This document shows positions 1 through 64,000 of a DNA stretch of 64,000 nt, one piece after another (positions within the stretch are counted from its first letter, which is position 1; each line of letters opens with the position of its first letter). The notes under the pieces are model-generated. The model made no database searches. It was given only the letters and a program-made list of their open reading frames with translations, and had not been told where the DNA came from. The stretch is from a virus. Where the stretch lies: the IMG/VR virus record IMGVR_UViG_3300034103_001027, positions 42,834 to 106,833 of that record; one strand, 5' to 3'. A program made the position numbers and the translations under genes.

Positions 1-1421
1 GATCTGTTAAGGTAGATGCCTTTGACGTTATTACATTTGACGTAGTGCATTTCCCCAAAACCAGTTGGGAAGCCTACCTTTGGATCACCTGGGTAGTCAT
101 TCGAGCAATCAACAGAGATACCGAAGTGCCCCCCATTGGTGTCTCGTGTCGCCGTTTCGCTTCCAATCAGTGCGATATCTCGAATCTCACCGCTTTGTAT
201 CAGGTTGTAGAAGTAGCAGTATTTGATCAAAGATGGCGGACAGTAGTATGGGTCTGTTCGATTGCTGTAGACAGCGTTGCGACATTCGAGAGCGCCGCCA
301 CGAATGGTAACGCCCTCTGAGAATATGCGGATCATGTCGACCGCTGCCGAACCACTATAGAGGCAGCCTACAGTACCGTTAGTGATTCTCTTGGATAAGT
401 TAGCTTCACCCTTGAGAAACACGTTCTTAGGTTTGGCTATTGTCAGTGTACTTAGTACGCAATAGCACCCATCGATATAAGCATCGTACTCGGAGTCAAA
501 TAAGTATTGGACTATCGCCGTCGCATCAACTGCCGAGGAGTAGTTGAGTGTGCTTAGCTGCCTGGAAGCGCCGAGGTTCTGCGGAGTTACCCAATTGTTA
601 GTCGGAGCGATCTTCCACAACTTGTAAGTGGCCCCGCTACCAAGTTTGATAATGTCCTTACCGTTGGAAATGTCTTCAGCGTCTGGGTAGCTAACCGTCT
701 CGCCCTCAGTCATGCCGTCCGGCGTGCCGTTCTCGAAGTTCTTATAGAACGTAAGTGGGGAGCCTCCTACCGTTGCACCCTGAATACGAAAATCGCGATA
801 GTGCGTGATCGTCCCGCTATAGTACGCACCAAATACAATCTTTTGGGCAGACGTAATCGTAAACTCTGTTTTGACTCGAACCGTTACCAAGTACCATACG
901 TTTTTCGCTAGATTCTCCTGGTCTTGAAACGTGCCGTCTTCCGTTTCAACAGAAACGACTTCAATCTTGGCTGTAGATACGTTGAATCTGATGAAACCGC
1001 TGGAAGTACGAAAACCAAAAATCTGGTCATGCAAATACACGTCACCCGCTGCACCTGTTAAGGAAGAACTAGAGTCAATCCTACACCAGGCTTGAATTAC
1101 CGCGCCAACTGGTAGTGTCACAGTTCCGCCTAGCGTGCTGCCTGCGATCTCTACACGGTTCCCTGTGTAACTGCCGCCTGAACTGCCAGCGACTCGTAGA
1201 TACTTACCGACCGTGTTGCGCAATAGACGGAAGTTACAGCCGCGATCTCGAACGTACGCCTCAGTATTCAATGGAACATCTAGCCCGAGAGCGTCTACAG
1301 TGGCGACTTGCTGGACCGCGCCAATCAGTTCTGGCTCTAATTCCACCGAGTCAAACAGATCGCCCAGCCGTTCTTCTACGACGGCTTCAGCAATGGGTCT
1401 TGGGTTTGGAATGACTGTCAT
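1..1421 (-). CDS. Tail spike / tail fibre protein, C-terminus beyond the window
   Basis: The frame is open from an ATG at 1421 to the first base of the window, giving at least 473 residues with the C-terminus missing. A short acidic N-terminal segment (VEERLGDLFDSVELEPE) is followed by Gly/Ser/Thr-rich beta-type sequence. The last 150 or so residues alternate short strands and turns (for example VDMIRIFSEGVTIRGGALEC), which fits a right-handed beta-helix of the pectate-lyase-like kind used by phage tail spikes to bind or cut surface glycans. Its ATG overlaps the TGA of the upstream lectin-like gene (ATGA), so the two are translationally coupled. The fold is inferred from pattern only; no catalytic residues were identified. 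Confidence 0.7.
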   Translation of the reverse strand, partial: MTVIPNPRPIAEAVVEERLGDLFDSVELEPELIGAVQQVATVDALGLDVPLNTEAYVRDRGCNFRLLRNTVGKYLRVAGSSGGSYTGNRVEIAGSTLGGTVTLPVGAVIQAWCRIDSSSSLTGAAGDVYLHDQIFGFRTSSGFIRFNVSTAKIEVVSVETEDGTFQDQENLAKNVWYLVTVRVKTEFTITSAQKIVFGAYYSGTITHYRDFRIQGATVGGSPLTFYKNFENGTPDGMTEGETVSYPDAEDISNGKDIIKLGSGATYKLWKIAPTNNWVTPQNLGASRQLSTLNYSSAVDATAIVQYLFDSEYDAYIDGCYCVLSTLTIAKPKNVFLKGEANLSKRITNGTVGCLYSGSAAVDMIRIFSEGVTIRGGALECRNAVYSNRTDPYYCPPSLIKYCYFYNLIQSGEIRDIALIGSETATRDTNGGHFGISVDCSNDYPGDPKVGFPTGFGEMHYVKCNNVKGIYLNR

Positions 1422-2176
1422 AGCGTCACCCCCGAGCGAGCCGCTAACCAAGATTCTACGGCGGTCAGATCATCACCCGCCAGAATCTCTGTGAACAAGA
1501 GTAGTGCGTAGATGTTACCAGTCAGCGTTCTGATACCGTCAGAAGTCCTGCCGGATATTCGTACATTCGCATTCCCCCATGTGCCCGCGCCTTGGCTCGA
1601 TGTCGTGGCTGTGCCGTTGACTCCGTTTATCCTGGTTTGCAATAAAGCAGAAGACCTACGAAAAAAGCCAGTAACAATTTCGGTATAGGGTTGTGCGGAA
1701 ACGTTTTGTGGTGAAGTCTGCCGTGTCGTGCCGACATTCGATCCCGCAACAATCGCTGGAGCTGTATTGTACTGCATGGAGAACCCAGGATTGACAGAAC
1801 CATTATTTTGATTGATCAGCATTATATCCGTACCCGCCTCTCGACGAACAGCAGCACAGATAGTCATGGCATTCAGCGAACTCATATCCAGCGTGCTATC
1901 TAACCTCTTGCCAGTGAACACGAGATACTTTAGCCCACCCGCTTCGGTGTATGTCGGAGCATTAGTAGCTTCGGTGAATAGCGTTGCGTTCGCTGTTTTG
2001 TCGCGCCAAGCCTTTACTGTTTGACCTGAAGCCGTAACCGCTGTAGTTGCCGCAGTATCAGTAAATAGCGTCGACATATCGGAAGCGTCCAGGCAAAGCC
2101 GACACGAGGCTATATTGAGAGGGGACCACTCCTCCTCGCCGCCAGGTATGTTCATGATAATGTTGGATACACTCAT
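1418..2176 (-). CDS. Lectin-like (LamG/concanavalin-fold) tail protein
   Basis: A 252-residue protein, beta-rich throughout. It starts with a pattern common in phage LamG-like proteins (CRLCLDASD near residue 27, VKAWRDKT near 56, LVFTGKRLDSTLDM near 88) and ends with the typical LLLFTEILAGDDL-AVESWLAAR segment seen at the end of such domains. This suggests a glycan-binding receptor protein or minor tail protein. It lies between an unknown virion-module gene and the tail spike and overlaps both by 4 bases. Family assignment is by recognition of the pattern. Confidence 0.65.
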   Translation of the reverse strand: MSVSNIIMNIPGGEEEWSPLNIASCRLCLDASDMSTLFTDTAATTAVTASGQTVKAWRDKTANATLFTEATNAPTYTEAGGLKYLVFTGKRLDSTLDMSSLNAMTICAAVRREAGTDIMLINQNNGSVNPGFSMQYNTAPAIVAGSNVGTTRQTSPQNVSAQPYTEIVTGFFRRSSALLQTRINGVNGTATTSSQGAGTWGNANVRISGRTSDGIRTLTGNIYALLLFTEILAGDDLTAVESWLAARSGVTL

Positions 2177-2745
2177 TGTTTTACTGGCCTTCCGTGCTTC
2201 TTTTCCACATAGGACTTCAGCTCTTGCTTGGTCATAGACCCAGCTTCGCCAGTCTTCGTGTAGTGATCCATCATTCTCTTTGTGACTTTTGGGTTGAGTG
2301 CTTTTTGCTTAGGTATCTTGTTTGGATCCGGCGCGACGTACAGTCCCGGCATGTCGCAGCCCTTGCCTGACTTCTGAAGCCTGCGCTTCATCTCGGATAA
2401 GCCCTCTCCGGGCTTGAAGAATGCGTCAGGGTTCCCGCCTTTGTCGTCGTCGAGTTGTCCGATGTAAACGTCATTCGCCCCTACGGTGTAGCCGCGCTTC
2501 CTCGCCTGGGATGCTATGTGATTAGTCCAGTTGACGTCGCCTTCCAGTTGGTCAAGCAGTGTTCCCCTGCCAGCATGGAACTGCGTATCGCTCCTGTGTC
2601 CAGGCGGCTTACGGCTCTCAAGCATATCTTGGCATTTGCTCATGAACTTTTTAGCTAGAGACTCAGGCAGTGGCGGGAAGTAGACCTTTTGTCCGTCAAC
2701 AATATTGACGCTGTACTTCGTGCCGTTAATCGTCATGAAAAACAT
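2173..2745 (-). CDS. Unknown virion-module protein (190 aa)
   Basis: I chose the ATG at 2745 (MFFMTINGTKYS), 10 bases after the portal stop, because a longer frame to 2847 would run back into the portal gene. The protein is basic at its C-terminus (KQELKSYVEKKHGRPVKQ) and has no membrane segment. It resembles no family I know. Its place between portal and tail-fibre genes suggests a head-tail joining, ejection or virion-associated role, which is inference from context. Confidence 0.6.
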   Translation of the reverse strand: MFFMTINGTKYSVNIVDGQKVYFPPLPESLAKKFMSKCQDMLESRKPPGHRSDTQFHAGRGTLLDQLEGDVNWTNHIASQARKRGYTVGANDVYIGQLDDDKGGNPDAFFKPGEGLSEMKRRLQKSGKGCDMPGLYVAPDPNKIPKQKALNPKVTKRMMDHYTKTGEAGSMTKQELKSYVEKKHGRPVKQ

Positions 2746-2755
2746 CTGGGGGTTC

Positions 2756-4837
2756 CTATTCGTAGAAGCCTGTATCTTCTTCCATGTCTTCATCTGGAGC
2801 CGGATTAAATCCATCCAGCTGCTCAGGTGCAACACCGATACCTTCAACCATCATCTTGTGAGCCTTCTCTGCGTTGTTAAGCTGTAGCTTGCCAATGGCA
2901 GCCATCTGCTTCGCCTTGGCCATCTCTCGATCTTCTTGCATCGCAGCGATCTCTTCCTCAGATGGCCCTTGTTGCTGCTGTTGCACAGGTGGGTACTCCC
3001 AGGAACTGGTATCCTGGTCGATGGACTTGCCGATAGCACGAATCAAGCTGTTGAGAGGTTCTGTATTGCCAGTTGTTCCTGCGTACCATTGTGCCACTGG
3101 CAGCATGAAGGCCGACATTTGTTGCATGTTCTGAGCCTCTCTGGCCTTATTTGGTCGTCGGGTGGACCCAGCTTCGATCATGATGGTCATCTCGCGGAAG
3201 TACACATCAGGGTCCGCCTTGGTGATTAGTTCGGTCCACAGTTCTGACCCGAATGGGCCAAGAAGAGGCTTAAGAGTCGGGCCTTCTACGGAGTAACCAG
3301 CAGCGATGCGCTCGACGTTCGCGATGTCTGACTGCCACTCCTCCACTCTGGAAGCCATAAACTCCGGTCTTACTGCGACAGCCTCGCCCTTGATATTCGC
3401 GTCTGCTGCCGTTCTTGTAACCTTACCCCCAGGATTCAGGCCGTACATTAGGTCGGTTAATCCTACGGCCTTATCGAAGCTGGCGCTCATGATCTCAACC
3501 ATGCGCCAGACATCCATATTTAGCGGCTGCCTCTTAACACTGGAGATGAATTGGTCTATGGCCTCTCCAGCTGATGGATTGAGCGAGATGACCTCATGCC
3601 TCAGGCTGAGGATCTTAGAGACTGTGTCGCTATCCAGGACGTTACTGATGGCTATCTTGTCCAGGCTGTCCCTGTACGCCTTCTCTGCAATGGAGCAGAG
3701 GATTAAATTCATGATGGTCAACTGGCCAAGTCCAGCGCTGACTGTGGCGATAGGCCAGCATGTCTGCGGGTTATCCCAGAAGTCCAGGAGGCACACGGGC
3801 CATCTGCCATCCCTGTAGTACGGGATCGGCCAATCCATTCTCGCCTTGAGTTGCGAAAGCTCGATAGTAGAGGCTTCATCGTTTCTCAGGTTCAGTAATT
3901 CATTGACACCTGGACATACACAGAGGTAAGCTTCATCTCCTACCTCATCCTCAAACGCCTGATGCCATTCCTGCGCGCCTGAGCCATTGAATCGCGTCCC
4001 AACGCCACATAGGCTGAATATCTCGTACCAGACAGTCAAGTCATTGACATTCCTGGGGGCCTTATTCATCTTGCTGACTTCAGCGCCCATTCGAGAGGCT
4101 ACCGATGCGCCTTTGCCCTTAAGGCTGTTGCGAGGCCAGTTGAACCGTCTCTCGACTTCCCAGTGCGGATCGCAATGCTTGATGGCAACCCACTTGCATC
4201 CAGAGAGATCCCCTTGTTTGCAATTGGGGTCAATGAACAGGTCGTCGACATTGATCCTGAAGCCACCTGTAAGCTCGTAGTTGGCTCCATGGGGCTTGTA
4301 CGTGTCAATCTTGATCACTCCACGCCCCTTAATCAGGGCATCAAGGATCGCAAGCCTGCTCTGAGCCTTCAGGCCGCCTCCAGGCTGCTCTCGCTGGGAG
4401 TAATTGAGATATCGCTCCATGATCTTGCATGTAGCGTCATTGATGGCCCTGGTTTGTGCCTGCTCCATAAGGAACTGTTGTGCCATTGGCGCAGCTTCGG
4501 GCGATTGCAGGTCTATGCCCCTTAGCGCCAGTGGCACAGAAGGGTCAATGTCCAGCGCGGAATACATTGAAGCGTACCGTCCCGCATCGGCCCACATAAG
4601 GGACGGGCCAACAATGGACGTAAGCTCGAAGGTTTTGTTAAGGGTCAATCGAAACTGAGGCGCAGGTAATCCACCAAGAAACCTGGATCGAAATGAATCG
4701 TTCCACATTGCGTCCATGGAGCCGGTAAAGAAGGTCTGGCAGATCTCAGCAGTCTTGCTGAATGGTGCCTTAGCTTCTTCTGCGGCCTTGATGGCAGCGG
4801 ACCAGATTTTTGGTAGAGCGCCTAGATCGACTTGCAT
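2756..4837 (-). CDS. Portal protein
   Basis: A 693-residue protein placed next to TerL with one small gene between, the usual portal position. Its size fits the large P22/podovirus-type portals. Features include an N-terminal helical region, a central alpha/beta region with 'VIKIDTYKPHGANYELTGG' near residue 180 and 'NVDDLFIDPNCKQGDLSGC', and a C-terminal helical barrel-like region that is Gln/Glu-rich (PPVQQQQQGPSEEE, then a charged helix). The portal forms the dodecameric DNA entry channel and docks the terminase. Start and upstream stop overlap as TAATG. Confidence 0.8.
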   Translation of the reverse strand: MQVDLGALPKIWSAAIKAAEEAKAPFSKTAEICQTFFTGSMDAMWNDSFRSRFLGGLPAPQFRLTLNKTFELTSIVGPSLMWADAGRYASMYSALDIDPSVPLALRGIDLQSPEAAPMAQQFLMEQAQTRAINDATCKIMERYLNYSQREQPGGGLKAQSRLAILDALIKGRGVIKIDTYKPHGANYELTGGFRINVDDLFIDPNCKQGDLSGCKWVAIKHCDPHWEVERRFNWPRNSLKGKGASVASRMGAEVSKMNKAPRNVNDLTVWYEIFSLCGVGTRFNGSGAQEWHQAFEDEVGDEAYLCVCPGVNELLNLRNDEASTIELSQLKARMDWPIPYYRDGRWPVCLLDFWDNPQTCWPIATVSAGLGQLTIMNLILCSIAEKAYRDSLDKIAISNVLDSDTVSKILSLRHEVISLNPSAGEAIDQFISSVKRQPLNMDVWRMVEIMSASFDKAVGLTDLMYGLNPGGKVTRTAADANIKGEAVAVRPEFMASRVEEWQSDIANVERIAAGYSVEGPTLKPLLGPFGSELWTELITKADPDVYFREMTIMIEAGSTRRPNKAREAQNMQQMSAFMLPVAQWYAGTTGNTEPLNSLIRAIGKSIDQDTSSWEYPPVQQQQQGPSEEEIAAMQEDREMAKAKQMAAIGKLQLNNAEKAHKMMVEGIGVAPEQLDGFNPAPDEDMEEDTGFYE

Positions 4838-5184
4838 TAGACTTCGACTTTCTTGCCCTGCAGCGCCTTGATTCGTTTTTCAATGTACTGCTTCGCTAGT
4901 GGGGCAGGCTCCCAACAACCTTTGCGAGATGCTGCAGTGCTGATATTCCCTCGAGAGTCAAACACTCTTCGGTCGCCGATATGGAATACGCCGTCTTGAT
5001 ACATGGCGGACCCATCGGTGTCTGGGAAGAAATTGATGTCAGCTTGGCCTTGATCCCACCCCTTGTGGATGATTCCGTTGAGCGGAGTTGCGTTTGGGTC
5101 AACGCGGCCACCTGGCCAGTAGAGGACGGGGATTCCGGTTTCTGGTACTTCGGAGTAGTGATCTGGCTGTGTTTCTGGGGTCAT
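4837..5184 (-). CDS. Small unknown protein between TerL and portal (115 aa)
   Basis: A compact 115-residue protein with an acidic, Pro-rich start (MTPETQPDHYSEVPETG) and a basic end (YIEKRIKALQGKKVEV). The middle holds short beta-like stretches (VLYWPGGRVD, VFHIGDRRVFDS). Its stop overlaps the portal start (TAATG) and its start lies 10 bases after the TerL stop, so it belongs to the packaging operon. No family recognised. Confidence 0.7.
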   Translation of the reverse strand: MTPETQPDHYSEVPETGIPVLYWPGGRVDPNATPLNGIIHKGWDQGQADINFFPDTDGSAMYQDGVFHIGDRRVFDSRGNISTAASRKGCWEPAPLAKQYIEKRIKALQGKKVEV

Positions 5185-5194
5185 GTTCTTTCCG

Positions 5195-6883
5195 TTAGTA
5201 AAAGGTTCCTATTGAGACTGTTGGTCTCTCCGTGTTTTGCCCAAACTTTTTCATGTATCGCTGATACGCTGGGCTCGCATCCTCGATGGTTGGCTTGATA
5301 AAGAAGTAATACGGTTTCGATCCTGCAAAGTATCCGAGCGCGTCAGCTACGTCGCTTGGCTGCCCGTCCGCTTTGCGTTCATCGACAGCTTCTTTTTGAA
5401 TCACTTTCTTCTTCAGTTTGGTTAGCTGGACGCAAAGGTTTGGGCATCTGTGTGTCACGATCCTTAACCTGGGAAGCCCTTTTTGATTCGGATGCATCCA
5501 GCCGTTGATAATCATTTGCCTACCGCCGACATCATCGCTGCCAGGGCGGAACCTGTGTTTCGTTGAGAAGCATGTTAGGCCAGCTAGCAAGAAGGCCCTT
5601 TCGTACTCATCTACAATCCGGCACCCAAAACCCATCGGCGTCTGTCGGGATGCCCTATGGTCAATAATGAACTTGAAGAATTTCTCATCCTGAGCCTCTC
5701 GCTTGATCAACTGAGCGAGCTGAACCGCATCAGCTCTTCCCGGATAAAATTCTTGATACGGGACGAAGTATTCACCAAACTCCGGTGGAGGGACTGCACA
5801 CAAAAGAGCAGCGGGTGCAGAAGTTCCTGGATCGACGATAAGGTATTTAGTCCATGTATTAGGAGGAAGCCCATCACGAGAACGAAGAGTCCGACTAACC
5901 ACATCTTCACGATCCTCATCATCAATAATTGCTGAGTGAACATACTTATCAAACAGTGGGTACATCCTAAGGTTTGCAGAGACAAATAGTCCCTTGTCTC
6001 GAGCCATCGCTTCTTCTGGTGTCGAGCACCCCGCAAGAAACTCGGCTATCGCCTTCCGGCCTAAATGCCTGTTGCCAGACATTGTTAGCATGACCTTGCG
6101 GGCGATGTGGTGATTACCGGCCTCGATCTCCCGGTCAATCATGTCCACGTATTTCTTCAAGTCCTCGCTGTCCTCGTCAGGCCATGACGACCACATGAGC
6201 CGTCCATCCCTATCGAGCAGTCGAGCCTTGGCTTCATCCACATACCCGTCGATATAGCACCGCTCGTCAATCCATATTTCATCAACCGGATCTCCAGGCT
6301 GCGGTGCGCCACGACTTGAAAATGCGAATATCTCTGCAAGGTCTTCTCCGGTCGACGGGTCCTTGATAATGACCTTATTGAAGATGTTCTCGCTCTTAAC
6401 ATTCCATGAGATACTCTTAATGAATCTCTTGGGTATCAGAGGCGGACTATCCTTCGGCTTAAGCCCCTTGTCTTTGTCTGGGTCGTATGCTCTTAGCTCT
6501 TTAGTCAGTGGGTCGGTGACGACCTTGAATAGTCCTGACTTGAAGAGAACTCTGTGTATTGTTCTTCCTATGGCGGATTCGTCGAATGCCACGATATACA
6601 TTCGCAGGCATCTACCCTTCTGCCACGGCTCTCTGAGGTCAACTGTCCGTCCGTCTGCTAGTGTTACTGGCGTGTCCGTCGCTATCGCAGCGAACACATG
6701 AGCTAGTACAACTGTTTTTCCCGCGCGGTTCCCGCCTTGGCAGCAAGTATACTTGGCCCTTGGCATGTCATATAAAGGCTCTTGCTTGTCGGTTGGCCTG
6801 AATATCCTGATGGCCATCCTGGATCGCTCGACGAGTTCTACGGCTGCTGCTGCTTCTACTGCAGTGAAGTTCAGCCCTGCCAT
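5195..6883 (-). CDS. terL: Terminase large subunit
   Basis: A 562-residue packaging motor that pumps DNA into the prohead with ATP and cuts concatemers. The ATPase domain shows Walker A CQGGNRAGKT at about residue 49 and Walker B VDEIWIDE at about 202. The nuclease half begins near residue 350 with YLIVDPGTSAPAALL, whose Asp fits the first metal ligand of the RNase-H-like fold; DVADALGYF near 513 fits the last. Length is normal for the family. Its ATG overlaps the stop of the probable small subunit (TAATG). Confidence 0.92.
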   Translation of the reverse strand: MAGLNFTAVEAAAAVELVERSRMAIRIFRPTDKQEPLYDMPRAKYTCCQGGNRAGKTVVLAHVFAAIATDTPVTLADGRTVDLREPWQKGRCLRMYIVAFDESAIGRTIHRVLFKSGLFKVVTDPLTKELRAYDPDKDKGLKPKDSPPLIPKRFIKSISWNVKSENIFNKVIIKDPSTGEDLAEIFAFSSRGAPQPGDPVDEIWIDERCYIDGYVDEAKARLLDRDGRLMWSSWPDEDSEDLKKYVDMIDREIEAGNHHIARKVMLTMSGNRHLGRKAIAEFLAGCSTPEEAMARDKGLFVSANLRMYPLFDKYVHSAIIDDEDREDVVSRTLRSRDGLPPNTWTKYLIVDPGTSAPAALLCAVPPPEFGEYFVPYQEFYPGRADAVQLAQLIKREAQDEKFFKFIIDHRASRQTPMGFGCRIVDEYERAFLLAGLTCFSTKHRFRPGSDDVGGRQMIINGWMHPNQKGLPRLRIVTHRCPNLCVQLTKLKKKVIQKEAVDERKADGQPSDVADALGYFAGSKPYYFFIKPTIEDASPAYQRYMKKFGQNTERPTVSIGTFY

Positions 6884-7614
6884 TATTCCTCCGTGTACTC
6901 GTCAGCTTTGGGGTCGTATTCAGTATCTTCCCCTGTATTATTCTCTTCTGGAAATTTTTCTATTTCCGAATACTCGGCATCGATAATGACGCCGCCCTTT
7001 TCGAGGATCTCAGTGACAAGTGACGGGTCGGCTTTGATGCACGCCAGAAACACTTTCCTTCTTATGCCTCTGTCTGATACGGCTTGCGCGATGACTGCCG
7101 TTTGCAGTGCTGGGTCTTCCGAGAACGCCTTGAGTGCGATATTAGCGAGGATTGACTCTAGATCCGCTTCATCCAGTGATCCAACATCGAGTTGCTTATC
7201 AGCGTCAGCGGCCTTGGCGTGTCGCGAGATCAGGTCAAACCAGTCCTTTCGGAGGTTGAGGCTTGGCTCGTAGAATTCCTTCTCCTCGATGGATAGGCCA
7301 TTGCCGAGAGCTTTTTGGAACTCTTCATGCATCAGCTTGGCAAAGCCTTCATGCCCGCCAACTTCGGCAAAAAAAGAGGACATGACCATTGGCATGGCCT
7401 GTCCGTCTTTGCCTTTATCTTTTAGTGCTGCTAGAAGCTTCGTTGCAGCGCGGGTGCGGACCCTGCTTTCGGATCTGGTGATTATGCCTTTGGCTTGGTC
7501 GTTGTGATCCATAATACAATCTCGGCACAGTCCACTTGTTAGTTCGGCATTCCTGAAGACAAAGCCGCACGTCATGCAGTGCGAGTGCTGTTTATCTACC
7601 TTGGGCCAAACCAT
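6883..7614 (-). CDS. Probable terminase small subunit, with N-terminal zinc ribbon
   Basis: I chose the ATG at 7614 (MVWPKVDKQH) because a GGAAG Shine-Dalgarno lies 5 bases ahead; a longer frame would start inside the terminator. The 243-residue protein opens with a zinc-ribbon-like motif (HCMTCGFVF then GLCRDC) and continues with long helices and an acidic tail. Position directly before terL suggests a DNA-recognition small subunit. No clear HTH was seen, so it could instead be another packaging accessory protein. Confidence 0.55.
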   Translation of the reverse strand: MVWPKVDKQHSHCMTCGFVFRNAELTSGLCRDCIMDHNDQAKGIITRSESRVRTRAATKLLAALKDKGKDGQAMPMVMSSFFAEVGGHEGFAKLMHEEFQKALGNGLSIEEKEFYEPSLNLRKDWFDLISRHAKAADADKQLDVGSLDEADLESILANIALKAFSEDPALQTAVIAQAVSDRGIRRKVFLACIKADPSLVTEILEKGGVIIDAEYSEIEKFPEENNTGEDTEYDPKADEYTEE

Positions 7615-7625
7615 GTTTCTTCCAG

Positions 7626-7657
7626 AAAAAAAGGCGGGCAGCAACGAGCCACCCGCC
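7626..7657 (-). terminator. Rho-independent terminator
   Basis: On the minus strand a 10-pair stem (GGCGGGTGGC with GCTGCCCGCC, two G-U pairs, loop TCGTT) is followed at once by seven T residues. It ends the capsid-side transcript after the 66-aa gene. Its T-run lies directly before the ribosome binding site of the next gene. Confidence 0.85.
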
Positions 7658-7706
7658 CTCTAGCGGCTTTCGTTACCGATTTAGCCGCCATCCCCAGATT
7701 GTGTGA

Positions 7707-7907
7707 TTAGCTGTTGCCCTTCATGCCCTGCATTTTCAGCGGGCTTGACGACAGAGAGCCAATCGGTTCTGTTCCGACCTTATTTGGGAAGCCAGATGGC
7801 CGTGGAATCACGTTCTGGACCTTTCCCTTAGACAGGGCGACTTTCGCGTCTGCACGATTGGAATCGTTCAGCTTCGCGCCGCCCAGGTTCATTTTTCCAT
7901 TAGCCAT
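7707..7907 (-). CDS. Small basic unknown protein (66 aa)
   Basis: A 66-residue, Lys/Asn/Ser-rich protein without membrane segments, preceded by an AAGGAAG ribosome binding site. It lies between the decoration-like gene and a terminator and so is the last gene of the capsid transcript. A small head-stabilising or minor capsid role is possible from position only. Confidence 0.65.
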   Translation of the reverse strand: MANGKMNLGGAKLNDSNRADAKVALSKGKVQNVIPRPSGFPNKVGTEPIGSLSSSPLKMQGMKGNS

Positions 7908-7924
7908 GAGGTACTTCCTTGTTG

Positions 7925-8845
7925 TTAGGCTGCGACGAGTTCGTAAGTAATTAGCGCATGAACTGCAGTTGCGCCAGTCAAGTCACCACCATCCTTAATG
8001 ATGGTGATTGCAGTGTTTGCGTCACATGCAGCAAAGCTCGCGCCGTCAGCCAGGACTAGGCCGTTGGTGGCTGTTCCAATTCGCAGCACTACACTGCGAC
8101 CCAGACCGGCAATCTTAGCGTCCATGAGCGATACGGGTGACGAGGATTGCGTTCCACGCACCAGTATCCCAGTGATTCCTGCGGTTGTTCCGCCGACCGC
8201 AATCAATGACAGGTCGTGCAGTCTGTATTTATATCCAGGTACTGCTGGTAGCAGTGTTGCGCCAGCATTGACATTTGCAGTGGTCGTCTCGACCCTAGCA
8301 GTCTGGACTACACCAGCAGCGGCTGCTGGTCGTGCTGTACTGAAGTCGCACGAGACGTCCGATAGCACATTGTTGGCCACTGCTTCGAGAGCCACGATGT
8401 TTCCTGCTGTTCCAGCCACCAGCTTGCCGCTGGTGCCGCACACGAGGTTTGCGCCTTTAGATACGGTCGCACCGCCAAGTCCTTCAATGCGGCTGGCCTT
8501 GGTGATGATCAGGAATAGCTCGTCGTCTGCAACGTCGGATGTTAGGAATGGATCGACGATGCCGCATGGGGCAGTGCCCGTGGTGCATTGAACGACATCG
8601 GTGTCCATGCGAGTTCCGGAGGTGTCAGGTGTTACCAGAGACCCTGGCTTCAGCGCACCACCGCTCGTATTCTTAACCCACTTGGTCTTAACTCGGCCAC
8701 TATTCAAGACATAGAATATGTCGTTGGCTGAGTCATAACGCATTGCGACATCATCGCGCTCGTCACCAAGCAAGCCTGGTTCTTGAGCGGAGTCAGCCGC
8801 CGCTACTTTCTGCCCGAGGGCATATCTTCCGTGAAAACTAGACAT
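7925..8845 (-). CDS. Probable head decoration / capsid-associated protein (306 aa)
   Basis: The N-terminal 180 residues are beta-rich with repeated short strands (VKTKWVKNTSGGALKPGSLV, LVCGTSGKLVAG), as in capsid decoration proteins of the DUF2190-like kind. The C-terminal half (from ARVETTTANVNAGATLLP) looks like a second beta-sandwich module seen in head fibres and decoration proteins. It directly follows the major capsid gene, and an AAGGAG site lies upstream. Assignment rests on context and fold-like pattern. Confidence 0.6.
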   Translation of the reverse strand: MSSFHGRYALGQKVAAADSAQEPGLLGDERDDVAMRYDSANDIFYVLNSGRVKTKWVKNTSGGALKPGSLVTPDTSGTRMDTDVVQCTTGTAPCGIVDPFLTSDVADDELFLIITKASRIEGLGGATVSKGANLVCGTSGKLVAGTAGNIVALEAVANNVLSDVSCDFSTARPAAAAGVVQTARVETTTANVNAGATLLPAVPGYKYRLHDLSLIAVGGTTAGITGILVRGTQSSSPVSLMDAKIAGLGRSVVLRIGTATNGLVLADGASFAACDANTAITIIKDGGDLTGATAVHALITYELVAA

Positions 8846-8872
8846 TTTGTATATTGCTCCTTGATTGACTGG

Positions 8873-9982
8873 TTATGCTGCGTAGTAAGCGCCGGTGTAC
8901 TTGGGCTGATGGACATAGTTGCCCAAGAAGCCTACTAGGAATTGACTCAACTGGCTTTCTGTGGACCAATCAGTGTCAGTGAAGAACAGGTCGCTGTGTA
9001 CTGAGTACAGGGCTGACGTTGATGGGTTGATCGCAAAGCCTTGACCTGCTGGGCAGTCAAAGTCGCTGGTGATCAAGGATCCACCGTAAGTCAGCGTGTC
9101 AGGGAAGCCTAGATTAGAGGCGTAATCGCTAACGCGAGTTCGCTCTCGTTCTTCCAGTCTGTCCTCGACGGCGCTGTACAATTCTTGCGACAGCAACTGA
9201 ACGACAGGAGCAGCGCCTTCGCCACCAGTGTGACGGATTGACTGAGTCATTCGTCGCATCGCTTTCAAGCAGTTAGCTGCCCATCCTGTCGATGCGCCGA
9301 TGCTGGCCGAGACGTTCATGATCTTGGGACTGTTGTAGTCATAATCGCTGGAGCCAGAACCAAGTGGCCAGTCAGTAAGTAGCGCGGCGCATGGACGGCC
9401 TGATCCAATATTGTTGGACCATGTCCCGCCAATGGCTCCAAGAGCGATTGACAGTCCACCGTAGGTGGTTCCTGCGGTTGGCTTCATGATCCACTCAGTG
9501 GATGGTGAGCCAGGCGTGTCACCCTTCAAGAAGCTCTTGATCCCAGTCATGTACTGAGAGTTTGCTCCACTGTTGTCGATGTAGAACTGGCCGTTCAACT
9601 TGCGAGTCATCGCTCGAACCAAGCGGTCCATCTTCTTGCCAGCTTCGTCAACGATTGCTTGAGGCGAATCGCTGTTGATCATTTGGAATCGACGACGCAT
9701 AGTGTCGGTTGACTCTAGTTCGGCGTGCGAAATTCGCAGTTGCTCGTAAACTTGGGTTTCGTCCCATACGTGACGGTCGCTGCCAGTGATGGCACGAACC
9801 TTTGGCTCGCGTACTTCGATGTCCCAGACCATTTCTGGAGCCTTCATGTTCAGGATAACATTACCCTGGATTTCCATGAGCTTCAGCAAAAGGCGATTTC
9901 GGATGGTGTGATCGGTGGCTTCCTTAAAGTAGGCTGGCACCGTTACTTTGAGCGCGGCTAGCGCTTCAGCAATGGCATTCAC
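8873..9982 (-). CDS. Major capsid protein (HK97-fold type)
   Basis: A 369-residue protein that fits the size and gene order of phage major capsid proteins: scaffold upstream, decoration-like protein downstream. It has an N-terminal helix, an extended region rich in charged residues (WDIEVREPKVRAITG) and the 'AGKKMDRLVRAMTRKLNGQFY' helix that often marks the spine helix of this fold. The start is GTG at 9982 with an AAGGAG site about 9 bases upstream, not a later ATG. No protease cleavage site is evident. Confidence 0.8.
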   Translation of the reverse strand: MNAIAEALAALKVTVPAYFKEATDHTIRNRLLLKLMEIQGNVILNMKAPEMVWDIEVREPKVRAITGSDRHVWDETQVYEQLRISHAELESTDTMRRRFQMINSDSPQAIVDEAGKKMDRLVRAMTRKLNGQFYIDNSGANSQYMTGIKSFLKGDTPGSPSTEWIMKPTAGTTYGGLSIALGAIGGTWSNNIGSGRPCAALLTDWPLGSGSSDYDYNSPKIMNVSASIGASTGWAANCLKAMRRMTQSIRHTGGEGAAPVVQLLSQELYSAVEDRLEERERTRVSDYASNLGFPDTLTYGGSLITSDFDCPAGQGFAINPSTSALYSVHSDLFFTDTDWSTESQLSQFLVGFLGNYVHQPKYTGAYYAA

Positions 9983-10047
9983 AGGTTGATACTCCTTACT
10001 GTGTTATGTTGCCTGGCCAGCCTCATGCCGACCAATGGGGTTGTCCG

Positions 10048-11289
10048 CTAGTTTCTCCACCCGCTGACCCGCTCGGCGTTCTCTGGATTCATTCGAACCA
10101 TATTTGCCAGGCGAAGCGTTGGGAGAGTTTTCGATACATGCCCAACGTCTGCCGCTGGGGTTTGTTGATTTGGTACTGGCTGTCTGTTGTCAGCCAAGAG
10201 TCGTTTTTGCTGCGCCTGAGTTAGGACGGGTGCTGGCTCGGCGACTGCTGCTTGTGCTTGTGCTTGTTGAGTCCCTGCTGTCGCGAACTCAAGTGCGAGT
10301 TGTCGCAGTGTGATTTCTGGAGCGCCGGGAAGTTGTGTTCGCAATTGCGAAAGCTTGTTCTTGAAAGTGCTTCCCGCTTTAGTCCAGGCAACGTCGCCGG
10401 ATCCGAAGAAGTCTTGTTTTGGCTCGCCGTTTGCGTCCAAGTGGAACAGGACAGACTTGTTTACTTCGTGCCACTGCTGGAGTGACTGCCTGCTCTGTCG
10501 CTCTTGCTCGGCCTGGACGTAACTCTGTCGCTCTTGCTCGACTCGGGAGTTCATCTCAGCAAACCTGGCTTCGATGATTCTCTGTGCCTTTTCCTCGGCG
10601 ATTTTCTCGATAATCTCTTTGCTGTCTTCGACTACTGCCATCGGGTTCCGTAGGAGCATGTCAGCCTGCTCTCGGGATGCCCTTTCGTACTCGTTGATTG
10701 TACGGGCTGCATCGATACTCACCGCGCCGAATGAAGTAATTGGCTTGGCGTAACCACTGTCATCGCGTTCGACGTAGTTTTCCAGTAGTGGATCATACTT
10801 CTGCAGCTCACGGAACCGTCTCGCGATTTGTTGCGATTGAGTCTCTGGTCCCGTTGGTTGAGAATGTCCTGTTGTGTCCTGAGGGGCAGCCGCAGACTGA
10901 GCGGGTTGACTCTGAGAAGCTCTAAGCTGTTCTAACTCGTCCCTGAGTCGCGCTGCTTCCGACATAGCTTGCGAACCCGCCAAAGCGCGAGAGATGACGC
11001 TTTCGTAGAGTTCTGCAGGATCAGTCCCTTCATCGACAGTGATACCCTTCTGTCTGAGAAGGTCTTCAAACCTGATGGCCGCCTCTGAAGGCTGGCCCTG
11101 CCCCTGGTCTAAAACTGAAGCGGCATCCGTGCCTTCTACTGTCTCTATTCCCGGCGACAGTGCTTCAGTTGTAACCTGCGATACTTCCTCGCTAACCGTT
11201 GTAGCTGCAGTATCGCTTGTTTGAGTTGTGTCTGCTTGTGTTTTGCTGCTGGACATAAAGTCCGCAAAACGAAGTTCTTGGGATGTCAT
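10048..11289 (-). CDS. Probable scaffolding protein (413 aa)
   Basis: A Gln/Glu/Ala-rich, low-complexity protein with long predicted coiled coil at about residues 185-270 (KEIIEKIAEEKAQRIIEARF and QERQSYVQAEQERQSRQSLQ). The Thr/Ser-rich acidic N-terminus and Ala/Gln-rich linker near residue 350 are typical of phage scaffolds, which guide capsid assembly and then leave. It is the first gene of the leftward structural operon. Function is inferred from composition and position. Confidence 0.6.
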   Translation of the reverse strand: MTSQELRFADFMSSSKTQADTTQTSDTAATTVSEEVSQVTTEALSPGIETVEGTDAASVLDQGQGQPSEAAIRFEDLLRQKGITVDEGTDPAELYESVISRALAGSQAMSEAARLRDELEQLRASQSQPAQSAAAPQDTTGHSQPTGPETQSQQIARRFRELQKYDPLLENYVERDDSGYAKPITSFGAVSIDAARTINEYERASREQADMLLRNPMAVVEDSKEIIEKIAEEKAQRIIEARFAEMNSRVEQERQSYVQAEQERQSRQSLQQWHEVNKSVLFHLDANGEPKQDFFGSGDVAWTKAGSTFKNKLSQLRTQLPGAPEITLRQLALEFATAGTQQAQAQAAVAEPAPVLTQAQQKRLLADNRQPVPNQQTPAADVGHVSKTLPTLRLANMVRMNPENAERVSGWRN

Positions 11290-11461
11290 TTGTACTCTAC
11301 TGGGGGATAGTGTCGCTTTGCCATCGCTCGGGTGGCTTTAATGCGATTTATTCCCCAAGTGGAGTCAGTGACTAGAAAGCTCCCGAATTGAGTATCAAAA
11401 AAATAAAAAAATCGAAAAAGGAATAATGTGTAGGCAATGGTTCTTTTTAAGAAAGGTGTTT
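11290..11461. promoter_or_regulatory. Divergent control region between scaffold and small HTH gene
   Basis: About 170 bases separate the leftward structural operon from the rightward HTH gene. The part near 11396-11422 is almost pure A/T (runs of A broken by single T and C). Late-operon promoters should lie here. I could not pick out a convincing -35/-10 pair on either strand. Confidence 0.4.
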
Positions 11462-11674
11462 ATGGACAGTATTCCTCCAACGGAAGAGTGGCTATCAGCT
11501 AAGGAAGTGGCGGCAATCTTTGGCGTCAGCGTGTCTCGGGTTTATTTTGCGCATAGTACTGGACGCAGGAATTCGTCTGGATCGCTAGTGCGGCTGACTA
11601 TGTTTCGGACTCTGTCCGGACTGGCTACGACCAGGAAGCTCGTGGATGAGTTCCTGCTGAAGCTGAATGGTTAG
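11462..11674 (+). CDS. Small helix-turn-helix DNA-binding protein
   Basis: A 70-residue protein with an excisionase/MerR-like HTH at its N-terminus (WLSAKEVAAIFGVSVSRVYF, residues 9-28). I chose the ATG at 11462 (MDSIPPTEEW) because AAAGG lies 7 bases upstream. It overlaps the following DUF1289 gene (ATGGTTAG). It lies divergent to the late operon, so it may regulate it, or serve as a recombination directionality factor for the nearby double recombinase. Confidence 0.65.
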   Translation: MDSIPPTEEWLSAKEVAAIFGVSVSRVYFAHSTGRRNSSGSLVRLTMFRTLSGLATTRKLVDEFLLKLNG

Positions 11675-11861
11675 AAGCCCATGCACTGGAAATTGTATCT
11701 TATGTGATACAATATGCATTGGCTGTGGCAGGACTCTCGATGAGATATTTCGATGGCGCGCTATGCGCGACTGCGAGAAGCTCGAGGTTTTGAGGCGGAC
11801 GGGAGCACTGGACTGTGAGTCCACTTCCAGCGATGAATCAGCCGAAGGTGATCCGCGCTAA
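11667..11861 (+). CDS. DUF1289 family small cysteine-rich protein
   Basis: A 64-residue protein with the DUF1289 signature: SPCTGNC, then CIGCGRTLDEIFRW, four cysteines in the usual spacing plus the conserved GRTLDEI. The family is common in bacteria as a predicted metal or Fe-S binding protein of unknown role. It overlaps the HTH gene before it, and its last 101 bases overlap the end of the recombinase gene on the opposite strand. Confidence 0.75.
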   Translation: MVRSPCTGNCILCDTICIGCGRTLDEIFRWRAMRDCEKLEVLRRTGALDCESTSSDESAEGDPR

Positions 11862-13188
11862 ATGGCTTCTTGAGGCTGAGTCTTGCCTTGTGTTTGCACT
11901 TGCCCCACAAGCTGCTGCCAATCATCTCGTGCATGATGTCTATCTGTCTCAGCCTGCGCTGCACATAGGATCGCTTGAGCATTGTCAGATTGGCCTTGAC
12001 GCCTAGTTCCCTGGCCTTGATGGCTATGATCATGTCCTCGATTTGAGTGGTAGACAATCCGAGTTCGTACTTCATGACCCATATCTGACCGGCTTGAAGC
12101 AGTTGCTTCTTATCGACAGCCAGTCTCTTTTGGTGTTCGCTAATCTGTTCTATTTTGAATCCAGCGCGAGGGAGTCCATTTGGCCTTCCGTTTGCTTGGC
12201 ACCATGCAGCAGTTTCCTTGTTTCGATTAGACTTCATCTGGCTTTCTAATTGTGCAATTGAAGCCATCAGCGATATCCATTCCTTACCCTGCCCTGTGTC
12301 TGTCCTGATTCGCTCGCAGACGAAGTGAACGTAAGCGCCTTTTCGCTGTATCTCGGCTATTGTCTTCATGGCGTCCAGGGTATTTCGCCACCCTCGATCC
12401 ATTCGGTAGATAACGACGTCATCCCCTGGCTGCAGGTCGTTCATAAGCCGCTTACCGGCCTCTCGCTCCATAAATGGCACTGAGAAGGCGCTAATGGCAG
12501 GATCGGAGTAAACTGGCCCTACAGGGCACTGTAGCTTCTCTGCGAGGTCCTCTGCGTATTTGGCATTGGCAGTGCCTTGCCACTTCAGGCCGAGCCCTGA
12601 GACGTACTGTGGCTCTGTGGATACACGTTCGTACATGCGGATCGTGCCTGTTGGTCGCTCCGTTTTGATCTTTTGAGGCAGGACGAATTCGCTATTCATC
12701 CATTTGACTTTTGGCTTCGTGTTTGACGATTGCGAGTTTTGAAGCCTCTTGATTAGTAGTGCTTCTCTAATTCGCTCGCTTGTCACATCAGAAGCGTATT
12801 GAGCCATAGCGGCTAGGATATTCGCCTGTAGCTTCCCGGAGGCTGTGGTCGTGTTGATCTGGTTGTTGATGAAATGCACGAAGATACCCTTCTCCTCGAA
12901 GAAGTGCATCAAGTTGCAGAAGTCTCTCAGGTTTCTGCATAGTCGGTCGATCTGCAAGCATATAACGTGGTCGCCCGGCTTTACCTGCTCGATGATGCGA
13001 CCACCACCTGGGCGGCCCGCAAAGGATTTGCTCCATGCGCTGACGCCAGCATCAGTAACCACAACTTGCTCAGCCTCTGGTATAACCGAAGTGGCATAAT
13101 TGGTTGTCCTGACCATTTGGTCTGGTATACTGATGTCAGAGGCTTTGGAGTCCTTATGGCTAACGCGATTGTAAAGGAATGCTTTCAT
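11761..13188 (-). CDS. Serine recombinase with two catalytic domains in tandem
   Basis: A 475-residue protein. Residues 1 to ~145 form one resolvase/invertase catalytic domain: FLYNRVSHKD carries the nucleophile Ser, LQIDRLCRNLRDF the DRLxR motif, and ANILAAMAQYASDVTSERIR the long E helix. Residues ~180 to 330 form a second full copy: RMYERVSTEP, YRMDRGWRNTLDA, and ISLMASIAQLESQMKSNRNK. A basic C-terminal region (LSTTQIEDMIIAIKARELGV, then RQIDIMHEMI) likely binds DNA. Normal serine recombinases have one catalytic domain and act as tetramers. The start codon overlaps that of the divergent sigma gene by two bases, and no Shine-Dalgarno is seen for it. Confidence 0.85.
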   Translation of the reverse strand: MKAFLYNRVSHKDSKASDISIPDQMVRTTNYATSVIPEAEQVVVTDAGVSAWSKSFAGRPGGGRIIEQVKPGDHVICLQIDRLCRNLRDFCNLMHFFEEKGIFVHFINNQINTTTASGKLQANILAAMAQYASDVTSERIREALLIKRLQNSQSSNTKPKVKWMNSEFVLPQKIKTERPTGTIRMYERVSTEPQYVSGLGLKWQGTANAKYAEDLAEKLQCPVGPVYSDPAISAFSVPFMEREAGKRLMNDLQPGDDVVIYRMDRGWRNTLDAMKTIAEIQRKGAYVHFVCERIRTDTGQGKEWISLMASIAQLESQMKSNRNKETAAWCQANGRPNGLPRAGFKIEQISEHQKRLAVDKKQLLQAGQIWVMKYELGLSTTQIEDMIIAIKARELGVKANLTMLKRSYVQRRLRQIDIMHEMIGSSLWGKCKHKARLSLKKPFSADHLRLIHRWKWTHSPVLPSASKPRASRSRA

Positions 13189-13876
13189 GGGTAAACGTCG
13201 AAAAGGAGGGATGTTTTCACCGAGTCCCTATGTGACTGGTGCGAAGCAAATGTCAACTGGAGAGGAATTGCAAGCGATTGCCGTATACCAGAAGACGAGA
13301 GATGGTAGTTTAGCGGAATCGGTACTTAAGTCAAGGGCCTCTTGGGTGCAGAGTATCATTGCTAATATACCCATGCCCAGCTTTGCTGACATGGATACGG
13401 TGTTTTCTGATGTCATGCTGGCCGTCTATGAGTCGCTCTCGAACTACGATGAATCCAAGGCGGCCCTGTCCACATACCTCTGGAGGGTTATCTATAATTC
13501 TGCACTGACCAGCGCCAAAGAGCAGGATACAAATGCTGAGCAGTTTACCCCTGAACTGATCGTCGATGAGGCCGTTGATTACTCTGAGTGCATCGAAAAC
13601 GCCCGAAAGGTCATCTTGAATACACCCCCCGAGATGCTCAATGAGCGATCCAGAAAGGTTGCGCACATGATGCTCAAGGGTTACTCCGTTCAGGAGATAG
13701 CAAGCACCTTAGACGTGACCAAGTCCGTTGCCGGTGAGATAATCACCAGCATACGTCGATACATCGCTTGGTGCATGGTCAAGCAGAATCTATCTGCAGA
13801 GCCGGTCATTAGCGACAGCGATCTTATGGATCTGGCTGAGGAGCATGAGCGGGCCAATGTGACCAAATGGCGGTAG
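13187..13876 (+). CDS. Phage-encoded sigma factor (sigma-70 family, ECF-like)
   Basis: A 229-residue protein with the two core sigma regions. Region 2 lies near residues 65-110: DMDTVFSDVMLAVYESLSNY followed by STYLWRVIYNSALTS. Region 4 lies near 150-195: MLNERSRKVAHMMLKGYSV followed by IASTLDVTKSVAGEIITSI, an HTH. Such factors redirect host RNA polymerase to phage promoters. AAAGGA lies 9 bases before the ATG at 13187. It converges on the phoH gene with a gap of three bases. Confidence 0.82.
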   Translation: MGKRRKGGMFSPSPYVTGAKQMSTGEELQAIAVYQKTRDGSLAESVLKSRASWVQSIIANIPMPSFADMDTVFSDVMLAVYESLSNYDESKAALSTYLWRVIYNSALTSAKEQDTNAEQFTPELIVDEAVDYSECIENARKVILNTPPEMLNERSRKVAHMMLKGYSVQEIASTLDVTKSVAGEIITSIRRYIAWCMVKQNLSAEPVISDSDLMDLAEEHERANVTKWR

Positions 13877-13879
13877 TGG

Positions 13880-14536
13880 TTAGTCCGGCCCTAATCTCTC
13901 TAGGATCAATGGGATCAATGGGTGCCTGACGCTACTGGCTATACTGGAGAAGTGAAAGTGCTGGATTCCATCTATCCCAGAGAGTAATGTGGCAGCCCGG
14001 AACAGGCCGCTGTCTCTGATGTCTGCTTGCTCAATGTCGCCGCACATGATCAGCTTGGATCCTATGCCTATTCGCGTCAGCAGTAGCCTCATTTGTCGTA
14101 TATTGGCGTTCTGCGCCTCATCGACGACTAAGACGGTGTTCTTTAGCGTCCTGCCGCGCAAGTACGCCATAGCGACAATCTCTGATGCGATCTTTTGATC
14201 TGGTGCGTACTCCTTGATCGTGTCTGTCAGTGGATGCAAGAATGGCGACATCTTTTCGATGATGCCTCCAGGTATTGCCCCGATTTCTTCCCCGCAGGCT
14301 TCAACTGCCGGTCTTGTCAGTATCAGCTTCTTTCCCTCATGGGATAGGATGTAGTCAATTGCACAGGCTATTGCCGTGTATGTCTTTGAGCATCCTGCCG
14401 GTCCTGTCAGAAATGTTATGTCGTTTTTCTGACACGCTGCGTATGCATCTGCTTGTTCTTGAGTAACTGGTCGAAAGTGCGGTCTGTTCACGGTGTGACC
14501 TTCCGTAGTCGAGTAGAGTTTCTTTCTCTTAGACAT
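13880..14536 (-). CDS. phoH: PhoH family P-loop ATPase
   Basis: A 218-residue PhoH-like protein. Walker A reads LTGPAGCSKT (the usual Gly before Lys is Ser), Walker B reads VLVVDEAQNA, and sensor-type RIGIGSKLIMCGDIEQ follows, as in the family. PhoH-like genes are frequent in environmental phages; their role is thought to be linked to RNA or phosphate metabolism and is not settled. It overlaps the zinc-ribbon gene upstream and leads into the replication block. Confidence 0.88.
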   Translation of the reverse strand: MSKRKKLYSTTEGHTVNRPHFRPVTQEQADAYAACQKNDITFLTGPAGCSKTYTAIACAIDYILSHEGKKLILTRPAVEACGEEIGAIPGGIIEKMSPFLHPLTDTIKEYAPDQKIASEIVAMAYLRGRTLKNTVLVVDEAQNANIRQMRLLLTRIGIGSKLIMCGDIEQADIRDSGLFRAATLLSGIDGIQHFHFSSIASSVRHPLIPLILERLGPD

Positions 14537-14771
14537 TGTCGTCTTGTTCCTCTTGGATGTGCGCTGTTTGGAAGCTTTCTTTACACAGTGGGCACACCAC
14601 GATGCTTGGGTGTGTTTCGACTATAGCGCCACCCCCGTCTTCTGATCTTGCGTTGTACTCGTTATTGAGCTGCTCCTCGGAGATGACTTTAATCACGGGA
14701 TGAACGTAGTTCATTGTCCCGCAGCTATCGCATATCCATGCGAAGACTTCGAATAATTCTGCCACTCTCAT
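14529..14771 (-). CDS. Small zinc-ribbon protein (80 aa)
   Basis: The ATG at 14771 overlaps the stop of the primase gene (ATGA). The 80-residue protein has two Cys pairs (ICDSCGT near residue 14 and VCPLCKE near 61) that would form a zinc ribbon around an acidic middle. It is acidic at the C-terminus. Between primase-like and PhoH genes it may be a replication accessory protein; no family was recognised. Confidence 0.65.
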   Translation of the reverse strand: MRVAELFEVFAWICDSCGTMNYVHPVIKVISEEQLNNEYNARSEDGGGAIVETHPSIVVCPLCKESFQTAHIQEEQDDNV

Positions 14772-15547
14772 GCGCTTGCAATCCTTTGCTTTTCTTGATA
14801 GACCCGCCGAACCTTGGTGATAATCTCGTGGGAACTCCACGGTGGGGATACATTGCGACCATGCCATAGGATTACTTCATGGATCGCTTCTGTTTCGCTT
14901 AATCCAGCCTCGATGCAGACCATCGTGGCGTGGTATGTTTTTACGTCTCTCTCGCCCTCGGATGCTCTGATTGTGCCTAGCACTGCCTGAGCGCTGCGAA
15001 CGTGGTTGCCAATAACCGCATGAGACACGCCCGCTGACTCCGGTCTCCAGCCCATGTTGAACACTGGTAGGTTTCCTGGCATGATCCACTTTGCGTCAAG
15101 GTTGCCAGTGCAAATGCAGACTTGATACTGAAATCCCTTGACGATACTTGGCGGCATTAGGCAGTAGCTCTTGTCTCCCTTGACATCGTAGGTAAACCCT
15201 TCAGGGGCCTCGATCTTGGAGTTTGACTTAACGTAGATGCCTGGGTGCCGGTAATAGAAGTGCATTCCCTTGCGCGATCTTACTCTCAGTGGAGTTCTTG
15301 GCCTATGCTGCAGCCAGGACTTGTAAGATTCCTTTGTGTCGCAGTCGATGACCACGTATCCATTTTCTGCGCCGGTCAGCATTGCAATGTTGACGCCTCT
15401 GAATCTCCACTTCCTTAGCGGGTTGCCAATCAGGTTGCCCCATTCCGTAGTGGGTATTTTAGTCTCCATGCCAATAGGGATGACGCTCATTCCTCGGCTT
15501 AGCATTAGGCTGGCCACTTCGCTGACTCTGTCGCATATCACAGACAC
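14768..15547 (-). CDS. Prim-pol-type primase (bifunctional primase/polymerase domain)
   Basis: I chose the GTG at 15547 because AGGAGG lies six bases ahead, at the end of the upstream gene; a frame from 15643 would overlap that gene. The 259-residue protein shows the prim-pol pattern: GMSVIPIGMETKIPTTEW, then NIAMLTGAENGYVVIDCDT with the metal-binding D-x-D, then RSRKGMHFYYRHPG with the His, then the DVKGDKSYCLMPPS segment. Such domains lay primers and can extend them. No helicase domain is fused; a separate SF2 helicase is two genes upstream. Confidence 0.78.
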   Translation of the reverse strand: MSVICDRVSEVASLMLSRGMSVIPIGMETKIPTTEWGNLIGNPLRKWRFRGVNIAMLTGAENGYVVIDCDTKESYKSWLQHRPRTPLRVRSRKGMHFYYRHPGIYVKSNSKIEAPEGFTYDVKGDKSYCLMPPSIVKGFQYQVCICTGNLDAKWIMPGNLPVFNMGWRPESAGVSHAVIGNHVRSAQAVLGTIRASEGERDVKTYHATMVCIEAGLSETEAIHEVILWHGRNVSPPWSSHEIITKVRRVYQEKQRIASA

Positions 15548-15548
15548 A

Positions 15549-15968
15549 TTAAGCCTCCTTGTGTGTTCTTCGGAACGGAAGTGGTGGAGCCTTTCGGAAT
15601 CTCCAGCCTGACCTGAACAGTATTGAATTGCCGCCCGGTGCATCTACAGCCGTGAAGTCGTTTTCCGCCAGGAATGTTACGGACTGCGTGTCGCTGACAT
15701 CAACCACTGCCTCTAGTGACATTGATGGCCATGTCATCAGCCGTATATGTTCGATTAAGCTGGTTCCTATACCGAGCCTTCGCTTCCTATGATCCACTGC
15801 TACGTCGAGTATCTGATGTACGCACATATCCGATACAGAGCAAAGGTATCCTACTATATTTCCGCCAAGCTCTGCAACTAAGCAGATCGCTCCTGGGTCG
15901 CTTATATGGCACGCCACTAAGTCATGACTGCCACCTATAGCATCGATGAATTGCAAGTCAATTCGCAT
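15549..15968 (-). CDS. GNAT family acetyltransferase
   Basis: The ATG at 15968 overlaps the end of the exonuclease gene. The 139-residue protein has the acetyl-CoA binding motif of GNAT enzymes (DHRKRRLGIGTSLIEHIR, an R/Q-x-x-G-x-G/A variant) after a central strand pair (AICLVAELGGNIVGYLCSV). Its substrate is unknown. Phage GNATs may modify host proteins or protect DNA-binding proteins; that is inference. Confidence 0.78.
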   Translation of the reverse strand: MRIDLQFIDAIGGSHDLVACHISDPGAICLVAELGGNIVGYLCSVSDMCVHQILDVAVDHRKRRLGIGTSLIEHIRLMTWPSMSLEAVVDVSDTQSVTFLAENDFTAVDAPGGNSILFRSGWRFRKAPPLPFRRTHKEA

Positions 15969-16881
15969 TGCTCTGCGTACTGAAAGCTCGTTCAATTGGC
16001 AACCTCCTATCCAGTGTATGCAAGCTCCTTGCTGTCCAATAATCAAACTGCTTCATGGTTGCCCGAATCTTTTCTGGTATGAAGTCCGAATGCATCGTGT
16101 CTATGAATGTCCCGCATGAAGACAGCAGGTCACTGGCAGTCTTGACTCCGATACCGCAAACTCCCTGCACTCCGTTCTTGCCTACCATGCAGAGCCAGTC
16201 AATCACTTGCGTCGGCTTGATCTTATGTGTCGCCAGTAGCCAGTTGGCCCCGTAGAACTCATCTTTAGCCCTTGAGTAGATCGATGTCTTAGGACCTAAG
16301 GACTGCCAGCAATCCTTATCCTCTGTGACCATCATGCATTCAGTGTCAAGTATCTGGCACTGCATGGCTACGCTAGCCAGTACATCATCGGCCTCCCTGC
16401 CGGTGTGTACCTCGACCTGCATGCCAGAATCCCTAAGGTGCTGTATCACCATGGGCCTGAGGCGATTTAATTCCTCTTTGATTGGGTCGTTTGGTCTGTC
16501 TGACTTAAATTCCGAGTAGAGTTTTCTTCGGAAGTTATTTGAGTCATCGAACCCAACAATGAAATGCTCTGGTTTATTCGTTGTTTTTAGCTTCTTGAGG
16601 CACGCATGAATCTTCTCGTGGATTCGATCTGTGCCTTTTGAAGCAAAGGCAACGGCACATGCTATCGCTTCACCATCTACCACTTGCGTCAGTCCGGCGC
16701 GAAAGCCTATATTCTGCGAGGCTCTACGCGCCTCCGTGACGCAAATAGGTACAACGCCCCTGACCTTGTGAAGCTGTGGGATCAATTGTAGCTTTGTCAG
16801 TAGTTCGTTCGCTGTCCTGCTGGCGTGCAGCTCGTTGCAGATATCGTTAACAACCTCTTCTGCCGTTATTACGCTAGGCAT
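15958..16881 (-). CDS. 5'-3' exonuclease / flap endonuclease (FEN family)
   Basis: A 307-residue protein with FEN hallmarks: VVDGEAIACAVAFASKG (first metal Asp) near residue 67, the arch-side segment NNFRRKLYSEFKSDRP, GREADDVLASVA and TEDKDCWQ (metal ligands), and the helix-3-turn-helix GVCGIGVKTASDLL. It likely removes RNA primers or degrades host DNA. The family usually starts at the first Asp strand; here about 60 extra N-terminal residues precede it (ITAEEVVNDICNELHASRT). It overlaps the SF2 helicase by eight bases. Confidence 0.85.
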   Translation of the reverse strand: MPSVITAEEVVNDICNELHASRTANELLTKLQLIPQLHKVRGVVPICVTEARRASQNIGFRAGLTQVVDGEAIACAVAFASKGTDRIHEKIHACLKKLKTTNKPEHFIVGFDDSNNFRRKLYSEFKSDRPNDPIKEELNRLRPMVIQHLRDSGMQVEVHTGREADDVLASVAMQCQILDTECMMVTEDKDCWQSLGPKTSIYSRAKDEFYGANWLLATHKIKPTQVIDWLCMVGKNGVQGVCGIGVKTASDLLSSCGTFIDTMHSDFIPEKIRATMKQFDYWTARSLHTLDRRLPIERAFSTQSNAN

Positions 16882-18448
16882 AGGCTCGCTTCCTTTGTAT
16901 CGCTAGTTCTCTTTCCTGGGCCCATCTGTGATACATGTCGTCCGGTGGGTATCCACCGTGTCTCTTGGCATATATGGCAAGTACCTGAGCGTCAGTTGGT
17001 GACTTCCCTGATCTTTTCCTCACGGAAAAGAATATCTGGCTGAGCCTCTTGAGTTCTTCAGGCTTGGGTGGTGGAGGTGGCTCGAATTGATCCATCTTGC
17101 GCTCCACGAGCCTTCCGTCCTTCTGGACGATGATTCGTGTCCTTGGATCTGCCTGGAACCCGCAGGCAGGGCATCTAAGGCCCTCAGCACGCACCGTACC
17201 GCACCTTGGGCATACAATGGGATTGGGAGCCTTACCTTCCTGCACGTCGCGTGTGCGCGATTCTGCGATCTCCTTCTCGGTCATGGAGAACATGGCCTCC
17301 CAGTCGCGATTAGCGTTGGGAGAGCCATGTCGGATCATATTGGCTCCGTGATCCTGTATAACTGCGTGGGTCTTGCCTGATTCAGGACATGCTCTAATTA
17401 CTCTTCCAACGCTTTGGACATAATTAGCCAGCGAGCCGTATGGCCTGGCTAGGATTAGGTGCCTTAGGTTAGGTATATCGATGCCCTCTTGCACGACTTG
17501 GCAGTGACATAGAACGTCAAAGTCCCCTGCCTTCATGTCGTTGAGCACTTGATTCCTGACTTTCCCCTCGGCATCGTTGTCGTAGGTCTCTCCGTTGACG
17601 ATGACTTTCTTACAGTCAATGTGAGCGACTCGATGTCCCTTCTTGAGGAATAAGTCAGCAACCCAGGCTGACTCGTCGATTCCAGGTGAAGCGCAGAGGG
17701 TCGGTAATGCATCAGGATTGAGTCTTCGCCAGTCTTCGTAGATGTACCCAACGATGGCTTGGCTCCAACATTCCTTAATGATGTCGCCGTCTGAGTATTC
17801 GCCCGTCTTTTCTGGCTTGATCTTGTCTACGTCCATTTCATGCACTGAGAAGCACTTTGCTGGCACGTGCGCGCCACAGGCCCTTAGTTCCGAATTGGTC
17901 GCAGCCACCACGACATCTCTATAGGCACCACTCATGCCTATTGGTGTTCCTGACATTCCCAGAACGTAGGCCCCTTTGGATAGGTATCTCTGGATCAGTT
18001 CAAGGGCCTTAGGTGACATGAGCATGTGAGCTTCGTCAATAATGACTAGATTCGCATCGAATAGCTGCCATCGCTCCTGGTTGATAACTCGCTGGATGTC
18101 AGTCTGGATCTGTGCTATCTGGATTCTCGCATTTGGATCGACCTTGTGTCGCATTGACGCTGCTCTCGCACCTGCCTCAATGCCATCTGATATGAGGCGA
18201 TCCATCGACTGTTGCGTCAATAAGCGACGAGGGTTGTAGATAATTACCTTTCCGCCTTGTTTTTCAAGGAGATTCACTAATCCTGTAGTTATTAAGCCTT
18301 TTCCCGAGGCCGTAGGTGCGCCTAGAACAACTGATTTAATGCCGCTACTGAACTTGTCGCATATCTGCCGAATCGATCTTATCTGATGATCCCATGGTTC
18401 TCTTGTGAAAGAGCCGTAGATGTCGTTATTAGAGAATCTCCAATCCAT
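16874..18448 (-). CDS. Superfamily II DNA helicase with C-terminal zinc ribbon
   Basis: A 524-residue SF2 helicase. Motif I is LGAPTASGKGL, motif II VIIDEAHML, motif III MSGTPIG, and motif VI VGRVIRACPESGKTHAV, the usual order across two RecA-like domains. A zinc ribbon (CPRCGTVRAEGLRCPACGF) lies near residues 410-430. It is of the type used by phages for origin opening or recombination-dependent replication (UvsW/Ssl2-like). It precedes the exonuclease and follows the ParB-like gene. Confidence 0.88.
   Translation of the reverse strand: MDWRFSNNDIYGSFTREPWDHQIRSIRQICDKFSSGIKSVVLGAPTASGKGLITTGLVNLLEKQGGKVIIYNPRRLLTQQSMDRLISDGIEAGARAASMRHKVDPNARIQIAQIQTDIQRVINQERWQLFDANLVIIDEAHMLMSPKALELIQRYLSKGAYVLGMSGTPIGMSGAYRDVVVAATNSELRACGAHVPAKCFSVHEMDVDKIKPEKTGEYSDGDIIKECWSQAIVGYIYEDWRRLNPDALPTLCASPGIDESAWVADLFLKKGHRVAHIDCKKVIVNGETYDNDAEGKVRNQVLNDMKAGDFDVLCHCQVVQEGIDIPNLRHLILARPYGSLANYVQSVGRVIRACPESGKTHAVIQDHGANMIRHGSPNANRDWEAMFSMTEKEIAESRTRDVQEGKAPNPIVCPRCGTVRAEGLRCPACGFQADPRTRIIVQKDGRLVERKMDQFEPPPPPKPEELKRLSQIFFSVRKRSGKSPTDAQVLAIYAKRHGGYPPDDMYHRWAQERELAIQRKRAYA
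16971..16983 (-). repeat. GACTTGCCATATA-family motif
   Basis: Copy inside the SF2 helicase gene reading TACTTGCCATATA on the minus strand, about 90 bases before the exonuclease start. Confidence 0.5.
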
Positions 18449-18465
18449 GCCTCTCGTGTCTCCTG

Positions 18466-19419
18466 TTACTCAGCTTTGAGTGAGTTTGCTTGCGTTAAGA
18501 ATTGCTTCAGTGATACCCTGCACTGCGCCGTATTGAATCCTGCTGCGTCCAGATCGCTGAGCCTCTCCTCGATCCGCTCGCACAGCGGTGTGATTGACAT
18601 GAGCGCGAATCTGAGTGACTCAGATGTCGACTTTGGTCTTATTTCGCCCTGGACTATCATCAGGCCCTGCTTGACACTGGTAACCTCTGGGTCCTCTAGG
18701 ACTGATGAGAGCAGTTCCTGTTTTTCTGGAGCGAGGCTGGATAGTTTCTTGATGCTCTGGTGATCTGCTACTACAACGCCTGAGGCGACCCGTCTTTTAA
18801 CTTCAGGGCTCATGTACTTGGATTTATTGATTGCCTCTAGATCGTCAGCCTTGGGGTTCCTTTTTGTCTTGGGTAGAGCGTCTCGCAGTGTCATATGCGG
18901 ATTCTCTTTGATCCTTTGCTCGACAGCCGATGCCTCTAGTGGCTGCAGGGTGGAGAACTCCTCCCAGTCTTTCTTGCTGTTGATGATTTCGCCGGACAGG
19001 CACTTTTCCCTGAATCCCTTGGATGCCTTGTCCATCGAGTCAGCCATCTCGATGTCTCGGTAGACAGTTCGCTCGCTGACATCGAATGCCTCAGCGACCT
19101 CCGCTGGAGATGTCATCTTGGCCATTGTTCCACGGATATATGCGACTTCTGATTCAGACAGGTTTCTCTTGCCAACCTGATTCTTTAGGACCCACAGCCG
19201 AGCCTCTTCGATATCAGCGAACTCCATCTCTTTTGTATGGGTCGCAAGGTTGTGCTTCTTGGCTATCTTGAGCCTGTGGCGACCGTCGACCAAGTATCCA
19301 TTCCATACCTTAATTTCATCTAGGACGCCATGCTCAAGGCAGTTCTCCTCGAGATCCTTGTACTCATCCCTGGTTAACGCTCGAAGGGATTCGACTAATT
19401 CCATTTTATATTCTTGCAT
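18466..19419 (-). CDS. ParB/Srx-domain DNA-binding protein
   Basis: A 317-residue protein with a ParB-like nuclease/CTPase fold (LEENCLEHGVLDEIKVWNG then YLVDGRHRLKIAKKHN) and a following HTH (TSPAEVAEAFDVSERTVYRD). The remainder is helical and charged. Such phage ParB-like proteins bind DNA in replication, partition or transcription control. A strong AAGGAGGA site precedes the ATG, and a GACTTGCCATATA motif lies 35-50 bases upstream, making this the likely first gene of the leftward replication operon. Confidence 0.8.
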   Translation of the reverse strand: MQEYKMELVESLRALTRDEYKDLEENCLEHGVLDEIKVWNGYLVDGRHRLKIAKKHNLATHTKEMEFADIEEARLWVLKNQVGKRNLSESEVAYIRGTMAKMTSPAEVAEAFDVSERTVYRDIEMADSMDKASKGFREKCLSGEIINSKKDWEEFSTLQPLEASAVEQRIKENPHMTLRDALPKTKRNPKADDLEAINKSKYMSPEVKRRVASGVVVADHQSIKKLSSLAPEKQELLSSVLEDPEVTSVKQGLMIVQGEIRPKSTSESLRFALMSITPLCERIEERLSDLDAAGFNTAQCRVSLKQFLTQANSLKAE

Positions 19420-19453
19420 TTTGTCCTCCTTGAATTGTTTTATCTAAACTACT

Positions 19454-19468
19454 GGTATATGGCAAGTC
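19454..19468 (-). repeat. GACTTGCCATATA-family motif, upstream of ParB-like gene
   Basis: Reads GACTTGCCATATACC on the minus strand, 35-50 bases before the ParB-like start. This is one of the best-placed copies for a promoter or activator role. Confidence 0.6.
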
Positions 19469-19487
19469 TCGTGGCTAAGTGTATCGC

Positions 19488-19524
19488 ATTAAATCTGCGC
19501 GGCGCAGGTTATGACGTTGTTATG
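19488..19524. repeat. 3' element repeated after two unrelated genes (copy 1)
   Basis: ATTAAAT, a GC palindrome (CTGCGC-GGCGCAG), GGTTATG, and a second GTTATGC. It begins at the stop codon of the 19520 gene as read on the minus strand. A near-identical copy lies after the cytosine methyltransferase at 56332-56370. Confidence 0.65.
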
Positions 19525-19834
19525 CAGACCAGCCGTGCTCGACCATGAGTTCCTTTGTAATCTCAAACCATGGTTCGCCAAACGAAACTTCTACTTGCAA
19601 TGTGACTTCTCCAGTCTCCATGCACCAAGTGACCTCCGTTACCATCATTTCGTCCAATATCGTACACTCCGACGATCTTAAGAATTGAATCACTAATCCT
19701 TCAAATGGTGCGAATGGAAGTTCAACCTTTCGCGTGACATAGTTTCCGTGTTCATCAATTCTAAACTCTAGCGTGACTGGATGCATAGCAATGTGTTCTA
19801 CAAAAGTTGCCGGTAAGGTGTTTGGTTCGCTCAA
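19520..19834 (-). CDS. Unknown protein (104 aa)
   Basis: A 104-residue acidic, beta-type protein (VTLEFRIDEHGNYVTRKVEL, EVTLQVEVSFGEPWFEIT). The longest frame starts with TTG at 19834 and has no clear Shine-Dalgarno; an internal ATG at 19786 is the alternative. It ends in the repeated 3' element. With its two upstream neighbours it forms a patch of unknown genes inside the replication module, which may be cargo. Confidence 0.5.
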   Translation of the reverse strand: MSEPNTLPATFVEHIAMHPVTLEFRIDEHGNYVTRKVELPFAPFEGLVIQFLRSSECTILDEMMVTEVTWCMETGEVTLQVEVSFGEPWFEITKELMVEHGWSA

Positions 19835-19874
19835 AGTCGTCCGGCGGTAACTTTGTGACCACTACCGTTATAGA

Positions 19875-20438
19875 TCAATACAGTTCCGCGAGATTAAATC
19901 CTTCCAGTATCATTGCCCCGATATTTTCCCCGGTGAATCGTGGGCCAGACCTGATGGAGGCTTGTCTCGGCAGAACCAACTCTTGCGATGCTGTCTTTGT
20001 TGCACCAACAGTTTCTGCCGCAATGATCCCGCTGGTACTGTTCGCTTGCGTTAGGACATAATGCAGCCTATCGCTTGGCCTAACCCTACAGCCTGTATCT
20101 GCCCAGCCAGTATCCCCGAAACAAAACCAGTGATTAAACATCAGGTCTTCGTATCTAATGAAGGTAAAACCAAATGCGTCTGCTGGGTTTAGAAATGACT
20201 CCATTGACGAAGGCTCAAATCCGTGCAAAAAGCATTTCCCGCGACACCCCAGCTCGAATACAAGAAAACTTACGTCCTCGTGCCCTGTATTGCCTGAGCC
20301 AACGCGGTAGTTACTCTCCGCAACTTCCTTATTAAATCCACTTGGATACTGCAAGTGCTCGCCGTCATCATTCCGCAATCGCAAGAACGCCTTCCACTCT
20401 CCGCGAATTAAGCTCTCAACCTGATTTGACATACTCAT
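19875..20438 (-). CDS. Unknown protein (187 aa)
   Basis: A 187-residue protein with mixed alpha/beta character, several aromatics (FTFIRYEDLMFNHWFCF) and no membrane segment or known motif. It follows a large inverted repeat at 20442-20515. The start is ATG at 20438 (MSMSNQVES), without a strong ribosome site. Confidence 0.5.
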   Translation of the reverse strand: MSMSNQVESLIRGEWKAFLRLRNDDGEHLQYPSGFNKEVAESNYRVGSGNTGHEDVSFLVFELGCRGKCFLHGFEPSSMESFLNPADAFGFTFIRYEDLMFNHWFCFGDTGWADTGCRVRPSDRLHYVLTQANSTSGIIAAETVGATKTASQELVLPRQASIRSGPRFTGENIGAMILEGFNLAELY

Positions 20439-20441
20439 AAC

Positions 20442-20515
20442 CTACGAATCACGCAAGTTCCCGGTCTTGCGTTTTACCAAGAGAGAATCACGCTCGGGAA
20501 CTGCGCGATTCGTAG
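20442..20515. repeat. Large imperfect inverted repeat between two unknown genes
   Basis: Arms of 22 and 21 bases (CTACGAATCACGCAAGTTCCCG at 20442-20463 is matched by 20495-20515 with one bulge and one mismatch) enclose about 30 bases. There is no T-run on either strand, so it is not a standard terminator. Confidence 0.7.
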
Positions 20516-20526
20516 AGTTCACTGGA

Positions 20527-20838
20527 TCACTGCTCAACAGTGAATCCAAGTGTTTCAAAATGCTGCGATGTTGCAAAGTCTGTCGCAAACGGGAAGTCCA
20601 GTTCACTAACCATGTCGCCATCGGCATCAACAACTGCGATTCCAGACCAATAGTCAACGTCCAGATACGCAACCATTTCCTCACCTGGATTCAAGATCGG
20701 AGGGCTCCAGTTCGGTAGTACTACCTGCTTGAATCTCCCTGTATCTTTACAGATCTCGCACTGGTCGCAATCGCCGTGACACTTCGGGCATTCTTCCTCT
20801 GGAAATCCGACTCGCTTAATCGTGTCCAATCGTGACAT
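20527..20838 (-). CDS. Small protein with four-Cys zinc motif (103 aa)
   Basis: Start chosen at ATG 20838 (MSRLDTIKRV) because GAAGGG lies 8 bases upstream. The N-terminus has a compact DnaJ-like Cys motif (CPKCHGDCDQCEICKDTG) that should bind zinc; the rest is an acidic beta-rich domain (MVAYLDVDYWSGIAVVDADG). Function unknown. Confidence 0.6.
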   Translation of the reverse strand: MSRLDTIKRVGFPEEECPKCHGDCDQCEICKDTGRFKQVVLPNWSPPILNPGEEMVAYLDVDYWSGIAVVDADGDMVSELDFPFATDFATSQHFETLGFTVEQ

Positions 20839-20943
20839 GGCATTAACCCTTCTGTCTAACCTAACCACTGTGCTTTATAAGCAGCTTGCTTGGCAGTTTC
20901 CATTAGTCTTGCCGCTCCGTCTCGGTCATTTTATTGAGTGTCT

Positions 20944-20958
20944 GGTATATGGCAAGCC
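20944..20958 (-). repeat. GACTTGCCATATA-family motif
   Basis: Reads GGCTTGCCATATACC on the minus strand, in the 100-base gap between the UvrD-like stop and the zinc-motif gene. TAAAAT follows about 16 bases later. Confidence 0.55.
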
Positions 20959-20963
20959 ACTAA

Positions 20964-22475
20964 TCAGAAAAAATCTAAATAGGGACTTGGTTTCTGGCTG
21001 TACATGACATGCAGCTGCTCTATGGTTCTTGTTATTGCAACATAAAACACTCGCAGCTCTTCGTCGCTTCCTCTTCCCTGAGGCCATTCGCCTTCGTTTA
21101 GGTGCGGCAGGATTACAATCGGCCACTCTCCACCCTTTGCCCAATGCACAGTCCCGACAGTGATCCCGTCGCCCTCTGCGATCCATTCAGGCTTAGCCTC
21201 TTCGGATCTGTAGTCAGAGAGGGTTCTTCCAGCGTAGTACCTAAGTATCTCCTCTCTTTCTATTCTGCAAAACGCATTTTCTGGTATCTTGGATAGGATT
21301 ATGTCCACCTTCCTGCCGACATTCGTTAGCCAGTCCTTGACAGCCGCTGCAACTGCCCGCTGCGGCAGGTCAGACGCTATGTATTTAACAATCTCTGGCT
21401 TGTCGCCCATCCACTGCGAAACTTTCTCTCGCGCCGTGACGCTTCCCGGCGAGGCCAGGTACATTAAAAGGTAATGCAATTGCCCGTACTTCTTGATTGT
21501 CGGCACCACCACTGGGAAGCCCTTAGACGCTAGAGCTTCTCTGACCTTAAAGACCTGATTGTTATATCTGCACAAAACTGCTACATCCTGGTAGTCGCAC
21601 CCACCTTTAACCAGCTTGGAAACTAGTGAAACAATATCGTCAGACTTGTGAACCACAACTTCTCTCTCTCGCTTCTTGGACACAACCTTTAGAGGCGTTG
21701 CGTTCGTGAGGTTCGCGATGTCTGCTATGTTCCTTGGAAATCGAAATGACTCACTCATATTCAGTGTTGGCCACTCAAGGTCGCTGAACTCCTCAGGGGT
21801 TGCCCCACGGAATCCATAAAGGCTCTGCCCGATATCCCCGACAACCATGACAGACGCATTCTTGGATATCTCGTACACAAAGTCCCATTGCAGCGGCTCA
21901 TTGTCCTGCGCCTCATCAACGAACAAATGCTCGCACCAAAGGAACTTCCCGTCCCTCGCCAATGCGATGCCAGATACCAAGAGTCCATCGAAATCCGTAT
22001 CGCCATTTATGGCTAATTCCGACAAGAACGCTTTGCATATAGGAGTCTCACTTCCCCTTCGCATGCGGTAACTGCGAATCTCCTTGCGGGATTTGCTGAT
22101 CTGCCCAGCTTCTGACTTGTAGAAATTGTACTTACCTATCTTTTTTAGGCACTTCACAATTGTGTCATCTGTCTCTTTTTCTGTTAGCACGTTCGGAAAA
22201 GTGCCATTATTTTGAAGAGTTCGAAGAATAACGCTATGAAAAGTACCCACTGTAACAGATCGATACTCCTCACCCAGCCTTGCGACTAGTTCCTTACCAG
22301 CCCTGCGGGTGAAGGTGATGGCCATGATGGATTCCGGTTCGGCGCCATCGGTGCATAAGCGGCTGATGCGGCTAGTGAGAACCGTCGTCTTGCCGCTACC
22401 TGCCGCACTAAGCACCTTAAAGTGCCTTTCCTGGCAAGAGACAATGGCTTCTTGTTCGGCTGTTAGAGTTGACAT
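20964..22475 (-). CDS. UvrD/Rep-type superfamily I helicase
   Basis: A 503-residue SF1A helicase: Q-motif LTAEQEAIV, Walker A SAAGSGKTTVL, motif Ia ITFTRRAGKEL, motif II LFVDEAQDNEP, motif III GDIGQSLYGFRGA, motif V VGTVHWAKGGEWPIV, motif VI VFYVAITRTIEQLHV. It is shorter than bacterial UvrD (about 700), mainly through reduced 1B/2B insertions. It unwinds DNA 3'-5' in replication or repair. It is the first gene of the minus-strand series after the plus-strand secreted-protein gene. Confidence 0.92.
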   Translation of the reverse strand: MSTLTAEQEAIVSCQERHFKVLSAAGSGKTTVLTSRISRLCTDGAEPESIMAITFTRRAGKELVARLGEEYRSVTVGTFHSVILRTLQNNGTFPNVLTEKETDDTIVKCLKKIGKYNFYKSEAGQISKSRKEIRSYRMRRGSETPICKAFLSELAINGDTDFDGLLVSGIALARDGKFLWCEHLFVDEAQDNEPLQWDFVYEISKNASVMVVGDIGQSLYGFRGATPEEFSDLEWPTLNMSESFRFPRNIADIANLTNATPLKVVSKKREREVVVHKSDDIVSLVSKLVKGGCDYQDVAVLCRYNNQVFKVREALASKGFPVVVPTIKKYGQLHYLLMYLASPGSVTAREKVSQWMGDKPEIVKYIASDLPQRAVAAAVKDWLTNVGRKVDIILSKIPENAFCRIEREEILRYYAGRTLSDYRSEEAKPEWIAEGDGITVGTVHWAKGGEWPIVILPHLNEGEWPQGRGSDEELRVFYVAITRTIEQLHVMYSQKPSPYLDFF

Positions 22476-22535
22476 TTTTGCGTCTTTTGGTAGAGTTTAG
22501 GTGAGTCAAGTACCCGTTAATCAAAGGAGTTCGTC

Positions 22536-23027
22536 ATGGCAAGATTATCTTTGTCGCTGTTGATTGTAGCAATCTCTTGTGGCGTTTCATCTGCCCAATA
22601 CTACAACCATGGCTCGTACTACAATAACAGCCCGTCGCACTGGCCGAATTGGCCGCCACCTACGCCATCTGATATGCCAATGAGCGCACTTGAGTTTGAG
22701 CGGATCATTGAGAGGCAGAGGCAACGCGCTCAGGAGGATACGATGCAGCAGTGGCAATATCAGCAACAAATGCAGCAGCAGATGATGTATCAGCAGCAAA
22801 TGCAGAGGCAAATGCAACAGCAAATGCTTCTCAATGAGCAGGATATCGTCATGCGTCCCGTCGAGAAGAAGATACCTTGGGGGCCTCCATTTAAGGGGCA
22901 GCCTAGAACTGAAAAGGAGAGGCAGGACCGTGAGGCTTTTAAGAAGCGATTCCGTAAGGCTCTTGACGCTTTTGATGCAAGTGGATCGGATGTTCCTTTC
23001 ATCTTCGAGGGCTACAGGTATTTATAG
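22536..23027 (+). CDS. Secreted Gln/Met-rich protein
   Basis: A 163-residue protein with a clear signal peptide (MARLSLSLLIVAISCGVSSA, cleavage after SSA). Behind it lie Tyr/Asn/Pro-rich sequence and a long Gln/Met-rich stretch (residues ~68-100), then a basic C-terminal half (KERQDREAFKKRFRKALDAF). AAAGGAG precedes the ATG. It is alone on the plus strand among leftward genes, so it has its own promoter and may be expressed in the lysogen. Family not recognised. Confidence 0.75.
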   Translation: MARLSLSLLIVAISCGVSSAQYYNHGSYYNNSPSHWPNWPPPTPSDMPMSALEFERIIERQRQRAQEDTMQQWQYQQQMQQQMMYQQQMQRQMQQQMLLNEQDIVMRPVEKKIPWGPPFKGQPRTEKERQDREAFKKRFRKALDAFDASGSDVPFIFEGYRYL

Positions 23028-23029
23028 AG

Positions 23030-23140
23030 CTAGCCATTGCCGTGAACCTTTACGATCCTCCCGTCCCTAATGGCTACATTGATCCTCTCTGGAATGTAAT
23101 CCATGGTCACGACACAAGCGTGATCTCCATCCTGGACCAC
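23030..23140 (-). CDS. I78-type peptidase-inhibitor-like fragment
   Basis: The frame ends at the TAG at 23030-23032 and reads VVTMDYIPERINVAIRDG, then RIVKVHGNG. This matches the C-terminal pattern of the potato-inhibitor-like I78 family (TMDYRPDRLNV then a turn and a final Gly). The frame is open back to 23206 (58 codons) but has no ATG or TTG there; the only usual start is the GTG at 23140, giving 36 residues. It is either a truncated remnant, or joined to the upstream gene by a frameshift near 23200. Confidence 0.4.
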   Translation of the reverse strand: MVQDGDHACVVTMDYIPERINVAIRDGRIVKVHGNG

Positions 23141-23198
23141 GCGAACCGAATAGCCGTTTCGCGGCGGCCCGTTGATGGGTAGCGTTCTATTGACGAAA

Positions 23199-23540
23199 CT
23201 ATATTCCTAAATCTCTCAGTGTTGCCTCTATTTCTTTCCATGATCCAGCGCCAAAATTACTGACGTTTCTCATGCCACTCCAGCCTATCGATCTGATTTG
23301 TTCCGCAGTCAGTGGCCATATAAGCGTAGGCTGCGACTCGCAATACTCTTGCACGCAATTGCGTACCCGAGAGCTAACCTTATCCCACGGAAATGGCGTC
23401 CTACCTTGTGGCGAAGGAGAGTGTTTTTCTAGTTCGTTTGCAATGCGCTCTAGTGCTTCGGCTATTCGCAACAGAACAACGCGATCAACCGAAGCCGGAT
23501 CAACGTCGTTCGCAGTGCCTTGAGGCTCTTGATTCTTCAT
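23199..23540 (-). CDS. RNA polymerase alpha C-terminal-domain-like protein
   Basis: A 113-residue protein. The last 40 residues (LTAEQIRSIGWSGMRNVSNF then GAGSWKEIEATLRDLGI) match the alpha-CTD helix-hairpin-helix pattern of bacterial RNA polymerase (N-F-G-x-x-S-x-x-E-I-x-x-x-L-x-x-x-G). The N-terminal part has a coiled-coil-like helix (LLRIAEALERIANELEK). In the host enzyme this domain binds UP elements and activators. A stand-alone phage copy could recruit or block such contacts. The fold is recognised by pattern; the role is inference. Confidence 0.6.
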   Translation of the reverse strand: MKNQEPQGTANDVDPASVDRVVLLRIAEALERIANELEKHSPSPQGRTPFPWDKVSSRVRNCVQEYCESQPTLIWPLTAEQIRSIGWSGMRNVSNFGAGSWKEIEATLRDLGI

Positions 23541-23549
23541 GCTTTACCC

Positions 23550-23867
23550 TTACCGATTCCCTTTCTCGCCCGCTGGTTGCGAATGCTGTGTGGATTTGAT
23601 CCTCTCATTGAACGACAGCGCCTTATAGTGCTTGCCGATGTTCCCAGCATTAAGCCACTCTAGGTACGCTTCCGCCTCTGCTTTGCTGAGACTGCTCGAC
23701 CCCTGAAATGAGACATAAGTAACACGGACATACCTCCCAGATCTGGTTGCCCATGCATTGTAGTATGGCGATATGCTCCTTCCGTCTTTAGCAGCGTTGA
23801 TGGTCTTATCTGACTCAAACCGCTTCAAGTGGTCTTTAATCTTGTCGGCTATTTCTTGCAACTTCAT
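23550..23867 (-). CDS. Unknown small protein (105 aa)
   Basis: A 105-residue basic protein with an N-terminal helix (LQEIADKIKDHLKRFESDKT), a beta-like middle (GRYVRVTYVSFQG) and a C-terminal helix with KAEAEAYLEWL. GAGGGG precedes the ATG. No family recognised. Confidence 0.6.
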   Translation of the reverse strand: MKLQEIADKIKDHLKRFESDKTINAAKDGRSISPYYNAWATRSGRYVRVTYVSFQGSSSLSKAEAEAYLEWLNAGNIGKHYKALSFNERIKSTQHSQPAGEKGNR

Positions 23868-23881
23868 AATTCACCCCTCTC

Positions 23882-24250
23882 TTAAATGAAGAACTCTGGA
23901 TCACTAAGCGTGATTCCGGTTCGCCTTTTGAATCTTAACTTAAATAGAGCAACATCATGCTTAAGCATGGCACCGCTGCTGTATGTTCGGTACATGTGTA
24001 AGTGCTTGCCACGCTCTTCGTGATGCCTGAATGTCTGGTTGAACTGCCCGAACGCACTGAACTTGATTCCCTGGTAAGGCTCCAGTGCAGTCGTCACACG
24101 TTGACTGTAAGCATATGACTGCTTAACCTTCTCCTGTACGACATATAGTTTTAAGTCATAAGAGAATATCTCAAAAACCGGGTCGCCTCGGCTGAATTTA
24201 TAGTCACGCGACAAGCCTAAGTTGTCAGTCGCGCTTTCTTGTGAGTCCAT
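23882..24250 (-). CDS. Unknown small protein (122 aa)
   Basis: I preferred the ATG at 24250 (MDSQESATDN) with GAGAG just upstream over the GTG two codons earlier. The protein is rich in aromatic and basic residues (FGQFNQTFRHHEERGKHLHM, LFKLRFKRRTGITL). No membrane segment or known motif. Confidence 0.55.
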   Translation of the reverse strand: MDSQESATDNLGLSRDYKFSRGDPVFEIFSYDLKLYVVQEKVKQSYAYSQRVTTALEPYQGIKFSAFGQFNQTFRHHEERGKHLHMYRTYSSGAMLKHDVALFKLRFKRRTGITLSDPEFFI

Positions 24251-24274
24251 ATTCACTCTCAGGGTTGTGTGATT

Positions 24275-24484
24275 TCAGTCGCTCGTCTGTTTATTCGCAT
24301 CGGGTTGACTCGCAATGCGATTGTTTCTCCATCGTTCTGCTGTTTTTTCGCACATCTTGCAGCGATGCTCTTTTTTGAAGGTGTCGAATACTGCCAGCTT
24401 GTAGGAGGGAACCATTCGAGCCGTACCGTTTTTCCAGGACGGGCAATGGCACCGGCCTTTTTCGTCGCATAAGTGTTTTTTCAC
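24275..24484 (-). CDS. Small Cys-rich basic protein (69 aa)
   Basis: The start is a GTG at 24484 with GGAGG nine bases upstream. Six cysteines (LCDEKGRCHC, then RCKMCEK) suggest a small zinc-binding fold, otherwise Lys/Arg-rich. It directly follows the 3' remnant of the gene disrupted by the IS element; before insertion the two were adjacent in one operon. Confidence 0.6.
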   Translation of the reverse strand: MKKHLCDEKGRCHCPSWKNGTARMVPSYKLAVFDTFKKEHRCKMCEKTAERWRNNRIASQPDANKQTSD

Positions 24485-24503
24485 AATCGTTTGCCTCCGT
24501 GTG

Positions 24504-24554
24504 TCATACTTTGGCCTTCGATCTTTCTTCGATCAATCGCCCTCGCAGTTCGCT
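24504..24554 (-). pseudogene. 3' part of small gene split by the IS element
   Basis: Directly after the IS right end the sequence reads in frame SELRGRLIEERSKAKV and a TGA, followed by GGAGG for the next gene. Joined to the 5' part at 26238-26411 with the IS removed, the frame is continuous (codons CAT TAC then AGC GAA) and restores a 74-residue charged helical protein. Confidence 0.8.
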
Positions 24555-24595
24555 TTGACATACTCCCCACGGATAAATCCGGGGGATTCTTGGAT

Positions 24596-25735
24596 TCAAA
24601 CAGGAACAGCACAACCGGAGTTGCGACTTACATTCCCTAGCCCTGACGCCTGATGCCCCAGGCGTTTAATATTTAAAGCAGCATTCAAATCTCGATCAAC
24701 TGAACAATGACAACCACCACAATTAAAAACTCGAACATCAAGAGGCATGTTTTGAACACGACCGCATTGATGACAGGTTTTGGTTGTCGGTTCCCATTGT
24801 CCGATTTGCTCGGTACTTTTACCACGCTTGTACGCTACCCACTTCAGAATCTGCAAGAAACTATCGAACGAAAGATCGGATATCTTCCTTCCCCAAAGTT
24901 TCTGCATGGCTGCGATATTAAGCGTCTCAAAGTACATTATGTCAAACCTATCACACAACGAATGTGCCAACTTAAAGAACCAATCGGTTCTCCGGTTGGC
25001 GATTCGCTCGTGTGCTCTGCTCAATCGATACTTTGCTTTTCGGCGATTCTTGCTGCCTTTCTTTTTACTTGCCAGTTCTCGGTTGCACTTGGCAATTTCA
25101 GCCATGCTAACCTTAAAGAACTGCGGACTTTCAATGGTAGTGCCGTCGCTGCAAGTGAGGAATTGCTTGAGTCCAAAATCAAAGCCAGCCGTATGAATGG
25201 AACCTGTGACTTGATTTTGAGTCTCTTCCTTCTCACAACTAAACACTACCCAAAAACGATTCATGCTATCTCGCTTGAGCGTGCAAGTTTTGATATTGCC
25301 TTCGATCTCACGAGATTTAATGAATTTGTACTGATACTTACCAAAACGGATTCGATTTTCGCCAAGGTATGCCCAACCTGCCTGCTTGAACGTGACGCTT
25401 CCATGCCCAGCGGAACGCTTGAACTTGGGCTTGCCTCGCTTCAGCCCAGCCCGCGTCTTGATCCACTTAAAAAACGCTTGGTACGTCAAGTCGAGTTTTT
25501 CAATGACCGCCTGGACACATTGCGATCCAACGACTTGCCAAGCTTCGCGACGATTGCGAAGCTTGGCAATGTGCTTCATCAGCTGGAATTTATTGCAGTG
25601 CTTCTTGAACAATCGATAGTGGGTTTTTTGAAAAGCAACACAGTGATTGCGAATGCGAGTGGCTGTAGTCACAAGGCGATGAAGCCTGTGATTCTTGCTG
25701 CTCTCGTACATTCGGAATTTGTAGCTGATTCTCAT
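24596..25735 (-). CDS. tnpB: TnpB RNA-guided nuclease of the IS element
   Basis: A 379-residue TnpB. The RuvC triad appears intact: Asp in AGFDFGLKQFLTCSDG (~190), Glu in IMYFETLNIAAMQKLWG (~275), Asp in CSVDRDLNAALNI (~350). The zinc-finger insertion is present (TCHQCGRVQ then NCGGCHC). TnpB uses a guide RNA from the element's right end, with the guide taken from the flanking DNA; here that is 24554 leftward, starting AGCGAACTGCGAGGG. It would then cut copies of the site that lack the insertion next to TTAC. The start abuts tnpA. Confidence 0.93.
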   Translation of the reverse strand: MRISYKFRMYESSKNHRLHRLVTTATRIRNHCVAFQKTHYRLFKKHCNKFQLMKHIAKLRNRREAWQVVGSQCVQAVIEKLDLTYQAFFKWIKTRAGLKRGKPKFKRSAGHGSVTFKQAGWAYLGENRIRFGKYQYKFIKSREIEGNIKTCTLKRDSMNRFWVVFSCEKEETQNQVTGSIHTAGFDFGLKQFLTCSDGTTIESPQFFKVSMAEIAKCNRELASKKKGSKNRRKAKYRLSRAHERIANRRTDWFFKLAHSLCDRFDIMYFETLNIAAMQKLWGRKISDLSFDSFLQILKWVAYKRGKSTEQIGQWEPTTKTCHQCGRVQNMPLDVRVFNCGGCHCSVDRDLNAALNIKRLGHQASGLGNVSRNSGCAVPV

Positions 25736-26128
25736 TTAGACGTTTCTCTGGTTTTCAATATATTGCTTAATGACCGAAAGCGGAGCACCACCCACCGTTG
25801 CGACGAAATAGCTATTTGTCCAAAGCGTTGGCATTCGACTCTTGAGGTGCCTGAATTCTGATCGAAGCAACCGACTAGTGCGTCCCTTGATCTGCTTGAC
25901 GAGGCGATGGATTCCGTACTGTGGATCGCACTCAACAAGAAGATGCACATGGTCGGGCATTGTCTCAATTTCAATTATGTCACTAAGACGCTCGCCGCAA
26001 ACCTGACGAACAATCTCCTTGAGTCGCACATCAACCGCATCAACGATTACGTTTCGCCTGTACTTCGGGCACCAAACCACGTGGTACTTGCACGAGTAGC
26101 AGACGTTGTTGTTAGTTTTGTATTTCAT
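25736..26128 (-). CDS. tnpA: TnpA Y1 transposase of IS200/IS605 family
   Basis: I chose the ATG at 26128 (MKYKTNNNVCYSCKYH), giving 130 residues, the usual size. The HUH motif is ETMPDHVHLLVE and the nucleophile Tyr lies in VIKQYIENQRNV near the end. TnpA cuts and rejoins single-stranded DNA at the TTAC/TCAA ends. The promoter lies so close that the message should be nearly leaderless. Confidence 0.93.
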   Translation of the reverse strand: MKYKTNNNVCYSCKYHVVWCPKYRRNVIVDAVDVRLKEIVRQVCGERLSDIIEIETMPDHVHLLVECDPQYGIHRLVKQIKGRTSRLLRSEFRHLKSRMPTLWTNSYFVATVGGAPLSVIKQYIENQRNV

Positions 26129-26135
26129 GGTCTGA

Positions 26136-26163
26136 ATTATACCGCTCGTTACTGTATAGTCAA
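26136..26163 (-). promoter_or_regulatory. Promoter of tnpA
   Basis: On the minus strand TTGACT (26163-26158), a 16-base spacer, and TATAAT (26141-26136). The tnpA ATG follows 7 bases after the -10 box. Confidence 0.7.
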
Positions 26164-26237
26164 TGCCCATTTCAAAAACATTAGGAGCGTTGGCTTATAT
26201 TCCCATGCCTAAAGGTAGGGGCTTTACGCCAAATTTG

Positions 26238-26411
26238 GTAATGGCTCGCTTGCATCGCCAATTTCCCAACCAAACTTGCCAACCAATCAACATCGCTTGC
26301 CGATGGCCCAACCAGGCTACCAAGGCGATCTGCTGCCAATTTGACTGTTTCTACCCAAGTCTCTCGTTGCGACTCTAGCTGACCTTGAATTTCTTTTTCT
26401 CGTTCGCTCAT
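26238..26411 (-). pseudogene. 5' part of small gene split by the IS element
   Basis: Starts at ATG 26411 (MSEREKEIQG) with AGGGGA upstream, runs 58 codons to TAC, where the IS begins. Beyond this it reads into IS sequence and stops at 26181. The product would be a small helical protein (VKLAADRLGSL, VDWLASLVGKL) of unknown role; see the 3' part at 24504-24554. Confidence 0.8.
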
Positions 26412-26415
26412 TTCA

Positions 26416-26745
26416 TTATTTCCCCTTATGATTGTTGTGTTCTTGGAATTCATCGGAATCTCTGTACCCAAGCTTCCATAGTATGCGACTTAAGTCTGCA
26501 GCCAAATGCTCCACGTAGTCCTCCGAATGCACAAACCCAATAGCGCATTGGTCGCACGCATGTATCACTTCATGAATCACCGCCTCTAGTTTTGTTTTGC
26601 CGCACAGGTTTGAATCAATCCAGATCGATCTATTCTTCGCCACGACTGGATCGCAAAGCCCGTCCACTTTTTCCCCATTCGACTTATGCCGACCAAGGGC
26701 CTTGAATTCAATGTTCCAGTACTTGCGTAATATCTTGACTCTCAT
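26416..26745 (-). CDS. Small zinc metallopeptidase-like protein
   Basis: The ATG at 26745 (MRVKILRKYW) is the likely start; one at 26757 is possible. The 109-residue protein carries HEVIH in AVIHEVIHACDQ, the HExxH zinc-protease signature, followed by SEDYVEHLAADLSRILW, which could supply the third ligand. Size and layout resemble short SprT-like or phage ImmA-like proteases. It overlaps neither neighbour's core and lies after the ATPase gene. Confidence 0.65.
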   Translation of the reverse strand: MRVKILRKYWNIEFKALGRHKSNGEKVDGLCDPVVAKNRSIWIDSNLCGKTKLEAVIHEVIHACDQCAIGFVHSEDYVEHLAADLSRILWKLGYRDSDEFQEHNNHKGK

Positions 26746-26776
26746 TGAAAAACCCATCTGAATAATGAGACTAAAC

Positions 26777-28420
26777 CTACACCAGCACTCCACATGAAAG
26801 GTCAATCACCGCCACATCCACATCGGGCTTACTCCAGTGCTCAAGGATCACGTTACCCTTGCGTTTAACCTTCATCGCTGCTATGGCCTTCTCGAAGGTC
26901 CTGTGATCCATCTCGGCACATTCGACCGTTAGGATAGGTGCCTTGGCATTACTCAGCTCATGGATCGCTGCAACAAGACACAACCCGTACAGTAACCTCT
27001 TGCTGCGCGCCAATGACTCAATGGCAACGTCGTCAATGGACACATCCAAGGTCCATCCACGGCCATTCTGGTTGACGCTAACGTAGAGGTTGCTGAGGCC
27101 AGCAGCACCAAGCATCTCATTTGCCTTTGATTCAATTGGCCCTTTTAGCTTCTGAACCTCCTCAGTAAGACGCTTCTTGGCCGTCTCCAATCTTGTCGCA
27201 ACGCCTTCAAGTTCCATGAACGCCTTGTTCCTGGCCTCAACCTGCTTCTTCATTGCTGCTTCATATGCATCCCACGCGCTTGCGGCTTGTACTTGCTGCT
27301 TAAGCGTCGAGATTGACGCATGTGCAGCAAAGAGAGCCTGGTCGTCTAAGATGCAATCGAAGCTGGGCTTCAGGCCAGCAGTGGCCATCGTGACCGCCTC
27401 GATCTTGTCAAGCGCTGTGTTGATTTGCTTGATTTCGTTGGCGTACTTATTGGACAACTCGCTCAGCTTTCCAGAGGCTGCGTACACCCTAAGGCCATCT
27501 GCCTCTGGGATCGTGCTCTTGAACGTCGCGGATTCAGGCAGCTCCAATTCCCCCTCGGGGATCTGACTGCAGATCAAGTCACTCCACTCCTGGGTAGCCG
27601 CCTTCGGATTAGCCCACTGAACAGCTTGCACCAAAAGATGCACTGTATCCTGAACAGCCACCCTAAGAGGCACACCGCGCCCTCTAGCAGAGGAGACAAT
27701 CTTTGGCTCTTTGCTAGACGCCTCCTGGTATATGGCAAGCTGGGTATTTGCTTTTTCAAGCTCAGCGTTTACGTGCGACAGCTTTGTGTTTAGGCCCTGA
27801 AGGATGCCGGTTAGCCGCTGCTTATCAGCCACCCGAGCGGCAGCCTCAGTCTCGGTGCTCTCGAGTTTCGCATTGGCACTGACTTGCATGTTGTGCCTGG
27901 AAAGCTTTTGCTCGATCTCCCTGATCTGATCTTCGATCTCATGGATTGGAGGACCAGTGTACGTGTCAGGCGTCGGCGGCGTCGGTGCGTCGATGATAGT
28001 CTTTAGTCTTTTGCGGTCAGCTTCGAGCGATGCGATGTCCGATTCAATTGAATCAAGTGTCCCTGGTGGCGAGATAAGCTTCAGTCTTCCAGCGCCAGTA
28101 AGGGACCAGAATTCATCGACAGTGCTCGGCAGTCCACCCTGTGTCTCAGGGTCCTCCCACGCCTTCTTGCCTCCACGGATACTCCATGAAGCTTCGATGC
28201 CACGCCCCCAGGCCGTTGCTACCGCTGCATCGCCGCTCATCAGCTTAGACTGCGCTGATGCAATGGCTCCTATTTCGCATCGACCTGTAGCGGCAAGCTG
28301 TAGTGCGGCAGTAGCAGCAGACTTGCCTGATTCGTTGGGGCCCGTGATTACCAGCACATTATCCAACTGAATGGTGTTTGAAGTGCCCTTGACGCCGCTA
28401 TAACTTAAATTAGTAAACAT
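26777..28420 (-). CDS. Rad50/RecF-like SMC-type ATPase
   Basis: A 547-residue ABC-type ATPase: Walker A ITGPNESGKSAATAAL near residue 30, two coiled-coil arms around residues 125-240 and 340-420, and a C-terminal part with a signature-like VAIESLARSKRLLYGLCLV and Walker B APILTVECAEMDHRTF. It resembles phage gp46/SbcC-like proteins but with short arms. A role in recombination-dependent replication or end processing is likely. No separate gp47/SbcD nuclease gene was found beside it. Confidence 0.78.
   Translation of the reverse strand: MFTNLSYSGVKGTSNTIQLDNVLVITGPNESGKSAATAALQLAATGRCEIGAIASAQSKLMSGDAAVATAWGRGIEASWSIRGGKKAWEDPETQGGLPSTVDEFWSLTGAGRLKLISPPGTLDSIESDIASLEADRKRLKTIIDAPTPPTPDTYTGPPIHEIEDQIREIEQKLSRHNMQVSANAKLESTETEAAARVADKQRLTGILQGLNTKLSHVNAELEKANTQLAIYQEASSKEPKIVSSARGRGVPLRVAVQDTVHLLVQAVQWANPKAATQEWSDLICSQIPEGELELPESATFKSTIPEADGLRVYAASGKLSELSNKYANEIKQINTALDKIEAVTMATAGLKPSFDCILDDQALFAAHASISTLKQQVQAASAWDAYEAAMKKQVEARNKAFMELEGVATRLETAKKRLTEEVQKLKGPIESKANEMLGAAGLSNLYVSVNQNGRGWTLDVSIDDVAIESLARSKRLLYGLCLVAAIHELSNAKAPILTVECAEMDHRTFEKAIAAMKVKRKGNVILEHWSKPDVDVAVIDLSCGVLV
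27727..27741 (-). repeat. GACTTGCCATATA-family motif
   Basis: Reads AGCTTGCCATATACC on the minus strand inside the SMC-type ATPase gene, where it encodes LAIY. Confidence 0.45.
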
Positions 28421-28445
28421 ATTGCTCCTGTTTTATGGTAAGCTA

Positions 28446-28874
28446 CTAGGAAATGGACTTGACTTTAATGCTTTCATTGACAAAATTGATGATGTCGCCC
28501 CAACTTCTCCCCTCATGAAACATAATTGTGATGGTGTTGAACACCTGTTCTTTGCATTCTGATGAGTACTCAAGACCACCAAAGTACCGATAAACGGACG
28601 GTTCCTGGGCACTTTCTGGATCAATATTCCATGGCAGTAGTCGTAGAATATTGATAATGGATTGCCATGCCGCATGCGCAGGGATGTGCTTCAGTAGTTC
28701 GACTGCCAGTTCGTTGGCGATTGCTACCTGAGCTTCGCACATCTGTTCTAAAGACATAGCGTGCGGACCAGTAGCAGTGTGGTCGAGGTAATCGCGAATG
28801 TGATCGCGAATATCGTGTTCGTCGTTGGCTTCAAGTGAATCGAGTAGCATCTGTCTCTCCCTACTTGTCAGCAT
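28446..28874 (-). CDS. Unknown early protein (142 aa)
   Basis: First gene leftward from the repressor intergenic region and therefore the first product of the strong minus-strand promoter at 28883-28910. It is helical and acidic, with no HTH visible. Its position would suit a Cro-like or early regulatory function, but the sequence gives no direct support. Confidence 0.65.
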   Translation of the reverse strand: MLTSRERQMLLDSLEANDEHDIRDHIRDYLDHTATGPHAMSLEQMCEAQVAIANELAVELLKHIPAHAAWQSIINILRLLPWNIDPESAQEPSVYRYFGGLEYSSECKEQVFNTITIMFHEGRSWGDIINFVNESIKVKSIS

Positions 28875-28882
28875 AGAATAGT

Positions 28883-28910
28883 ATTATATTTTTGTGACAC
28901 CTTTGGTCAA
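28883..28910 (-). promoter_or_regulatory. Leftward early promoter at the repressor gene
   Basis: On the minus strand TTGACC (28910-28905), a 16-base spacer and TATAAT (28888-28883), an almost ideal housekeeping promoter. The overlapping TGACACCTTTGGTCA (28895-28909) is an imperfect palindrome that could be the repressor's operator. Confidence 0.75.
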
Positions 28911-28925
28911 ACACGGAGAAAAGTT

Positions 28926-29312
28926 ATGGAAGTTGATCCTAAGCAAATCGCACTGATATCCAGCGCCAAGGCGTGGATTGCCAGTAGGATACGCGATGTC
29001 AGATTGGCTCGTGGTATGACACAGAAAGAACTCAGTAATCGCATGGCGATAACCTATACCAGAGTTTCTGACCTGGAAAACAACATCTCGGACTACAAAA
29101 TCAGCTCACTCCTTAGGGCCGCATGGGGGCTTGGAGTCTCGCTTGAGGACTTGATGAGCGGCTGCCCTGGATGGAAGTCCAAGGCAGCCATCGAAAAAAC
29201 AATGATTATTGTTGAACACCAGAGAGCCCATCACGTTCTAGTCTCTTCTGGTGTTTCGGCTCGAGAGGCTGACCGCATTTGCGCCAGACTCCTCGATGAA
29301 TCCCGGTCATAA
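28926..29312 (+). CDS. XRE/cI-type HTH regulator (probable lysogeny repressor)
   Basis: A 128-residue protein with an XRE HTH (IRDVRLARGMTQKELSNRMA and YTRVSDLENN). The C-terminal half is helical and may dimerise; there is no peptidase domain for RecA-driven self-cleavage. It faces the leftward early genes across a 50-base gap with the promoter at 28883-28910, the classic immunity arrangement. CGGAG precedes the ATG. Confidence 0.75.
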   Translation: MEVDPKQIALISSAKAWIASRIRDVRLARGMTQKELSNRMAITYTRVSDLENNISDYKISSLLRAAWGLGVSLEDLMSGCPGWKSKAAIEKTMIIVEHQRAHHVLVSSGVSAREADRICARLLDESRS

Positions 29313-29377
29313 CAAATTCCCACCCCGTCTTATGCTTGGTAGCGTCGGAGTATCCTTTCAGTATTGTAGCCAGAGGT

Positions 29378-29707
29378 TTACTGACAATCATCTAATAGTT
29401 CCTCCTTTTCTTCCTTGATTCCAAACTTTTTCATGAGCGACTCCCGGTACTCCAAAGCGCCCTCCACCCCCAAGGCTCGCATCCTCTGGCTGAACAGATG
29501 CCTTACAGGCTCCAGCTTCTCGTAGGTACTGAGGACCCCCTTGACCTTCTCATGGGCTGCCTGTAATGCCTCATGGTACTCTGCGTGCCTGGAATCAATT
29601 GCGTCTGGAACAAACACGCAATTACGAATCACGAGAAATTCCCCGTCCTTTTCTGCGACGAGGATGTGGTATGTCTTACTGATAGGTAGCTTGTCGATTA
29701 CGTTCAT
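29378..29707 (-). CDS. Unknown protein (109 aa)
   Basis: A 109-residue charged protein, beta-type at the start (KTYHILVAEKDGEFLVIRNC) and helical after residue 45. It ends 65 bases from the repressor stop (convergent). A GAGG ribosome site precedes the ATG. Family not recognised. Confidence 0.6.
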   Translation of the reverse strand: MNVIDKLPISKTYHILVAEKDGEFLVIRNCVFVPDAIDSRHAEYHEALQAAHEKVKGVLSTYEKLEPVRHLFSQRMRALGVEGALEYRESLMKKFGIKEEKEELLDDCQ

Positions 29708-29774
29708 GTATGCCTCTTTCGTTGTTGATGTAGTGTCGGATACTAAGTGTCTCTTATAGGCGACTCCTTGTGTG

Positions 29775-29840
29775 TTATAGGCTTGTTAAATCTATGTATC
29801 GCCAACCAGCTCGCGCGCCGATTCGTTCACTTCCATTCAT
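29775..29840 (-). CDS. Possible 21-aa microprotein
   Basis: ATG at 29840 with GGAGAG at the end of the upstream gene as its ribosome site; reads MNGSERIGARAGWRYIDLTS plus Leu and a stop. Only the start signal supports it. The rest of the 134-base gap holds nothing clear. Confidence 0.3.
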   Translation of the reverse strand: MNGSERIGARAGWRYIDLTSL

Positions 29841-29841
29841 T

Positions 29842-30048
29842 TCACTCTCCTTCGACTACCACTCTGGTAGTGTACTGATCTCCATTGATCACGTAAGTGC
29901 CACACGCTTCACCAGTCGCTAGCGCCTCGGTGATCATGCCTTGCACTGGATGGTCAGGCGAGAATATTTCCCGTACCTTGCTGACCTCGCCGTGCGCTAC
30001 TGTATGCACAGCATTTCCGTCGATGTCGTTCACTAATACTATTGCCAT
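29842..30048 (-). CDS. Unknown small protein (68 aa)
   Basis: Acidic, beta-rich protein (MAIVLVNDIDGNAVHTVAHG, YVINGDQYTTRVVVEGE). Its ATG overlaps the stop of the next gene upstream (TAATG). Confidence 0.6.
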   Translation of the reverse strand: MAIVLVNDIDGNAVHTVAHGEVSKVREIFSPDHPVQGMITEALATGEACGTYVINGDQYTTRVVVEGE

Positions 30049-30251
30049 TACACCTCCTCTGATTGGTCGTCGACCACTTGAAACAAAACGCGATCATGGC
30101 TTTCAAAAATAGAAGCAAATCCATCACGCAGGCGAATGTTACCTGGATCGATTTCCAGTAGCCTTTCCATTGCTGTCTTTAGTAATTTTTTCGATTCTAC
30201 TAAGCACACCCTTGCCGCCTCTCGCGACCTCACTCGCTCAATTCTCTTCAT
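30048..30251 (-). CDS. Unknown small protein (67 aa)
   Basis: Basic N-terminal helix (RVRSREAARVCLVESKKLLK) and acidic C-terminus. Overlaps its downstream neighbour by one base. Function unknown. Confidence 0.6.
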   Translation of the reverse strand: MKRIERVRSREAARVCLVESKKLLKTAMERLLEIDPGNIRLRDGFASIFESHDRVLFQVVDDQSEEV

Positions 30252-30302
30252 TTTGCTCCTCCGTTGGTCTGGTGTTTAACTGACTGGCCATGACTCTCGC
30301 GC

Positions 30303-30557
30303 TCAGCACGTTCCAAGAACCCCAAAAAGTTCATTCTTATACGCCCAAGATTCGACATCCGCAATCTGCTCCTCAGTCATACACTCTTCAATAGCATCCA
30401 TCGCCGATTCAATTTTATTAAGTCTCTTATAATATGCTTTGAGTTCTCTGTGATAAGGATGATCCATTGGATTCTTACCATAAAATGGGCTTCGCCAAAG
30501 TGCGTGCACCCTGCGGGCAAGCCTCTTGAAGGTTGCTATTTGCGTTGTAGTTGCCAT
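30303..30557 (-). CDS. Unknown small helical protein (84 aa)
   Basis: Helical and basic at the start (FKRLARRVHALWRSPFYG), acidic at the end (ESAMDAIEECMTEEQIADVE). No motif recognised. Confidence 0.6.
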   Translation of the reverse strand: MATTTQIATFKRLARRVHALWRSPFYGKNPMDHPYHRELKAYYKRLNKIESAMDAIEECMTEEQIADVESWAYKNELFGVLGTC

Positions 30558-30599
30558 TCCTATCTCCGTTAAATAAGTAAGTATCTCACGCTTTACGTT

Positions 30600-30812
30600 T
30601 CACACATCCTTTAAGCTGTGAACATAAGAGAATGTCCTCGTTGGAGTACCCACCTGCCGGTGGCTGTCCTTCATAAAACGAGTATATGATTTGTTGCTGT
30701 CCCACTCCATATTTACCAGGATTTGGGTTTTGGTTTCACCAACAATTACACCGACAAGGCCGTCGCTTGTCTTGATGTATAGCGTACCTAAATGGTTGAT
30801 TAGCTTGCTCAT
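30600..30812 (-). CDS. Unknown small protein (70 aa)
   Basis: The ATG at 30812 overlaps the upstream TGA (ATGA). A beta-rich protein (LGTLYIKTSDGLVGVIVGET, TQILVNMEW). Function unknown. Confidence 0.6.
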   Translation of the reverse strand: MSKLINHLGTLYIKTSDGLVGVIVGETKTQILVNMEWDSNKSYTRFMKDSHRQVGTPTRTFSYVHSLKDV

Positions 30813-31273
30813 TCTGCCTCTCCCTTGCAAGAATAGCGGCCAGACGAAGTGACAGGCCGCTTGATACTCAACACTTCTTTATCTATAAACTCAGTGCATG
30901 AGCACATGCCACTTCGCACCTCACCTAGCAGGGACAGTTCCAGGCGACTAGCTTCCCTATACTTAGAAAACGCATCCCTCTCTGCGAGTCTACACGCTTC
31001 AGTTTCAGATTGAATCATTGTGTCGAACTCAACCATCGTTTTCACTAGGCCAATCCTCTTGGCCTCTCGTCTTGCAAATGTTTGAGTGCGACGGGGATCC
31101 TGTGATCGCAAGTATCTCAAAAAGTCCAGAGCCTTAGTTGTGGGGTTTTCGTAGTTAAAGTCGTTCATGTAGCGGATCGCTTTAACCTCACCGTTGTCAA
31201 TCGCGACCCAGGCTTTACCGCAGCCCCTGTAGTCTCGATCCAGGACGGTATCATCTATCTTGTAAACAATCAT
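30809..31273 (-). CDS. Unknown protein (154 aa)
   Basis: Beta-type start (MIVYKIDDTVLDRDYRG, AWVAIDNGEVKAIRY) and a helical, Arg/Glu-rich middle. C-terminal cysteines (MCSCTEF, YSCKG) are present but do not make a clear zinc motif. Family not recognised. Confidence 0.6.
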   Translation of the reverse strand: MIVYKIDDTVLDRDYRGCGKAWVAIDNGEVKAIRYMNDFNYENPTTKALDFLRYLRSQDPRRTQTFARREAKRIGLVKTMVEFDTMIQSETEACRLAERDAFSKYREASRLELSLLGEVRSGMCSCTEFIDKEVLSIKRPVTSSGRYSCKGEAE

Positions 31274-31311
31274 TTTGTGCCTCCTTCGATTTGGTGTTTA
31301 ACTGTTCGTTA

Positions 31312-31470
31312 CTACTCGATCACGTAGCATGTGACGCTTGTGCCATCTATCTCGACCGAGATTACACCGCTGCCGCCATCATGCTTAGCCGCCTCAATTG
31401 ATTCAGCCAGCTCTTCGGCGGTTGCCTCTCGAACAAAATCGCCGGTCTGATAACTCATTAAGCTTGCCAT
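31312..31470 (-). CDS. Small conserved protein (52 aa)
   Basis: Starts at ATG 31470 with GGAGAG upstream and ends at TAG 31312. It reads MASLMSYQTGDFVREATAEE, then an Ala/Glu helix, a Gly-rich turn (HDGGSGVISVEIDG) and SVTCYVIE. Similar 50-residue proteins occur on plasmids and phages as unknowns, as far as I recall. Confidence 0.7.
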   Translation of the reverse strand: MASLMSYQTGDFVREATAEELAESIEAAKHDGGSGVISVEIDGTSVTCYVIE

Positions 31471-31523
31471 TTATCTCTCCATATCTAAGGGTTGTGCGTA
31501 GCCGCATTGAAGCTAGTTGTCGG

Positions 31524-31889
31524 TTACTGAATACTAACCTCTGGCAAATCCATGACCCCATCGCTTTCGCGAAGCTCATTCGCGGCGTCACACCAGTCGC
31601 TTGCAAGTTGCCTGAGATACTTCTCGCATGTATCAGTCAGTGGAAACGATCCGCAGAAGTCCTCGGCTACAACTCTGAACTTATCATGGCCTGGCATGTC
31701 CATTGCGCTCAGGTCGTACTCGTTGAAGATAGCCAGGCAGCCTTGTTGCCCTTCGCAATGCAGCCACAAGCCGCCCTTCCCTGACTTTGTAGTGCCGGGA
31801 TGTATCTTGACTGAGCCATCAGCTAAGCCCTTAGCAAGCCAGCCGCACGTTCCACGAAGGTATCCGGTATTGGGTATACTGAATTCCAT
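31524..31889 (-). CDS. Unknown protein (121 aa)
   Basis: Several Cys (GTCGWLAKG, LWLHCEGQQGC, EDFCGSF, DTCEKYLRQL) in a mostly beta fold with a helical end. No family recognised. Confidence 0.6.
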   Translation of the reverse strand: MEFSIPNTGYLRGTCGWLAKGLADGSVKIHPGTTKSGKGGLWLHCEGQQGCLAIFNEYDLSAMDMPGHDKFRVVAEDFCGSFPLTDTCEKYLRQLASDWCDAANELRESDGVMDLPEVSIQ

Positions 31890-31990
31890 AACTAAATCTC
31901 CTGCGGGGCGATAGCTGCCCGCTAGCTTCCGGTAATTCCCGGCGTTTCCCGAATTCGGTCGGGGCCGTTCCTCAAAGTGAGGTAATTCAT

Positions 31991-32170
31991 CTACATTCTA
32001 ACATCGGTTATTACCGATATCGGAATCCTCTTTCTCTCGTGCAGTACCTTCGCCCACTTATGGCCGTAGCCAAGCAGGCGATAGTTACCTCCACCGCATG
32101 TCGTCACCCATACGGACTTGATTGCCAAGTCCCTATTGCTGACCATCTTCTTCAGTTCTCTCAGTGTCAT
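31991..32170 (-). CDS. Unknown small protein (59 aa)
   Basis: ATG at 32170 with GGAGA upstream, inside the end of the preceding gene. Basic; MTLRELKKMVSNRDLAIKSV then a Gly-rich turn CGGGNYRLLGYGHKWAKVL. Function unknown. Confidence 0.55.
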   Translation of the reverse strand: MTLRELKKMVSNRDLAIKSVWVTTCGGGNYRLLGYGHKWAKVLHERKRIPISVITDVRM

Positions 32171-32342
32171 CTCGATTCTCCATTTCAATGAACAGATCTA
32201 TTTGTGCGTCAATTGCATCAGCCGCCTCTTTGGCTGTTGCGCGATCCTCATTTGTATTGAGGTCAGCTTCCCGTGCTAGCCAGTACAGGAATCTCTGTAT
32301 CATCCCAAATAGTTCTAGCGTCTTGCCTTTCATCACCACCAT
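32133..32342 (-). CDS. Unknown small protein (69 aa)
   Basis: Helical, with a very acidic C-terminus (NRDDTERTEEDGQQ). Overlaps the 32333 gene at its start and the 31991 gene at its end, so it is part of a tightly packed operon. Confidence 0.55.
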   Translation of the reverse strand: MVVMKGKTLELFGMIQRFLYWLAREADLNTNEDRATAKEAADAIDAQIDLFIEMENRDDTERTEEDGQQ

Positions 32343-33166
32343 CCAGTCACGGCAAAGCCGCTGTCAAGTGCCTTCTGTCGAAACTCCTTCGATGGTGCCT
32401 TGAGTCTTAACCCAATCACAACACCACGAGGATCTTCCCATCTGCGGTCAGTCTCATCTCCGTTGACTACCTGGAAACCATTCCATTCCTCTGGGAGAGT
32501 CCGATTGAACTTGTGAAGGTTCCTCGCCCCTGAAGTGTAACCATCGTCAAACACAACGGCAACATTCTTTCCTTCCTGGAGCAGCTCGATGCATGTTCCG
32601 TCACCGAATTTACCACCTCTAGAGAATGTAGTCCAGTAGTTCTTTCGGACTTGACCAACTCGCTGAGGGTGTTTGGTGTAGTCATAGAACTGAACATCTG
32701 GGTGTGCTTGCGGCACGCCGTATTTCTCCCACTTAATATCAGAAAACATGTTCGGCCTGTAGCAAAGCTTCTTGCCCTGCTTCTTAGCCTTCTCACTGAA
32801 CTTCTCGATCTCCCTTGCTTGTTGGTCAAGGAACCATTCGCGAGCCTGGAACCACGCAACAGTCCTGGCTATTCTAGCGCCGTGAATCACGTCGCCTAAA
32901 AAGTGCTTTGCACCTCTTCCTGTCTGGTCGAGACATGTGTCTGGGCAGTGCAGCGCATTCGTGCATACGTTGCCAGTTCCAGAACTCTCCTCTGGAGCCA
33001 GCGACGTGCCACAGGACATATACTCTTCGTTGTTATTCTTGGCTGTCTTCATGTTGTTATCGCCGTTAGAGACTACGCTCTTAACTGGTCGCAGCACACC
33101 ATTGACCTCCACCACTGGGCTGCCATTAACCCAATCAACAACACGATTCACCTTAGTATTAATCAC
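32333..33166 (-). CDS. Phage protein with CPxxCL...TGRG motif (277 aa; Gp88-like?)
   Basis: A Cys-containing N-terminal module (YMSCGTSLAPEESSGTGNVC, ALHCPDTCLDQTGRG near residues 49-85), then a helical region and an alpha/beta part with FYDYTKHPQRV and NVAVVFDD. This layout resembles phage gene product 88 family proteins, whose role is unknown. The assignment is from memory of the motif and is tentative. Confidence 0.5.
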   Translation of the reverse strand: MINTKVNRVVDWVNGSPVVEVNGVLRPVKSVVSNGDNNMKTAKNNNEEYMSCGTSLAPEESSGTGNVCTNALHCPDTCLDQTGRGAKHFLGDVIHGARIARTVAWFQAREWFLDQQAREIEKFSEKAKKQGKKLCYRPNMFSDIKWEKYGVPQAHPDVQFYDYTKHPQRVGQVRKNYWTTFSRGGKFGDGTCIELLQEGKNVAVVFDDGYTSGARNLHKFNRTLPEEWNGFQVVNGDETDRRWEDPRGVVIGLRLKAPSKEFRQKALDSGFAVTGWW

Positions 33167-33195
33167 TCAATAGCTCCTTATATTTTAGATACAAC

Positions 33196-33236
33196 AAAAA
33201 GAGAGGCCGGATAAAACTGCCGTTGCCGTACCTCTC
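33196..33236 (-). terminator. Probable rho-independent terminator
   Basis: On the minus strand GAGAGG pairs with CCTCTC (loop of about 24 bases with further GG/CC pairs), followed by TTTTTG. A second hairpin, TGCTACG-N13-CGTAGCA, lies just before it at 33247-33273. The gap of 33167-33334 holds no gene. Confidence 0.55.
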
Positions 33237-33334
33237 AGGGGAGAATGCTACGCAGATGAGTGCCACGTAGCAGGCTAGTTCTTAACTGGACGGCAATCTG
33301 CCTGTTAAGCGCCAGCCCTCTTTGCCTTATACCC

Positions 33335-33523
33335 TTAGTCGTTGACTGGGTTAATTTCCATTTCGTAGTGCGACCTGGCTGTCTCGAGCATCGACTCGAA
33401 ATCAACGCCTCTATCGCTGCAGAAATGCATCATGTCGACTAAGAGGTCCAGGCAGTCAGATTGCATTGGACCTTCCGAGTTAGTGATGTCTGCATAAAAC
33501 ACGATGCATCGTTCAGCTAGCAT
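33335..33523 (-). CDS. Unknown small protein (62 aa)
   Basis: I prefer ATG 33523 (MLAERCIVFYADITN) just after the stop of the next gene; an in-frame ATG at 33595 would overlap it. The C-terminal part (CLDLLVDMMHFCSDRGVDFE) matches a short motif common in small phage proteins (DLL-DLxHxCD-xGxDF). Function unknown. Confidence 0.55.
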   Translation of the reverse strand: MLAERCIVFYADITNSEGPMQSDCLDLLVDMMHFCSDRGVDFESMLETARSHYEMEINPVND

Positions 33524-33536
33524 TGATCTTTCTTGA

Positions 33537-33773
33537 TTATCCACGAGCGCTGACCTCCAGTGATTGCTTACCGAGACTTGTAATGTCGAAACCATTTTCT
33601 ACTTCACCATCGACTGGCTCAACCAGCCCCTTTCGTTGTAGTGACTTGAGGATCAGGAATGTCTGGTGCCTGCTACCCCAGAACCATGGGCCTTGCCGCC
33701 ATGCACCATTACGCTTCAACTGCAGCAGCACTGCACGTTGATTCTTCGTTGCTCTTGGAACCTTTACTTGCAT
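33537..33773 (-). CDS. Winged-helix-like small protein (78 aa)
   Basis: Starts at MQVKVPRATKNQRAVLLQLK. The pattern RNGAWRQGP, then FLILKSLQRKGLVEPVDG, is that of a winged helix with recognition helix and wing. It may bind DNA. It overlaps the SprT-like gene. Confidence 0.55.
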   Translation of the reverse strand: MQVKVPRATKNQRAVLLQLKRNGAWRQGPWFWGSRHQTFLILKSLQRKGLVEPVDGEVENGFDITSLGKQSLEVSARG

Positions 33774-34206
33774 CCTCTGGACCTTTCTGAAAAATGAGGG
33801 GTGCCTTGCAGCACTTGCTGACATAAAGAATTAGTTTCCTGATCTTGCTGATGGACATTACCTTCTTGCCGCAGCAGGAGCATTCGTACTGATACGCTAT
33901 GCTCGGATGCACGCGAGCCTCGACGCTTCGATCTGGCCTGGCTCCGATCTCTCGGCACTTGGCTCGCCACCTTAACCCATGATCATCACCCGGTGTTAGG
34001 GCGTGTGCGACTTCATGCAGCACAGTATCCATCAAGTCGCCTTCGGGTTGGTATTTCGACACATGGATACACTTGCTGCTGCAGTCGCAAAGGCCAAGTG
34101 TCCTCTTGCTTCTGGTCACCTTGACGCTCCAGTCGCTAAGTCCATGAGCGTCCAGGACGCTTTGGACCTCTGCGACATTAACGTCGACACGCTTAAGTAC
34201 TCGCAT
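33709..34206 (-). CDS. SprT-like zinc metallopeptidase
   Basis: Start chosen at ATG 34206 (MRVLKRVDVN) with AAGGAG 7 bases upstream. The 165-residue protein has DTVLHEVAHALTPGDDHG (HExxH plus a downstream His) near residue 65 and a Cys zinc ribbon (YECSCCGKKV, then SKCCKAPL) near 110-140, the SprT layout. In cells such proteases cut DNA-protein crosslinks; a phage role in protecting its replicating DNA is inference. Confidence 0.8.
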   Translation of the reverse strand: MRVLKRVDVNVAEVQSVLDAHGLSDWSVKVTRSKRTLGLCDCSSKCIHVSKYQPEGDLMDTVLHEVAHALTPGDDHGLRWRAKCREIGARPDRSVEARVHPSIAYQYECSCCGKKVMSISKIRKLILYVSKCCKAPLIFQKGPEDASKGSKSNEESTCSAAAVEA

Positions 34207-34537
34207 TGGCATTCTCCTTGTAAGCCCTAAGTAACTTGACAGCCTTCTCGGACATATTCAGTGCGTCATGGTGTGCCGTTAGCCCCCTGACAGTCATCTC
34301 TTCCATTAGCCTCCATGTGAAGTACCCCATTGCCTCTTCTCGCTGGTCGCTGTAGAAGTAGTGACCGTTGATCCACTCTGCGCTTCCTAGTGTATACAGT
34401 GACACAACGTACCCTGCGCACCTGCCACTGCCGCTTCTCTGCTCGACAAGTATTAGGTGTACAAATTCGTCAGGCGCACCAAGCGCACTGTACGGCGCAA
34501 AGGCCACTAGGTTGCCGGATGCCTTGTAGTTAATCAT
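34193..34537 (-). CDS. Unknown protein (114 aa)
   Basis: Mixed alpha/beta (EFVHLILVEQRSGSGRCAGY, HYFYSDQREEAMGYFTWR). Overlaps both neighbours, so translation is coupled. Function unknown. Confidence 0.6.
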   Translation of the reverse strand: MINYKASGNLVAFAPYSALGAPDEFVHLILVEQRSGSGRCAGYVVSLYTLGSAEWINGHYFYSDQREEAMGYFTWRLMEEMTVRGLTAHHDALNMSEKAVKLLRAYKENANAST

Positions 34538-34910
34538 TGTCGCTCTCCTGGATATGAACGTGTTGTGATTGCGCGGATATGTACTGTCCGTTGCAGCATA
34601 TCACTGGGCCTCCATGATCCCACCCAACAAGCCGATGCATCGCCCTATTGTTGCCAGGCTCGCTGCCGTACTGAACCAGTACGTCAGTCCTTGGATTCAC
34701 ATCGCTTGGGCGAACTGCTCTCCACTTTTGTGGTCGATACCTCCGATAACTCCTCTCTTCCCCCCACTCAATAGGCTCAGTGAGTTCGCTGTCAGTTAGC
34801 GCGATTATGTTATTGCCGATGGCAATACGAGTAATGCTATCGCTCCATCGCCACATCTCATCGACCTTCATCACTGCAGACAGTCCCTCAAACGCTTCCT
34901 TTGGTGTCAT
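34530..34910 (-). CDS. Unknown protein (126 aa)
   Basis: Ends with RAMHRLVGWDHGGPVICCNG, a Gly/Cys-rich stretch; acidic middle (ALTDSELTEPIEWGEE). Overlaps the next genes on both sides by 1-8 bases. Function unknown. Confidence 0.6.
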   Translation of the reverse strand: MTPKEAFEGLSAVMKVDEMWRWSDSITRIAIGNNIIALTDSELTEPIEWGEERSYRRYRPQKWRAVRPSDVNPRTDVLVQYGSEPGNNRAMHRLVGWDHGGPVICCNGQYISAQSQHVHIQESDND

Positions 34911-35119
34911 TACTTAATCTCCCTTGTTAAGTTCTCACAAGCCCTGAGTGCCTCTCGTAAATTCCACCAGTCTTGATACCACCTGTATCCGTCTTCATCT
35001 ACAGGATAGTCATCATCGTGATTGTCCTCATCCACATAGACAGCACCGACGTCCATGTGATTAGCCATAACCTCTCTCGCCTCTTCCATGAGTATCTGAA
35101 ACTCAACTGGAATGTTCAT
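34910..35119 (-). CDS. Unknown acidic protein (69 aa)
   Basis: Very acidic (VYVDEDNHDDDYPVDEDGYR), a composition often seen in DNA-mimic proteins, but no further support. Overlaps its neighbours by 1-4 bases. Confidence 0.6.
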   Translation of the reverse strand: MNIPVEFQILMEEAREVMANHMDVGAVYVDEDNHDDDYPVDEDGYRWYQDWWNLREALRACENLTREIK

Positions 35120-35400
35120 CTCCTGTCCCTTTCGTAAGATTCAAATGTATCGTACCCATAACACGCAATCATCTGATCCATCATGACACTCATGTGCCCG
35201 GAACTTGCTGTGCCGCCGAACCCCTCGTCCTTTCTGTCGTTGTAGTTCTCAGCGAGCTTAGCCATCAGTTCCAGCGTGTCACTGAGTAAGTACTCCGTGT
35301 CCTCCTCAAGGCACTCCAGCACCTTTATGATGCACTCGGTTATGAAGATCCCTTCGTAGCACTCTGGATCATTGCCGTTCTCTTGTAGGAATAGTTTCAT
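35116..35400 (-). CDS. Unknown protein (94 aa)
   Basis: Helical, acidic (IIKVLECLEEDTEYLLSDTL, LMAKLAENYNDRKDEG). Coupled by ATGA-type overlaps. Function unknown. Confidence 0.6.
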   Translation of the reverse strand: MKLFLQENGNDPECYEGIFITECIIKVLECLEEDTEYLLSDTLELMAKLAENYNDRKDEGFGGTASSGHMSVMMDQMIACYGYDTFESYERDRR

Positions 35401-35795
35401 ATTACCAACATCTCCTTGAATGTTTTAAGGATCTCTTTACCTAGACTAGTAGGCGTGTACTGCTTGCCGTCGAAACTCGCCAGACCTTTGCGAGCCAGCG
35501 AGTCCATGGCCCTCTTGGTTCCAGATGGAGTATCCCACACCCACCCGCAGCAGTCGTGCCACTTTCCACTATCGACCAATGACCTAAGGACAGCCACTTG
35601 AATCGCTCCGACACTGACCCCATGCTTCCTCTTGATATGGTCCAGGTTTTTAGCTTGCTGCACGTCCACCAGAAGCCTATTAACGTACCCGATCCAGTAT
35701 CCCGCTGCGCTGTCACTAACACTGCGACTCTCGATAGTGCTCTGTATGAACTTCAGTAGCGAAGTGAGCTCCGCGATGTCTATTGAATACTTCAT
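35397..35795 (-). CDS. Unknown protein, possible winged helix (132 aa)
   Basis: The C-terminal half (TKRAMDSLARKGLASFDGKQ then YTPTSLGKEILKTF) has the helix-wing pattern seen in the 33537 protein. The N-terminal half is helical. A DNA-binding role is possible. Coupled to both neighbours. Confidence 0.55.
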   Translation of the reverse strand: MKYSIDIAELTSLLKFIQSTIESRSVSDSAAGYWIGYVNRLLVDVQQAKNLDHIKRKHGVSVGAIQVAVLRSLVDSGKWHDCCGWVWDTPSGTKRAMDSLARKGLASFDGKQYTPTSLGKEILKTFKEMLVI

Positions 35796-35980
35796 GCTTT
35801 ACTCACCTCCTTAACCGTCTCGACCCACTTATCGCTTCCCATTATTTCACCATCAAAGATAATATATTTCTTTAGTATCTCCTCTCCGATCCTTGCTGCA
35901 TCCTGGCGAGACTCAGCCTCGACGATCCTTGTCTCAATGTAAATCTCCTTGCGAACAAACTTGATCTCATACTTCTTCAT
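35792..35980 (-). CDS. Unknown small protein (62 aa)
   Basis: Basic beta start (KKYEIKFVRKEIYIETRIVE) and helix with AARIGEEILKKY. The first half resembles DpdC-like or DUF-type short beta-alpha proteins but no family is certain. Confidence 0.55.
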   Translation of the reverse strand: MKKYEIKFVRKEIYIETRIVEAESRQDAARIGEEILKKYIIFDGEIMGSDKWVETVKEVSKA

Positions 35981-36198
35981 CTGACTCTCCTTCTCTTCTT
36001 GCTTGACTTAACCTTGCACGGAAACTTCTCGTACACCCAATCCTCTAGTATCTCAAAGTCCTTCGTGGATATCCTTCGCGCCTCGTGCTCCTCATGCAGA
36101 TTCCTGATTACGTACAGCAGCCGATCTCTCTTGTCCTGTATCATCTTCAGGTTGCCATCGCACTTAATGGCCTGCTTGAATCTTTGTATCGTGCCCAT
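35977..36198 (-). CDS. Unknown small basic protein (73 aa)
   Basis: ATG at 36198 overlaps the upstream TGA (TGATG). Helical and basic, ending KVKSSKKRRRVR. Function unknown. Confidence 0.55.
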   Translation of the reverse strand: MGTIQRFKQAIKCDGNLKMIQDKRDRLLYVIRNLHEEHEARRISTKDFEILEDWVYEKFPCKVKSSKKRRRVR

Positions 36199-36371
36199 CA
36201 CTTGCTCCTTCTTGTTACTTGATATTCCCTGTCGAAGACGACCACCTCGTCCTCGTATACAGTGATCCTATTGTCTTCCTCGTCGATCACGACCATGCAA
36301 GGAATCCCACGCATAATCGTCTCGACATTCAAGTACTCAACACCTTCTAAGTGAACTTGATTTGATTCCAT
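36198..36371 (-). CDS. Unknown small protein (57 aa)
   Basis: ATG 36371 overlaps the upstream TAA (TAATG); stop TGA at 36198. Beta-rich and acidic: VEYLNVETIMRGIPCMVVID, RITVYEDEVVVFD. The tight overlaps on both sides support it as real. Confidence 0.65.
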   Translation of the reverse strand: MESNQVHLEGVEYLNVETIMRGIPCMVVIDEEDNRITVYEDEVVVFDREYQVTRRSK

Positions 36372-36655
36372 TACGGTACTCCAAGTTCTTCTGACAGATC
36401 GTGGTCGTAGTTTGTACTGCCGTCATCGTTAACTCCGTAGATAGATACCTCTGTTGGCCTTTTCGTGTCAGGCTCAATCTCAACACCCATGTCTTTCTCG
36501 AACCTAGAACCGTCCATGAGTTCGCAGTGGAATACACCCCATTTAATCCACCACTCCTTAATATCTTCAGTAGTCTTTCCCTCTGGCAATTCTACTGACG
36601 CACATGTGCTGCAGTAGTAAGTCGCATGTACTATAAACTCATTAATCGCCTTCAT
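36371..36655 (-). CDS. Unknown protein (94 aa)
   Basis: ATG 36655 (MKAINEFIVH) with AAAGGAG upstream. Contains YYCSTCASVELPEG (a Cys pair) and acidic stretches. Function unknown. Confidence 0.6.
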   Translation of the reverse strand: MKAINEFIVHATYYCSTCASVELPEGKTTEDIKEWWIKWGVFHCELMDGSRFEKDMGVEIEPDTKRPTEVSIYGVNDDGSTNYDHDLSEELGVP

Positions 36656-36677
36656 TTGCATTCTCCTTTGTGTGAAA

Positions 36678-37148
36678 CTACCGTCGTGATACACTGACCT
36701 TAAGTGACTCCATTATCCGATTGGCAATGTCGTCTGTGTCAATTCCGACACGCTCAGCGAGGTTGTCGTAGTCGATGTGTATGCTCTCGGCCAGTTCGGC
36801 ATAGTCCAGGTCGATGTTGCTTGCGATATCCTCTTTATCCAACTCAAGACACTCAACCAACTCCCTGTAGTCGACTTCAAGGTATCTAGCTAGCTCGCTA
36901 TATTCAAAACATAGGTTATCAGCCAGCTCTCTGTAATCGATATGCCTCGACCAGTTTATGTCCTCAGTGGCTCTCGTAACTGCATCATCTATAGCTACCG
37001 AATCTAGACCCTTGCTGACTTCACGGCGCATGACTTCTTCAATATCGATTCTATTGATTCGAGATTGAATCTCTGATGCAATCAGTTGTTTGACGCACGC
37101 ATCGATGCGATTCGTGATGAATGATTTAAATCGTGTGAACATGTTCAT
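36678..37148 (-). CDS. Protein with 11-residue tandem repeats (156 aa)
   Basis: From about residue 75 the sequence is built of seven 11-residue units of the form hxIDYxELAxx (RHIDYRELADN, LCFEYSELARY, LEVDYRELVEC, LELDKEDIASN, IDLDYAELAES, IHIDYDNLAER, VGIDTDDIANR). Hendecad repeats of this kind form extended coiled or superhelical rods. The N-terminal half is helical. Very acidic overall. Unknown function; tandem repeats suggest a scaffold or binding surface. Confidence 0.65.
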   Translation of the reverse strand: MNMFTRFKSFITNRIDACVKQLIASEIQSRINRIDIEEVMRREVSKGLDSVAIDDAVTRATEDINWSRHIDYRELADNLCFEYSELARYLEVDYRELVECLELDKEDIASNIDLDYAELAESIHIDYDNLAERVGIDTDDIANRIMESLKVSVSRR

Positions 37149-37393
37149 TTGTCTTCTCCTTTTGAAAATTGTTTACTATCCCGCAGGTACTTCAGAAGGG
37201 CGACCGCCTTCTTGTACTCAGCCTGAATCGCCAGATCCTCTAGTGCCGCATGCCCGTCAAGGGCCTTGCACAGGTCGGACATGGAGATCAGTACGTCTCG
37301 AATGCTTGTCACCATATCGATGGTAACGCCACCAATAGTGACGCCACCCTCTACAGTGAGCATCCCATCTATGACGGTGATCGTGTGCTTCAC
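37145..37393 (-). CDS. Unknown small protein (82 aa)
   Basis: Begins with a beta stretch of repeated Val/Thr/Ile (GMLTVEGGVTIGGVTIDMVT) and ends helical (EYKKAVALLKYLRDSKQFS). Overlaps the upstream gene by 4 bases. Confidence 0.6.
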   Translation of the reverse strand: MKHTITVIDGMLTVEGGVTIGGVTIDMVTSIRDVLISMSDLCKALDGHAALEDLAIQAEYKKAVALLKYLRDSKQFSKGEDK

Positions 37394-37656
37394 TTCTCCT
37401 CCAGCGTGTACGTGACTGCTACGTCGTCCATGGTTTCGCTAATTACCGCACCCTCGGACCTCAGCACTGCGAGTACGCTCTCAAATGCCTTCTTGGTGCA
37501 GTCAGATATAGCATCAACTGGAACAATTCGAACTGGTCGGCCACTCATGAGATCCTCTACGTGTCTAGCGATGTCACCTGCAGGCCACCCGAACGTCATG
37601 AACATCGCCATCTCTTGCCTGACGATTTCACTTGACACCTCATTACTTAGCTTCAT
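37390..37656 (-). CDS. Unknown protein (88 aa)
   Basis: ATG at 37656 (MKLSNEVSSE) with AGGAGAATCAAT upstream. The leader, palindrome plus AGGAGAATCAATATGAA, is nearly identical to that of the LRR-like gene at 38644. Function unknown. Confidence 0.6.
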   Translation of the reverse strand: MKLSNEVSSEIVRQEMAMFMTFGWPAGDIARHVEDLMSGRPVRIVPVDAISDCTKKAFESVLAVLRSEGAVISETMDDVAVTYTLEEK

Positions 37657-37668
37657 ATTGATTCTCCT

Positions 37669-37684
37669 GTCTCTTAAGAGACGG
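37669..37684 (-). repeat. CCGTCT-N6-AGACGG palindrome
   Basis: Reads CCGTCTCTTAAGAGAC on the minus strand, just before the ribosome site of the 37390-37656 gene. Confidence 0.75.
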
Positions 37685-38644
37685 CTAAACATTAAAGAAC
37701 TTTCGCAATCTCTCGTGACCGTATTGACCTTTCGTCTTCTCAATTATCTGCTTGACCGTGTACTCCTTTCTCTCATGCCCTGCGGACTCGACGAACATTT
37801 GGCAGCCCATCGAGCAGGCCCCGGTAACTGACCTGTACAACTGAACGCACTTCTCGAACGGCAGCTTGTCGGTTAGCTTCAGGCCCTTGAACTCACTGGT
37901 GTCCCTCGGTGATAACTTGTAGGCCAGGGACTCACGCGCTTTCTCGATGGTCTCTCCGTGAGAATAGTTCTCCCCGTCTGTTACGAGATACGAAACCTTG
38001 CCGTCGATCTGGCGTAGTTTGCGAATACCAAACTTCTCGCTTATGACTTCCGAGAAGACACCATCAACCTTGATGTACTTGCCGTTCTGCCAAGACAGGA
38101 GTCGAACATCGCTTCCTATATGGCGACTGTCGCCCTGCAGGTGTAGGTCTCCACCAACCGTAGGATTAAATCCTTCCGGCAGGCTGGTAACACTCCGCAG
38201 ATATAGGTTTCCACCAACCGTAGGATTGAATCCTTCCGGCAGGCTGATAACCCTCGACAGGTATAGGTCTCCACCAACCGTAGGATTAAATCCTTCCGGC
38301 AGGCTGGTAACGCTGTGCAGGTAAAGGCTTCTACAAACCGTAGGATTAAATCCTTCCGGCAGGCTGGTAACACTCCGCAGGTCGAGGTATCCACCAACCG
38401 TAGGATTGAATCCTTCCGGCAGGCTGGTAACACTCCGCAGGTCGAGGTCTCCACCAACCGTAGGATTGAATCCTTCCGGCAGGCTGGTAACACTCGACAG
38501 GTATAGGTCTCCACCAACCGTAGGATTAAATCCTTCCGGCAGGCTGGTAACACTCCGCAGGTCGAGGTCTCCACCAATGGGCTGCCTCCCGTCGAACTGC
38601 TCGTCAGTAATATTGAATTTCTTGCAAAACTCTTTTCGATTCAT
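37685..38644 (-). CDS. Leucine-rich-repeat-like protein (319 aa)
   Basis: Residues ~25-185 contain seven or eight 20-residue units of the form TSLPEGFNPTVGGDLYLRSV, an LRR-like beta-solenoid. The units are nearly identical at DNA level (60-base tandem repeats). A non-repeat C-terminal domain follows (KYIKVDGVFSEVISEKFGIR, KCVQLYRSVTGACSMGCQMF). Similar repeat proteins occur in phages and Bacteroidetes, function unknown; protein binding is likely. The leader carries the palindrome-RBS module. Confidence 0.75.
   Translation of the reverse strand: MNRKEFCKKFNITDEQFDGRQPIGGDLDLRSVTSLPEGFNPTVGGDLYLSSVTSLPEGFNPTVGGDLDLRSVTSLPEGFNPTVGGYLDLRSVTSLPEGFNPTVCRSLYLHSVTSLPEGFNPTVGGDLYLSRVISLPEGFNPTVGGNLYLRSVTSLPEGFNPTVGGDLHLQGDSRHIGSDVRLLSWQNGKYIKVDGVFSEVISEKFGIRKLRQIDGKVSYLVTDGENYSHGETIEKARESLAYKLSPRDTSEFKGLKLTDKLPFEKCVQLYRSVTGACSMGCQMFVESAGHERKEYTVKQIIEKTKGQYGHERLRKFFNV
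38140..38579 (-). repeat. Seven 60-base tandem repeats inside the LRR-like gene
   Basis: Each 60-base unit contains the same core (TAGGATTAAATCCTTCCGGC on the plus strand, with A/G variation at one base) and a more variable stretch. Exact 20-codon periodicity keeps the frame, so unit number can change by recombination or slippage without breaking the gene. Confidence 0.9.
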
Positions 38645-38656
38645 ATTGATTCTCCT

Positions 38657-38672
38657 GCCTCTTAAGAGACGG
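38657..38672 (-). repeat. CCGTCT-N6-AGACGG palindrome
   Basis: Reads CCGTCTCTTAAGAGGC on the minus strand, directly before AGGAGAATCAAT-ATG of the LRR-like gene. Confidence 0.7.
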
Positions 38673-38871
38673 CTAGTGTCCTAATTTCCTCGAACTCGCA
38701 CTCGCTGACCCCATTGATCCTTAACCACTGCACATGCTCGTACTTCTTGTAGAGTTCATCTCGAATCTCGTCGGCACTTGCGTGGCTACTTAGGATCACT
38801 TGGTCGGCGATACGGTAAAACAAGCCGGACGCATTAACCTTGCGCCCTGTGAATTCGCATTGATAAATCAT
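38662..38871 (-). CDS. Unknown small protein (69 aa)
   Basis: Starts at ATG 38871 with AAGGAG upstream. Beta start (MIYQCEFTGRKVNASGLFYR), helix with EIRDELYKKYEHV. Its 3' end runs into the palindrome at 38657. Confidence 0.6.
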   Translation of the reverse strand: MIYQCEFTGRKVNASGLFYRIADQVILSSHASADEIRDELYKKYEHVQWLRINGVSECEFEEIRTLAVS

Positions 38872-38900
38872 GTGTTCTCCTTTTTATAATGCGACATGCC

Positions 38901-38914
38901 GTACATGGCAAGTC
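38901..38914 (-). repeat. GACTTGCCATATA-family motif, upstream of 38871 gene
   Basis: Variant GACTTGCCATGTAC on the minus strand, about 30 bases before the start codon of the 69-aa gene; TATAAA follows 17 bases later. Confidence 0.55.
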
Positions 38915-38918
38915 TGGG

Positions 38919-39218
38919 TCACCAGTCATACTGTGGAAGTTCTTCGTGCAGCGGACCATCCGCATCGAGGACCAACCATTTGCAATCATTGTCCTTGGCT
39001 ATACGAAGAAGCCTCGCAACATTCGTGACACCAAAATTCTCAAGAGCACTAATCGTCTCCTCGAAATCCGGTGGTGTGTATATTCGCCATCCATATTCAT
39101 ACGGGTAGCATATTATGTACTTATTAACCCTACTGCACTTATCTTGGAGCGCTGCGCTTTCAAGTACATTGATATGTGCAGTGCTGAAGACAATCTCTTT
39201 GTTGATTTCGTAGTTCAT
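38919..39218 (-). CDS. Unknown protein (99 aa)
   Basis: ATG 39218 (MNYEINKEIV) overlaps the upstream TGA (ATGA). Alpha/beta, with WRIYTPPDFEETISALE and KDNDCKWLVLDADGPLHEEL. Function unknown. Confidence 0.6.
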   Translation of the reverse strand: MNYEINKEIVFSTAHINVLESAALQDKCSRVNKYIICYPYEYGWRIYTPPDFEETISALENFGVTNVARLLRIAKDNDCKWLVLDADGPLHEELPQYDW

Positions 39219-39871
39219 ATTCGCTTCCCTTCTTCTGTAAATTCGTATTCGTTGCAAACGATATTCTCAGCAACATTCTCGTCACCCATCAAGTAGTCGT
39301 ACTCCCTCTCAAGGCTCTTGTACAACCAGTGCGCAAGGTCTCGGAAGAGATCAAGCAAGTCGTCTTCGACGGTTGGCTCAGTGATATCCTTGCCGTCCCG
39401 CCCTTCTATGTAGTCAACGCTCATTGTGTACGCATGAACACCCCTGCCACCCTGACTCACTCGGGCCGTCAGTTGATACATGTACGGCTTCTGTATCGAC
39501 TGCAGTCCTTCGCCTATACGCAGTAACTCCTTGTCATTGCAGTACGCGAGGAGCTTCTTCTTCCAGCCAGGCGAGTACTCATAATCCCCGGCCCAGGATG
39601 CTCCATCACCCTGCGAGCAGAAGCCGCTAAAGTAAATCACTGGCTTGTACACAGGTATCTTAGCGCCGTCTTTTCCGAGACGGTAAGTGCAGCTTGTTCT
39701 TTCGCTCAGGGTGATACCGAGTATCTTCGTGATCGCAATGAAGTCATCGAAGATGCAATCCCACCACTCGTCGTATGGGTAATCCCCCCCTCGATACCAG
39801 TCGCGAGCATTGGCTTTTGCTGAATCGCTAAGCTCCTCGTAGGTGTAGACCTTCGTCTCAATCGTTCGCAT
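39215..39871 (-). CDS. Phage-conserved protein with SQGDGASWAG motif (218 aa)
   Basis: Starts at ATG 39871 (MRTIETKVYT). Contains YTYEELSDSAKANARDWYRG near the N-terminus and FSGFCSQGDGASWAGDYEY near residue 95, a pair of motifs I recall from conserved unknown phage proteins sometimes loosely annotated as antitoxin. Alpha/beta, acidic. Function unknown. Confidence 0.6.
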   Translation of the reverse strand: MRTIETKVYTYEELSDSAKANARDWYRGGDYPYDEWWDCIFDDFIAITKILGITLSERTSCTYRLGKDGAKIPVYKPVIYFSGFCSQGDGASWAGDYEYSPGWKKKLLAYCNDKELLRIGEGLQSIQKPYMYQLTARVSQGGRGVHAYTMSVDYIEGRDGKDITEPTVEDDLLDLFRDLAHWLYKSLEREYDYLMGDENVAENIVCNEYEFTEEGKRI

Positions 39872-40139
39872 GGCTCTCCTCCGTTCTCTGTATTGGCTCG
39901 ACCTTAGTGACACGCAGTCCACCGCAGATTGTCTTGGCAGTCACCTGATGTGAAGGAGCCCTGCCTTTCGAAAATGGATTGGACTTCCACTGAACCTTGA
40001 TGCAATCTTCATCGTGCGATATCCGCACAGTCGTCCCAAGGCATGCGCCGGGGTACTCATTGCCACCGCTGACAATGCCGTTCTCTATGGCGCGAGCAAT
40101 CCTTAGTAACTGCTCGGCACTCAACTTAATACCGTTCAT
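39858..40139 (-). CDS. Unknown protein (93 aa)
   Basis: Helical start (LSAEQLLRIARAIENGIVSG) then beta and basic stretch. Overlaps the following gene by 14 bases. Function unknown. Confidence 0.6.
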   Translation of the reverse strand: MNGIKLSAEQLLRIARAIENGIVSGGNEYPGACLGTTVRISHDEDCIKVQWKSNPFSKGRAPSHQVTAKTICGGLRVTKVEPIQRTEESHAND

Positions 40140-40148
40140 TACATCCTC

Positions 40149-40523
40149 CTAATCGAACCAAAAGTAAAGCCTAATTGCAGACACAATGAACTCATCTGCT
40201 TGATTGGCGAACCTACTGAAGTCAGCCAGAGTTTCTTTACTGTACTCCCCGACATACTCCAGTCCCTCGATAGTCACCCTGTAGTCGTCTCTTAGGTGAC
40301 TGATGGCGTAGCCATGGGCCGTAAACACTGGGTTGCTCTCCATAAATTTAAGCATCTCCGAGGCAGTTGGCGCACTGTTCTGGTGATCCTTTCCTTCAAT
40401 GAACTTCTCATCGAACAACTTCTTCAATGTCTCTAGGGTCATACCCCTGAAACTCTCGCAGTCGCCGACCTCATCTCGGCCAAAGATAATCTGATTCCGT
40501 CGCTTGTAATCTTTATTTAACAT
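40149..40523 (-). CDS. Unknown protein (124 aa)
   Basis: Start at ATG 40523 (MLNKDYKRRN) with AAGGAG upstream. Contains MTLETLKKLFDEKFIEGKDH and a beta segment (AISHLRDDYRVTIEGLEYVG). May be a winged-helix type protein; no family recognised. Confidence 0.6.
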   Translation of the reverse strand: MLNKDYKRRNQIIFGRDEVGDCESFRGMTLETLKKLFDEKFIEGKDHQNSAPTASEMLKFMESNPVFTAHGYAISHLRDDYRVTIEGLEYVGEYSKETLADFSRFANQADEFIVSAIRLYFWFD

Positions 40524-40534
40524 CAGTATTCTCC

Positions 40535-40606
40535 TTAAATATCTAATCCACCACGCTGAAATAAAACCACCTTCTTGGGATGCTCGATCTCGTGCGAGCT
40601 TTTCAT
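40535..40606 (-). CDS. Possible 23-aa microprotein
   Basis: ATG at 40606 overlaps the upstream TGA (ATGA) and the frame ends at TAA 40535, just before the ribosome site of the next gene. Reads MKSSHEIEHPKKVVLFQRGG then LDI. The tight packing supports it, length does not. Confidence 0.4.
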   Translation of the reverse strand: MKSSHEIEHPKKVVLFQRGGLDI

Positions 40607-40920
40607 TCTTCTGCCCCTGCACTTTCAATGAACTTCTCCCTTGTCAACACCTGAATCACTACAGACATATCCGAAGCCAGCCCCCTGGGTGATATCGGGC
40701 CAGTTGGCACCTCCTTCAGAGTGCAGTTCGGCCCGTATGGTAGGATGGTCAGTTGACCAGCCCAGCTTGACCCAAAATCATGTGCTTCCAGTAGAACCCA
40801 GCCATCAGGCCGGTACTCATTCAGTTGCACCCCAAGACGCCGTGACAACTCTGGCGGCTCAATGTCTTGCTTGCCGCAGTATGTTGCGATAAACGTCGAA
40901 CGGTCCACGTATTCCATCAT
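40603..40920 (-). CDS. Unknown protein (105 aa)
   Basis: Beta-rich (GWVLLEAHDFGSSWAGQLTI) with a helical start (ATYCGKQDIEPPELSRRLGV). Overlaps neighbours by 4 bases. Function unknown. Confidence 0.6.
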   Translation of the reverse strand: MMEYVDRSTFIATYCGKQDIEPPELSRRLGVQLNEYRPDGWVLLEAHDFGSSWAGQLTILPYGPNCTLKEVPTGPISPRGLASDMSVVIQVLTREKFIESAGAEE

Positions 40921-41198
40921 TCTTCTCCTGTTTCTTGTGGTACATTCGCCTTACATGGCAAGTTGTTGATACAAAAATCATACGCATCAGAAAATCTGTC
41001 GTCGCTTCGCACCATGGAATCAATCTTATTGACCCACAGAACAGTGACCGGATGTTCCCTCAGCGCATCGCCATAGACACCATGGCCCTTTAGGTCCGAT
41101 AGCGCCCTGGAGAATCCATTAGCTACCGCCATAAGATTGCAGGCGTCTTGGACCGATAGGGCGTCATCGCATAGTTCAGGTATTGGTTTCATTGACAT
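40917..41198 (-). CDS. Unknown protein (93 aa)
   Basis: Helical (QDACNLMAVANGFSRALSDL) with a Trp-containing loop. AAAGGA precedes the ATG at 41198; a second ATG six bases on is possible. Function unknown. Confidence 0.6.
   Translation of the reverse strand: MSMKPIPELCDDALSVQDACNLMAVANGFSRALSDLKGHGVYGDALREHPVTVLWVNKIDSMVRSDDRFSDAYDFCINNLPCKANVPQETGEE
40952..40965 (-). repeat. GACTTGCCATATA-family motif
   Basis: Variant AACTTGCCATGTAA on the minus strand near the 3' end of the 40917-41198 gene, 30-45 bases before the start at 40920. Confidence 0.45.
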
Positions 41199-41490
41199 GA
41201 GTCCTTTCTAAAGTTGACTTCATTTCGAGGATACAGAACATGTATTCATCATGGGCAACTGGCCGCCAGTTCTCCACGAGATCCTTCAAGACCATTGGCC
41301 CTGTGCAGAATCTCCCTTCATGGAAGTAGATGATTTTCTTTGTTTTCTCGTGGACATACGAAGGACAGAATCCCCAGTATTTCCAGCACCCAGTAATTGT
41401 GTAGCCATACCTCGCCATGTCTGGGATCTTGCGGAACCCGTCAATAGCATCCGCCTTGTAGTACCTGCGACGGTCAGCCATCACATCCAT
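41176..41490 (-). CDS. Unknown protein (104 aa)
   Basis: Basic, aromatic-rich (CWKYWGFCPSYVHEKTKKII). Overlaps the upstream gene by ten bases. Function unknown. Confidence 0.55.
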   Translation of the reverse strand: MDVMADRRRYYKADAIDGFRKIPDMARYGYTITGCWKYWGFCPSYVHEKTKKIIYFHEGRFCTGPMVLKDLVENWRPVAHDEYMFCILEMKSTLERTHVNETNT

Positions 41491-41777
41491 CCTTTCTCTT
41501 TGAGGTGCTGCTTAATATCCCTATAGGTGCAGTTGCTTAGTCCTGGCCAGAAGACGCTAAACATAGTTCCGTACTCAAGCTCTGCCTTGCACGCACCTCC
41601 TCGCCACCACCCGCAGTAGCCGCAACTACTGAACTTAATTCCTGCATACCGTGCGTACTGCACCATAATGCAGCCGCACGTATCGCCTGCCAAATTCTCA
41701 CCGAATCTAACCTGTCGGTCGTCCGGCTGCTGCTGAATAAACTCGATCATGTCTTCCCTGGTTACTACTTTCATCAC
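41481..41777 (-). CDS. Unknown Cys-rich protein (98 aa)
   Basis: Six cysteines (GDTCGCIMVQY, FSSCGCGW-type cluster, GGACKAELE) suggest metal binding. Starts MMKVVTREDMIEFIQQQPDD. Function unknown. Confidence 0.55.
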   Translation of the reverse strand: MMKVVTREDMIEFIQQQPDDRQVRFGENLAGDTCGCIMVQYARYAGIKFSSCGYCGWWRGGACKAELEYGTMFSVFWPGLSNCTYRDIKQHLKEKGWM

Positions 41778-42220
41778 TGCTCTCCCTTCGTCTCTTTAGA
41801 GACGGCATTAGCTTTCTCTTGAACGTACGACATGGCGTCACACCGAATCGTCGGAACCCCACGAATGATTGCCATTGCTCCTCCACCGAACTCATCAGTT
41901 CGCATTTTGCTACATGTGTATGCCCACGAGCAGAAGAATGGGTCATCGATCTCAAGCTCCTCAATTAACTGTCGAGCAATCGCGTCGACTGTAATCGGAC
42001 AGAACGACTCGTCTCCGATGAACAGCACTCCATCACCCTTGATCTCAATCTCCACTCCATACTCAAGATAAGACTCGTATTCGTCCTCACTTTCTCCGTA
42101 TTCTAGACATACAGATTTAGCCGCCTCGATCTTCGCTCTCTCAATGATCTCCTGAACGCGAGGCATCTTGTCTTTTGGTATCTCCATGAATGAACTGCTT
42201 TGTGAATAGTTATTGGCCAT
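41774..42220 (-). CDS. Unknown acidic protein (148 aa)
   Basis: I chose ATG 42220 (MANNYSQSSSFM), since a frame from 42304 would start inside the neighbour. Acidic middle (CLEYGESEDEYESYLEYGVE), then ITVDAIARQLIEELEIDDPF. The last codons encode NAVSKETKGEQ and hold an in-frame copy of the CCGTCTC palindrome. Confidence 0.6.
   Translation of the reverse strand: MANNYSQSSSFMEIPKDKMPRVQEIIERAKIEAAKSVCLEYGESEDEYESYLEYGVEIEIKGDGVLFIGDESFCPITVDAIARQLIEELEIDDPFFCSWAYTCSKMRTDEFGGGAMAIIRGVPTIRCDAMSYVQEKANAVSKETKGEQ
41789..41805 (-). repeat. CCGTCT-N6-AGACGG palindrome, inside a gene end
   Basis: Reads CCGTCTCTAAAGAGACG on the minus strand within the last codons of the 41774-42220 gene, followed by AAGGGAGAG, which serves as the ribosome site for the next gene. 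Confidence 0.75.
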
Positions 42221-42258
42221 TTCATCTCTCCGTTTGTAAGGGTTAATTCCGCCACGAA

Positions 42259-42276
42259 CCATCTCTAAAAAGACGG
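42259..42276 (-). repeat. CCGTCT-N6-AGACGG palindrome next to a GACTTGCCATATA motif
   Basis: Reads CCGTCTTTTTAGAGATGG on the minus strand, in the gap between two genes and directly after the motif at 42275-42290. Confidence 0.7.
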
Positions 42277-42290
42277 TTATATGGCAAGTC
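42275..42290 (-). repeat. GACTTGCCATATA-family motif, upstream of 42220 gene
   Basis: Reads GACTTGCCATATAACC on the minus strand, overlapping the end of the 42289 gene and about 55-70 bases before ATG 42220. Confidence 0.6.
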
Positions 42291-42966
42291 ACCAGCGTGC
42301 CCACTCAGGCAACGCTTCGTAAGTTTCCTGCGCCAACTCTTCATATCGCATCGCCCATGGAATGTCGCCGCCAGTCCTCTTGGTTCTCGCCTCAAGGGAC
42401 AGCGAAGCGTATTGGCGTAGTTGTTTAACTGCATCCATGGCTTCCTTTCCTTTGCCAGGGAACATGACCCTAGCTTCAGTCATGGGCCGATCCCACATAG
42501 ACCGATAGAACCCACGCAAGTCCTCCTCGTCCATCCCGTCCAAGTTCGGGCTGCCAACCCAATTCCTGGACTTCTTCCTCGGTGTCGCCTTAAGTTCCTT
42601 AAGGTTCTCCAGTGCCCACTTTCGCATCGCAACAGCTTCGCTTCCTGCGCTATTGTGTCCGCCCCCATTATTCCAGGCGTCGTATAGTTCATCAGGAAGT
42701 TCCAAGCCGAACCGGCAGTAAACGTCATCCGGCACTGTCTCTGGTAATCCATCTGATCCATACGACCCAGATAGCGTCGTTTGGTAGTCACCCAGCTTCG
42801 CGCTGCCCATCATGAAGTGCCCGAATTGCGACATCTTCACGAAGCGAACTACACCCTTGAGCTTTCTGTACTTTTCGCTCTCGCCTTGCATGAGAATCAA
42901 GAATTCTCCGTGAGCGAACTGCTCTCCGCTGCTAGTATATCCTCGCTTTGTTGTTGTTACGAACAT
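42289..42966 (-). CDS. Unknown protein (225 aa)
   Basis: Beta-rich N-terminal part with SGEQFAHGEFLILMQGESE and LKGVVRFVKMSQFGHFMMGS, helical C-terminal part (MDAVKQLRQYASLSLEARTK). Looks like a conserved phage protein but I do not recognise the family. Starts one base from the upstream stop (overlap). Confidence 0.6.
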   Translation of the reverse strand: MFVTTTKRGYTSSGEQFAHGEFLILMQGESEKYRKLKGVVRFVKMSQFGHFMMGSAKLGDYQTTLSGSYGSDGLPETVPDDVYCRFGLELPDELYDAWNNGGGHNSAGSEAVAMRKWALENLKELKATPRKKSRNWVGSPNLDGMDEEDLRGFYRSMWDRPMTEARVMFPGKGKEAMDAVKQLRQYASLSLEARTKRTGGDIPWAMRYEELAQETYEALPEWARW

Positions 42967-43196
42967 TAGTTGCCCCTCCAGTCGAGGTCTTGTGTTATGC
43001 AGATAGAACGGCGTCGCGTTAAGGCGAAACCAGCGGTCAGGCAGTCGTTCACATCAGCGGAAGTGTACTCGTTCCAGGTGGTAATGTATTCTTCGCACAG
43101 TTCCAGGAACTTCTTTTCTGCGGACTCATAGTCGTCGAATAAGTAAGCCTCTTCTAGTAAATTGCGGTCGATGATAACTACTAGTGTCTTATTCAT
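42966..43196 (-). CDS. Unknown small protein (76 aa)
   Basis: Starts KTLVVIIDRNLLEEAYLFDD, acidic helix, then a C-terminal beta pair. Function unknown. Confidence 0.6.
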   Translation of the reverse strand: MNKTLVVIIDRNLLEEAYLFDDYESAEKKFLELCEEYITTWNEYTSADVNDCLTAGFALTRRRSICITQDLDWRGN

Positions 43197-43210
43197 GATT
43201 AACCTTTCTG

Positions 43211-43228
43211 CCGTCTCGAAAAAGACGG
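43211..43228 (-). repeat. CCGTCT-N6-AGACGG palindrome
   Basis: Reads CCGTCTTTTTCGAGACGG on the minus strand, 15 bases before AAAGG of the 42966 gene. Confidence 0.75.
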
Positions 43229-43242
43229 CCCGTGATGATAGT

Positions 43243-43650
43243 CTATACTTCCCCTACGATCTCAAGATCAGGGAAGCTTGGGATCTCTAGGGACCGAATA
43301 AATTCCTCAATTGTCGTACTTGGATCGCGTGCTTCAAGTTGATCCAATGGGATCAAGATACGACCTGATTGAGTGGCGTTGAACATTGCAATACCATTTG
43401 GCGTGTAGTATTCAACGTGCCCATCAAGCTCGTACCTGGTGTCCCGTTGAATCAAGATGGAGGCTCCAATTTCAATACAATACGCAACAGTGTCGTTGAA
43501 ATCACTTTGAGTGCATTCGTAGAAGTACCCGAAACCATCATCACCTAAGTCGCCTTCAAGGCACGGCGACAGCAAGCACTCGATCTTCTCTAATTGCTCC
43601 TGCGTTACCTTGCCGCCAATGTAAACCGATCCACTAAACCTGTCAGCCAT
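43243..43650 (-). CDS. Unknown protein (135 aa)
   Basis: Start at ATG 43650 (MADRFSGSVYIG), two bases from the upstream stop. Contains KVTQEQLEKIECLLSPCLEG and an acidic, beta-rich middle (GDLGDDGFGYFYECTQSDFN). Function unknown. Confidence 0.6.
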   Translation of the reverse strand: MADRFSGSVYIGGKVTQEQLEKIECLLSPCLEGDLGDDGFGYFYECTQSDFNDTVAYCIEIGASILIQRDTRYELDGHVEYYTPNGIAMFNATQSGRILIPLDQLEARDPSTTIEEFIRSLEIPSFPDLEIVGEV

Positions 43651-43651
43651 G

Positions 43652-43837
43652 TTACACCTCCTCCCTGTCGTATGTATCACAAACCCCAAAAGCTTCTGCC
43701 GCATCGTCTGGATTCTGCTTAAGGTACCTAACCCTCTGCTGTAATGCGTCAATTAGCACGCCAACCGGAACATCCCTCGGTTCTTCGCAGTCGTGATTGA
43801 CTGTAAACGCCACGTCAAACATGGTGTTGTATCTCAT
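43652..43837 (-). CDS. Unknown small protein (61 aa)
   Basis: Start at ATG 43837 (MRYNTMFDVAFTVNHDCEEP). Contains PVGVLIDALQQRVRYLKQNP and an acidic end. Function unknown. Confidence 0.6.
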   Translation of the reverse strand: MRYNTMFDVAFTVNHDCEEPRDVPVGVLIDALQQRVRYLKQNPDDAAEAFGVCDTYDREEV

Positions 43838-43847
43838 CGCTCTCTCC

Positions 43848-44816
43848 TTAGTACTTGGATTTCTCTTGCCAAACAAACTTAACGCCTTCCGGTAGGTCGG
43901 CTGTCTGAAACTCTGCCACAATTGGAGCCATTGCATCGAACTGCTCCTTCGTTATCCTCCTATCGGTGCTAGTCCAATTGACCGTCACCTCATTAGTGTG
44001 GTTGTAGTAAATGTAGTTGATGCCGCTTCCGAACTTGTCAAGCATGAACAACTCAATATCACGGTCGATACGAAGCTTCTTGGACTTGTTATCAAAGTCG
44101 CAGAGAATCTCAAGCCGCTTCTGCGCCTTAAAGCGAGCTTTCTTTTCGGCGTCTCTTGCGGCGATAGATTCAGGTGAGTAGTACCCAGTTCTCCTTCTCT
44201 CAGCCACCAATTCCCTCATCTCTTTCGAGACGGGCTTGTAGTGCTTTCTTGTGGCTTTAGACTCGAACTTCTTGCCGGTCCACGCCTCAAGCTGGGCAAT
44301 AGCGGCATCTGCCTCTTGCTTCCATCTCTCGACAATACCCGTGTCCTCGAGGAGTATTTGAATCTCCTCATCGGATCGGCACTCAATGAATGCAGGAAGC
44401 TCAGCATCGGTCAGCCTGAGCGACTCCTTGAAGATGCGCAGGCACTCCTCCTTGCTCTTTGCCCAGCTTCCACTGCCACCGTGATACTCGACCCAGGGGG
44501 CACCGAGATACCCGGCCAGCCAGTACCACGCATTGCCTCCATGCATTGGGACGCCTTCCCAATCACACAGGTGAAGGTCAACGAACGGCTTGAGTTCTGG
44601 CCTGACCGAGAGTATCTCCTCGTGGCAACAGCCGCCACCAGCATCGACCCATCGACCTCGACCGTCCTTCTCTTTGATGTTTGCTGTTACAGAGAAGTCC
44701 TCATGGCCATTCTTACAGTCATCGTCCAGGGTTATTCGAATGTCGAACAACCGGCCACCCTTCCTCGCCACGATACTGTGCCGCAGGGTGTTAGTCGTTT
44801 CAGTTGTTTCAGTCAT
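43848..44816 (-). CDS. Conserved plasmid/phage protein of unknown function (322 aa)
   Basis: N-terminal part TLRHSIVARKGGRLFDIRIT, LDDDCKNGHEDFSVTANI, AGGGCCHEEILSVRPELKPF and DLHLCDWEGVPMHGGNAWYW is a set of motifs I recall from a conserved unknown family on plasmids and phages. The rest is helical and Lys/Arg-rich. GGAGAG lies before the ATG and the palindrome directly before that. Confidence 0.65.
   Translation of the reverse strand: MTETTETTNTLRHSIVARKGGRLFDIRITLDDDCKNGHEDFSVTANIKEKDGRGRWVDAGGGCCHEEILSVRPELKPFVDLHLCDWEGVPMHGGNAWYWLAGYLGAPWVEYHGGSGSWAKSKEECLRIFKESLRLTDAELPAFIECRSDEEIQILLEDTGIVERWKQEADAAIAQLEAWTGKKFESKATRKHYKPVSKEMRELVAERRRTGYYSPESIAARDAEKKARFKAQKRLEILCDFDNKSKKLRIDRDIELFMLDKFGSGINYIYYNHTNEVTVNWTSTDRRITKEQFDAMAPIVAEFQTADLPEGVKFVWQEKSKY
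44218..44233 (-). repeat. CCGTCTC-type palindrome inside a gene (degenerate)
   Basis: Reads CCGTCTCGAAAGAGAT on the minus strand within the 43848-44816 gene (PVSKEM). It may be chance or a moved copy. Confidence 0.4.
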
Positions 44817-44829
44817 TTCATCTCTCCTT

Positions 44830-44846
44830 CGTCTCTTTAGAGACGG
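44830..44846 (-). repeat. CCGTCT-N6-AGACGG palindrome
   Basis: Reads CCGTCTCTAAAGAGACG on the minus strand, between the TAA of the 53-aa gene and AAGGAGAGATGAA-ATG of the 322-aa gene. Confidence 0.8.
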
Positions 44847-45008
44847 TTAGTGCGTCGTGACATTGCATTCGTACTTGCCTATCAAGTGCGATAATGCTTG
44901 GTTGGCATTGGGCCAGCTACACCAGCCCATGCCGTTCTTGTAAACAGAGCCGGACATGAAGATGTGATACACATCTGGTCCGACTCGAACTGTATAGATC
45001 AAGGTCAT
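44847..45008 (-). CDS. Unknown small protein (53 aa)
   Basis: ATG at 45008 with AAAGGGG upstream; TAA at 44847 abuts the palindrome. Reads MTLIYTVRVGPDVYHIFMSG, then VYKNGMGWCSWPNANQALSH and a short tail. Flanked by palindromes on both sides. Confidence 0.6.
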   Translation of the reverse strand: MTLIYTVRVGPDVYHIFMSGSVYKNGMGWCSWPNANQALSHLIGKYECNVTTH

Positions 45009-45022
45009 GCCATTGCCCCTTT

Positions 45023-45039
45023 CGTCTCTTTAGAGACGG
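45023..45039 (-). repeat. CCGTCT-N6-AGACGG palindrome
   Basis: Reads CCGTCTCTAAAGAGACG on the minus strand, touching the stop codon of the 45040 gene and followed by AAAGGGG for the 53-aa gene. Confidence 0.8.
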
Positions 45040-45318
45040 TTAGTACATTTGGTCAGCCAATTGACATCGCAGTTCCTGAGCCAGGTCCAGGCAGTTTGAG
45101 CTTCTGTACACGCCGACATTCGCCCAGTACTGATGCAAGTACGCACCGCCACTAAAAGAGTTATCGCCGGTCTGGTAATCCCAAGAGCCGTCCTTGTCAG
45201 CTCCAACGGTTAGCTGTATCCCTGGTTTGTCGTCACCCTCGAAGGCAAGATAGTCATCCTCGATGTACTTCTTGATATGGCGACACAGCTCGTAGAGTTC
45301 TTTGATTGTTGGTTTCAT
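45040..45318 (-). CDS. Unknown protein (92 aa)
   Basis: ATG at 45318 (MKPTIKELYELC) overlaps the upstream TGA. Acidic, with KPGIQLTVGADKDGSWDYQT and a helical end. Function unknown. Confidence 0.6.
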   Translation of the reverse strand: MKPTIKELYELCRHIKKYIEDDYLAFEGDDKPGIQLTVGADKDGSWDYQTGDNSFSGGAYLHQYWANVGVYRSSNCLDLAQELRCQLADQMY

Positions 45319-45476
45319 TTGCTTTTCCTTAGTGAGTAGACTGATTCTCCAGGTGGCCAGATGCATGGCACGAGATACAGCGTGACGCCGCACTTCGGGC
45401 ACGTAATAGTCTCTGGTTCGGGCCAGCCAGGGACATTGATCATTTCTTTGCAGGCACCGCATGATTGACTAGTCAT
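45315..45476 (-). CDS. Small zinc-ribbon protein (53 aa)
   Basis: ATG at 45476 overlaps the stop of the 45469 gene and its TGA overlaps the next ATG. Two Cys pairs (CGACKEMINV and TCPKCGVTLYL) make a clear zinc ribbon. Function unknown. Confidence 0.7.
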   Translation of the reverse strand: MTSQSCGACKEMINVPGWPEPETITCPKCGVTLYLVPCIWPPGESVYSLRKSK

Positions 45477-45723
45477 GCGACGCCTCTGTCTCTCTTGCGA
45501 CGGTACGCTTACGCCTTATCCGGGTCACTAGGAACGTACATTCCCAGCTCTCCTCGTCACCGCTAATAAGCGCCGCTTCCCACATACAAGGGCGACACCA
45601 TAGCCTCGTTCGTTCGTCAGCCTCCCTGATAGCGGCCTGGCACATATTCTCAAGCCAACCCTCGCTACGGTCGTACAGGTCAGACGGAAGCTTCACTTTG
45701 TATTTATCCTTAACAGTGCTCAT
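45469..45723 (-). CDS. Unknown protein (84 aa)
   Basis: ATG 45723 overlaps the upstream TGA (ATGA). Reads MSTVKDKYKVKLPSDLYDRS; contains RLWCRPCMWEAALISGDEES. Function unknown. Confidence 0.6.
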   Translation of the reverse strand: MSTVKDKYKVKLPSDLYDRSEGWLENMCQAAIREADERTRLWCRPCMWEAALISGDEESWECTFLVTRIRRKRTVARETEASHD

Positions 45724-45956
45724 GCTGTTCTCCATGAAGTTGTTGGCGCTTCTTCGATGGCGTAACGTGTGCCATCGTCAATCAGAACTAGAGCCTCTCC
45801 AGGGAAGAGATCAGGCTTGCCGATGCAGATTGAGCCATCGGCGATCTTGGAATTTACAAGGGACATAATGTCCCCGAGGGTCGCGTCGTCCTCGTAGTCG
45901 CTGTAGTACACACAGGCTTTCGAGAAGGACACGAAGTGATTAGTGCCGTTGGTCAT
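45720..45956 (-). CDS. Unknown protein (78 aa)
   Basis: ATG 45956 with GAGGAG 7 bases upstream. Acidic, beta-rich (GSICIGKPDLFPGEALVLID). A GACTTGCCATATA motif lies 20 bases upstream inside the lipoprotein gene. Confidence 0.6.
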   Translation of the reverse strand: MTNGTNHFVSFSKACVYYSDYEDDATLGDIMSLVNSKIADGSICIGKPDLFPGEALVLIDDGTRYAIEEAPTTSWRTA

Positions 45957-46113
45957 CAATCATCTCCTCATTAAGGGTTATATGGCAAGTCCTATCCGGA
46001 ATAATAGCGACAGAGACTTGAGGTCTGTCGCCATTCATGTTGATACCTACGACCCATCGGTGTGACTGGCACCCCGAGAGGAGGAGGGTAAGTAGCAGTA
46101 ATCCTTTACGCAT
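45940..46113 (-). CDS. Small lipoprotein (57 aa)
   Basis: Start at ATG 46113 (MRKGLLLLTLLLSGCQSHRW) with AAAGGA upstream: a basic start, hydrophobic stretch and lipobox LLSGC. The mature part is short. It could be an Rz1-like outer spanin or a superinfection-exclusion lipoprotein; nothing in the sequence decides. Confidence 0.7.
   Translation of the reverse strand: MRKGLLLLTLLLSGCQSHRWVVGINMNGDRPQVSVAIIPDRTCHITLNEEMIDDQRH
45976..45991 (-). repeat. GACTTGCCATATA-family motif, 20 bases before a start codon
   Basis: Reads GACTTGCCATATAACC on the minus strand, inside the end of the lipoprotein gene, 20 bases before ATG 45956. Confidence 0.6.
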
Positions 46114-46124
46114 GATAATCCTTT

Positions 46125-46454
46125 CTATTTGATCCATGAAAACTCATAGGGCCATTGCGACGGACTGCATGAATCGTGAATGCGTTGGTACGACCGAATA
46201 AGATCCCTATGACTCTCTGGCAGGCCATATATGGTAACCAGTCGATCCCAGGTGTGATTCTCGAAATCCACGTTGTACTCATCGTCTCCGATGAGGCATC
46301 CCGCCGCACACTTGAGGGTCTTACCGTCTCCTTCGAGATGATAGCGACATATAGCACCGGCTACACATCGCTCGCCCTGAGCGAGAAGATGCGCCTCGAT
46401 CTGTGCCTTAACCTCTTCCCGTGTTGCAAGGTGCAATGTCTTTAGCGTGATCAT
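46125..46454 (-). CDS. Unknown protein (109 aa)
   Basis: Helical start (LHLATREEVKAQIEAHLLAQ), then several Cys (GERCVAGAICRYH, LKCAAGCLIG), and DFENHTWDRLV. Function unknown. Confidence 0.6.
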   Translation of the reverse strand: MITLKTLHLATREEVKAQIEAHLLAQGERCVAGAICRYHLEGDGKTLKCAAGCLIGDDEYNVDFENHTWDRLVTIYGLPESHRDLIRSYQRIHDSCSPSQWPYEFSWIK

Positions 46455-46479
46455 GATTAACCTTTCTTGTTGATGATTG

Positions 46480-46497
46480 CCGTCTCTAAAAAGACGG
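46480..46497 (-). repeat. CCGTCT-N6-AGACGG palindrome
   Basis: Reads CCGTCTTTTTAGAGACGG on the minus strand, upstream of the 46125-46454 gene. Confidence 0.8.
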
Positions 46498-46515
46498 CCT
46501 CTTGCTTATACAAAA

Positions 46516-46552
46516 ACTTGCCATACAACGCAAGAGTGTTATATGGCAAGTC
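46516..46552. repeat. Two GACTTGCCATATA motifs facing each other
   Basis: ACTTGCCATACAAC on the plus strand (46516-46529) and ACTTGCCATATAAC on the minus strand (46552-46538), 8 bases apart, make a 14-base inverted repeat with one mismatch. It is the only such pair seen, in the gap between the 46564 and 46454 genes. Confidence 0.75.
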
Positions 46553-46563
46553 GATTCCAAAAA

Positions 46564-47040
46564 TTACAGCAGGAACTCAGTCGTAGTCCCGCATACGATC
46601 CACTTGCCAACCTTGTAGTCCAGCGTGCCGCATGGATGGCGATGCGGGACAAAGACCACAAGGTCTAGGTACTGCAAGGCCAGGAACATCGGGCTATCCT
46701 TGGGCATGTCGACTGGAATTGATTCATGCGCTGGCCGCCAAGCGCCCTTCCACACTAGGCTTCGGTATGTATCAATAATCTCTTGCCTGGACAATCTAGC
46801 CCCGGTCTTTTCAAGGACGACTCTAATCGCCTCTCTAACCCATTTAGCGCGAGACCGACCGGCAGCCGCTCGATCTACTGGCTCTATGACGCAATTTACG
46901 TGCAGGTTTCTTTTGCTGGACCCAGCCCAATACCCGCATCCATCCCTGGACGCAGTGAAAAGCTCTCCATGCAGCCAGAACTTGTCGCCTGGCGCGAGCA
47001 ATCCAAACCGATAAACTGGCTTTATTTTTTTCGTTCTCAT
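46564..47040 (-). CDS. Unknown protein (158 aa)
   Basis: Basic, beta-type start (VYRFGLLAPGDKFWLHGELF) and helical middle (SRAKWVREAIRVVLEKTGAR). Function unknown. Confidence 0.6.
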   Translation of the reverse strand: MRTKKIKPVYRFGLLAPGDKFWLHGELFTASRDGCGYWAGSSKRNLHVNCVIEPVDRAAAGRSRAKWVREAIRVVLEKTGARLSRQEIIDTYRSLVWKGAWRPAHESIPVDMPKDSPMFLALQYLDLVVFVPHRHPCGTLDYKVGKWIVCGTTTEFLL

Positions 47041-47054
47041 GTTTCCCTTTCACT

Positions 47055-47071
47055 CGTCTTTTTAGAGACGG
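47055..47071 (-). repeat. CCGTCT-N6-AGACGG palindrome
   Basis: Reads CCGTCTCTAAAAAGACG on the minus strand, between the 47095 stop and the start of the 47040 gene. Confidence 0.75.
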
Positions 47072-47094
47072 TTGATTGTTGTTGCGCATTTTCC

Positions 47095-47403
47095 CTAAAG
47101 CAAATCCTGGATCTCGTCAGCTAGGCGATACGTGTACTTCAGTTCCTCGTCAGATGCCCACTGCATGATATATGCAGCGGTAACCCCTTTCATACTAATG
47201 CCACCACCGTGGGCCATCAAAAACTCGTCCACAATAGCCCTCATGGCTTCATTGAGATGCACCCACTGTCCGCCCACTGGAAGGTTCAGTGCTTCCGTCT
47301 CCTTGGCGCTAAACAGATCGCAGGAGGCGATGTCGCCCCAGCCGTCTGCATTAGACCAAAACAACATTACGTTGTTTTCCATGCTTCGAATCACATAGAT
47401 CAT
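47095..47403 (-). CDS. Unknown protein (102 aa)
   Basis: Alpha/beta, acidic (MIYVIRSMENNVMLFWSNAD, FMLIKGV-like core, EELKYTYRLADEIQDLL). Function unknown. Confidence 0.6.
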   Translation of the reverse strand: MIYVIRSMENNVMLFWSNADGWGDIASCDLFSAKETEALNLPVGGQWVHLNEAMRAIVDEFLMAHGGGISMKGVTAAYIMQWASDEELKYTYRLADEIQDLL

Positions 47404-47414
47404 GGTTTCCCCTT

Positions 47415-47431
47415 CGTCTCTAAAAAGACGG
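47415..47431 (-). repeat. CCGTCT-N6-AGACGG palindrome
   Basis: Reads CCGTCTTTTTAGAGACG on the minus strand, followed by AAGGGGAAACC-ATG of the 47403 gene. Confidence 0.8.
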
Positions 47432-47459
47432 TTAAGTGTTATTACGGATTGTCTCTAGG

Positions 47460-47762
47460 TTAAGACATGGATTTCGAGCGATTGTGGACAGAGCTGCCGT
47501 CCGGGTAGATATTGAGCCCAACGTAAAACGCCGGGAGCACTCGCCGATCCTCTCCTGCGGCCTCTGCGGCCAATCCCCTGGCAATGTCATCCAGGATACT
47601 GTACTGGCAGCCATCTTTGCAGATATTGGCGACAGTGACATTCCTTGGGTCAAAGCCTTCAGCCCGCAGCAGACCAACGACACTTCGCACGGGGGTTCTA
47701 CTTAGCACCTCAGGCAGGCGGTACACGAAGCTCGTGCTGTTGACTGTAATCTCAACTCTCAT
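47460..47762 (-). CDS. Unknown protein (100 aa)
   Basis: Beta start (MRVEITVNSTSFVYRLPEVL), helical middle, GLNIYPDGSSVHNRSKS end. Function unknown. Confidence 0.6.
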   Translation of the reverse strand: MRVEITVNSTSFVYRLPEVLSRTPVRSVVGLLRAEGFDPRNVTVANICKDGCQYSILDDIARGLAAEAAGEDRRVLPAFYVGLNIYPDGSSVHNRSKSMS

Positions 47763-47774
47763 TTACTTCCCCTT

Positions 47775-47790
47775 CGTCTCTAAAAAGATG
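47775..47790 (-). repeat. CCGTCT-type palindrome (degenerate)
   Basis: Reads CATCTTTTTAGAGACG on the minus strand, followed by AAGGGGAAGT before the 47762 start. Confidence 0.6.
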
Positions 47791-47794
47791 ACTC

Positions 47795-48049
47795 TTAGCC
47801 CAGACGGACCTTCCGCCCGGCTCTCTTGAACACGCCGCCAACGGGTCGCTGCCGACCCAATTCGGGGCAGGCCGTAATGACCCAGCGCCCGTTTGGTTGC
47901 AACACCACGCGCCCAGGCCCAGCCGGAACCGGCCTTTTCAGGCTAGCATGTTCCATTGCCACTAGGCCCAACGCCTTCCTGGGTGGCATCCCATAGTGGG
48001 CACACATTGCCCGTATGGATACCCAGTGCCCATAGTATGGACAATTCAT
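47795..48049 (-). CDS. Small basic protein (84 aa)
   Basis: Start at ATG 48049 (MNCPYYGHWVSIRAMC). Rich in Arg, Gly and Pro (RPVPAGPGRVVLQPNGRW). An HTH-like segment (SIRAMCAHYGMPPRKALG) is possible near the start. Function unknown. Confidence 0.55.
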   Translation of the reverse strand: MNCPYYGHWVSIRAMCAHYGMPPRKALGLVAMEHASLKRPVPAGPGRVVLQPNGRWVITACPELGRQRPVGGVFKRAGRKVRLG

Positions 48050-48121
48050 AGTAACTTTCCTTATACCAGGAGTCCCAAAACGAAACAAGCCAACAGCCCC
48101 GATAAGGCAATTGGCTAGCGT

Positions 48122-48138
48122 CGTCTCGAAAAAGACGG
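48122..48138 (-). repeat. CCGTCT-N6-AGACGG palindrome
   Basis: Reads CCGTCTTTTTCGAGACG on the minus strand, in the 240-base gap upstream of the 48049 gene. Confidence 0.75.
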
Positions 48139-48194
48139 ACCAAGGTCGGCGCGCACCCCGATGATAGTCCCCTTATGATAGTCCGCATCTTGCC

Positions 48195-48261
48195 GATTCA
48201 CCCGTCCCCAAGGCAGCCGCTGACCATCGGGCCAACCGCTGCTGTGTAGGACAGGTGAATC
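48195..48261. repeat. Long stem-loop in intergenic region
   Basis: GATTCACC pairs with GGTGAATC at the ends, GTCC with GGAC inside, then AGCAGC/GCTGCC and TGGCC/GGTCA: a near-continuous stem of about 67 bases. There is no adjacent T-run. It may be a small structured RNA or a protein-binding site. The gap 48050-48291 holds no gene. Confidence 0.6.
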
Positions 48262-48272
48262 GTTTGAAACAA

Positions 48273-48290
48273 CCGTCTCAAAAAAGACGG
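48273..48290 (-). repeat. CCGTCT-N6-AGACGG palindrome
   Basis: Reads CCGTCTTTTTTGAGACGG on the minus strand, one base after the stop of the 48292 gene. Confidence 0.8.
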
Positions 48291-48291
48291 G

Positions 48292-48558
48292 TCAATCCCC
48301 AATCGGAAGTCTGGTAGTGCCGAATTCGGCGAATCCAACAAACGTATAGTTCGCCAAGGCTTTCACGCTATCGCTCCACTTCCGGCCATCCACGCCCAGG
48401 TCGTTCAGAATGTCCAAGAACACTTCGGCAGTCGCGCCGTAGTGACGATGCGTCTCAGCGTATGCCTCCCAGTAGAGGTTGCCAATCGCATCAAAGCCGA
48501 CTAGCACTTCAACTGGGCGGATATAATCCGGGTGTTCACACAGATACTTAGCAGCCAT
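48292..48558 (-). CDS. Unknown protein (88 aa)
   Basis: Alpha/beta (YIRPVEVLVGFDAIGNLYWE, TAEVFLDILNDLGVDGRKWS). Palindromes lie on both sides. Function unknown. Confidence 0.6.
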   Translation of the reverse strand: MAAKYLCEHPDYIRPVEVLVGFDAIGNLYWEAYAETHRHYGATAEVFLDILNDLGVDGRKWSDSVKALANYTFVGFAEFGTTRLPIGD

Positions 48559-48580
48559 TTCGATTCCCCTTTGTTTCTAA

Positions 48581-48598
48581 CCGTCTCAAAAAAGACGG
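48581..48598 (-). repeat. CCGTCT-N6-AGACGG palindrome
   Basis: Reads CCGTCTTTTTTGAGACGG on the minus strand, followed by AAAGGGGAATCGAA-ATG of the 48558 gene. Confidence 0.8.
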
Positions 48599-48687
48599 CT
48601 TGCACCAATTACGGATTTTCTCCGTGGTGCTTTTGGTCCAATTGAGACAATGGAAACAAGTGAAACTTGCTTCCCCTACGCAACAAA

Positions 48688-48749
48688 CGTAGGCTAACGA
48701 ATCCCGTAGGATACATTAGCCTACGCCGCCCCCCTAGTTTGAGGGGCGG
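48688..48749. terminator. Two adjacent strong hairpins
   Basis: CGTAGGCTAA and TTAGCCTACG (48688-48697 with 48716-48725) form a perfect 10-pair stem, and CCGCCCC with GGGGCGG (48726-48749) form a second. They lie after the 48772 gene on the minus strand and may end its transcript; the T-tract on that side (TTTGTTG) is weak. Confidence 0.5.
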
Positions 48750-48753
48750 AGAA

Positions 48754-48769
48754 GGTTATATGGCAAGTC
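48754..48769 (-). repeat. GACTTGCCATATA-family motif
   Basis: Reads GACTTGCCATATAACC on the minus strand, directly after the stop of the 48772 gene and before the two hairpins. Confidence 0.55.
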
Positions 48770-48771
48770 GA

Positions 48772-49542
48772 TTAGGCGACTTCAGCGGTAGCCGCTGCAA
48801 AAGCTTCTCGAGCCATCTGATCTACTTCAGGGGCAAGCATTCCATCCAGCCAAACTGCCTTGTCGGCAAGGGCTTGGCTTACCACTAGATCGAACACTCT
48901 ACCGCTAAACTCAGGGCCGCCAGCCTTCAGCCAGTCAGCGATTAGCAGCAGCTTGTCATTGGTATCCGCTGGCAGGACCGCTGGAATAGGCGACTCAACC
49001 GTCTCTTGAGAGACGGTTGGATTGCCAGTCGCACTCTCGGGCTGCGCTTCCTCAGCCTTCTTCTTAGACTCAATCGCCCCTACAGCCTTAAGCTGCGCAT
49101 TCATCTGCTGGTTGAGCAGATTGCCAACGCTCCGCAAGCGGTTCCCGATGCACTTGCAATCCAATTCCCACTTGCGATACGCTTCGGCGTCTGCTGGAGA
49201 CGGGCGTACTTGCATGCGCATTTCCCGGACAACTAAGTCCCAATGGGCGTAGCTGGTCCATGCAAAGCCGCACTTGGCGCTAAACACCCCTTGGCTGACG
49301 TCGCGCTTCTTCTTCTTGGCAAGAGACTTCAGCGCTTCAACAATGGTCTCATTGCAAGACCAGAACGCCTTGATACATTGCAGCTTGTCGGCGCTCGCCG
49401 TATCAACGGTCGAGTCCGCAAACACTTCCCGCATGAATGGCTCCATCATCACGACGCGCTCACTGTCAGTCAGTCCATTCTCAATCTCTTGTGCCAGCAT
49501 ATCCCTAACGGCACTCTCGAACTTGGTCAGATTCTTGCTCAT
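48772..49542 (-). CDS. Unknown protein (256 aa)
   Basis: First gene of the leftward series next to the non-coding region. Helical, charged (FESAVRDMLAQEIENGLTDS, NQQMNAQLKAVGAIESKKKA), with a Pro/Glu/Ser linker near residue 180 and an acidic helical end. The linker codons (TVSQETVE) hold an in-frame palindrome copy. An AAGGAG site and a palindrome precede the ATG. No family recognised. Confidence 0.65.
   Translation of the reverse strand: MSKNLTKFESAVRDMLAQEIENGLTDSERVVMMEPFMREVFADSTVDTASADKLQCIKAFWSCNETIVEALKSLAKKKKRDVSQGVFSAKCGFAWTSYAHWDLVVREMRMQVRPSPADAEAYRKWELDCKCIGNRLRSVGNLLNQQMNAQLKAVGAIESKKKAEEAQPESATGNPTVSQETVESPIPAVLPADTNDKLLLIADWLKAGGPEFSGRVFDLVVSQALADKAVWLDGMLAPEVDQMAREAFAAATAEVA
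48999..49016 (-). repeat. CCGTCT-N6-AGACGG palindrome inside a gene
   Basis: Reads CCGTCTCTCAAGAGACGG on the minus strand within the linker of the 256-aa protein; a perfect 7-pair stem despite its coding position. Confidence 0.75.
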
Positions 49543-49554
49543 TGCATTCTCCTT

Positions 49555-49570
49555 CGTCTCTTAAGAGACG
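49555..49570 (-). repeat. CCGTCT-type palindrome upstream of 49542 gene
   Basis: Reads CGTCTCTTAAGAGACG on the minus strand, followed by AAGGAGAATGCA-ATG of the 48772-49542 gene. Confidence 0.75.
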
Positions 49571-49645
49571 ACTAAAAACGGTTCGGCAGTATAGCGAAGG
49601 TGCTTGTCTGCTCTCGATTCACTCGACTTTGCAAGAGAATCGAAA

Positions 49646-49686
49646 GCAGCCCTTGCACCAATAAGATACAAGGGCTGCCATTTTTA
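49646..49686 (+). terminator. Hairpin with T-run, possible plus-strand terminator
   Basis: GCAGCCCTTG (49646-49655) pairs perfectly with CAAGGGCTGC (49669-49678), followed by CATTTTTAG. No plus-strand gene ends just before it, so it may end a small RNA or guard the leftward operon against readthrough. Confidence 0.55.
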
Positions 49687-50194
49687 GTTTCTAGTTATGG
49701 TGAGAGTCGATGCCCCGCAGCAATCCAGACCCTTTTGGGGTACTGGTTGTAAAGCGCCCATATTGCCGCTTTACACTTCCCGTAGATAGCCCCTGCGATA
49801 CTTTCCGCCTATTTAATCGCGCCAAATTGTAGGCTATTGCTCACGCTAAAATCGGTTTCTAGTCTCCGATAGTGAATACCCGCTTTCCTAGTGTTTTGCC
49901 AGAACACCAGGCGTAAGAGACCCCCTTGATAGGTGGTGCATTGAATATCCGGCCTTTTATTGGCGACTACACGCCGCCTGACTACACGCAATAAACGCTA
50001 GAATCCGCATCATATCGCTATGAATGCGTTAGATTGTCGCGCTATCTACGTCGTAACATTTTATTGTTACAGCCCCCCGCTTTTCATGGCCTTCCTCAAG
50101 TCAGGGTTTCGCAGGGCGGTCAATACTAGCCATCGGTCTTGACAAGGGTAGTATTCCTGGAGCACACGGTTGGGTTTCCCCCAACTCAGTGACT

Positions 50195-50226
50195 GGTCCT
50201 AGTTTATCGAAAACTCGACTAGGACC
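50195..50226. repeat. Inverted repeat GGTCCTAGT / ACTAGGACC
   Basis: Nine-base perfect arms with a 14-base loop (TTATCGAAAACTCG), in the non-coding region. Confidence 0.6.
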
Positions 50227-50399
50227 CCGCTGATAATCTGCTATCGCAGCTTTCTGTCGCGATTACCGATGCGACAACCTAACATCATATGGGACAATCG
50301 TTCCTTGCATGCTTGTGTTGCTGTGATGCTATTTCCAATTGCCTAGCATTGTGGCAACTAAACATCGTATGGAACAAGTGAAACAATGGTTTCGGTTGT

Positions 50400-50416
50400 C
50401 GTCTTAGAAAAGACGG
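50400..50416 (-). repeat. CCGTCT-N6-AGACGG palindrome
   Basis: Reads CCGTCTTTTCTAAGACG on the minus strand, the outermost copy and the only one far from any gene. Confidence 0.65.
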
Positions 50417-50786
50417 CTTGTGGCTTGTATAAGAATTAAGGCGAAAAATGCTTTTCAACGTGCTAATGGGGCGAATTTTCACATTAACTTTCAGTTTTGA
50501 GCGTCGTAAGTGCTTATTTGACAAGGGGTTACGAAAATCAGCCAGGTGATAAAGGGGTGGGACGGACCATTTGTCTTGTAGATATATATTGGTACAGCCC
50601 CAAAAATTTTTCACGATTTTCAAACTCCAATTCCCCTCTTTTAGTGGAGCATGCGAATCAAACGAATCAGGATTGGGCTAGAATCGACGCTGATCGAGCC
50701 TTGACTCTTTACACCTAATCACCCTCAAGTCGCTTCCTGACGCGAGTTAGGGGCCTTCTTGAGCGTTTGATGCGACCTGAGGGTCT

Positions 50787-50823
50787 TGAAGGTGCGAAGT
50801 AGGTGGAAGCACCAATTGCCCCT
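50787..50823. repeat. 37-base direct repeat, copy 1
   Basis: Shares the ends TGAAGGTGCG and ACCAATTGCCCCT with copy 2 at 50926-50962; only a few bases differ. The copies are 139 bases apart. Confidence 0.75.
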
Positions 50824-50925
50824 TTCAACGCTTTACGGGGCAATCTGATGCGTTTTAGGGCATCTATAGCCCCACGAGCGTCTTGTGGGGTGTTAGGTAC
50901 GGTGAGGAAGACGGTGATTCGGTGG

Positions 50926-50962
50926 TGAAGGTGCGGAATGGGTGGAAGTACCAATTGCCCCT
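50926..50962. repeat. 37-base direct repeat, copy 2
   Basis: See copy 1. Spaced iterated sequences of this kind in a non-coding region can be iterons or regulator sites. Confidence 0.75.
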
Positions 50963-51233
50963 AGCGCATTTGATACTGATCCCTGGTGTCCTTCTTGCGT
51001 TCCCTAGGGTTCCTTCCTGCCTTTCTTCACGGGATGCCTCTTCCCTTCTGCTCCTATTGCTTCGCTTACCCCTTGAGAGGCTATTGCTTGGCTATTGCCT
51101 CTTTATGGGGCTTGTTGAAGCAACTTGGAGCTATTAGTTATATGTTGCACCTTATTTCAAATGTGTACCATTATTTTGAAAGTCAATGAGGGAATCATAT
51201 ACTGTTGCGCGTTTATGTCTCTATGTAGTTTCT

Positions 51234-51287
51234 AAGCAGGCCGCCCAGGGAGGAGGCAACCAAGAAGGGGCCTGGTTCACGCTGCTT
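51234..51287. repeat. Nested inverted repeat (possible structured RNA)
   Basis: AAGCAG/CTGCTT outside and CCAGG/CCTGG inside, 54 bases in all, upstream of the plus-strand operon. Two similar stretches (TCTCAAATGACC and TCTCAACTGACC) follow within 30 bases. Confidence 0.5.
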
Positions 51288-51487
51288 TATGTCTCAAATG
51301 ACCTATTTTAGATCTCAACTGACCACAAAAGAGACGGAAAGCAGCCATTCAAACCCTTAATGGCTCGCTGGACGCCCTTATGTACCCCTAGAACGGCTTG
51401 AGACCCGATTAGTGCATGGAATCTTGCCATTAAGGTATCTGAAATAGACCCTAAATACACCAACAACTGGGTTGCCGAGTAGATTTT

Positions 51488-52240
51488 ATGGCGTTTTTCG
51501 CCAGAAAGAGCATCGAGGGACTTGCCATATACCGGAAGGTCGCTAAGATTGGTGTGAATTGGGGTTTCAGGAGTCTATTTAGCTTGGAGGCAGCACAGAT
51601 GGGGCGTGTTTGGAAGCGAGCGGGTATTGATCTGGACGCTCTTATTGATGCTGAGCGCGCTGCTCAGCTTAGCGGTTATGACCTGGATGAGGATGCGTTC
51701 TATGCCAGGCTCTGCGAGGCCACTAAATGCGGTGCAGTCAGCGCCCCAGAAGGGGAGAGATACGACTGGTACACCGATGACGAGGAGTCCGAGGGGCCGG
51801 AAGCCGCCCCTGAGCCCGAAGATGCCGATAGTGAGTCATGGTGCTGGCATGGGCATCCCGACAGGGGGGAGCGGATTCGTCGAGTCCAGGCGTATACAAA
51901 GATACACGCCAAGCACCGGGACATCTGGGACATTGACGCTGAAGACCTAGAGATCCTAACTGCAGCCAAGGAGGAGGTCCTCATGCGCTGCAAGACATCC
52001 TATGGGGTCATGTACGTCGTGGAGGACTTTGGGGTCAGCGAAGTGAGTGTCCGGTGGGTCGTTAAGTGCCACAGGAAGAATCTGAGGGCTGGTGATCCAG
52101 ATGCTCTAGCGCTTGAGAAGGCGATTCAGGACAGAATGAAGGCGGCTGGCGGTCCCAAAGGCATGAGGAATGCAATGAAACGCAGACGTCGTTTTGATTT
52201 GAGTGTAACTAAGGGTATAAGGCAAGTTGCTTCAGCGTAG
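51488..52240 (+). CDS. Unknown protein with possible C-terminal HTH (250 aa)
   Basis: First gene of the plus-strand operon leading to the excisionase-like gene. Basic N-terminal part, a long acidic loop (YTDDEESEGPEAAPEPEDAD), then a helical region with MYVVEDFGVSEVSVRWVVKC, which has HTH spacing, and a very basic end. May regulate or initiate replication; inference. A GACTTGCCATATA motif lies inside its first codons, so a shorter product from the ATG at 51599 is possible. Confidence 0.65.
   Translation: MAFFARKSIEGLAIYRKVAKIGVNWGFRSLFSLEAAQMGRVWKRAGIDLDALIDAERAAQLSGYDLDEDAFYARLCEATKCGAVSAPEGERYDWYTDDEESEGPEAAPEPEDADSESWCWHGHPDRGERIRRVQAYTKIHAKHRDIWDIDAEDLEILTAAKEEVLMRCKTSYGVMYVVEDFGVSEVSVRWVVKCHRKNLRAGDPDALALEKAIQDRMKAAGGPKGMRNAMKRRRRFDLSVTKGIRQVASA
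51519..51533 (+). repeat. GACTTGCCATATA-family motif, plus strand
   Basis: GACTTGCCATATACC on the plus strand inside the first codons of the 51488 gene. Its orientation follows the direction of local transcription. Confidence 0.55.
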
Positions 52241-52253
52241 CAGGGAGGCTGAG

Positions 52254-52346
52254 ATGGCTCAAGCGATAGTGATTTGTGCTTTTGTGTTGGCTTTTGTGGT
52301 TCAGGGGTTATTTGTACTAAGAGAGGGCAGTGATCATGAAGATTGA
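52254..52346 (+). CDS. Small membrane peptide (30 aa)
   Basis: ATG at 52254 with GGGAGG upstream. Reads MAQAIVICAFVLAFVVQGLF, one membrane segment, then a short charged tail; the stop overlaps the next gene. It could be a small regulator or part of membrane exclusion; unknown. Confidence 0.5.
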   Translation: MAQAIVICAFVLAFVVQGLFVLREGSDHED

Positions 52347-52629
52347 AGATATTAACGCAACGCTCCGCAAGGACGTAGATGTGCTTTTTATGGATGCCAT
52401 GGCGGCTCGCAGAGCCTTGGGTGAGGCTATGCGGCGTGTTGATGGCGTCCTGGAGGCGATTGAGAAGATCGAGAAGCTCGAGGACGCAATGCTTATTCAC
52501 AGCCGGAAGACCGGATCAGCATTGAACCTTACGCTGCCTAATGCGCCGGAAGGTGCCTATACCAGCACTTGTGGCGATGTGCAGCTTTGGTTCGACTGGG
52601 CCAATAAGGATGATGGAGTTTGGCCGTAA
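52336..52629 (+). CDS. Unknown protein (97 aa)
   Basis: ATG 52336 (MKIEDINATL). Helical first half (MRRVDGVLEAIEKIEKLEDA), then a beta-rich end (TCGDVQLWFDWANKDDGVWP). Function unknown. Confidence 0.6.
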   Translation: MKIEDINATLRKDVDVLFMDAMAARRALGEAMRRVDGVLEAIEKIEKLEDAMLIHSRKTGSALNLTLPNAPEGAYTSTCGDVQLWFDWANKDDGVWP

Positions 52630-52669
52630 ATACTACGGCTTAGTGCGATTTCTTAACAAGGAGTTTTAT

Positions 52670-53077
52670 ATGGTACATGGATTAGAAGTCATCAAGGCAA
52701 TGAATCACGAGGCTAGCGCGCCTGACAAGTTGCAGGCTGAGATCGTAGCTGCGGAGGCGCGCAGGTTATACGAGGACTTGCCTACCTTCCGGTGGGGCTC
52801 GGCAACTACATTTGTGAACGCTGGCGGGAGGCTTATTCGCATTACCATGTCAATTGTCGATGATGCAGATGGCATTATCCGCGACATGGGCGGGCGAAGA
52901 GTGACTGTCGGCAGTAAAGTGCGAGTCCACCAAGAAGACGGAATCCGCACTGCCGTTGTTCACAAGCTCCAATTGAACCAACCGACCAAAAACGCACCGG
53001 GCTACTGGGTTGATATCGATTCCGGCGAGGGGCTAGAGGGAATGCCATCATATCTCCTGGAGGTGATTGATGACTGA
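52670..53077 (+). CDS. Unknown protein (135 aa)
   Basis: ATG 52670 (MVHGLEVIKAMN) with AAGGAG upstream. Beta-rich middle with GGRRVTVGSKVRVHQEDGIR and a C-terminal SYLLEVIDD. It could have an SH3-like or KOW-like fold. Function unknown. Confidence 0.6.
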   Translation: MVHGLEVIKAMNHEASAPDKLQAEIVAAEARRLYEDLPTFRWGSATTFVNAGGRLIRITMSIVDDADGIIRDMGGRRVTVGSKVRVHQEDGIRTAVVHKLQLNQPTKNAPGYWVDIDSGEGLEGMPSYLLEVIDD

Positions 53078-53309
53078 CATAGTAAAAGCCCTCAGAGATC
53101 CAGAAGGATGTACCGCAGGCGACATAAGCGAAGCGGCAGATATGCTGGCATTCTTCTTTCTTATGATGCAAATACACTCCCCGAAGGGGAACAATCAATA
53201 CAGTTTCGTGTTCCATAACGGCTGGCCAACGACGCTTTGTGTTGGCAGCGGCCCGCAAGAAGCTGTTCGGGCTGCGATTCGAGATATCAGAACGAATATT
53301 GGTGAGTAA
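53070..53309 (+). CDS. Unknown protein (79 aa)
   Basis: ATG 53070 (MTDIVKALRDPEGC) with GGAGG 7 bases upstream. Contains ISEAADMLAFFFLMMQIHSP and a helical end. Overlaps the previous gene by 8 bases. Function unknown. Confidence 0.6.
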   Translation: MTDIVKALRDPEGCTAGDISEAADMLAFFFLMMQIHSPKGNNQYSFVFHNGWPTTLCVGSGPQEAVRAAIRDIRTNIGE

Positions 53310-53311
53310 CA

Positions 53312-53650
53312 ATGAATCGTTATGTAATAAAAACTGAACGCACTGGCGAGTCAGGTGAATGTCATTATGTATGGGCGAAATCCAAAGACCGCGCTGTCGA
53401 ACTCTTTAAGGAATTACACCCAGACGCAGTGGCGAAAGGAGCATCCTTGACAGTGACCAGTGACAGACTAGATCCACCGGCTGGCCTTCACGACGAAGAC
53501 ACTCCAGATGGCGCGCTCAGCGAGCGTGAGAAGATGCTTGGGCTACTACGGCAAACCCTCGACATGATGGAGCGATGCAAGTTGTACGGCCCACTAAGGC
53601 GAGATATCAAGTCAGTCCTAGGTCTCCCGCAGAGTACATCCAAGCCATGA
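53312..53650 (+). CDS. Unknown protein (112 aa)
   Basis: Starts MNRYVIKTERTGESGECHYV; contains WAKSKDRAVELFKELHPDAV and a helical end. Its stop overlaps the excisionase-like start (ATGA). Function unknown. Confidence 0.6.
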   Translation: MNRYVIKTERTGESGECHYVWAKSKDRAVELFKELHPDAVAKGASLTVTSDRLDPPAGLHDEDTPDGALSEREKMLGLLRQTLDMMERCKLYGPLRRDIKSVLGLPQSTSKP

Positions 53651-53865
53651 CTCTTCTTGACACTAAACAAGTCCACCAGATCACAGGTTGGTCCCTAGAC
53701 AAGATCCGCTCACTCATACGATCCGGTAGACTCCCCGCTGTCAATACGAGTTCAGGGAGGCGTCCTACGTTCTCCATACGACGCGATGACCTTGATCGGC
53801 TCATAACACCAACCGAGCCTAAGTCGCACAGAAGAACGCGACAGAGGGCTCCTAAGGTGTTTTAA
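53647..53865 (+). CDS. Excisionase-like winged-helix protein
   Basis: ATG 53647 (MTLLDTKQVHQITGW) overlaps the upstream TGA. The 72-residue protein is an HTH_17/excisionase type: LLDTKQVHQITGWSLDKIRS, then IRSGRLPAVNTSSGRRPTFS and IRRDDLDRLI. The end converges on the integrase gene with a 14-base overlap. It likely directs the integrase to excision. Confidence 0.78.
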   Translation: MTLLDTKQVHQITGWSLDKIRSLIRSGRLPAVNTSSGRRPTFSIRRDDLDRLITPTEPKSHRRTRQRAPKVF

Positions 53866-54970
53866 GGAGCCATGATCGAATGTGCAGACAGACCTTCTTG
53901 ATTCTCTCATCGCTAACCTGTCTGTACCTTGAGGACATATCCGATGCACTTGGGGTATGCCCCATACAGAACGAGACAGCGGGGAAGTCCATTGTCTCGT
54001 CTCCTACGGTCTGAAATGTCCTGCGTAGGTCATAGAACGAGCCTTTCTTGAGCTTAGCGGCGATACGAGCCTTTCGAAACATTTGCGTCCCTGCGTCTTG
54101 TGAGTCATGTTGCCACGGAGTGCCATGCGAAGTTAGCAATGCGGCACTTAAGTGGCTTGACTCTTTTCGACGCGAAATGGACGCCTTGATGGCCTTGATT
54201 GTTTCCGGCCAGAGATAGATTCTCCTTGGGGTGCCGGTTTTATTTCTAGGGCAGTTGAGCCACGGGAGATCCTCTAGCTGATCTAGTGTTATCCTTGAGA
54301 TGTCACCTACTCCCATTCCTCCGTTGATACCTAAGTACACTACTGGTAAGAAGTACACATTGCATTTGGATAGGATGGATCTGATGTGGCTTGCGGGGAG
54401 CGGCCCAGAGGAGGATTGATGCCTTTCGAGGCGAGTGATCCTTGAGCTGAACTCAGACAATGCGCAGCCTGGTTCCGCTGGCGGGAGGTACTTTGAGTTC
54501 CTAAGCCAGTTTAGAAACGCCTTGATTCGGCGGATGTCACCATTGACTGTAACATGCGATCTCTTCTGCACCGCGCCGCGACCACCAGTTCCCTTCTTTC
54601 GAGAGACCGGCTCCAAGAGCTTCACCTTGATTCTCTGATAAGCATCCTGATTCCAACTCGCTGGGTCGCTGGTCCTCCCCATAACACCACATAGCCGCAC
54701 AAGAGTCTTCTTGACCTCTTGAAGCGACCTGTCGCTAAACTCACCTATTGCGACCTGTTGCTTCTTATGGTCATAGTACAGATCGGCAAGTTCATGCAGA
54801 GGAAGGTCCGGTGAGTCATCTATCTTCCCGAGGCCAGCGCGAAGATTCTCTTTGGACTTCGAATAGGACAAGAGAGCCTTCTCGAGGTCTGTACCGAAGT
54901 AGTAAAACTTGCCATTGATCTTTTTGCACCACTGGCCGCTGGTGTGCCTGCAAAGCGGTAAGTCTCCCAT
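53852..54970 (-). CDS. int: Tyrosine integrase (divergent active site)
   Basis: A 372-residue tyrosine recombinase next to the att core. Catalytic domain: the Arg I box reads GINGGMGVGDISRI, with Gly-Met in place of the usual Gly-x-Arg. Lys is in NKTGTPRRIYLWP; box II reads FYDLRRTFQT (Tyr in place of the usual His); MGHTPSAS follows, and the nucleophile Tyr lies in SSRYRQVSDE near residue 350. The N-terminal SAM-like domain covers residues 55-160. GGAGG precedes the ATG. The motif set resembles planctomycete-type integrases I have seen. Confidence 0.85.
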   Translation of the reverse strand: MGDLPLCRHTSGQWCKKINGKFYYFGTDLEKALLSYSKSKENLRAGLGKIDDSPDLPLHELADLYYDHKKQQVAIGEFSDRSLQEVKKTLVRLCGVMGRTSDPASWNQDAYQRIKVKLLEPVSRKKGTGGRGAVQKRSHVTVNGDIRRIKAFLNWLRNSKYLPPAEPGCALSEFSSRITRLERHQSSSGPLPASHIRSILSKCNVYFLPVVYLGINGGMGVGDISRITLDQLEDLPWLNCPRNKTGTPRRIYLWPETIKAIKASISRRKESSHLSAALLTSHGTPWQHDSQDAGTQMFRKARIAAKLKKGSFYDLRRTFQTVGDETMDFPAVSFCMGHTPSASDMSSRYRQVSDERIKKVCLHIRSWLLKTP

Positions 54971-55079
54971 AGTTGCCTCCGCACGGCATTGTAGCGGCAG
55001 GAGGTGCTAGGATCAATGGTTGTAGCTACAACCACGTTTCCCGAGATTTGCTTGTTTTCCAGGGTTTTTGACATCGCTT

Positions 55080-55095
55080 CTGGTATATGGCAGAG
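55080..55095 (-). repeat. GACTTGCCATATA-family motif (variant)
   Basis: Reads CTCTGCCATATACCAG on the minus strand, between the att core and the integrase start; probably weak. Confidence 0.4.
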
Positions 55096-55143
55096 TGCGT
55101 TTGACCCAATAAAAACAAGGGTAAAGTCAATCTGACCAAGTAT

Positions 55144-55187
<44 letters not shown>

Positions 55188-55223
55188 GATTTTTGAAGGG
55201 ACTACAACCAAAACTACAACCAA

Positions 55224-55598
55224 TCACCTTGGCTTGGCGTACACGGCGCACCAGTAAAGCTTTCCGTTTTGGGAGTCGCGACACCCGAATCCGCATTCTG
55301 AGTAAGACTTATTGAGCATGTTTCTGCGATGCCCCAAAGAGCGATACCACGCCTTTATGACATCCTCTTCGCTGCGGTATCCTGCAGCCACGTTTTCGGC
55401 TACCGCAAGGAATGAATACCCCTGGTCCTTAACGCGATCCGATGGAGAGGAGAATTCCTTTCCCCTGTGAGACATTCGGCTCTTCTTGGCCATCCAGTCA
55501 GCGTGACCTTGGGCTGCCTTAGATAAGAGGTCGTCAAGCTCTAGCGGGCTTCCGCCGCGCAGATCGTTTGTTAGGTCAAGCAAAAGCTTCGGGTTCAA
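55224..55598 (-). CDS. CAP/SCP-like domain protein
   Basis: Start is TTG at 55598 with AAAGGA upstream, overlapping the previous gene. The 124-residue protein has the CAP pattern: LSKAAQGHADWMAKKSRMSH (helix then first His), ENVAAGYRSEEDVIKAWYRS (catalytic-site-like Glu) and LGHRRNMLNKSYSECGFGC. Bacterial CAP proteins are often secreted and may bind lipids or peptidoglycan. No signal peptide is seen, so it may act in the cell or leave by lysis. Confidence 0.8.
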   Translation of the reverse strand: MNPKLLLDLTNDLRGGSPLELDDLLSKAAQGHADWMAKKSRMSHRGKEFSSPSDRVKDQGYSFLAVAENVAAGYRSEEDVIKAWYRSLGHRRNMLNKSYSECGFGCRDSQNGKLYWCAVYAKPR

Positions 55599-56262
55599 AT
55601 TTCAAGTCCTTTATCCATTGAGATATTTTGGGGTTAAGATTCCGGTCCCACCCATGACGGAGCCTTGGTCTCATGCTACGGTCGACCCTAATATGCCTTC
55701 CGGTGCCTTCCAGGAAGTCCACATGGCGACCAATCACCCACGCATCCTCCATTCTCTCGACTGCGCTCCTGTAGATAGCCTTGGACTTCCGGCCTCTCTT
55801 GTTCCAGATGATCAAAGCTGGGAAGCTTCCCATGGCTTTGTTGTAAGCACCCAGCGGAGACTCATACAGCACGGCGCTTCTAATGTTAGGCAAGATACAG
55901 GACAGGTCCGCTATAACACCCCCGCCACGACTGTAACCAATGAGGTTCACTTCCGGAAACTCTCTGCAGAAGCTGGCGGCATGGTACTTATCTATGAAGT
56001 AATCGACATGCAGTTTCTCGCCGATATCTTCACGAAGCATCTCTGGTGTCGCGCCGTCTCCGTGAAATGCAATTGTTGCTACTTCATTACCAACCTGGCG
56101 ATTAGAAGGCTGGAATTCATCCCATTTTTCGACAATCATGTACTCGTCACCTGACCATGTTTCCCCCACCCAGTCTGTCGTAAAGCCAAGGCCACACTTT
56201 GGGCACTTACTGATGCTCAGTGACAGCTCGAAATCAAATCCACAGCGAGGGCAGTCGACCAT
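55576..56262 (-). CDS. Zinc-ribbon plus alpha/beta-hydrolase-like protein
   Basis: Residues 1-30 form a zinc ribbon (CPRCGFDFELSLSISKCPKC). After a linker comes an alpha/beta hydrolase core: VATIAFHGDGATPEM (oxyanion side) and NLIGYSRGGGVIADL (nucleophile elbow G-x-S-x-G, Ser at about residue 122). A His near the C-terminus (GRHVDFLEGTGRHIR) could finish the triad. Substrate unknown. It overlaps the CAP gene, suggesting joint action. Confidence 0.7.
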   Translation of the reverse strand: MVDCPRCGFDFELSLSISKCPKCGLGFTTDWVGETWSGDEYMIVEKWDEFQPSNRQVGNEVATIAFHGDGATPEMLREDIGEKLHVDYFIDKYHAASFCREFPEVNLIGYSRGGGVIADLSCILPNIRSAVLYESPLGAYNKAMGSFPALIIWNKRGRKSKAIYRSAVERMEDAWVIGRHVDFLEGTGRHIRVDRSMRPRLRHGWDRNLNPKISQWIKDLKFEPEAFA

Positions 56263-56331
56263 ATTTCAGTCCTGAAGTGACGGAATAGAGTGAAGTGACT
56301 AAGAGCCGCAGTGGGGTGCAATTGTTGTCAT

Positions 56332-56370
56332 ATTAAATCTGCGCTGGCGCAGGTTATGCAGTAGTTATAC
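56332..56370. repeat. 3' element repeated after two unrelated genes (copy 2)
   Basis: ATTAAAT, CTGCGC-TGGCGCAG, GGTTATG, GTAGTTATAC; it overlaps the stop of the methyltransferase. See copy 1 at 19488-19524. Confidence 0.65.
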
Positions 56371-57150
56371 GGATTCAATCAAACGTCGTCCAATCCACTC
56401 GGCGACTTGTGGCACGACTGCGTTTCCAACCAATCGCTCGGAAACCCCATCAGCCACAACAGAAACTCTTTCGACGGGTTCATCGCTACCGAGAACGGAA
56501 ATCCACCGATCAAACAAAGCACTTGCTTCAAACCTTTTTGTACGACTCGCCCCGTTGACTGGTGGTAAAACCGCTGGTTCCAGTGTTCCGGCTTTGAACC
56601 ATCTTTTTTCACAACGTCCATTTTCCATTGCGGTGGACGTGCGCACGGTGTCGGCAATAATGAACATCCTTTCCCGTAAGTGCGGGGCACCAATGGCGGC
56701 TGCGGGAATAATGTCCCATTCGCAAACGTACCCGATACCGGCCAACTGTTCGACGATCTCTCGCAATCCTCTTGTTCTGATCGCTGGGCTGTTTTCGATA
56801 ACAACAATTCTTGGCTTGGCTTGTTTGACGACTCGGAAATACTCTGCCCATAAACCACTTCTGTCGTCGCTAAGTCCTTTGCCTTTTCCTGCAACGCTGA
56901 TTCCTTGGCACGGGAATCCTCCACAAATAACATCAACTGATGTTGGCTCGAATGTTCTAATGTCGTCATGCTTGGGCACCTCCGGCCAATGCTTGTTTAA
57001 TACCATCCGTGCATCTGGATCAATCTCGACTTGCCACGCACACTTTAACCCCGCTCTGTCAAACCCAAGGTCAATACCACCGATGCCGGAAAACAAAGAA
57101 CCGTATAGCAATTGATTGCATCGAAGCCCGCTATCAGGCGTTTTTGACAT
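56365..57150 (-). CDS. dcm: DNA cytosine-C5 methyltransferase
   Basis: A 261-residue C5 methyltransferase: motif I LFSGIGGIDLGFDRAG, motif IV CGGFPCQGIS with the catalytic Cys, motif VI IENSPAI (usual ENV is ENS), motif VIII APHLRERMF, and motif X-like RLVGNAVVPQVAEWIGRRLI. The target recognition domain is very short. It may protect phage DNA from host restriction. AAGGA precedes the ATG. A second frame overlaps most of its length. Confidence 0.9.
   Translation of the reverse strand: MSKTPDSGLRCNQLLYGSLFSGIGGIDLGFDRAGLKCAWQVEIDPDARMVLNKHWPEVPKHDDIRTFEPTSVDVICGGFPCQGISVAGKGKGLSDDRSGLWAEYFRVVKQAKPRIVVIENSPAIRTRGLREIVEQLAGIGYVCEWDIIPAAAIGAPHLRERMFIIADTVRTSTAMENGRCEKRWFKAGTLEPAVLPPVNGASRTKRFEASALFDRWISVLGSDEPVERVSVVADGVSERLVGNAVVPQVAEWIGRRLIESV
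56379..56969 (-). CDS. Overprinted reading frame inside the methyltransferase gene
   Basis: A 196-residue frame, shifted by one base against dcm, stays open through most of that gene. Its middle reads SGTFANGTLFPQPPLVPRTY and CSLLPTPCARPPQW, and its end MNPSKEFLLWLMGFPSDWL. These match patterns I recall from stand-alone phage proteins found near C5 methyltransferases (S-G-T-x-x-N-G, LLPTPTA, MNPRFVEWMMGFPIGW). That both frames look conserved argues that this is a real overlapping gene or its ancestor. No ribosome site was identified. Confidence 0.45.
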   Translation of the reverse strand: MTTLEHSSQHQLMLFVEDSRAKESALQEKAKDLATTEVVYGQSISESSNKPSQELLLSKTAQRSEQEDCERSSNSWPVSGTFANGTLFPQPPLVPRTYGKGCSLLPTPCARPPQWKMDVVKKDGSKPEHWNQRFYHQSTGRVVQKGLKQVLCLIGGFPFSVAMNPSKEFLLWLMGFPSDWLETQSCHKSPSGLDDV

Positions 57151-57289
57151 GGTGAATTTTTCCTTGCGGGCTCAATGAATCAAAACGTTCGTCGTACCAA
57201 ATAGGCCGCTCTACGTTGTCCTTTTCCATCGCGAGCATCAATTGCCGCAATGCGTCCAAGTTCTCGGTCGAGTCCTTTTGCGAATCCAT
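57134..57289 (-). CDS. Unknown small protein (51 aa)
   Basis: Start at ATG 57289 (MDSQKDSTENLDALR) with GGAG upstream. Contains QLMLAMEKDNVERPIWYDER. Overlaps the dcm start by 17 bases. Function unknown. Confidence 0.55.
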   Translation of the reverse strand: MDSQKDSTENLDALRQLMLAMEKDNVERPIWYDERFDSLSPQGKIHHVKNA

Positions 57290-57320
57290 GTATATTGCTC
57301 CAGCGCGATAATCGCAGATG

Positions 57321-57806
57321 TTATTTACATGAAGGTGGCTTAGGGTATGGCATCCAGTGCGTGACAGATGCAATATCGTCGTCGTCTAGTTTGTCTGCAT
57401 GCATTCCGTCCCAGCACCACAATACCGAGAATACACACGTTCCGTCAGAGACCAAAATGTCATCCTCGTCCTTTGGGATAAACTTTGCAAAGCTATTCCA
57501 GTTCCCATAGCGTCCACTGATATATTTTGCGTTTTTCGCCAGATTTCGTGGGAACCTCCTCTCCATAGCTTCGACCTGCTCTTTCGACATAGACTCTACG
57601 CTCGTAGGGAAAACCATTTCTTGAATTTCATCCATGAGATCAAGTGCGTCCGGTAAGCTTGTGCTTATGGCGGTCTGCATTTGGCTTACTTTCCTTGCTA
57701 TGTCTTCTCGCCTACTATCGAGGCTCCTATCCTTGACTGCGCAATCCAGCATCCCGCCTACTCGCTCGACCAACCACTTGCTGTCAATGTAATTCTGTTC
57801 TGTCAT
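57321..57806 (-). CDS. Unknown protein (161 aa)
   Basis: Helical start (YIDSKWLVERVGGMLDCAVK), long helical middle, beta-rich end. AAGGAG before the ATG. May be a methylase- or restriction-linked cargo gene by position only. Confidence 0.6.
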   Translation of the reverse strand: MTEQNYIDSKWLVERVGGMLDCAVKDRSLDSRREDIARKVSQMQTAISTSLPDALDLMDEIQEMVFPTSVESMSKEQVEAMERRFPRNLAKNAKYISGRYGNWNSFAKFIPKDEDDILVSDGTCVFSVLWCWDGMHADKLDDDDIASVTHWMPYPKPPSCK

Positions 57807-58124
57807 ATCCTTCTCCTTGAATTATGCCGTCACTATTACTGTCCACTCAAGAAATGATCGTGAAGCGTGGGATGCCTAGGTCTCCAGTTATTCCCCGGCT
57901 GGGGAGACTCCACGAGACCGACGATTACTCGCCGGTTTCTGCGATCTCTCGATCACTTCATCAGTCGCAAAATGCCGGGCCAGATGTTTCCGATGTCAGC
58001 ACCCCTGGGAAACCCACGGTTCTCGATCACTCCTCAATTAACAACTCAATTCACTAAAACGCATGACTTTACTCAGTAGTAAATACTGCCACCGACAAAC
58101 AAGATCTTGCTGCGACAGCGTGAA
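57807..58124. other. Intergenic region without a clear gene
   Basis: A plus-strand frame (57824-58057) exists but lacks a ribosome site and has shadow-like composition. Nothing else was found apart from short A/T-rich stretches near 58035-58080. Confidence 0.5.
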
Positions 58125-58376
58125 TCATTCCCACGACCAGGACCACAATCGCCTAGCCCTGAATGCATCGCCGACTTCGCCGTACTGATAATCTCGCCGC
58201 CTCCTGGTTCCATCTGGGAACTCCACTACCGTATAGTAGTCTTGCGCGCCGATCTCATGGCTATGACCGACCACTACAATCTTCACATCTTCCAGCGGTG
58301 CCTGGTTACAACCAGGGATAACGCACAGCAAAAGCACACAATAAACTATAGCCTGAAGTCTTTTCCGAATACCCAT
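58125..58376 (-). CDS. Small lipoprotein (83 aa)
   Basis: ATG 58376 (MGIRKRLQAIVYCVLLLCVI) with GAAGG upstream; a lipobox VIPGC follows. The mature part is a beta-rich small domain (DVKIVVVGHSHE, YYTVVEFPDGTRRRRDYQYG). It may sit in the outer membrane and alter phage entry or take part in lysis; unknown. Confidence 0.7.
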   Translation of the reverse strand: MGIRKRLQAIVYCVLLLCVIPGCNQAPLEDVKIVVVGHSHEIGAQDYYTVVEFPDGTRRRRDYQYGEVGDAFRARRLWSWSWE

Positions 58377-58407
58377 ACGATCACCTTCGTGCCAACTAGA
58401 GTCAGTA

Positions 58408-58629
58408 CTATCGCGACGAAACATCAGCATCAATAGAATTGACCTGCACATTAAGATGCGTGGCTTCATACCACGGCATATCGATCCCCTTCGTCTCCTT
58501 GATCCATCGTGACTTTGCTCGTCCGTCAAGATACATGATCGGAATAACTAGAACTGCTATCAGTAAAATTGCCGACATTATGGAACCAATGAATATGCAC
58601 AACAACTTTAGGCGCTCCGACCAATCCAT
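58408..58629 (-). CDS. Small membrane protein (73 aa)
   Basis: One or two membrane segments (LKLLCIFIGSIMSAILLIAV, then LVIPIMYLD) followed by a soluble tail. GAGGTG before the ATG. It lies next to the lipoprotein, so a pair such as inner and outer spanin, or a holin-like role, is possible but not supported by a motif. Confidence 0.65.
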   Translation of the reverse strand: MDWSERLKLLCIFIGSIMSAILLIAVLVIPIMYLDGRAKSRWIKETKGIDMPWYEATHLNVQVNSIDADVSSR

Positions 58630-58656
58630 AATTCACCTCAATAGAAACAATAGGCA

Positions 58657-58965
58657 CTACCTATCCTGGTAGTACAGGACTTTCCTTGCTTGACTTGCAG
58701 CGTCTGGCAGCAACTTAGCTATTGCTGGCCACTGATCACCGATGCGGACCTCAATACCCTTCTCAATCACATGCAAACACATTGACAGCGCCTTTTTCAA
58801 CCTGACACTCTCGGCCAGCGCCATTGCGTGATGGGCTCGTCCTGACTGCTGGTCGGCATATGACCCAAAGCACTCACCGTCTGGCGACACAATGGAATAC
58901 CCATCACCCCGTTCTGTGGCCTGTATCGTCCACACTTCCACAGCCGCACTTTCGCTTTTACTCAT
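58657..58965 (-). CDS. Unknown protein (102 aa)
   Basis: Beta start (AVEVWTIQATERGDGYSIVS, PDGECFGSYADQQSGRAHHA) and helical end. Resembles small phage proteins of unknown role. Confidence 0.6.
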   Translation of the reverse strand: MSKSESAAVEVWTIQATERGDGYSIVSPDGECFGSYADQQSGRAHHAMALAESVRLKKALSMCLHVIEKGIEVRIGDQWPAIAKLLPDAASQARKVLYYQDR

Positions 58966-58968
58966 GAT

Positions 58969-59484
58969 CTACTCCTCAGGCACACCGAACGGCATGCCGT
59001 CATCAACGAACATGAATCTCCTGAAAGCTTCCTCCCAGGTGTAAACTGACCATGCATAACTAGAATATCGCTGCGGAGGGAGAGCCTCCGTGCTACCAAT
59101 CCTGACCGTCCATTTGTTTTTATATGGCTCAAACTCAGTCGCATTTTTGAACGGCCTGTATTTCGGCTTAGGCTCATCTATTGGAGCACAGTACAGCAAA
59201 AATGCCTCGTACTTAGTATTTCTGGCAGACCTCCACACTTTGTTGCTATAATCAAAAAACTTCGCACCACTCCTGAAAGGCTCATTCGCCGTATCGATCA
59301 ACCGATACCCTTCAGGTGGATCGACTGGCTTAAACTCAGGTATCGGCATCCAGGCGACTACGCCGCCTAAAGACTTCCAATGGTAGAAGCTGACATTACC
59401 CATGCGCGACAGCTGCAATACAAGACCATCTTTGTTTGCATCAGCCGCAGTGGGCTTTCGTATTCGAATGTCAATCCAGTTCAT
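58969..59484 (-). CDS. Unknown protein with DUF551-like start (171 aa)
   Basis: Starts MNWIDIRIRKPTAADANKDG, then VSFYHWKSLGGVVAWMPIPE, which is the W-x-D/S...P...W-M-P-I-P layout of DUF551-like phage proteins. The rest (YRLIDTANEPFRSGAKFFDY and following) is aromatic-rich. Function unknown. Confidence 0.55.
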   Translation of the reverse strand: MNWIDIRIRKPTAADANKDGLVLQLSRMGNVSFYHWKSLGGVVAWMPIPEFKPVDPPEGYRLIDTANEPFRSGAKFFDYSNKVWRSARNTKYEAFLLYCAPIDEPKPKYRPFKNATEFEPYKNKWTVRIGSTEALPPQRYSSYAWSVYTWEEAFRRFMFVDDGMPFGVPEE

Positions 59485-59561
59485 TTCCAGCCCCTATCTC
59501 GTAATAATTGCACCAATTTCACAGTCCAGACTAATCAGCACAGTTCGCACAAATACATTCC

Positions 59562-59948
59562 TCATGGCGCGACTGTAGGTGTCGATCTTTCCAGAATCAT
59601 CACCCTCTGATCTTCCTTTCTGTACTTCTGATTTAATCTCTCCGGATCTAGCCTCGTCCATGTCTGCCTAAACACTTTTGACTTAAAAAAGACAATGCCG
59701 TGACTAGCAGATATATGCTCAGCGATCCACATGTCACCACGCCTCCTCACTGGGTAGCTCTTCTCCGCTAAGAACCACCCAGATACATCATACCTTCGAT
59801 ATTCAGGATCCCATGTCCATAAAATAATCTGCTTGTACTCAGCGCCGTTGTATAGCTGCTTGCAATGATTAAACTCAATTACATCGACAGGAAACTCGTT
59901 CCGAACTGAAACTGACACAACAGTCGCAAGAAGAATAAAGCGGAACAT
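59562..59948 (-). CDS. Probable secreted protein (128 aa)
   Basis: A short hydrophobic start (MFRFILLATVVSVSV) fits a signal peptide. The mature part is beta-rich (IILWTWDPEYRRYDVSGWFL, RRGDMWIAEHISASHGIVFF). Function unknown. Confidence 0.6.
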   Translation of the reverse strand: MFRFILLATVVSVSVRNEFPVDVIEFNHCKQLYNGAEYKQIILWTWDPEYRRYDVSGWFLAEKSYPVRRRGDMWIAEHISASHGIVFFKSKVFRQTWTRLDPERLNQKYRKEDQRVMILERSTPTVAP

Positions 59949-60013
59949 CCTTGATCCTAAAAAATGGCAGCGCCGGGCGAGAGGCGGTCAACCCGACGCC
60001 GCCACAGGGGATA

Positions 60014-60574
60014 CTAAAATGGAATATCTTCCATTGACGACTGCGATGGCTGATACTGTTGCGGAGGAGCAGCGTGCGGGTTGTACTGCTGCTGCGGAGC
60101 CGCTTGTTGAGTCGGCTGAGATCGCTGCTGCTGTGGCTGCTGTCTCTGCTGGTACTGCGTGTCCTGGTTGTACTGCTGGTCGCCGTGCTGCTCTCCAGTT
60201 CCGATGTACTTGCTCCAGCCTACAAGCCCAAGCACATGATTCGATGGGTCCTGTGGAGGACCTTTCTTAACGTACACCTCACCAACACGCTCCTGGAACT
60301 CGCCGATATGCCGCTTGAAAAACTTCAGTGGCCCGCCATCGACGCAAACCTGCTCATAGTACTTGCACGGCTTTCCTTGCGCAGTCTTTGCGTGACGCAC
60401 AGTGAACTTAACCCTGTCGCTGCTGATATTCTTACCTGTCTCGTCTTTCCCCCACGCGCGAATGTCGTAAAACAACTCGTCAGCCTGCGCCAGGTCAGTC
60501 AGGACCTTAGTCATCTGATCTCCTTCAACTTCAACCTCAAACCCGTTCCCGTAGTCTCGTCTTACCTTAATCAT
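60014..60574 (-). CDS. Single-stranded DNA-binding protein-like, with SSB tail
   Basis: A 186-residue protein. The N-terminal 115 residues are OB-fold-like in strand pattern (VRRDYGNGFEVEVEGDQMTK, SSDRVKFTVRHAKTAQGKPC). A 65-residue Gln/Pro-rich linker follows, and the protein ends SSMEDIPF, the acidic DIPF tip through which bacterial SSBs recruit partner proteins. AGGTGAAG precedes the ATG. The core does not resemble E. coli SSB directly. Confidence 0.72.
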   Translation of the reverse strand: MIKVRRDYGNGFEVEVEGDQMTKVLTDLAQADELFYDIRAWGKDETGKNISSDRVKFTVRHAKTAQGKPCKYYEQVCVDGGPLKFFKRHIGEFQERVGEVYVKKGPPQDPSNHVLGLVGWSKYIGTGEQHGDQQYNQDTQYQQRQQPQQQRSQPTQQAAPQQQYNPHAAPPQQYQPSQSSMEDIPF

Positions 60575-60807
60575 TTCTTCACCTCTCTAATGAATCTCAC
60601 ACCCATGTTCTCTTCTAAGTATCGCTCGGCGTGGATTAGCGACCTTATCTTTCCGAAATTACTACTGACCGTGTTAGCGATCCTTCGCAGATCCTTCTCG
60701 TCTCCATTGAGTCTCTCGATGTTAATTAGAAGCTCTCTCTCAAGCTCATTAACATCCTCCATCTTCCATGTTGTTCCGTTAAGAACTTTCTCTTCCTTGA
60801 TACTCAT
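60571..60807 (-). CDS. Small helical protein (78 aa)
   Basis: ATG 60807 (MSIKEEKVLNGTT); overlaps the SSB-like gene by 4 bases. Helical and charged. A GACTTGCCATATA motif lies 17-32 bases upstream, so this is probably the first gene of a leftward unit containing the SSB. Confidence 0.6.
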   Translation of the reverse strand: MSIKEEKVLNGTTWKMEDVNELERELLINIERLNGDEKDLRRIANTVSSNFGKIRSLIHAERYLEENMGVRFIREVKK

Positions 60808-60823
60808 AAATCTACTCAACTCC

Positions 60824-60839
60824 GGTTATATGGCAAGTC
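60824..60839 (-). repeat. GACTTGCCATATA-family motif, upstream of 60807 gene
   Basis: Reads GACTTGCCATATAACC on the minus strand, with ATG 60807 starting 17 bases later. If the TATAAC part works as a -10 box the transcript would start just before the ribosome site. Confidence 0.65.
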
Positions 60840-60843
60840 AATA

Positions 60844-61260
60844 TCACAATAAAATTCCCTGACTATTCAAAATTTCTTTACACCATTGCTGAGGCGGCTT
60901 TTCCGGTTCAGGCAAGGCACCGATCCAAATGGACTGCAAGAAATCCTCATCATAGTACTCTGGATCAAATAGCCTCTTAAGGAACAACGTATGCCGCTCA
61001 TCTATCGTTTGGTATTCGATGTCGCCAATAACCTTAGTCGGAAATGACTCACTGTTGCTTACGTGCAAATCGTGGCATAGGGGGTGCAGGAGTACTACCG
61101 CCCTGCGGTCATCGACTCTAACTGCCCTTGCGCCACCACTGGCAATGTGAGCAACGTGAAGAGTCCGTGGTCCGTACCAGTTAGGCACTATGTAACTCGG
61201 CGTCCAACCGCTGAGCCAACAGAATCTTCTTCCTGGCTGGTGGACGTCGAAGCTATTCAT
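60844..61260 (-). CDS. HNH-like endonuclease protein (138 aa)
   Basis: Contains LHVAHIASGGARAVRVDDRR followed by AVVLLHPLCHDLHVSN: the His and Asn/His spacing fits an HNH domain (H...N/D...H). N-terminal Cys (FCWLSG) could bind zinc. May be a homing endonuclease or packaging nuclease. It ends about 40 bases upstream of ATG 60807. Confidence 0.6.
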   Translation of the reverse strand: MNSFDVHQPGRRFCWLSGWTPSYIVPNWYGPRTLHVAHIASGGARAVRVDDRRAVVLLHPLCHDLHVSNSESFPTKVIGDIEYQTIDERHTLFLKRLFDPEYYDEDFLQSIWIGALPEPEKPPQQWCKEILNSQGILL

Positions 61261-61498
61261 CGTGATCTACGCTCGCCGTGATCCTGTACGTCACACCATC
61301 AACCTCTGCTAGCAACTCGGCACCGCTGTAGACACCAGATCCTGCAAGACCGACATCTACACCAGCCTCCTTCAACCTTGGCCGCACAACCGTCTTGAGG
61401 AATCCAAGAGCCAGAAGGTTTTCGGCCTGCCGCTTATCTGCGGCTTCTAGATCTCGCAATCGCTCTTTCTCTGTCCGCCTGTCTTCGTATCCAAACAT
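61253..61498 (-). CDS. Unknown small protein (81 aa)
   Basis: Helical and charged start (EDRRTEKERLRDLEAADKRQ), beta end (ELLAEVDGVTYRITASVDHD). TTGGAGG before the ATG. Function unknown. Confidence 0.6.
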   Translation of the reverse strand: MFGYEDRRTEKERLRDLEAADKRQAENLLALGFLKTVVRPRLKEAGVDVGLAGSGVYSGAELLAEVDGVTYRITASVDHDE

Positions 61499-61599
61499 AA
61501 CTTAACCTCCAATAATAAAAGAACTGCGTGACTACTAATCAACATTCCGATCCACAGAAGCGATGTGCAACTCACCTATCTAAATTCCTTGCCGTAACA

Positions 61600-61866
61600 T
61601 TAACCCCAGTGTCTGGTGTCATCACAATGAACAGCTTCCGCAATTCGCTCCAGAGCCTTCGGGAGCGATGGATACAATTCCGACATCTCGACATGACATT
61701 CGCATTGATCCAATATATCCACAGACGCCTCAAGAAGCATGCGGTTAATCCTTCCGTACAACTGCTTCCAGATTATCGGGCGAAGGTCGCCGCCAGCTAG
61801 GTCTGTGCATGTTAGACGAAGCTCCGCGAATCCATCTCGATGCTCTATGTGGCTATACTTGATCAT
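61600..61866 (-). CDS. Unknown protein (88 aa)
   Basis: ATG overlaps the upstream TGA (ATGA). Alpha/beta (FAELRLTCTDLAGGDLRPII, ECHVEMSELYPSLPKALERI). Function unknown. Confidence 0.6.
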   Translation of the reverse strand: MIKYSHIEHRDGFAELRLTCTDLAGGDLRPIIWKQLYGRINRMLLEASVDILDQCECHVEMSELYPSLPKALERIAEAVHCDDTRHWG

Positions 61867-62231
61867 TTAGCCTTCGCCGCCCTGCGCCTACGCGCCCTCT
61901 TGTTCCTTCTGATCCTCTTTTCGTCATCAGTAAGAAAGGACGGATGGTAGACTTCCATGGTCCTGGACATGTACCAGACGACGCTTTCGGATAAAAGGAA
62001 CGAGACCTTATCGTGAAGCTTATTGATTCTCATGCAATTCTCGGTCTTGCCGAGCCAAGCATTGCAGCCTCGATGCAGTACCCCTCGCATCTTTCCGGTC
62101 TTGTGACAGTGATCCGCTACAGCATCCCGTAAGGGGAGTTCCTGACCGCACAGTAGGCACTTCTTATCCTGATCGAGCCATGTCTTCACTCGCCACGTTG
62201 CAAGTTCTGTTCTTTTGATTCGATTGAGCAT
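61863..62231 (-). CDS. Recombination endonuclease VII-like protein
   Basis: A 122-residue protein with the endonuclease VII core: CLLCGQELPLRDAVADHCHK then TGKMRGVLHRGCNAWLGKTE (two Cys pairs, the D-H-C-H motif and the N-x-x-L-G segment). This family resolves branched DNA before packaging. The C-terminus is very basic. GAGG precedes the ATG. Confidence 0.88.
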   Translation of the reverse strand: MLNRIKRTELATWRVKTWLDQDKKCLLCGQELPLRDAVADHCHKTGKMRGVLHRGCNAWLGKTENCMRINKLHDKVSFLLSESVVWYMSRTMEVYHPSFLTDDEKRIRRNKRARRRRAAKAK

Positions 62232-62365
62232 CCATGCCTCACTTCATACACATCGCCAGGAAAGTACTCCGAGTAGTGCTGCCTTATATACTGACAGTCA
62301 CTCAGGCTAACTTCCTCGGACAGCTGCATGCACTTATTGTCACTACGAACCCATACTGTCGGCAT
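62186..62365 (-). CDS. Unknown small protein (59 aa)
   Basis: Likely start ATG 62365 (MPTVWVRSDNKCMQ), overlapping the end of the acetyltransferase gene. Contains LSDCQYIRQHYSEYFPGDVY. Overlaps the endonuclease VII gene start by 46 bases. Confidence 0.45.
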   Translation of the reverse strand: MPTVWVRSDNKCMQLSEEVSLSDCQYIRQHYSEYFPGDVYEVRHGCSIESKEQNLQRGE

Positions 62366-62828
62366 TGATTCGATACACCATCCGGTAAGCGTCTTCCGCT
62401 GGGTCTTCGAAGTATTCGTAAAGGATCTTGTTGGCGCGGAAGCCAAGCGACCTGAAGAAAACCTGTGCAGTCAAGTTGCTCTCCCGAACAAACACCGCTA
62501 CAGTGTTTCGGCGGTCAGGTGAGAGCTTACTGATTAGTCTGTGAACAAGGGACCGACCTACGCCCTGCAATCTGCAGTTCTCTGCAACAGCCATACGAGT
62601 AATGATCAGCGTGTTTTTGTGCAGCTCGTAGATCATATACCCCTCCACTCTGTCATCGACATCAATGACCATGCCGATTGTATTCCTGGATCTCAGTGCA
62701 GTTGAAAAATTCTCTTCGGTCCAGACAACCGGAAAGCTCTCGTAGTCGATATCGACCACGCGCTGCAGGTCACTCCTGATCAGCCACCGTGTAGGGAGCA
62801 GCACGTCACTAGAACTCGTCGACTTCAT
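62343..62828 (-). CDS. RimI-like GNAT acetyltransferase
   Basis: Start at ATG 62828 (MKSTSSSDVLLPTRW) with GGAGG upstream. The 161-residue protein has a clean GNAT layout: LQRVVDIDYESFPVVWTEEN, TLIITRMAVAENCRLQGVGR with the Q-x-x-G-x-G acetyl-CoA loop, and VFVRESNLTAQVFFRSLGFR then YRMVYRINAD. It resembles N-alpha-acetyltransferases of RimI type. Substrate unknown. Confidence 0.82.
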   Translation of the reverse strand: MKSTSSSDVLLPTRWLIRSDLQRVVDIDYESFPVVWTEENFSTALRSRNTIGMVIDVDDRVEGYMIYELHKNTLIITRMAVAENCRLQGVGRSLVHRLISKLSPDRRNTVAVFVRESNLTAQVFFRSLGFRANKILYEYFEDPAEDAYRMVYRINADSMGS

Positions 62829-63021
62829 TGTCCGCCTCCATGTCAACATCGGGCTCCGCAGGAGGCTTTTGACGGCCAAGCGCAAGCCATCCTCGGTGAG
62901 CGAAAATAGCAACATCAGAACCATCAACGAAAACTCGTAGCCTTCCTGTATCCTCGATCTCAAAGGTTGTGTCTCCTTCAAAAATCAAGTCATCACCTGT
63001 AGCCATAATTACCTTGAGCAT
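62809..63021 (-). CDS. Unknown small protein (70 aa)
   Basis: Beta-rich (MLKVIMATGDDLIFEGDTTF, GRLRVFVDGSDVAIFAHRGW) with a very acidic C-terminus. AAAGGG before the ATG. Function unknown. Confidence 0.6.
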   Translation of the reverse strand: MLKVIMATGDDLIFEGDTTFEIEDTGRLRVFVDGSDVAIFAHRGWLALGRQKPPAEPDVDMEADNEVDEF

Positions 63022-63025
63022 TCCG

Positions 63026-63271
63026 TTACCCTTTGTTGTACTTTTGACGATTTGCTTTTTGTGTTGTCACTCGAGTATTTGACTTGCCCGAGCCGCCACC
63101 CTTACTGAGCGGCTTCTTGTGATCCACTTCCTTACTGGAACCTGGCTCGATCCTTCCGTCGCGAACCGCTTCACGGCGAGCCTTATTACGGGCTGCCCTG
63201 TTCTTCTTTTGCTCCTCAGAGCCTTGGTAATTCGCGTACTCTTCCTTGTAGTTCCTAGGGTTCTTAGGCAT
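63026..63271 (-). CDS. HNH-like small nuclease (81 aa)
   Basis: ATG 63271 (MPKNPRNYKEEYANYQG) with AAGGAG upstream; overlaps the previous gene. Contains KEVDHKKPLSKGGGSGKSNT, the D-H...K-G-G-x...N pattern of phage HNH proteins, within a basic helical frame. May help terminase or recombination. Confidence 0.65.
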   Translation of the reverse strand: MPKNPRNYKEEYANYQGSEEQKKNRAARNKARREAVRDGRIEPGSSKEVDHKKPLSKGGGSGKSNTRVTTQKANRQKYNKG

Positions 63272-63674
63272 TGCCAGGCTCCTTCGATAATCGCTTGATA
63301 TAGTTTGAAAACTCAGTCGTATCCATGCACGCATCTACAGCCTGCCTAAGGATCGCTTTCCTGAGGGCAGGGGTGAAGCTCGCTACCATTCCGTGCTGAG
63401 TCCACGATGCGCCAGGGACTCTCTCTGTGATCTTGTACTTCCTTGCCTGCGCGGCTGATCGAGTCATTTGTCCGTGACTAGCGTTCATTGGCATTGCCTG
63501 CCAGATATCGTCGCCGAATCTAGCCTCGCCAAACGTGATCAGGTCGCCAATCCACCAGTTGACGTTTCGTTGCATGAAGAAAAGCTTTTCAACATGCTCC
63601 TCGATGTCATTGATAGTTGCATCAGCATCGACAACCAGAAAGCCATCACTCAATGTCATTGGACCTAACTTCAT
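63264..63674 (-). CDS. Unknown protein (136 aa)
   Basis: Starts MKLGPMTLSDGFLVVDADAT; helical (INDIEEHVEKLFFMQ, AALRKAILRQAVD-like), basic end. Overlaps both neighbours. Function unknown. Confidence 0.6.
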   Translation of the reverse strand: MKLGPMTLSDGFLVVDADATINDIEEHVEKLFFMQRNVNWWIGDLITFGEARFGDDIWQAMPMNASHGQMTRSAAQARKYKITERVPGASWTQHGMVASFTPALRKAILRQAVDACMDTTEFSNYIKRLSKEPGNA

Positions 63675-64000
63675 GAATGCACTCCTGCGCTTGGTGGTGC
63701 CATTTGCCCGACAGCAATCAAGCAGTCTCTTCCATGTACCAGCACAGCGCGACCGTCTAGTGTCCCTAGTCGGAAGTCATCTTCACCAGCAGCAGCAATG
63801 GCATTTGAAAGAAGCCTTGATGAAGCGAATACAGGCTTCCCAGGGCAGTGATCTCCTTCGACATGAAACTCACACCTAGCCTCAGCGCCAAGTTCCACAT
63901 GCCTTGCGCCATCGGCCATCCCAACGTAGCGGCAGTACAGACCTGTCTCTTTTGGTTCGATCCACACGCCAGTAGCTTCATTTGTCGAGATGGCTGCGGT
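63671..64000 (-). CDS. Unknown protein, N-terminus may lie beyond the window
   Basis: The frame is open to the window edge (reading TAAISTNEATG before the first internal start, GTG at 63967). It reads RYVGMADGARHVELGAEARC and FASSRLLSNAIAAAGEDDFR, a beta-rich small domain. It overlaps the next gene by 4 bases. Function unknown. Confidence 0.55.
   Translation of the reverse strand, partial: TAAISTNEATGVWIEPKETGLYCRYVGMADGARHVELGAEARCEFHVEGDHCPGKPVFASSRLLSNAIAAAGEDDFRLGTLDGRAVLVHGRDCLIAVGQMAPPSAGVHS

Follow-up and report, generated by a model that had tools for sequence, protein, structure and literature searches.

Large serine integrases (TP901-1, phiC31, Bxb1) carry RD and zinc domains after their catalytic domain. 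In the small serine recombinases, such as the gamma-delta and Tn3 resolvases and the Gin and Hin invertases, each chain has a single catalytic domain and ends in a small HTH. Two-Resolvase architectures do occur among annotated proteins. As described in passages of two papers (PMC4499144, PMC9943657), an ordinary serine recombinase places a dimer at each crossover site; two dimers synapse and cut, and a half-turn rotation follows, so that the enzymes are seen there as tetramers of identical single-domain subunits. Engineered zinc-finger and TAL recombinase fusions have covalently joined recombinase parts, and in this they are like the protein described below; they are man-made, however, and joined to other DNA-binding domains, with no natural tandem among those listed. 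None of the papers listed in our literature searches, in one of them 15 of 147, concerns a natural serine recombinase that has two catalytic domains; where the words ‘two recombinase domains’ turned up, in passages of PMC8989519 and PMC3983117, other proteins were concerned.

Here we describe environmental phages of an uncharacterised group that encode a serine recombinase with two complete catalytic domains in each chain. The DNA analysed, termed the window in what follows, is a stretch of 64,000 nucleotides corresponding to bases 42834-106833 of a 106,833-base IMG/VR phage record (G000). Because the ends of that record overlap by 129 bases, at 99.2% identity, it appears to be a nearly complete genome, circular or terminally redundant. 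The recombinase gene and its parts lie in the window as follows:

11761-13188, minus strand: tandem serine recombinase (ATG start, 475 aa, stop-free ORF, PF00239 matched twice)
12745-13188, minus strand: D1, catalytic domain 1, residues 1-148 (PF00239 at residues 3-148)
13159-13161, minus strand: codon of the D1 nucleophile, S10
12646-12744, minus strand: linker, residues 149-181 (33 residues; placed from alignments, low confidence in both structure models)
12175-12645, minus strand: D2, catalytic domain 2, residues 182-338 (PF00239 in residues 177-475)
12619-12621, minus strand: codon of the D2 nucleophile, S190
11764-12174, minus strand: C-terminal region, residues 339-475 (about 137 aa), presumed to bind DNA

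By their sequence, both domains belong to the serine recombinase superfamily. PF00239 (Resolvase) matches two stretches of the 475-aa protein (whole-protein E 4.6e-51) and also each half taken alone (residues 1-158, E 5.4e-29; residues 177-475, E 3.8e-21), and the PHROGs phrog_95 and phrog_125 likewise match two stretches each. Aligned with one another, D1 and D2 reach a BLOSUM62 local score of 181, against a mean of 27 (SD 4.4, maximum 45) in 300 shuffles, and so are clearly of common ancestry. An earlier note on this DNA had claimed two complete sets of serine-recombinase motifs in one chain; the double PF00239 match, the modelled folds and the motifs themselves agree on this, with YNRVS at residue 6, DRLCRN at 81, YERVST at 186 and DRGWRN at 264. 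Expression of the gene is putative, since no Shine-Dalgarno-like sequence was seen directly before its ATG and its start overlaps the first ATG of a divergent sigma-factor-like gene (13187-13876, plus strand; Sigma70_r2 30.4 bits, cut-off 24). At the other end, a DUF1289 gene on the opposite strand (11667-11861, plus strand; E 1.2e-13) overlaps the recombinase 3′ end by about 100 bases.

The structure model of the window protein is poor (mean pLDDT 54.6, pTM 0.32), though Foldseek ranks resolvases first among its matches (1gdt_A, E 6e-9). A model of its homologue L115, built on an alignment of 12 family members (mean pLDDT 70, pTM 0.38), predicts two serine-recombinase cores and, behind each of them, a helix of 33 residues; its linker is weakly predicted, and its C-terminal region is helical throughout. 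At these pTM values the relative placement of D1 and D2 is uncertain in both models. The L115 D1 matches the TP901-1 integrase structure 3bvp with Z 17.4, and D2 matches gamma-delta resolvase (1zr2) with Z 14.2. The second unit thus has the resolvase fold by structural match as well as by PF00239.

No Pfam or PHROG family was matched by the C-terminal region, and comparison of this region alone with known DNA-binding domains established no homology (hhalign E 0.14; Pfam). That it is a basic DNA-binding region, as the earlier note held, is a fair guess. The Recombinase domain PF07508 had no Pfam match in the window protein, in L029 (the same protein as L118), in L280 or in the C-terminal part of L115, a result of Pfam matching on few proteins that leaves room for distant homology.

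Compared with the known classes, both tandem domains are like the small serine recombinases in catalytic fold, active-site residues and long E-type helix. With two catalytic domains and a larger C-terminal region outside any Pfam family, however, the protein as judged from sequence falls outside the small single-domain type as that type is defined. Nor is it demonstrably a large serine integrase: it resembles these in that D1 finds its best structural match in the TP901-1 catalytic domain, in its two phrog_95 matches and in its similar chain length, but PF07508 was not matched and a second catalytic domain stands in the place of the RD and zinc domains. Nearest to D1 and D2 in the tree described below are single-domain phage serine recombinases of 241-284 aa (L033, L036, L045, L069, L097, L190 and that of Microcystis phage MACPNOA1), with which D2 and the start of the C-terminal region align over 189 columns at a probability of 99.9. 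These differ in having one catalytic domain, and those of them that belong to the 56 scanned loci showed no neighbouring family capsid gene.

The tandem layout is found in 25 IMG/VR contigs holding 13 distinct proteins, at 23-96% identity, with a related capsid gene near in each. An identical copy of the window's 475-aa protein is present in two further contigs that bear other metagenome numbers and are collinear with the window. A second tandem protein (L029-L032), found with a serine-recombinase profile, has 32% identity to the window's over residues 1-342, and its contig has the gene order of the window: recombinase, small HTH-like ORF on the opposite strand, head-assembly ORF, capsid. The window's own neighbours in this block are:

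11426-11674, plus strand: small HTH-like ORF between the recombinase and the structural genes, a possible partner (weak wHTH and HTH_17 matches, below cut-off)
10048-11289, minus strand: putative scaffold or head-assembly protein, so called from its position between recombinase and capsid in the compared loci
8873-9982, minus strand: major capsid protein, the marker defining the phage group (phrog_9953 major head protein, E 2.9e-4)

The recombinase gene is co-oriented with the head genes and lies just upstream of them. The window capsid and the L031 capsid ORF are 26% identical over 368 aa (E 1e-37), while the head-assembly ORF has no significant similarity to its L031 counterpart, nor does the HTH-like ORF in pairwise comparison. 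Small HTH-like ORFs are similarly placed in four of six other representative loci. Searching 50,697 phage records at E 0.01 with the capsids of the window (8873-9982, minus strand) and of L111 (9959-11104) gave no match, and the group is probably an undescribed phage family. Three contigs of 67-68 kb (G003, G004 and G015) are collinear, circularly permuted relatives that carry both the tandem recombinase and the block of head genes, at a much smaller size than the 107 kb of the window's genome.

Searches from either gene tie the recombinase to this phage group. A capsid profile scan gave 18 loci, 17 of them with a tandem recombinase; the contig of the 18th stops 0.7 kb before the capsid. Beyond the two near-identical contigs, scanning with a tandem profile gave 77 loci, some new and some met before, of which 21 are tandem and 56 single-domain. 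The group's capsid and terminase genes are carried by 21 of 21 tandem loci and by none of the 56 single-domain loci within the DNA examined around them. In the last capsid scan, 22 of 29 loci had the tandem gene, six were on contigs that end at or before its place (L117, L264, L267, L269, L270 and L279), and one was without it. The gene therefore marks most of this phage group but not all capsid relatives, since L281, a capsid relative at 35% identity on a 29.5-kb contig (G788), has no PF00239 match; as an outgroup, this locus may help to date when the tandem gene was gained. In a control set of 79 serine-recombinase ORFs besides the window's own, the tandem layout appeared only in four copies of the L029 protein. 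Family records that match PF00239 do so exactly twice (nine of nine), with both matches inside the tandem ORF, and hence no single-domain partner turned up outside it.

A tree of 88 catalytic domains, made without L280, which was found afterwards, groups all 12 D2s together (88/76) and 11 of the 12 D1s together (100/99). The exception is the window's D1, which shares an unresolved fork with single-domain phage recombinases, four in number and 266-284 aa long, and is not firmly placed; the bootstrap of the tree had not settled. A single old duplication or fusion explains these relationships most simply and has moderate support; a separate origin for the window's D1 is the less likely alternative.

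Tandem relatives were also sought more widely. With L115, L280 and the window's own protein as tblastn queries, no record among 50,697 phage and 72,556 plasmid records had one place covering 80% of the query. The family profile matched in 195 of 398 Pseudomonadota genomes, with none over both domains among the matches listed (a search run without a positive control); the best listed match, at 94.1 bits, covers one domain. A DNA pattern for the tandem motifs, narrow in its fixed codons and spacing and so saying little about tandem genes in bacterial genomes, gave one viral match (L019) and one genome match (L020) beyond the two near-identical contigs: L019 is a one-domain integrase and L020 has no recombinase ORF. 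The 598-aa ‘DNA invertase’ of phage NatCom_35866, considered as a tandem relative, has one catalytic domain.

D36, R45, D67, E124 and R125 have roles in the serine recombinase active site, and D67 is important there. We use gamma-delta/Tn3 residue numbering, in which R8, S10, R68 and R71 are backed by passages of PMC4499144; the roles of R8, R68 and R71 are described there as well. Both domains of all 13 tandem proteins have the equivalents of R8, S10, D36, R45, R68 and R71. The hypergeometric probability that all six would fall among invariant columns by chance, calculated on 12 proteins without the later-found L280, is 2.2e-5 for D1 (27 of 148 columns invariant) and 7.1e-6 for D2 (24 of 157). 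Elsewhere the domains part ways. The D67 equivalent is D in D2 of all 13 proteins, but in D1 it is D in two (the window and L280), H in eight and T in three; the E124 equivalent is present in the window's D1 only, one of 13 D1s, and absent from D2 in 13 of 13.

Selection was compared in two pairs. For L111-L113, dN/dS is 0.006/0.336 in D1 and 0.010/0.359 in D2; for L109-L115 it is 0.141/1.019 and 0.216/1.11, respectively. A third pair, L169-L174, was left out, as the L169, L174 and L224 sequences mismatch their alignment rows (5′ extensions). Both domains are under purifying selection, strong in close pairs. The linker, whose length and sequence vary across the family alignments, evolves faster than either domain in close pairs, so that D1 is under more constraint than the linker. 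By active-site conservation, the D67 and E124 differences and selection, D1 and D2 are both constrained yet unequal.

We consider, with a probability of about 0.52, that the gene encodes a native single-chain (pseudo-dimeric), asymmetric serine site-specific recombinase. The earlier note had suggested a dimer of fixed pairing as a way in which the chain could work, and we find this reasonable and the best reading of the layout. D1 and D2 would be the two subunits of a resolvase-type dimer joined via a flexible linker, and the pair would be set on the crossover site by the helical C-terminal region and the long helices that follow the two cores. Two chains would synapse to form the usual four active sites; the two serine nucleophiles of each chain would then cut, and the DNA ends would be swapped and religated. 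Asymmetry would be by design, with D2 holding the full D67-R68-R71 set and D1 keeping its nucleophile but without D67 in most lineages. The enzyme would most likely be the core site-specific recombinase of these phages, and its substrate a circular or concatemeric phage genome, acted on in integration/excision or in multimer resolution.

Such a layout could fix how the enzyme pairs on DNA. The natural tie between two diverging catalytic domains offers a direct test of the freedom needed for rotation, and also of the need for equal active sites within a dimer and of how direction is set. If active, the protein could be used as an obligate heterodimer tool with asymmetric sites. The tandem recombinase is, besides, a marker for an uncharacterised phage group.

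Weighing the possible roles, we favour integration/excision somewhat over multimer resolution, and either of them far more than inversion. A tentative alternative that deserves attention is that the protein is an integrase of a truncated large-serine-integrase type, serving lysogeny, with the small HTH protein of the opposite strand as its directionality factor. Such an HTH-like ORF adjoins the tandem gene in several loci, the integrase family phrog_95 is among the best PHROG matches, and single-domain relatives hold a piece of the Recombinase domain (L045, PF07508 at 22.4 bits, cut-off 21.1). A phrog_1 tyrosine integrase, moreover, was found in none of 18 of the 20 family records, many of these being fragments. 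Yet the tandem proteins compared have no PF07508 match, no host-flanked copy was seen, and the gene lies within the head-gene block rather than a lysogeny block; the capsid was found in 0 of 399 Burkholderiales genomes, which counts weakly as the profile search had no positive control.

The earlier note had reasoned that the phage already has a tyrosine integrase and that the recombinase therefore probably does another job. The first half holds, the window's integrase-like gene matching phrog_1 at E 1.3e-18 (its Pfam score of 25.2 bits is below the 27.1 cut-off). The second half is weak: phrog_1 is present in only two of the 20 family records, both from the window's own phage, and therefore says little about the ancestral job of the tandem enzyme. 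A PF00589 search matched 0 of 19 records and was too insensitive to bear on the matter, since the window's own record was among those without a match. For two of the other jobs that the note had named, host-genome cutting and multimer resolution, the data spoke neither for nor against.

Somewhat unlikely, in our view, is that D1, its catalysis weakened, serves as a regulatory or structural partner that offers an extra dimerisation or synapsis surface, and that D2 alone cuts as an ordinary D2 dimer or tetramer. The replacement of D67 by H (8) or T (3) among the 13 D1s, where every D2 keeps D, fits such a division of labour, and ordinary resolvases have distinct catalytic-type and regulatory contacts, according to passages of PMC9943657. 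But all 13 proteins keep the nucleophile serine of D1 and five more of its active-site residues unchanged, D1 is more constrained than the linker, and the window and L280 keep D67 in D1.

For the asymmetric single-chain recombinase that we prefer, an extension that we think doubtful is that the linker of the covalently joined dimer spans the rotating halves and acts as a built-in rotation limiter, with the two unequal domains setting the left and right of the site and so the direction of the reaction. One half-turn would be permitted, and the tether would block repeated turns. This would apply if the two domains of one chain occupy both halves of one site; if true, it would be a new control of serine recombination, working without accessory sites or a separate directionality protein.

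A DNA invertase flipping a segment such as a tail-fibre cassette, one of the jobs raised by the earlier note, is very improbable. The phrog_125 (DNA invertase) matches would suit it, but 11 contig pairs had no inverted segment, that is, no opposite-strand aligned piece of at least 60 nt at 80% identity or more, in bulk consensus contigs where minority orientations can stay hidden. Recombination sites, whose mapping the same note had proposed, were sought among repeats around the gene and in alignments of the flanking non-coding DNA. In clade B a conserved hairpin and a run of T follow the gene, and there are short dyads; as recombination sites, none of these was rated above chance. The replaced cassettes between near-identical contigs had no motif common to their edges (by eye). 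That two separate recombinase genes were fused into this frame by chance or in assembly has next to no probability, because the layout is common to 13 distinct proteins in 25 contigs, the window's protein recurring unchanged in two contigs with other metagenome numbers and the 12 others being diverged tandem homologues.

At 48789-50370 a cassette of about 1.6 kb is swapped for unrelated sequence in the contig G001, which is otherwise 99% identical to the window. A 60-bp (20-codon) tandem repeat in coding frame at 38137-38577, inside the ORF at 37685-38644 (minus strand), has about 10 units more in G001 and about two fewer in G002 than in the window, as estimated from the offsets of the flanking alignments. 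The window also encodes a TnpB-like protein (24596-25735, minus strand; OrfB_IS605 E 1.3e-23, Cas12f1-like TNB E 3.5e-16), for which the first plasmid matches listed are cyanobacterial and Rhodothermus, at 45-47% identity.
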